In this document: in pieces, positions 1 through 10,933 of the stretch
Layout of the letters: every line of letters begins with the position of its first letter
Position numbering within the stretch: the first letter of the stretch is position 1
Assembly (NCBI RefSeq): GCF_937890665.1
Contig: NZ_CALADU010000168.1
Span: forward strand, 1-10,933
Source of the DNA: an uncultured Subdoligranulum sp.
Lineage (GTDB): Bacteria > Bacillota_A > Clostridia > Oscillospirales > Ruminococcaceae
Direction: 5' to 3'
Length of the DNA: 10,933 nt
The notes under the pieces: model-generated
Databases searched by the model: none
What the model saw: only the letters and a program-made list of their open reading frames with translations
Told to the model about the DNA's origin: nothing
Program-made: the position numbers and the translations under genes

Positions 1-1246
1 CCTTGCCGCCTTCGCCGCCTTTGGCAAAGACTTCCGAGAGGGCGCAGGGCACACCGGCCTGTTCGCAGACCGCATAGATGGCGTCCATCTCTTCTTTGGT
101 ATCGGTGGGGAAGGCGTTGATGGCCACACAAACCGGCAGACCAAAATTGCGCATATTTTCGATATGCCGTGCCAAATTCACAGAACCAGCTTTAACAGCC
201 TCAACGTTGGGCTTGCTCAGCTCCGTTTTGGCTACGCCGCCGTGGGATTTTAGCGCGCGGACGGTGGCTACCAAAACCACTGCCACGGGGTGGAGCCCAG
301 CGTACCGGCACTTGATGTCGAGGAATTTTTCCGCACCCAGATCGGCGCCGAAACCAGCCTCAGTCACTACGTAGTCGGCCAGTTTCAGGCTCAGCTTGGT
401 GGCAATGACGCTGTTGCAGCCGTGGGCGATGTTGGCAAAGGGGCCGCCGTGGATGATGGCGGGGTTGTGTTCCAGCGTCTGGACCAGATTGGGATCCAGT
501 GCATCTTTCAGCAACGCAGCCATAGCGCCAGCAGCGCCGATCTGTCCGGCGGTCACCGGTTTGCCGTCATAGGTATAGGCACAGACGATGCGGGACAGCC
601 GCGTTTTCAGATCTTCCAGATCCTGTGCCAGACAGAAGATGGCCATGACTTCACTGGCTACCGTGATGTCAAAACCATCCTCCCGCGGGGTGCCGTTGAC
701 CTTGCCGCCCAAGCCGTCCACGATAAAACGCAGCTGGCGGTCGTTCATGTCCATGCAGCGCTTCCAAGTGATGCGGCGGGGATCGATGTTCAGCGGGTTG
801 CCTTGCTGGATGGAGTTGTCGATCATGGCAGCCAGCAGGTTGTTGGCGGTGCCGATGGCGTGGATGTCACCGGTGAAGTGCAGGTTGATATCCTCCATGG
901 GAACCACCTGTGCATACCCGCCGCCGGCTGCGCCGCCTTTGATGCCGAAGACAGGGCCCAGAGAAGGCTCACGCAGGCAGAGCATGGTCTTTTTGCCCAA
1001 GGCGTTCATCGCGTCGGCCAATCCCACGCTGGTGGTGGTCTTGCCCTCACCGGCCGGGGTGGGGCTGATGGCTGTGACAAGGATCAGCTTGCCCTCGGGA
1101 CCGTCGCCCTTGGCCAGCTTGTGATCAATCTTAGCTTTGTAGTGACCGTAGGGGATGACGCTCTGGCCCTGCAAGCCCAACTTGGCGGCAATCTCGGTGA
1201 TGGGCTTCATTTCGGCAGCCTGTGCAATTTCGATATCGCTCAACAT
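1..1246 (-). CDS. fhs: Formate--tetrahydrofolate ligase (10-formyl-THF synthetase), C-terminus outside the window
   Basis: This enzyme joins formate to tetrahydrofolate with ATP, giving 10-formyl-THF for purine synthesis and one-carbon metabolism in the cytoplasm. The first 415 codons are present; the family is usually about 555 residues, so roughly the last quarter lies beyond the left edge. Visible signatures are the ATP-binding loop TPAGEGKTT at residues 63-71, [19 protein letters not shown] at 92-110, the following [13 protein letters not shown] segment, and NIAHGCNSV. The start is ATG at 1246, with a full AGGAGG Shine-Dalgarno at 1260-1255 (8 nt spacing). No frameshift or internal stop was seen. 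The gene sits behind a ZTP riboswitch and terminator (1268-1382), so its expression should rise when 10-formyl-THF is short and ZTP accumulates. Identification is secure from the motifs. Confidence 0.96.
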
Positions 1247-1267
1247 ACGCAATTCCTCCTGTTTGAT

Positions 1268-1314
1268 AACAACAAAGGGCTGCATACACTGCTCCAACAC
1301 AGCGCATGCAGCCC
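1268..1314 (-). terminator. Riboswitch-controlled intrinsic terminator in the fhs leader
   Basis: On the minus strand a 15-bp stem forms between GGGCTGCATGCGCTG (1314-1300) and CAGTGTATGCAGCCC (1291-1277), with an 8-nt loop and some G-U pairs. It is followed by the T-rich run TTTGTTGTT (1276-1268), then the fhs Shine-Dalgarno. The first bases of the 5' arm (GGGC) are the conserved 3' end of the ZTP aptamer. Ligand-stabilised aptamer and terminator should therefore exclude each other, which fits transcriptional antitermination. The T run is interrupted by G, so termination may be partial. Confidence 0.8.
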
Positions 1315-1382
1315 AGACGGTCGGCTTTTTCTACGGCTGCCTTCCCTGTGGTTATGTCCACAAATCCGTCGGTCAGCAGCTT
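1311..1382 (-). promoter_or_regulatory. ZTP (pfl) riboswitch aptamer
   Basis: The minus strand matches the pfl/ZTP riboswitch layout. A GCTGC arm (1380-1376) pairs with GCAGC (1340-1336). Inside are the GACCGACGG segment, a GTGG/CCAC hairpin (1361-1358 with 1351-1348) and AGGGAAG. A short A-rich linker leads to the hallmark 3' pseudoknot domain GCCGACCGTCTGGGC (1325-1311). The class senses ZMP/ZTP, purine-pathway intermediates that build up when 10-formyl-THF is limiting, and commonly precedes fhs. The downstream terminator overlapping the CTGGGC segment is the expected expression platform. The assignment rests on recalled consensus, not on a covariance-model score. Confidence 0.87.
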
Positions 1383-1393
1383 GATAAGGTTAC

Positions 1394-1421
1394 TGTATCA
1401 TATTCAGACAAAGTTTGTCAA
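1394..1421 (-). promoter_or_regulatory. Candidate promoter of the fhs riboswitch leader
   Basis: On the minus strand a perfect -35 TTGACA lies at 1421-1416. With 16-bp spacing the -10 would be GATACA (1399-1394), only 3 of 6 consensus bases. A better hexamer, TATGAT (1402-1397), has a too-short 13-bp spacing. Either choice starts transcription just upstream of the aptamer, as needed. The promoter begins 4 nt after the glycosyltransferase stop codon. Confidence 0.5.
1407..1419. repeat. 13-bp perfect dyad (possible operator) in the fhs promoter
   Basis: GACAAAGTTTGTC is a perfect inverted repeat with 6-bp arms around one central base. It overlaps the -35 hexamer and the spacer of the candidate fhs promoter, a position where a bound repressor would block RNA polymerase. 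I do not recognise it as the site of a named regulator. A chance palindrome of this length is possible. Confidence 0.4.
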
Positions 1422-1425
1422 GACC

Positions 1426-2214
1426 TCAAACGCGGCCTTTTCCGCAGCCCCATTTTTGGAAGTAACGCCCCATGCTGACAAGCTGCATTTTGAACTTGCC
1501 TGCATCCCGCATGGGGGCACGATGCCAAGCGTGTACAGCGGAAAATTGAGGGGCCAGCCAGACGGACCCTTCCTGCAAAACCTTTTGGGTCAGGTCGGCA
1601 TCCTCTACATACATAAAGTAGGCGGGGTCAAAGCCGCCGATCTTTTTCAGCACATTGGTGCGTACCGCCATAAAGCTGCCGGTACAAAACTCAATGGGCC
1701 GCGGCTGACTCAAATCTTCATCCTGCATAGTGTAGTGGTCGTCTGCTTTGCGGAAAATACCGCCCAGCTTGGGGGCCAACTGGCGGGCCAACAGCAGCCA
1801 TGGGGTGGGTTTTCGGCGGGGCAGATGCTGCAAGCGTCCGGCAGGGTAATGAAGGTGGGGGGTCACCATGGCGGCACCGGGCGTTGCCAACAGCCAGTCG
1901 GCCATGGGCTCCAGAATATCCTCAGTCAACAGAATATCGGGATTCAGGATGAAATGTACGTCGCTGTCCAGCTTGTCCAGTACGGCGTTGTGTCCTTTGC
2001 CGAACCCAAGGTTTTCGGGCAGCGGCAACACCGTTACCCGAGCATCGCCAAAATCGGTAGCGGCCAGCTTTTGCCCGCAGCCGTCGGGGCTGCCGTTATC
2101 CACCACATACAAGGTGAAAGCGGGGGTGGGGGTATGGTGCAGAATGCTGCGCACGGCAGCGCAGACTTCCTCATAATCGCAGTACGCCACAATGCAGGCG
2201 CTGATTTTGGCCAT
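1426..2214 (-). CDS. Family 2 glycosyltransferase (rhamnosyltransferase-like)
   Basis: This cytoplasmic or membrane-associated GT-A fold enzyme has 262 residues and probably moves a sugar from a nucleotide-sugar to a cell-envelope polysaccharide or lipid acceptor; donor and acceptor are unknown. Visible features are an N-terminal nucleotide-binding strand (ISACIVAYCDYEEV), VDNGS at 38-42, NLGFGKGHN at 68-76, and the metal-site equivalent ILNPD at 89-93. FCTGSFMAVR at 176-185 and the FDPAYFMYVEDADL segment (195-208), carrying the likely catalytic acid, follow. No transmembrane helix is apparent. ATG at 2214 is preceded by AAGGAG (2227-2222), which overlaps the metA stop codon. The 11-nt gap makes it the third gene of the metY-metA transcript, although it has no obvious link to methionine synthesis. 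The fold is clear; the biological role is not. Confidence 0.9.
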   Translation of the reverse strand: MAKISACIVAYCDYEEVCAAVRSILHHTPTPAFTLYVVDNGSPDGCGQKLAATDFGDARVTVLPLPENLGFGKGHNAVLDKLDSDVHFILNPDILLTEDILEPMADWLLATPGAAMVTPHLHYPAGRLQHLPRRKPTPWLLLARQLAPKLGGIFRKADDHYTMQDEDLSQPRPIEFCTGSFMAVRTNVLKKIGGFDPAYFMYVEDADLTQKVLQEGSVWLAPQFSAVHAWHRAPMRDAGKFKMQLVSMGRYFQKWGCGKGRV

Positions 2215-2225
2215 GCCGAAACTCC

Positions 2226-3155
2226 TTATTTCTTCAAGGCTTCCAGCTGGCTCAAATCATAGGGGGTGTCTTGGTAGACATAGTAGTTGAGCCAGTTGGT
2301 GTATAAAAGATACCCGTGGGCGCGCCAGCGGAACAGCGGGTCGCGGCTGGGGTCATCATGGGGGTAGTAGTTGCAGGGAATGTTGATGGGCTTGCCGGCT
2401 GCCACGTCCCGTTTGCATTCGGCATCCAGCGTATATTTGTCGTATTCGGGATGCCCGATGACAAAGATCTGGCGGCCTGAATCGGTCGAGAGCAGCATCG
2501 GTCCAGCTACGTCGCTCTCTGCCAGAATGCGCAGATCGTGGCAGGCGTCAATGGCTGCCCGGTCCAATCCGGCCCACCGGCTGTGCGGCGCATAGAAAAC
2601 CTCGTCAAAGCCGCGTACCAGCGGATTGGAAGGGCGGGTCACCCGATGCTCGAACACGCCGAACATCTTTTGCGGCAGATGGACTTTCGGAATACCGAAG
2701 TGGTAGTACAAACCGGCCAGCGCACCCCAACACAGATGGATGGTGGAGTAGACGTTTTCCTTGGTATAGTCCATGATCTCGCACAGTTCGTCCCAATAAT
2801 CCACCTCGGGATAGTCAAGATCCTCGAGGGGGGCACCGGTAATGATCATGCCGTCAAACCGTTCATGTTTAATCTCCGCAAAAGTCTTATAGAACGCTTT
2901 CATGTGTTCCGGCGACGTATGGGAGGGGTCATGGGTAGCGGTTTTCAGTAAGGTGATCTGTACCTGCAGCGGGCTGTTGGCCAAAAGCCGTGCTAGCTGG
3001 GTTTCGGTGACGATCTTGGTGGGCATCAGGTTGAGAATCAGGATGCGCAGCGGCCGAATATTTTGACTCTGCGCACGTTCCCGGTGCATGACAAAGACGT
3101 TTTCATGGGAAAGTGCGTCATAGGCGGGTAACTCTTTGGGAATGATCAGCGGCAT
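2226..3155 (-). CDS. metA: Homoserine O-acetyltransferase (MetA family)
   Basis: This enzyme activates the hydroxyl of L-homoserine, the first dedicated step of methionine synthesis. The 309 residues match the usual length of the family. The catalytic residues fall at their standard numbers: Cys142 in LCWGA, and His235 and Glu237 in IGHPEYD. Residue 111, in GAPLED, is glutamate. In characterised MetA proteins Glu111 goes with acetyl-CoA and Gly111 with succinyl-CoA, so this protein should make O-acetylhomoserine despite the frequent 'succinyltransferase' label. That fits the adjacent metY, which uses O-acetylhomoserine. ATG at 3155 is preceded by GGGAG (3167-3163, 7 nt spacing). The gene begins 40 nt after metY stops and probably shares its transcript. 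Confidence 0.96.
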   Translation of the reverse strand: MPLIIPKELPAYDALSHENVFVMHRERAQSQNIRPLRILILNLMPTKIVTETQLARLLANSPLQVQITLLKTATHDPSHTSPEHMKAFYKTFAEIKHERFDGMIITGAPLEDLDYPEVDYWDELCEIMDYTKENVYSTIHLCWGALAGLYYHFGIPKVHLPQKMFGVFEHRVTRPSNPLVRGFDEVFYAPHSRWAGLDRAAIDACHDLRILAESDVAGPMLLSTDSGRQIFVIGHPEYDKYTLDAECKRDVAAGKPINIPCNYYPHDDPSRDPLFRWRAHGYLLYTNWLNYYVYQDTPYDLSQLEALKK

Positions 3156-3195
3156 AGATGGACTCCCTGTTCAGACTTCCTTTTTGGGCGGACGC

Positions 3196-4482
3196 TCAGA
3201 TCTGCGCCAACGCCTGCTCAATATCGGCAATCAGATCGCGCTTGTCCTCCAGACCGCAGCTCATGCGGACCAGATCGGGCTGTACACCGGCAGCGATCAA
3301 CTGCTCGTCGTTCATCTGGCGGTGGGTGCTGCTGGCAGGATGCAGGCAGCAGGTACGGGCATCGGCTACATGGGTCTCGATGGCGGCCACTTTCAGATGA
3401 GCCATGAAGTTGGCGGCCGCTTCACGACCGCCCTTCACGCCGAAGCTGACCACACCGCAAGAACCGTTGGGCAGATACTTCTGGGCCAGCGCATGGTATT
3501 TGTCACCCGGCAGGCCGCAATAGTTGACATAAGCGATTTTGGGATGAGAGGCCAAGAACTCGGCCACTGCCTGTCCGTTTTCGCAATGGCGAGCCATCCG
3601 CACATGCAGGCTTTCCAGACCCAGATTGAGCATATAGGCGCTTATGGGGCTTTGAACACAGCCGAGGTCACGCATCAGCTGGGCCGTGGCCTTGGTGATG
3701 AAGGCGCCTTCCTTGCCGAACCGCTCGGCGTAAGTGATGCCATGGTAGCTCTCGTCGGGGGTCGTGAGCCCGGGGAACTTGTCGGCATGGGCCATCCAGT
3801 CGAACTTGCCGCCGTCCACGATGGCGCCGCCCACGCAGCCGCCGTGGCCGTCCATGTACTTGGTGGTGGAATGGGTCACGATGTCGGCGCCCCATGCCAG
3901 CGGACGGCAGTTTACAGGGGTGGCAAAGGTGTTGTCCACAATTAGGGGCACGCCGTGGCGGTGAGCTGCGGCGGCAAACTTTTCAATATCCAGAACGGTC
4001 AGGGCGGGGTTGGCGATAGTTTCGCCAAAGACAACCTTGGTGTTGGGGGTGAACGCCGCATCCAATTCCTCTTCGGTGCAGTCGGGGGAAACGAAGGTGG
4101 CGGTGATGCCCATCTTGGCCATAGTGACGGCGATCAGGTTGAAGGTGCCGCCGTAGATGGAGCTGGAAGAGACGATGTGGTCTCCCGCATTGCACAAATT
4201 GAACAGGGCAAAGAAGTTCGCTGCCTGTCCGGAGCTGGTCAGCATACCGGCGGTGCCGCCTTCCAGCTCGGTGATTTTGGCGGCAACGGTATCGCAGGTG
4301 GGATTCTGCAGCCGGGAATAGAAGTAGCCGCTGGCTTCCAGATCAAACAATTTGCCCATCTCGTCAGAGCTGTCGTACTTAAAAGTGGTGCTCTGGACAA
4401 TGGGAACCTGACGCGGTTCACCGTTGCCGGGATGATAACCACCCTGTACGCACAGGGTATTGATGGAGTAATTCTGACTCAT
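3196..4482 (-). CDS. metY: O-acetylhomoserine sulfhydrylase (PLP-dependent)
   Basis: This Cys/Met-metabolism PLP enzyme exchanges the acetyl group of O-acetylhomoserine for sulfide, giving homocysteine and acetate (direct sulfhydrylation). The 428 residues match MetY, which is longer than the roughly 380-residue MetB/MetC. Landmarks are YSRLQNPT at 55-62 (cofactor phosphate from the partner subunit), SSGQAAN at 83-89, IYGGT at 109-113, Asp183 in VDNTFATP (pyridine nitrogen), the PLP lysine Lys208 in HSTTKYMDGHG, and the C-terminal ETHVADART and HPASSTHRQ segments. ATG at 4482 has AAGGAG at 4497-4492 (9 nt spacing). It is first in an operon with metA and a glycosyltransferase, behind the promoter at 4547-4575. 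A short 5-bp hairpin (4503-4520) lies in its leader; no SAM riboswitch or T-box was seen. Confidence 0.96.
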   Translation of the reverse strand: MSQNYSINTLCVQGGYHPGNGEPRQVPIVQSTTFKYDSSDEMGKLFDLEASGYFYSRLQNPTCDTVAAKITELEGGTAGMLTSSGQAANFFALFNLCNAGDHIVSSSSIYGGTFNLIAVTMAKMGITATFVSPDCTEEELDAAFTPNTKVVFGETIANPALTVLDIEKFAAAAHRHGVPLIVDNTFATPVNCRPLAWGADIVTHSTTKYMDGHGGCVGGAIVDGGKFDWMAHADKFPGLTTPDESYHGITYAERFGKEGAFITKATAQLMRDLGCVQSPISAYMLNLGLESLHVRMARHCENGQAVAEFLASHPKIAYVNYCGLPGDKYHALAQKYLPNGSCGVVSFGVKGGREAAANFMAHLKVAAIETHVADARTCCLHPASSTHRQMNDEQLIAAGVQPDLVRMSCGLEDKRDLIADIEQALAQI

Positions 4483-4546
4483 ACTTTTCCGCTCCTTTTT
4501 TGGCAGGGCGTTGGGCCTGCACCAAATGATTCAAGAATTATTTTCT

Positions 4547-4575
4547 ATTGTAAGGGCTTGCCGCGGTAAAATCAA
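4547..4575 (-). promoter_or_regulatory. Promoter of the metY-metA operon
   Basis: On the minus strand, -35 TTGATT (4575-4570) and -10 TACAAT (4552-4547) are separated by exactly 17 bp, giving 4/6 and 5/6 matches to the sigma-A consensus. Transcription should begin near 4540, leaving a leader of about 57 nt before the metY start. The leader is too short for a SAM-I or T-box element, so control is more likely by a repressor or at another level. Confidence 0.72.
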
Positions 4576-4624
4576 GAGGAAAACCATGCAGGAAAAGTGA
4601 GAAAATATAAATCCCGCGTAAAAC

Positions 4625-4662
4625 GGGTATGGAAATTCCTTCTGGGGTATGGTATAATACCC
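4625..4662. repeat. GGGTATGG direct repeats plus an inverted half-site around the purA promoter
   Basis: GGGTATGG occurs at 4625-4632 and again at 4645-4652, exactly 20 bp apart (about two helical turns). ATACCC at 4657-4662 forms an inverted repeat with GGGTAT at 4645-4650 (6-bp arms, 6-bp spacer). The copies overlap the -35 and -10 of the purA promoter. This looks like a regulator-binding array, although it does not match a PurBox I know and the assignment is inference. Confidence 0.4.
4630..4658 (+). promoter_or_regulatory. Promoter of purA (extended -10)
   Basis: -35 TGGAAA (4630-4635, 4/6) and -10 TATAAT (4653-4658, 6/6) are spaced by 17 bp, and TGG directly before the -10 gives an extended -10. 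The start of transcription should be near 4665, leaving about 70 nt of leader. The leader contains a GC-rich imperfect hairpin at about 4671-4688. This promoter rules out the upstream in-frame ATG at 4629 as the purA start. Confidence 0.8.
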
Positions 4663-4733
4663 AATGGCAGCGGATCCCGGGGATTCCGGAAAAGGCTGAA
4701 ATGCCGAATGAAACTGCAAAAGAGGTAGAAACT

Positions 4734-6026
4734 ATGCTTACTGCAATCACCGGTATCAACTGGGGCGACGAGGGCAAGGGCCGTATGGTGGACCTGCTCA
4801 GTCAGGACTACGACATCGTCGCACGTTATCAAGGCGGCGACAACGCCGGCCACACCGTCAAGAATGAGCGGGGAAAGTTCATCCTGAACTTGATTCCTTC
4901 CGGCATTCTGCGTCCCGAGGTCGTCTGTGTCATGGGCGGCGGTATGGTCATTGATCCCGAACACCTCGAAAAGGAAATCGCTTCTTTGACCGAGAAGGGC
5001 ATTGCCATCACCCCGGCCAACCTGAAAATTTCCGACCGTGCCACCATCACCATGCCGTTCCATGTTGCGCAGGATGGTCTGGAAGAGGAGCGCCTCTCCA
5101 AGACCGGTGCCCAGTTTGGTTCCACCAAGCGCGGCATTGCCTACACCTACGGCGACAAGTATATGAAAAAGACGCTGCGCATGGGGGATTTGTGCCACAT
5201 GGACGAGGGTGTTAAGAAACGCCTTGCCACCATCGTGGAATCCAAGAATCTGACCATGGAGAAGATCTACGGCCAGAAGCCCGTGAGTCTGGACGAAATG
5301 TGGGCTTGGTGTGAGCGCTATGCCAAGATCTTCGCCCCGTATATCTGTGATGTGGGTCAGTATCTGGCCGAAGCGGACGAAGCCGGCAAGAAAATCATGT
5401 TTGAAGCCCAGCTCGGTGCGCTGCGTGATATCGACTTCGGTATCTACCCCTACACCTCTTCTTCCAACACCATCGGTGCGTACGCGCCCATTGGTGCGGG
5501 CATCCCGGGCCATAAGCTGAACCTCTCCATCGGTATCATGAAAGCCTATTCTTCCTGTGTGGGCGAAGGTCCCTTCACCACCGAATTGGCGATGACCGAG
5601 GAAGAAAAGGATGTTTTGCGGGAGCATGGCCATGAGTACGGCGCGGCTACCGGACGTCCTCGCCGTGTGGGTCCCTTCGATGCGGTGGCCAGCCGGTATG
5701 GTGTCCAGTGTCAGGGCTGCGATGAGCTGGCGTTGACCTTGCTGGACGTGCTGGACTACATGGAGGAAGTGCCCATCGTTACCCAGTACCGTCTGTCGGA
5801 TGGCACGTTGACCACCCGTTTCCCCATGGGCAAGACGCTGGATGACGCCCAGCCCGTGGTGGAGAAGATGCCCGGCTGGCACTGCGACATTACCGCTGTG
5901 CGCAAGTTCGAGGATCTGCCTGTGGAAGCACAGAACTACGTCAAGCGTCTGGAAGAGCTGGTTGGCTGCAAGATTAAGTATATCTCGGTCGGCCCCGAGC
6001 GTGACGCCTGCATTGTGCGGGACTAA
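4734..6026 (+). CDS. purA: Adenylosuccinate synthetase
   Basis: PurA condenses IMP with aspartate using GTP to form adenylosuccinate, the committed step towards AMP; PurB then releases fumarate. From ATG 4734 the protein has 430 residues, the normal length for the family. It opens with the GTP/IMP-binding GDEGKG at 11-16, containing the catalytic Asp12, and has GGDNAGHT at 34-41 with catalytic His40. GEGPFTTEL near 277 and TGRPRR near 306 follow. AGAGGT (4721-4726) is the Shine-Dalgarno. The reading frame stays open back to ATG 4629, but that codon lies in the promoter -35, so it cannot be used from this transcript; ATG 4701 is a weaker alternative. The middle of the protein (SSSNTIGAYAPIGAGIPG) differs from the enterobacterial form but keeps the family pattern. 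It is divergent from metY and transcribed alone, ending at the 6051-6079 terminator. Confidence 0.97.
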   Translation: MLTAITGINWGDEGKGRMVDLLSQDYDIVARYQGGDNAGHTVKNERGKFILNLIPSGILRPEVVCVMGGGMVIDPEHLEKEIASLTEKGIAITPANLKISDRATITMPFHVAQDGLEEERLSKTGAQFGSTKRGIAYTYGDKYMKKTLRMGDLCHMDEGVKKRLATIVESKNLTMEKIYGQKPVSLDEMWAWCERYAKIFAPYICDVGQYLAEADEAGKKIMFEAQLGALRDIDFGIYPYTSSSNTIGAYAPIGAGIPGHKLNLSIGIMKAYSSCVGEGPFTTELAMTEEEKDVLREHGHEYGAATGRPRRVGPFDAVASRYGVQCQGCDELALTLLDVLDYMEEVPIVTQYRLSDGTLTTRFPMGKTLDDAQPVVEKMPGWHCDITAVRKFEDLPVEAQNYVKRLEELVGCKIKYISVGPERDACIVRD

Positions 6027-6050
6027 GAAAATACAGTAAAGAATTTATGC

Positions 6051-6079
6051 AACGGCGGACTTTTGGAGTCCGCCGTTTT
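6051..6079 (+). terminator. Intrinsic terminator after purA
   Basis: A perfect 11-bp stem, AACGGCGGACT (6051-6061) with AGTCCGCCGTT (6067-6077), encloses a 5-nt loop and runs into TTTT (6076-6079). It lies 24 nt after the purA stop and just before the Shine-Dalgarno of the next gene. The short T run may allow some readthrough; I found no convincing separate promoter for the downstream gene run. Confidence 0.88.
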
Positions 6080-6098
6080 GTGAAAGGGGGCGAACGGG

Positions 6099-7301
6099 TT
6101 GGTAGATCTGCTGATTCACACATTTATCAAAAATTATAAAAATACGGCGGACCGTGCGGTGCGTACCGCCTACGGAAATTTGGCCTGTGTTGTCAGCGTT
6201 GTTTGCAACCTGTTGCTTTTTGTGGGGAAGACCGCTGTGGGTACGCTGGCAGGCAGCGTATCGATTACGGCGGATGGTATGAATAACCTGTCCGATGCAA
6301 GCTCTAACATTGTGAGCTTGGTGGGGTTTAAGCTGGGCTCTCGCCCGGCGGACTCCGAACATCCCTACGGCCATGCTCGGTACGAGTATCTGGCGGGCTT
6401 GGCGGTTTCTGTGATGATTCTGGTCATCGGCGTGGAACTTCTGAAAGAAAGTTTCGGCAAAGTCCTGCATCCCACCGAAGTGCAATTTGGCTGGCTGACG
6501 GTGGTGGTGCTGATCGCTTCTATCCTCGTCAAACTGTGGATGAGTGTACTGAATAAAAAAATCGGCCGCACCATTCAATCCGAAACCTTGATGGCGACGG
6601 CAGCAGATGCGCGCAACGACGTGATTACCACGACCACGGTTTTGGTGGCATCGGTGCTGACCTTTGTGACGGGGTTTGACCGGTTGGACGGTATCATGGG
6701 GTTGGGGGTGGCAGCCTTCATCCTTTACAGTGGTGTTCAGTTGGTGCGGGACACTATCGATCCGATTCTTGGCGCGGCACCGGACCCGGAGCTGGTGGAA
6801 CACATCGAGCAGAAGGCGTTGAGTTACCCCGGTGTGTTGGGAGTCCACGATTTGATGATTCACGATTATGGCCCCGGCAACCGGTTGGTCAGCTTCCACA
6901 TCGAGATGGACGCGAAGGGGGACGTGATGCAAAGCCATGATGTGATCGACACCATCGAGAAGGACCTGCTGGTACAGGATGGGATGATCGCCACGATCCA
7001 CTACGACCCGATTGTCACCGGGAACGCGCATGTAGATGAAATCCGAGCGTTTTTACAAACGAAAGTTGCCGCCTTGGAACCGAAAGCAAACCTGCATGAC
7101 TTGCGCATCGTACCGGGCCCGTCCCACACCAATGTGATTTTTGACTGCGCGGTGCCCGCAGAATATCTGACTGATAAACAGCGCCGCGGCGCCAAACTGG
7201 TTACAGCACTGCGCAATGCAGTGCAGCAGAAGTGGCCCGACCATTTCTGTGTTATCAAATTGGAACCCGATTATGCGCCTTGCACGCACACACAAAACTA
7301 A
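6099..7301 (+). CDS. Cation diffusion facilitator family metal exporter with doubled cytoplasmic domain
   Basis: This membrane protein exports divalent metal ions in exchange for protons. The start is a TTG at 6099 behind AAGGGGG (6084-6090); the first in-frame ATG is residue 61, inside a helix. Hydrophobic segments cover about residues 28-57, 66-80, 98-115, 131-151, 175-192 and 197-217. The likely transport site is Asp59/Asn63 (with Asp66) in ADGMNNLSD and Asp170/Asp174 in ADARND. Asp in place of the His seen in zinc exporters such as YiiP suggests manganese, but the metal is not proven. After the membrane part come two similar soluble segments, each opening with HDL (residues 250 and 333), making the protein about 100 residues longer than a basic CDF. 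It follows the purA terminator and precedes the malic enzyme by 18 nt. Confidence 0.93.
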   Translation: MVDLLIHTFIKNYKNTADRAVRTAYGNLACVVSVVCNLLLFVGKTAVGTLAGSVSITADGMNNLSDASSNIVSLVGFKLGSRPADSEHPYGHARYEYLAGLAVSVMILVIGVELLKESFGKVLHPTEVQFGWLTVVVLIASILVKLWMSVLNKKIGRTIQSETLMATAADARNDVITTTTVLVASVLTFVTGFDRLDGIMGLGVAAFILYSGVQLVRDTIDPILGAAPDPELVEHIEQKALSYPGVLGVHDLMIHDYGPGNRLVSFHIEMDAKGDVMQSHDVIDTIEKDLLVQDGMIATIHYDPIVTGNAHVDEIRAFLQTKVAALEPKANLHDLRIVPGPSHTNVIFDCAVPAEYLTDKQRRGAKLVTALRNAVQQKWPDHFCVIKLEPDYAPCTHTQN

Positions 7302-7319
7302 AAAGAAAGAGGAAAACGT

Positions 7320-8495
7320 ATGGACTACAATCAAGCTGCTCTCGAACTGCATGCCAAGGGGCCCGGTAAACTGACGGTACAAAGTCTGGTCCCCTGCAAA
7401 GATAAGGATGCCCTTTCCACTGCTTATACGCCGGGCGTGGCGGAACCCTGCCGCAAAATTGTGGCAGACCCGGATGCTGTCTACACCTACACCCTCAAAG
7501 GCCGCACGGTGGCGGTAGTCACCAACGGTACGGCTGTGCTGGGGCTGGGCAATATCGGTCCCGAAGCCGGTATGCCGGTCATGGAAGGCAAGTGTGTGCT
7601 CTTCAAGGAATTTGGCGGTGTGGATGCGTTCCCGATTTGCCTGAATGCCAAGACCAAAGAGGAAGTCATTGCAGCGGTGAAAGCCATTGCTCCCACTTTT
7701 GGCGGCATCAATTTGGAGGATATCCGCAGCCCTGAATGCTTCGAAATCGAGGCAGAGCTGGAGCGGGATCTGGACATCCCGGTTTTCCACGACGATCAGC
7801 ATGGTACAGCCATCATCGTGCTGGCCGGCGTGCTCAACGCGCTGAAAGTTGTGGGCAAACGAATCGAAGATGTACGCATCGTACAGAATGGCCCCGGCGC
7901 TGCCGGCACAGCCATCATCCATATGCTGCAGGTGGCGGGTGCAAAACACATCATCGCAGTGGATGAACACGGTATTTTGGTGCCGGGACGTCCGCAGGGG
8001 CTGGCAGGACATAAGGCCAAGCTGGCAGAGGAAACCAACCCTGAAAAGTTGAGCGGTGGTCTGGCAGAGGCCATCCGTGGTGCGGATATCTTTATCGGTA
8101 CTTCCATCGCCGGAGCGTTGACGCCGGAACTGGCGGCCACGATGGCCCCGGATGCCATCGTCTTTGCCATGGCCAATCCCACGCCGGAAATTATGCCGGA
8201 TGCTGCCAAAGCGGCGGGCATTCGTGTCATCGGTACCGGCCGTTCGGATTTCCCCAATCAGGTAAACAATGTGTTAGCTTTCCCCGGCATTTTCAAAGGG
8301 GCCCTGTCGGTACGTGCCCGGGATATTAACCCGGCCATGAAGATGGCGGCAGCCAAAGCCATTGCCGGTTTGATCCCTGACGAAGAACTCAACGAGGAAA
8401 ACATCCTGCCCAAAGCCTTTGATCCGCGGGTGCCGGAAGCGGTCGCGGCGGCGGTGGCGCAGGCAGCACGAGAAAGCGGCGTGGCGCGGGTATGA
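7320..8495 (+). CDS. Malic enzyme (oxaloacetate-decarboxylating, short bacterial form)
   Basis: Malic enzyme oxidatively decarboxylates L-malate to pyruvate and CO2 with NAD(P)+, using Mg2+ or Mn2+. The 391 residues fit the short bacterial type without a phosphotransacetylase extension. Catalytic Tyr36 sits in TAYTPGVAEP and catalytic Lys91 in EGKCVLFKEFGG. Probable metal ligands are Glu133 and Asp134 in NLEDIRSP and Asp159 in FHDDQHGTA. The nucleotide loop is GPGAAG at 191-196. NAD versus NADP preference cannot be read safely from the sequence. The start ATG follows AGAGGA with a short spacer. The gene overlaps the fumarase alpha subunit by 4 nt (ATGA), so the two are translationally coupled and likely act in sequence: fumarate to malate to pyruvate, or the reverse. 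Confidence 0.95.
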   Translation: MDYNQAALELHAKGPGKLTVQSLVPCKDKDALSTAYTPGVAEPCRKIVADPDAVYTYTLKGRTVAVVTNGTAVLGLGNIGPEAGMPVMEGKCVLFKEFGGVDAFPICLNAKTKEEVIAAVKAIAPTFGGINLEDIRSPECFEIEAELERDLDIPVFHDDQHGTAIIVLAGVLNALKVVGKRIEDVRIVQNGPGAAGTAIIHMLQVAGAKHIIAVDEHGILVPGRPQGLAGHKAKLAEETNPEKLSGGLAEAIRGADIFIGTSIAGALTPELAATMAPDAIVFAMANPTPEIMPDAAKAAGIRVIGTGRSDFPNQVNNVLAFPGIFKGALSVRARDINPAMKMAAAKAIAGLIPDEELNEENILPKAFDPRVPEAVAAAVAQAARESGVARV

Positions 8496-9340
8496 AAAAC
8501 ATTCGGGAAGTAAACGCCGACACCATTCGGGATGCGGTGGAGGCTCTGTGCATCGAGGCCAACACCAGCCTGCCGGTGGATGTAAAAGCGGCGCTGGATC
8601 GTGCAGAAGCCACGGAACCGTGGCCCTTGGCAAAACAGACGCTGGGGCTTTTGCAGCAAAATCTTTGCGTGGCGGCCCAGCAAGAATTGCCGATTTGTCA
8701 GGATACCGGCATGGCCTGTGTCTTTTTGGAAGTAGGGCAGGACGTGCATATCGAAGGCGATCTGCAAGCTGCTGTGGATGAAGGGGTACGCCGCGGGTAT
8801 GAAAAAGCCTACCTGCGCAAATCCATTACTGCAGACCCTTTGCAGAGAGTCAATACAGGAGATAACACGCCCGCATTTCTCACAGTACATCTGGTACCGG
8901 GTACCGGCTGTAAGATCACGGTAGCCCCCAAAGGTGCCGGCAGTGAGAATATGAGCCGTTTGGCGATGCTCAAACCGGCTGATGGGGTGCAGGGTATCAA
9001 AGATTTTGTGCTGGACACGGTGCGGCAGGCAGGCGCGAATCCCTGCCCGCCCATTGTGCTGGGAATCGGTATTGGCGGTAGTTTTGACCACTGTGCGGCG
9101 CTGGCCAAAAAGGCGCTTTTGCGGCCGTTGGACCAGCCCAACCCCGACCCGTATTATGCGGCGCTGGAACAGGAACTGCTGCAAGCCATCAATGACACCG
9201 GGTTTGGCCCGCAAGGTTTTGGTGGCGCCACCACCTGTCTGGGCGTTTCCATCGAGCAGCGCCCCACTCACGTGGCCTGCCTGCCGGTGGCCGTTAACAT
9301 GAGTTGCCATGTGACTCGCCGTGCTAGCCGGGAGGTGTAA
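8492..9340 (+). CDS. Fumarate hydratase class I, alpha subunit
   Basis: This 282-residue protein is the N-terminal half of the iron-sulfur class I fumarase, which interconverts fumarate and malate; here, as in many anaerobes, the enzyme is split into two genes. The three cysteines expected to hold the oxygen-sensitive [4Fe-4S] cluster are visible: Cys69 in CQDTG, Cys185 in NPCPP and Cys271 in MSCHVTRRA. Other family segments are PKGAGSENMS (146-155) and GIGIGGSFD (191-199). The start overlaps the malic-enzyme stop as ATGA and has only a weak Shine-Dalgarno, so translation probably depends on coupling. The related L(+)-tartrate dehydratase alpha subunit cannot be fully excluded by sequence alone, but the malic-enzyme context favours fumarase. 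Its beta partner lies 199 nt downstream, separated by a small gene. Confidence 0.94.
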   Translation: MKNIREVNADTIRDAVEALCIEANTSLPVDVKAALDRAEATEPWPLAKQTLGLLQQNLCVAAQQELPICQDTGMACVFLEVGQDVHIEGDLQAAVDEGVRRGYEKAYLRKSITADPLQRVNTGDNTPAFLTVHLVPGTGCKITVAPKGAGSENMSRLAMLKPADGVQGIKDFVLDTVRQAGANPCPPIVLGIGIGGSFDHCAALAKKALLRPLDQPNPDPYYAALEQELLQAINDTGFGPQGFGGATTCLGVSIEQRPTHVACLPVAVNMSCHVTRRASREV

Positions 9341-9342
9341 GC

Positions 9343-9540
9343 ATGGCCAACAGCAAAATTGACATCTCTTTGGAAGGCGTGGGGGAAGCGCCCCGCGCTC
9401 GCCGCAGCCGGATCGACATTCCGCTGGAAGCAGACCGGGACGGTATGGGAATTACCGCCAAAGAGCTGGAATTTGTCAACCGACATCATGAAGAGTATAA
9501 GGAACTGCGCCGTCGCGCGCGGGAACAGGGAGGCCGCTGA
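9343..9540 (+). CDS. Small protein of unknown function between the fumarase subunit genes
   Basis: I do not recognise this 65-residue product. It is very likely a real gene: it starts 2 nt after the alpha-subunit stop behind a strong GGAGGT (9331-9336, 6 nt spacing), its TGA shares one base with the ATG of the beta subunit, and it carries that gene's Shine-Dalgarno. The protein is charged, lacks cysteine and has no membrane segment or signal peptide. Its first half holds two copies of a short motif, SKIDISLE (4-11) and SRIDIPLE (22-29), 18 residues apart and joined by a basic stretch. The second half (about 39-62) looks like one amphipathic, Arg/Glu-rich helix. Being coupled on both sides to the fumarase subunits, it may act in their assembly, cluster protection or regulation; that is inference from position only. 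Confidence 0.85.
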   Translation: MANSKIDISLEGVGEAPRARRSRIDIPLEADRDGMGITAKELEFVNRHHEEYKELRRRAREQGGR

Positions 9541-10100
9541 TGCAGTATGTTTTGCAGACCCCGCTCCAAAAATCTGATTTGGCACCGCTGCATGCGGGGG
9601 ATACGGTGCTGCTGTCCGGGGTGGTATATACCGCTCGTGATGCGGCACATGCCCGCATGATGGAACTGCTGGATGCGGGGAAAGAGCTGCCCTTTCCTAT
9701 CGAAGGAGCAGCGATCTATTATGTCGGCCCCACACCGGAACGTCCGGGCTGTGCCATTGGGGCGGCTGGTCCTACCACTTCCGGACGGATGGACGCCTAT
9801 ACGCCGCGTCTGTTGGATCTGGGCCTTGCCTGCATGATCGGAAAAGGCAAACGCAGCACCGCTGTGAAAGAATCGGTGGTTAAAAATGGCGCAGTGTATC
9901 TGGCGGCTATCGGTGGTGCCGGAGCGCTCATGGCCCGCAGCGTGCAAAGCTGCGAAGTGATTGCATGGCCGGATTTGGGATGCGAGGCGGTTCGCCGTCT
10001 GGTAGTGAAGGATTTTCCGCTGACGGTGTTGCTGGATCCTCACGGCGGGGACTTGTATGAAAGTGGTCCCGCGGCTTACCGGGCCTCTTTGACTGAATAA
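9540..10100 (+). CDS. Fumarate hydratase class I, beta subunit
   Basis: This 186-residue protein corresponds to the C-terminal domain of class I fumarase and completes the enzyme with the alpha subunit. Typical segments are GDTVLLSGVVYTARDAAHARM (20-40), YYVGPTP at 60-66, GPTTSGRMDAY at 77-87 (substrate-binding region) and GKGKRS from 101. The start codon overlaps the stop of the 65-residue gene (TGATG), with AGGGAGG at 9527-9533. The usual order in split fumarases is alpha followed directly by beta, so the inserted small gene is unusual. The length is normal for the stand-alone beta subunit and no frame disruption was seen. Tartrate dehydratase beta is the alternative, less likely from context. 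Confidence 0.94.
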   Translation: MQYVLQTPLQKSDLAPLHAGDTVLLSGVVYTARDAAHARMMELLDAGKELPFPIEGAAIYYVGPTPERPGCAIGAAGPTTSGRMDAYTPRLLDLGLACMIGKGKRSTAVKESVVKNGAVYLAAIGGAGALMARSVQSCEVIAWPDLGCEAVRRLVVKDFPLTVLLDPHGGDLYESGPAAYRASLTE

Positions 10101-10104
10101 TCGT

Positions 10105-10833
10105 ATGGAGAAGCAGAAATTCCGCTCACCCAAAGTGCGTGTTTGTCTAATCGGTTGTGGCGCTGCGATGCTGGTCAGCTTCTGTGTGGCGGGAGCGGTG
10201 GTATGGCATGCCAACCGAACGGCACAACAAAAAGCTGCTGCGGCTGCCCAAGCGGCCGCAGCGCAGGCTGCGCAGCAAGCGGAAGCGGCCCGTGCTGCCA
10301 GTGAAGCTGCTCAACGGGAAGAAGCGCAGCGCCTTGCTGAAGAGGCTGCAGCTCTGCGACAGCAACAGATCGAGGACGCTGCGGCAATCCATGATACCGT
10401 ACAGTACGGTGACAAGCTGGGAACTCTCTGGGTAGAGGGAACCGAGATCAATTGTGATTTGTACTGGGGCGATAGCAACGCACAGTTTGATGTGGGGGCA
10501 GGCTGCCATGTAACGGATGGTTGTGTGCTTCCCGGGGAAAACGGCACGGTTTTTATCGGGGCACATACCGGCAGCTATTTTGCAGATCTAGGCTCAGCAG
10601 AGGTCGGTGCGAAGATTCACCTCCAGACGGACTGGGGCGACTTTGTGTACGAGATCACCGAAACACAGGTTATCTATGAAACCGATACCGATAAAGTGCG
10701 CTGGGGGGCTGAGGAACCAAGCTGCATTTTGTATACCTGTTATCCCTTTGGCATTTTAACGCACACCGACCGTCGCTATGCGGTGTATGCCGACCCGGTG
10801 GAAACAGATGAATCCGGCGTAATCCCACAATAA
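10105..10833 (+). CDS. Membrane-anchored sortase with Ala-rich coiled-coil stalk (class D-like)
   Basis: Sortases are cell-surface transpeptidases that cleave a C-terminal sorting signal and attach proteins to the wall or to each other. Residues 1-12 are basic, 13-34 form one transmembrane helix, and 37-95 are an Ala/Gln/Glu/Arg-rich probable coiled coil. The catalytic domain fills the rest. The catalytic triad is His154 in FIGAHTGSYF, Cys212 in LYTCYPFG and Arg224 (or Arg223) in TDRRYAVYA. The TCYPF form recalls class D, but class is a judgement. The protein should sit with its C-terminus outside. ATG 10105 is 4 nt after the fumarase beta stop and has no clear Shine-Dalgarno, so it probably relies on coupling, or the true start is slightly different. 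No substrate with a sorting signal is encoded in the window, and no terminator follows. Confidence 0.88.
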   Translation: MEKQKFRSPKVRVCLIGCGAAMLVSFCVAGAVVWHANRTAQQKAAAAAQAAAAQAAQQAEAARAASEAAQREEAQRLAEEAAALRQQQIEDAAAIHDTVQYGDKLGTLWVEGTEINCDLYWGDSNAQFDVGAGCHVTDGCVLPGENGTVFIGAHTGSYFADLGSAEVGAKIHLQTDWGDFVYEITETQVIYETDTDKVRWGAEEPSCILYTCYPFGILTHTDRRYAVYADPVETDESGVIPQ

Positions 10834-10840
10834 TGGACCA

Positions 10841-10869
10841 TTGACAAACCCCGCCAAAGTTGTTACACT
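10841..10869 (+). promoter_or_regulatory. Promoter of the tRNA-Leu gene
   Basis: A perfect -35 TTGACA (10841-10846) and -10 TACACT (10864-10869, 4/6) are separated by 17 bp. Transcription would begin near 10876, a few bases before the mature tRNA end at 10882. It starts 8 nt after the sortase stop codon. Confidence 0.78.
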
Positions 10870-10881
10870 AATCTTTGTTAT

Positions 10882-10933
10882 GCGGCTATGGCGGAATTGG
10901 CAGACGCGCTGGTTTTAGGGTCCAGTGTCCACG
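10882..10933 (+). tRNA. tRNA-Leu (anticodon UAG), 3' part outside the window
   Basis: The 5' acceptor strand GCGGCTA (10882-10888), TG linker, D arm GCGGAATTGGCAGACGC and anticodon arm are present. The anticodon is TAG at 10916-10918, with T33 before it and G37 after, decoding CUA and other CUN leucine codons. The start of the long variable arm typical of leucine tRNAs (TGTCCACG) is visible before the window ends. The anticodon stem pairs CTGG with CCAG but leaves T31 opposite T39 next to the loop. Confidence 0.92.

Follow-up and report, generated by a model that had tools for sequence, protein, structure and literature searches.

Class I fumarases are oxygen-sensitive [4Fe-4S] enzymes of the central metabolism of gut anaerobes, and in the two-subunit type the alpha and beta subunits (NF004885 and NF005310) are encoded by fumA and fumB. 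The window analysed here, the whole stretch of 10,933 nt from an uncultured Subdoligranulum sp., carries both genes, and these were ordinary members of their families; the solved relatives of its FumA include 7xky (298 aa) and 5l2r (604 aa). In outgroup genomes, fumA and fumB lay within 52 nt of each other at 18 of 21 loci, whereas in the window a gene of 65 aa is interposed between them.

Two other described systems resembled the small protein in part. The cytoplasmic linker of FtsK/SpoIIIE from three relatives within the Oscillospirales presented a comparable pair of IDI[PS]L-type motifs, placed 21-22 residues apart versus 18 in the window protein, although the small protein has neither a membrane nor an ATPase domain. 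IreB (PF06135) is likewise a small protein and was found as the neighbour of a paralog of the one studied here, but the small ORF had no PF06135 match and IreB is a separate gene. In Clostridioides difficile, both IreB and the FtsK linker were phosphorylated under the control of PrkC, according to a published study (PMC9674922).

The small gene and its coupling to fumB

An earlier note on this DNA had described the ORF between the two subunit genes, and its observation was confirmed, since the coordinates, the length of 65 aa, the 2-nt distance from the fumA stop, the strong Shine-Dalgarno and the 1-base overlap with fumB were all exact (Table 1). The fumA stop occupies positions 9338-9340, the small ORF runs from the ATG at 9343 to the TGA at 9538-9540, and in the resulting TGATG junction this TGA and the fumB ATG have base 9540 in common. 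The fumarase genes are preceded by a malic enzyme gene and followed by a sortase-domain gene. The small ORF is a real gene, a chance ORF being ruled out by its homologues, its fixed position and its dN/dS.

Table 1. Features of the fumarase locus, in positions of the window
Feature	Position	Strand	Evidence or remark
Malic enzyme gene	7320..8495	+	Pfam malic and Malic_M; 4-nt overlap with fumA start
fumA, class I fumarase alpha subunit, 282 aa	8492..9340	+	PF05681, E 1.7e-112; NF004885 above cut-off
FumA Ala62 codon	8675..8677	+	Residue tracking small-ORF presence
Shine-Dalgarno of small ORF, GGGAGG	9330..9335	+	Within fumA end; read from sequence
Small ORF, 65 aa, uncharacterised family	9343..9540	+	Homologues, position, selection
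Repeat 1, SKIDISLE, residues 4-11	9352..9375	+	Family alignment, codon pattern
Repeat 2, SRIDIPLE, residues 22-29	9406..9429	+	Family alignment, codon pattern
Predicted C-terminal helix, residues 39-63	9457..9531	+	AlphaFold2; VNRHH signature at 9475-9489
Shine-Dalgarno of fumB, GGGAGG	9528..9533	+	Within final codons of small ORF; read from sequence
fumB, class I fumarase beta subunit, 186 aa	9540..10100	+	PF05683, E 1.2e-55; NF005310 above cut-off

An RNA element at the small ORF was also considered and rejected, as Rfam at gathering thresholds revealed only a ZMP/ZTP riboswitch elsewhere in the window (RF01750, 1304-1386, - strand, 57.2 bits). This riboswitch is placed just 5′ of a - strand gene running from 1300 down, which resembles that of formate-tetrahydrofolate ligase. 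At the other extremity of the window, the last ~50 bases (about 10882-10933, + strand) are presumably the start of a tRNA-Leu cut by the window end, and ARAGORN found no complete tRNA there.

The tight layout with fumB noted in the window extended to all 26 genomes of the genus in which the small ORF was found (see below), where the distance from its stop to the fumB start, set by alignment to the window FumB, ranged from -1 to 6 nt. It was -1 for the window and 10 of the genomes, 15 others had 2-6 nt, and the junction of G421, TGAAGATG, had a 2-nt gap. In the window and each of the 26 genomes, the final codons of the small ORF contained a purine-rich stretch, and the codons of the C-terminal QGG of the window protein also serve as the fumB Shine-Dalgarno. 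Upstream, GGGAGGT was also present 5′ of the small ORF in the 10 near relatives with an overlapping fumB start. Because of this gene layout, the small protein is probably made together with fumarase.

The same layout also speaks for a different explanation, in which the small ORF would serve mainly as a spacer whose translation couples and balances the synthesis of FumA and FumB while its peptide does little: the fumB Shine-Dalgarno is embedded in the ORF end, down to the double use of the QGG codons, and the fumB start overlaps or closely follows the stop in every one of these genomes. However, the residues of the protein were kept while their codons changed, the same residues recurred in paralogs that have no fumB downstream, and genomes devoid of the gene keep fumA and fumB 15-38 nt apart, which makes the spacer function quite unlikely as the main one.

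Distribution and probable losses of the small gene

The genus searched was that of Gemmiger formicilis MCC627 (G005, locus L005), represented by 35 genomes, in which profile searches detected the small-ORF gene in 26 and fumB in 32. The earlier note had proposed to tabulate the position of homologues, and in 26 of 26 genomes carrying the small ORF it had a fixed place between the two subunit genes and shared their strand, that is, it was genetically linked to both fumarase subunits. A malic enzyme match was found upstream of fumA in all 26 of these loci and in 18 of the 21 outgroup loci. Six of the 32 fumB-bearing genomes had no small ORF and presented a clean fumA-fumB adjacency, with gaps of 15, 15, 37, 38, 19, and 21 nt (measured from one match to the other, so that the stop codon of fumA is included), and this occurrence of fumarase alone speaks against a strict need for the small protein. 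Three further genomes (G404, G417, and G420) had neither fumB nor the small ORF.

None of the 21 outgroup loci with both fumarase subunits carried the small ORF. Their fumA-fumB gaps were 16-52 nt in 18 loci and 224-276 nt in three (G373, G026, and G320), and no family member was found inside these larger gaps. This outgroup was no random draw, being made up of those loci outside the genus that scored best in the family survey, and the count leaves out L113, whose fumA lies beyond the stretch, and the gaps of G047, G135, G082, and G209. The 276-nt insert of G373 (L098) looks non-coding, whereas most outgroup loci have 16-52 nt. In several genomes of the family survey, the listed fumA and fumB matches were on different contigs or distant on one, as in G366, and thus the two genes of a split fumarase can also lie apart.

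In the FumAB tree, the 33 genus rows formed one clade (100/99). The gene-less G412, G407 and the G363/G395 group were nested inside gene-bearing groups, and so the small-ORF gene was likely lost on at least three lineages of this tree. Since G395 grouped with the gene-bearing G005 (89/77), G363 and G395 may represent two losses. For G418 and G419, both loss and primary absence are possible because the base of the tree has no resolution.

Selection on the small ORF and limits of the family

Purifying selection was detected by the dN/dS comparison that the earlier note had suggested. Among the 10 rows of the window clade, the median dN/dS of the small ORF was 0.192 (43 of 45 pairs with pS<0.7), versus 0.053 for FumA (45/45 pairs) and 0.045 for FumB (44/45 pairs) in the same rows; the median dS was near 1.1, and synonymous sites were therefore close to saturated. 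Across 26 rows (the window and 25 genomes, G421 being left out for its VNQHH signature), the median was 0.377 (302 of 325 pairs). Moreover, 33 alignment columns were invariant in the window clade; the window protein has gaps in eight of them, and of its residues in the remaining 25, all except the start Met (24 of 25) varied in codon. Judged by these substitution patterns, selection is preserving the small-ORF gene.

A search of 5.8 billion proteins returned 85 homologues at E<=1, and an alignment enlarged with divergent members and paralogs found 210 relatives; among the matches listed (the best 120 of the 210 for the enlarged alignment), the source names were few, all being 'hypothetical protein' of Gemmiger or Subdoligranulum. 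The small ORF matched no Pfam and no NCBIfam family at E<=1, lacking in particular the PF05681 and PF05683 domains of a class I fumarase subunit, and no solved structure matched the family profile at E<=10. It fits the definition of the family drawn from the alignments, namely one or more IDI[SP]L motifs followed by a VNRHHxExK helix. Two surveys, covering 396 genomes of the taxonomic family and 394 of the order, revealed no member outside the genus; at most 15 first-look candidates were scored per survey genome, and thus distant members could be missed. Among the matches listed in a literature search, no paper was recognised as describing the small protein. The gene, which encodes an uncharacterised protein, is present in most of the Gemmiger species examined.

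Other affiliations were considered and discarded. There were no PHROGs matches for the small ORF, neither phage nor plasmid records gave a match at E<=0.01, and the best PADLOC match to a defence protein (E 0.017) was taken as chance. Some Pfam matches of the 28 family members were treated as effects of composition: DUF3602 in one member (E 8.5e-4), DUF5113 in two (E 0.06) and five further families in one member each (E 0.065-0.17).

Architecture of the small protein

The two SxIDIxLE motifs indicated by the earlier note, SKIDISLE and SRIDIPLE, are present in the window protein with a spacing of 18 residues. The eight codons of one repeat differ from those of the other at two Ile third positions, at the first position of Leu, and at the K/R and S/P codons, and the claim that they had diverged mainly at third positions was roughly right. 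What the note took for an old internal duplication is better seen as a repeat motif of variable copy number, as family members carried one to three motifs of the IDI[SP]L(D/E) type, with three in G157, G415, and G405, and one or both motifs were degenerate in G402, G060, G410, and G409. A codon pattern for IDI[PS]L[DE], in which Ser was counted only as TCN, gave nine matches in six whole genus genomes (about 18 Mb), all at the fumarase locus; there were none in G363 and G412, the two of the six without the small ORF, and a backwards version of the pattern had no match in the same six genomes. With all nine matches at one locus and an empty control, the IDI motif is not a product of chance. The equivalent pattern for VNRHH recovered five family members and two unrelated frames (G157 and G363).

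The C-terminal signature of the family is (I)xxxELE(F/L/M)VNRHHxExKxxxRRA, and V45, R47, H48, H49, and R57 were invariant in the 28-row family alignment, paralogs included. G421, which is outside this alignment, has VNQHH in place of VNRHH, with Q for R47. AlphaFold2 predicted for the window protein a single helix of at least four residues, 39-63 (VNRHHEEYKELRRRA), and no strand, with low confidence (mean pLDDT 66.7, pTM 0.25); the end of this helix overlaps the fumB ribosome-binding site. An amphipathic character of the helix was dismissed, being no better than in shuffled sequences (703 of 5000 reached the observed value).

A young lineage-specific gene, whose function is still changing and which has no single conserved role yet, would be consistent with the restriction of the family to the genus in these searches, with the varying number of repeats and with the several likely losses. 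This explanation is unlikely, considering the five residues kept invariant in all 28 rows, including those of the paralogs, with the substitution of R47 in G421 as the departure.

Resemblance to FtsK linkers and paralogs behind ireB

In the two surveys, the only non-genus matches to the family profile at E<=0.001 were three FtsK linkers (L152, L153, and L166, from three Oscillospirales genomes), all with a pair of IDI-type motifs. Two came from the 396 family genomes (E 3.7e-4 and 1e-3) and one from the 394 order genomes (E 1.2e-5), values that are modest and calculated per genome. The similarity was confined to this linker motif pair: the matches leave uncovered the VNRHH helix in which the small protein ends. 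The small ORF is also not an FtsK/SpoIIIE protein itself, since its 65 aa contain no Pfam match and no DNA translocase ATPase or membrane domains. Comparison of the family with the three linkers by hhalign gave a probability of 94.6 and an E-value of 6.7e-08, which is flattering because the linkers had been chosen as matches. Similarly, among 11186 frames of the collected loci, forward profiles ranked FtsK first among those without the family signature, with E-values flattered by the preselection of the loci. Reversed profiles run on the same frames had no match in the FtsK coding frame (lowest E 1.8 and 1.1), and gave one weak match (E 7.6) in another frame of two FtsK loci. The FtsK linkers of the Gemmiger genus itself had a single FDVDLGP-like motif in all six examined, out of 10 genus loci. 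Apart from the three linkers with the motif pair, several had a single motif such as FDVDLGP.

A second copy of the family was present in seven of the 35 genus genomes (L040-L045 and L124), in the order nagB-nagA-ireB-paralog, directly behind ireB in all seven; for the G406 paralog, which was scored with its start not set, nagB is beyond the stretch analysed. The paralog faces a gene of the methionine gamma-lyase family in six genomes and enolase in one. The six paralogs that were read were 55-57 aa long, and the G410 paralog has no IDI motif. At E<=1, a profile of these six paralogs recovered 37 proteins, among which members from the fumarase locus scored lowest. The same profile also matched, weakly, a 512-aa frame of G421 (E 0.0036). 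In view of the shared PrkC control of IreB and the FtsK linker described for C. difficile (PMC9674922), the ireB neighbourhood of the paralog is suggestive, but no more.

These observations bear on the main rival explanation, according to which the small protein would be an independent adaptor, for which the fumarase operon is no more than a means of expression. Its IDI pair would dock on a partner shared with the FtsK linker, its helix would bind something else, and the ireB-linked paralog would do a related job. The exclusive recovery of FtsK linkers bearing the motif pair, the hhalign probability, the behaviour of the reversed profiles, the constant place of the paralog behind ireB and the phosphorylation reported in C. 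difficile are all in its favor. Nevertheless, the linkers entering the hhalign and reversed-profile comparisons had been picked as matches and the survey E-values were modest, the six Gemmiger FtsK linkers examined have only the single FDVDLGP-like motif, one of the six paralogs read lacks the IDI motif, and the fixed place between fumA and fumB is left unexplained, so that we hold an independent adaptor to be possible, if somewhat improbable.

Association with fumarase

A comparison of FumA columns with the presence of the small ORF pointed to residue 62: 25 of the 27 gene-bearing rows have Ala there, versus one of the 19 gene-less rows (1/6 gene-less genus rows and 0/13 outgroup rows). The exceptions among the gene-bearing rows were Thr in G408 and Lys in G409, the latter with a degenerate small protein, and the six gene-less genus rows had K, K, R, A, D, and L. 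In a first column test, four FumA columns were conserved in gene-bearing rows and changed on at least two of the four gene-less lineages, a count reached by seven of 300 pseudo-loss draws made without branch-length matching; the same test on FumB gave no columns. A naive Fisher test on residue 62 yielded 1.2e-9, ignoring kinship. When 1000 alignments were simulated on the tree, a column changed on at least three of the four gene-less lineages appeared in 255, and in 72 when the outgroup had to differ as well, while the strictest statistic was reached in 10; column 62 was already known when these three statistics were set up, and the simulated alignments had fewer conserved columns than the real FumA alignment (mean 284 versus 316). 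The association of this one residue with the small ORF, on which a direct link to FumA depends, is a lead only.

Distance covariation across 25 genomes (300 pairs) gave no fumarase-specific signal for the small ORF, whose distances tracked malic enzyme at least as closely as fumarase. The partial correlation beyond malic enzyme was 0.13 for FumA and 0.12 for FumB, versus 0.40 between the small ORF and the malic enzyme MaeB given FumA. A read-through fold of FumA, the small ORF product and FumB had low confidence (mean pLDDT 45.1; eight alignment rows).

The interpretation of the earlier note, a fumarase-specific factor for assembly, stability or regulation, was partly supported. The positional fixing, the selection and the tight layout with fumB are on its side, and two outcomes that the note named as refuting it, a lack of homologues between the subunit genes and a lack of purifying selection, did not occur, whereas its specificity is undermined by the absence of the gene from six of 32 genus genomes and from all 21 outgroup loci, by the ireB-linked paralogs and by the tracking of malic enzyme. 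A fumarase-specific assembly or stability factor should resist loss, and the genomes without the small ORF weaken that idea. The likely losses, the paralog, the lack of fumarase-specific rate covariation and the resemblance to FtsK together argue against an obligate fumarase factor, and such a role is improbable for the small protein.

Proposed role and meaning

The small-ORF gene is conserved, under selection and locked between fumA and fumB, with the fumB ribosome-binding site in its last codons. As the best single reading, we tentatively favor a protein accessory to the class I fumarase of Gemmiger. Such a protein would be mostly disordered, with one to three short IDI[SP]L docking motifs and one helix. 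Ribosomes leaving fumA would make the small protein and then re-initiate on fumB, so that all three products would be made together. The docking site of the small protein might be the FumA helix immediately ahead of PICQDTG, at about residues 58-62; once docked, the small protein might tune how the oxygen-sensitive enzyme assembles, how stable it is or how it binds partners, although for both of these steps the support is thin. The Cys of PICQDTG is presumably a cluster ligand. The accessory protein would be helpful but dispensable, since several species appear to have lost its gene.

A bolder proposal is that the family constitutes a docking adaptor whose repeated IDI motif mimics one of the FtsK linker, so that a protein made together with fumarase could tether a TCA-cycle enzyme to division or PASTA-kinase machinery, with the ireB paralog serving the same pathway; we consider this very unlikely. 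If it were true, an FtsK-like docking motif would link metabolism with cell division. If the small protein is a dedicated fumarase partner, with a fixed place between the genes of the two subunits, a textbook enzyme would gain a new element. The small ORF is, in addition, a clear case of a selected small protein that is missing from the family libraries used here.
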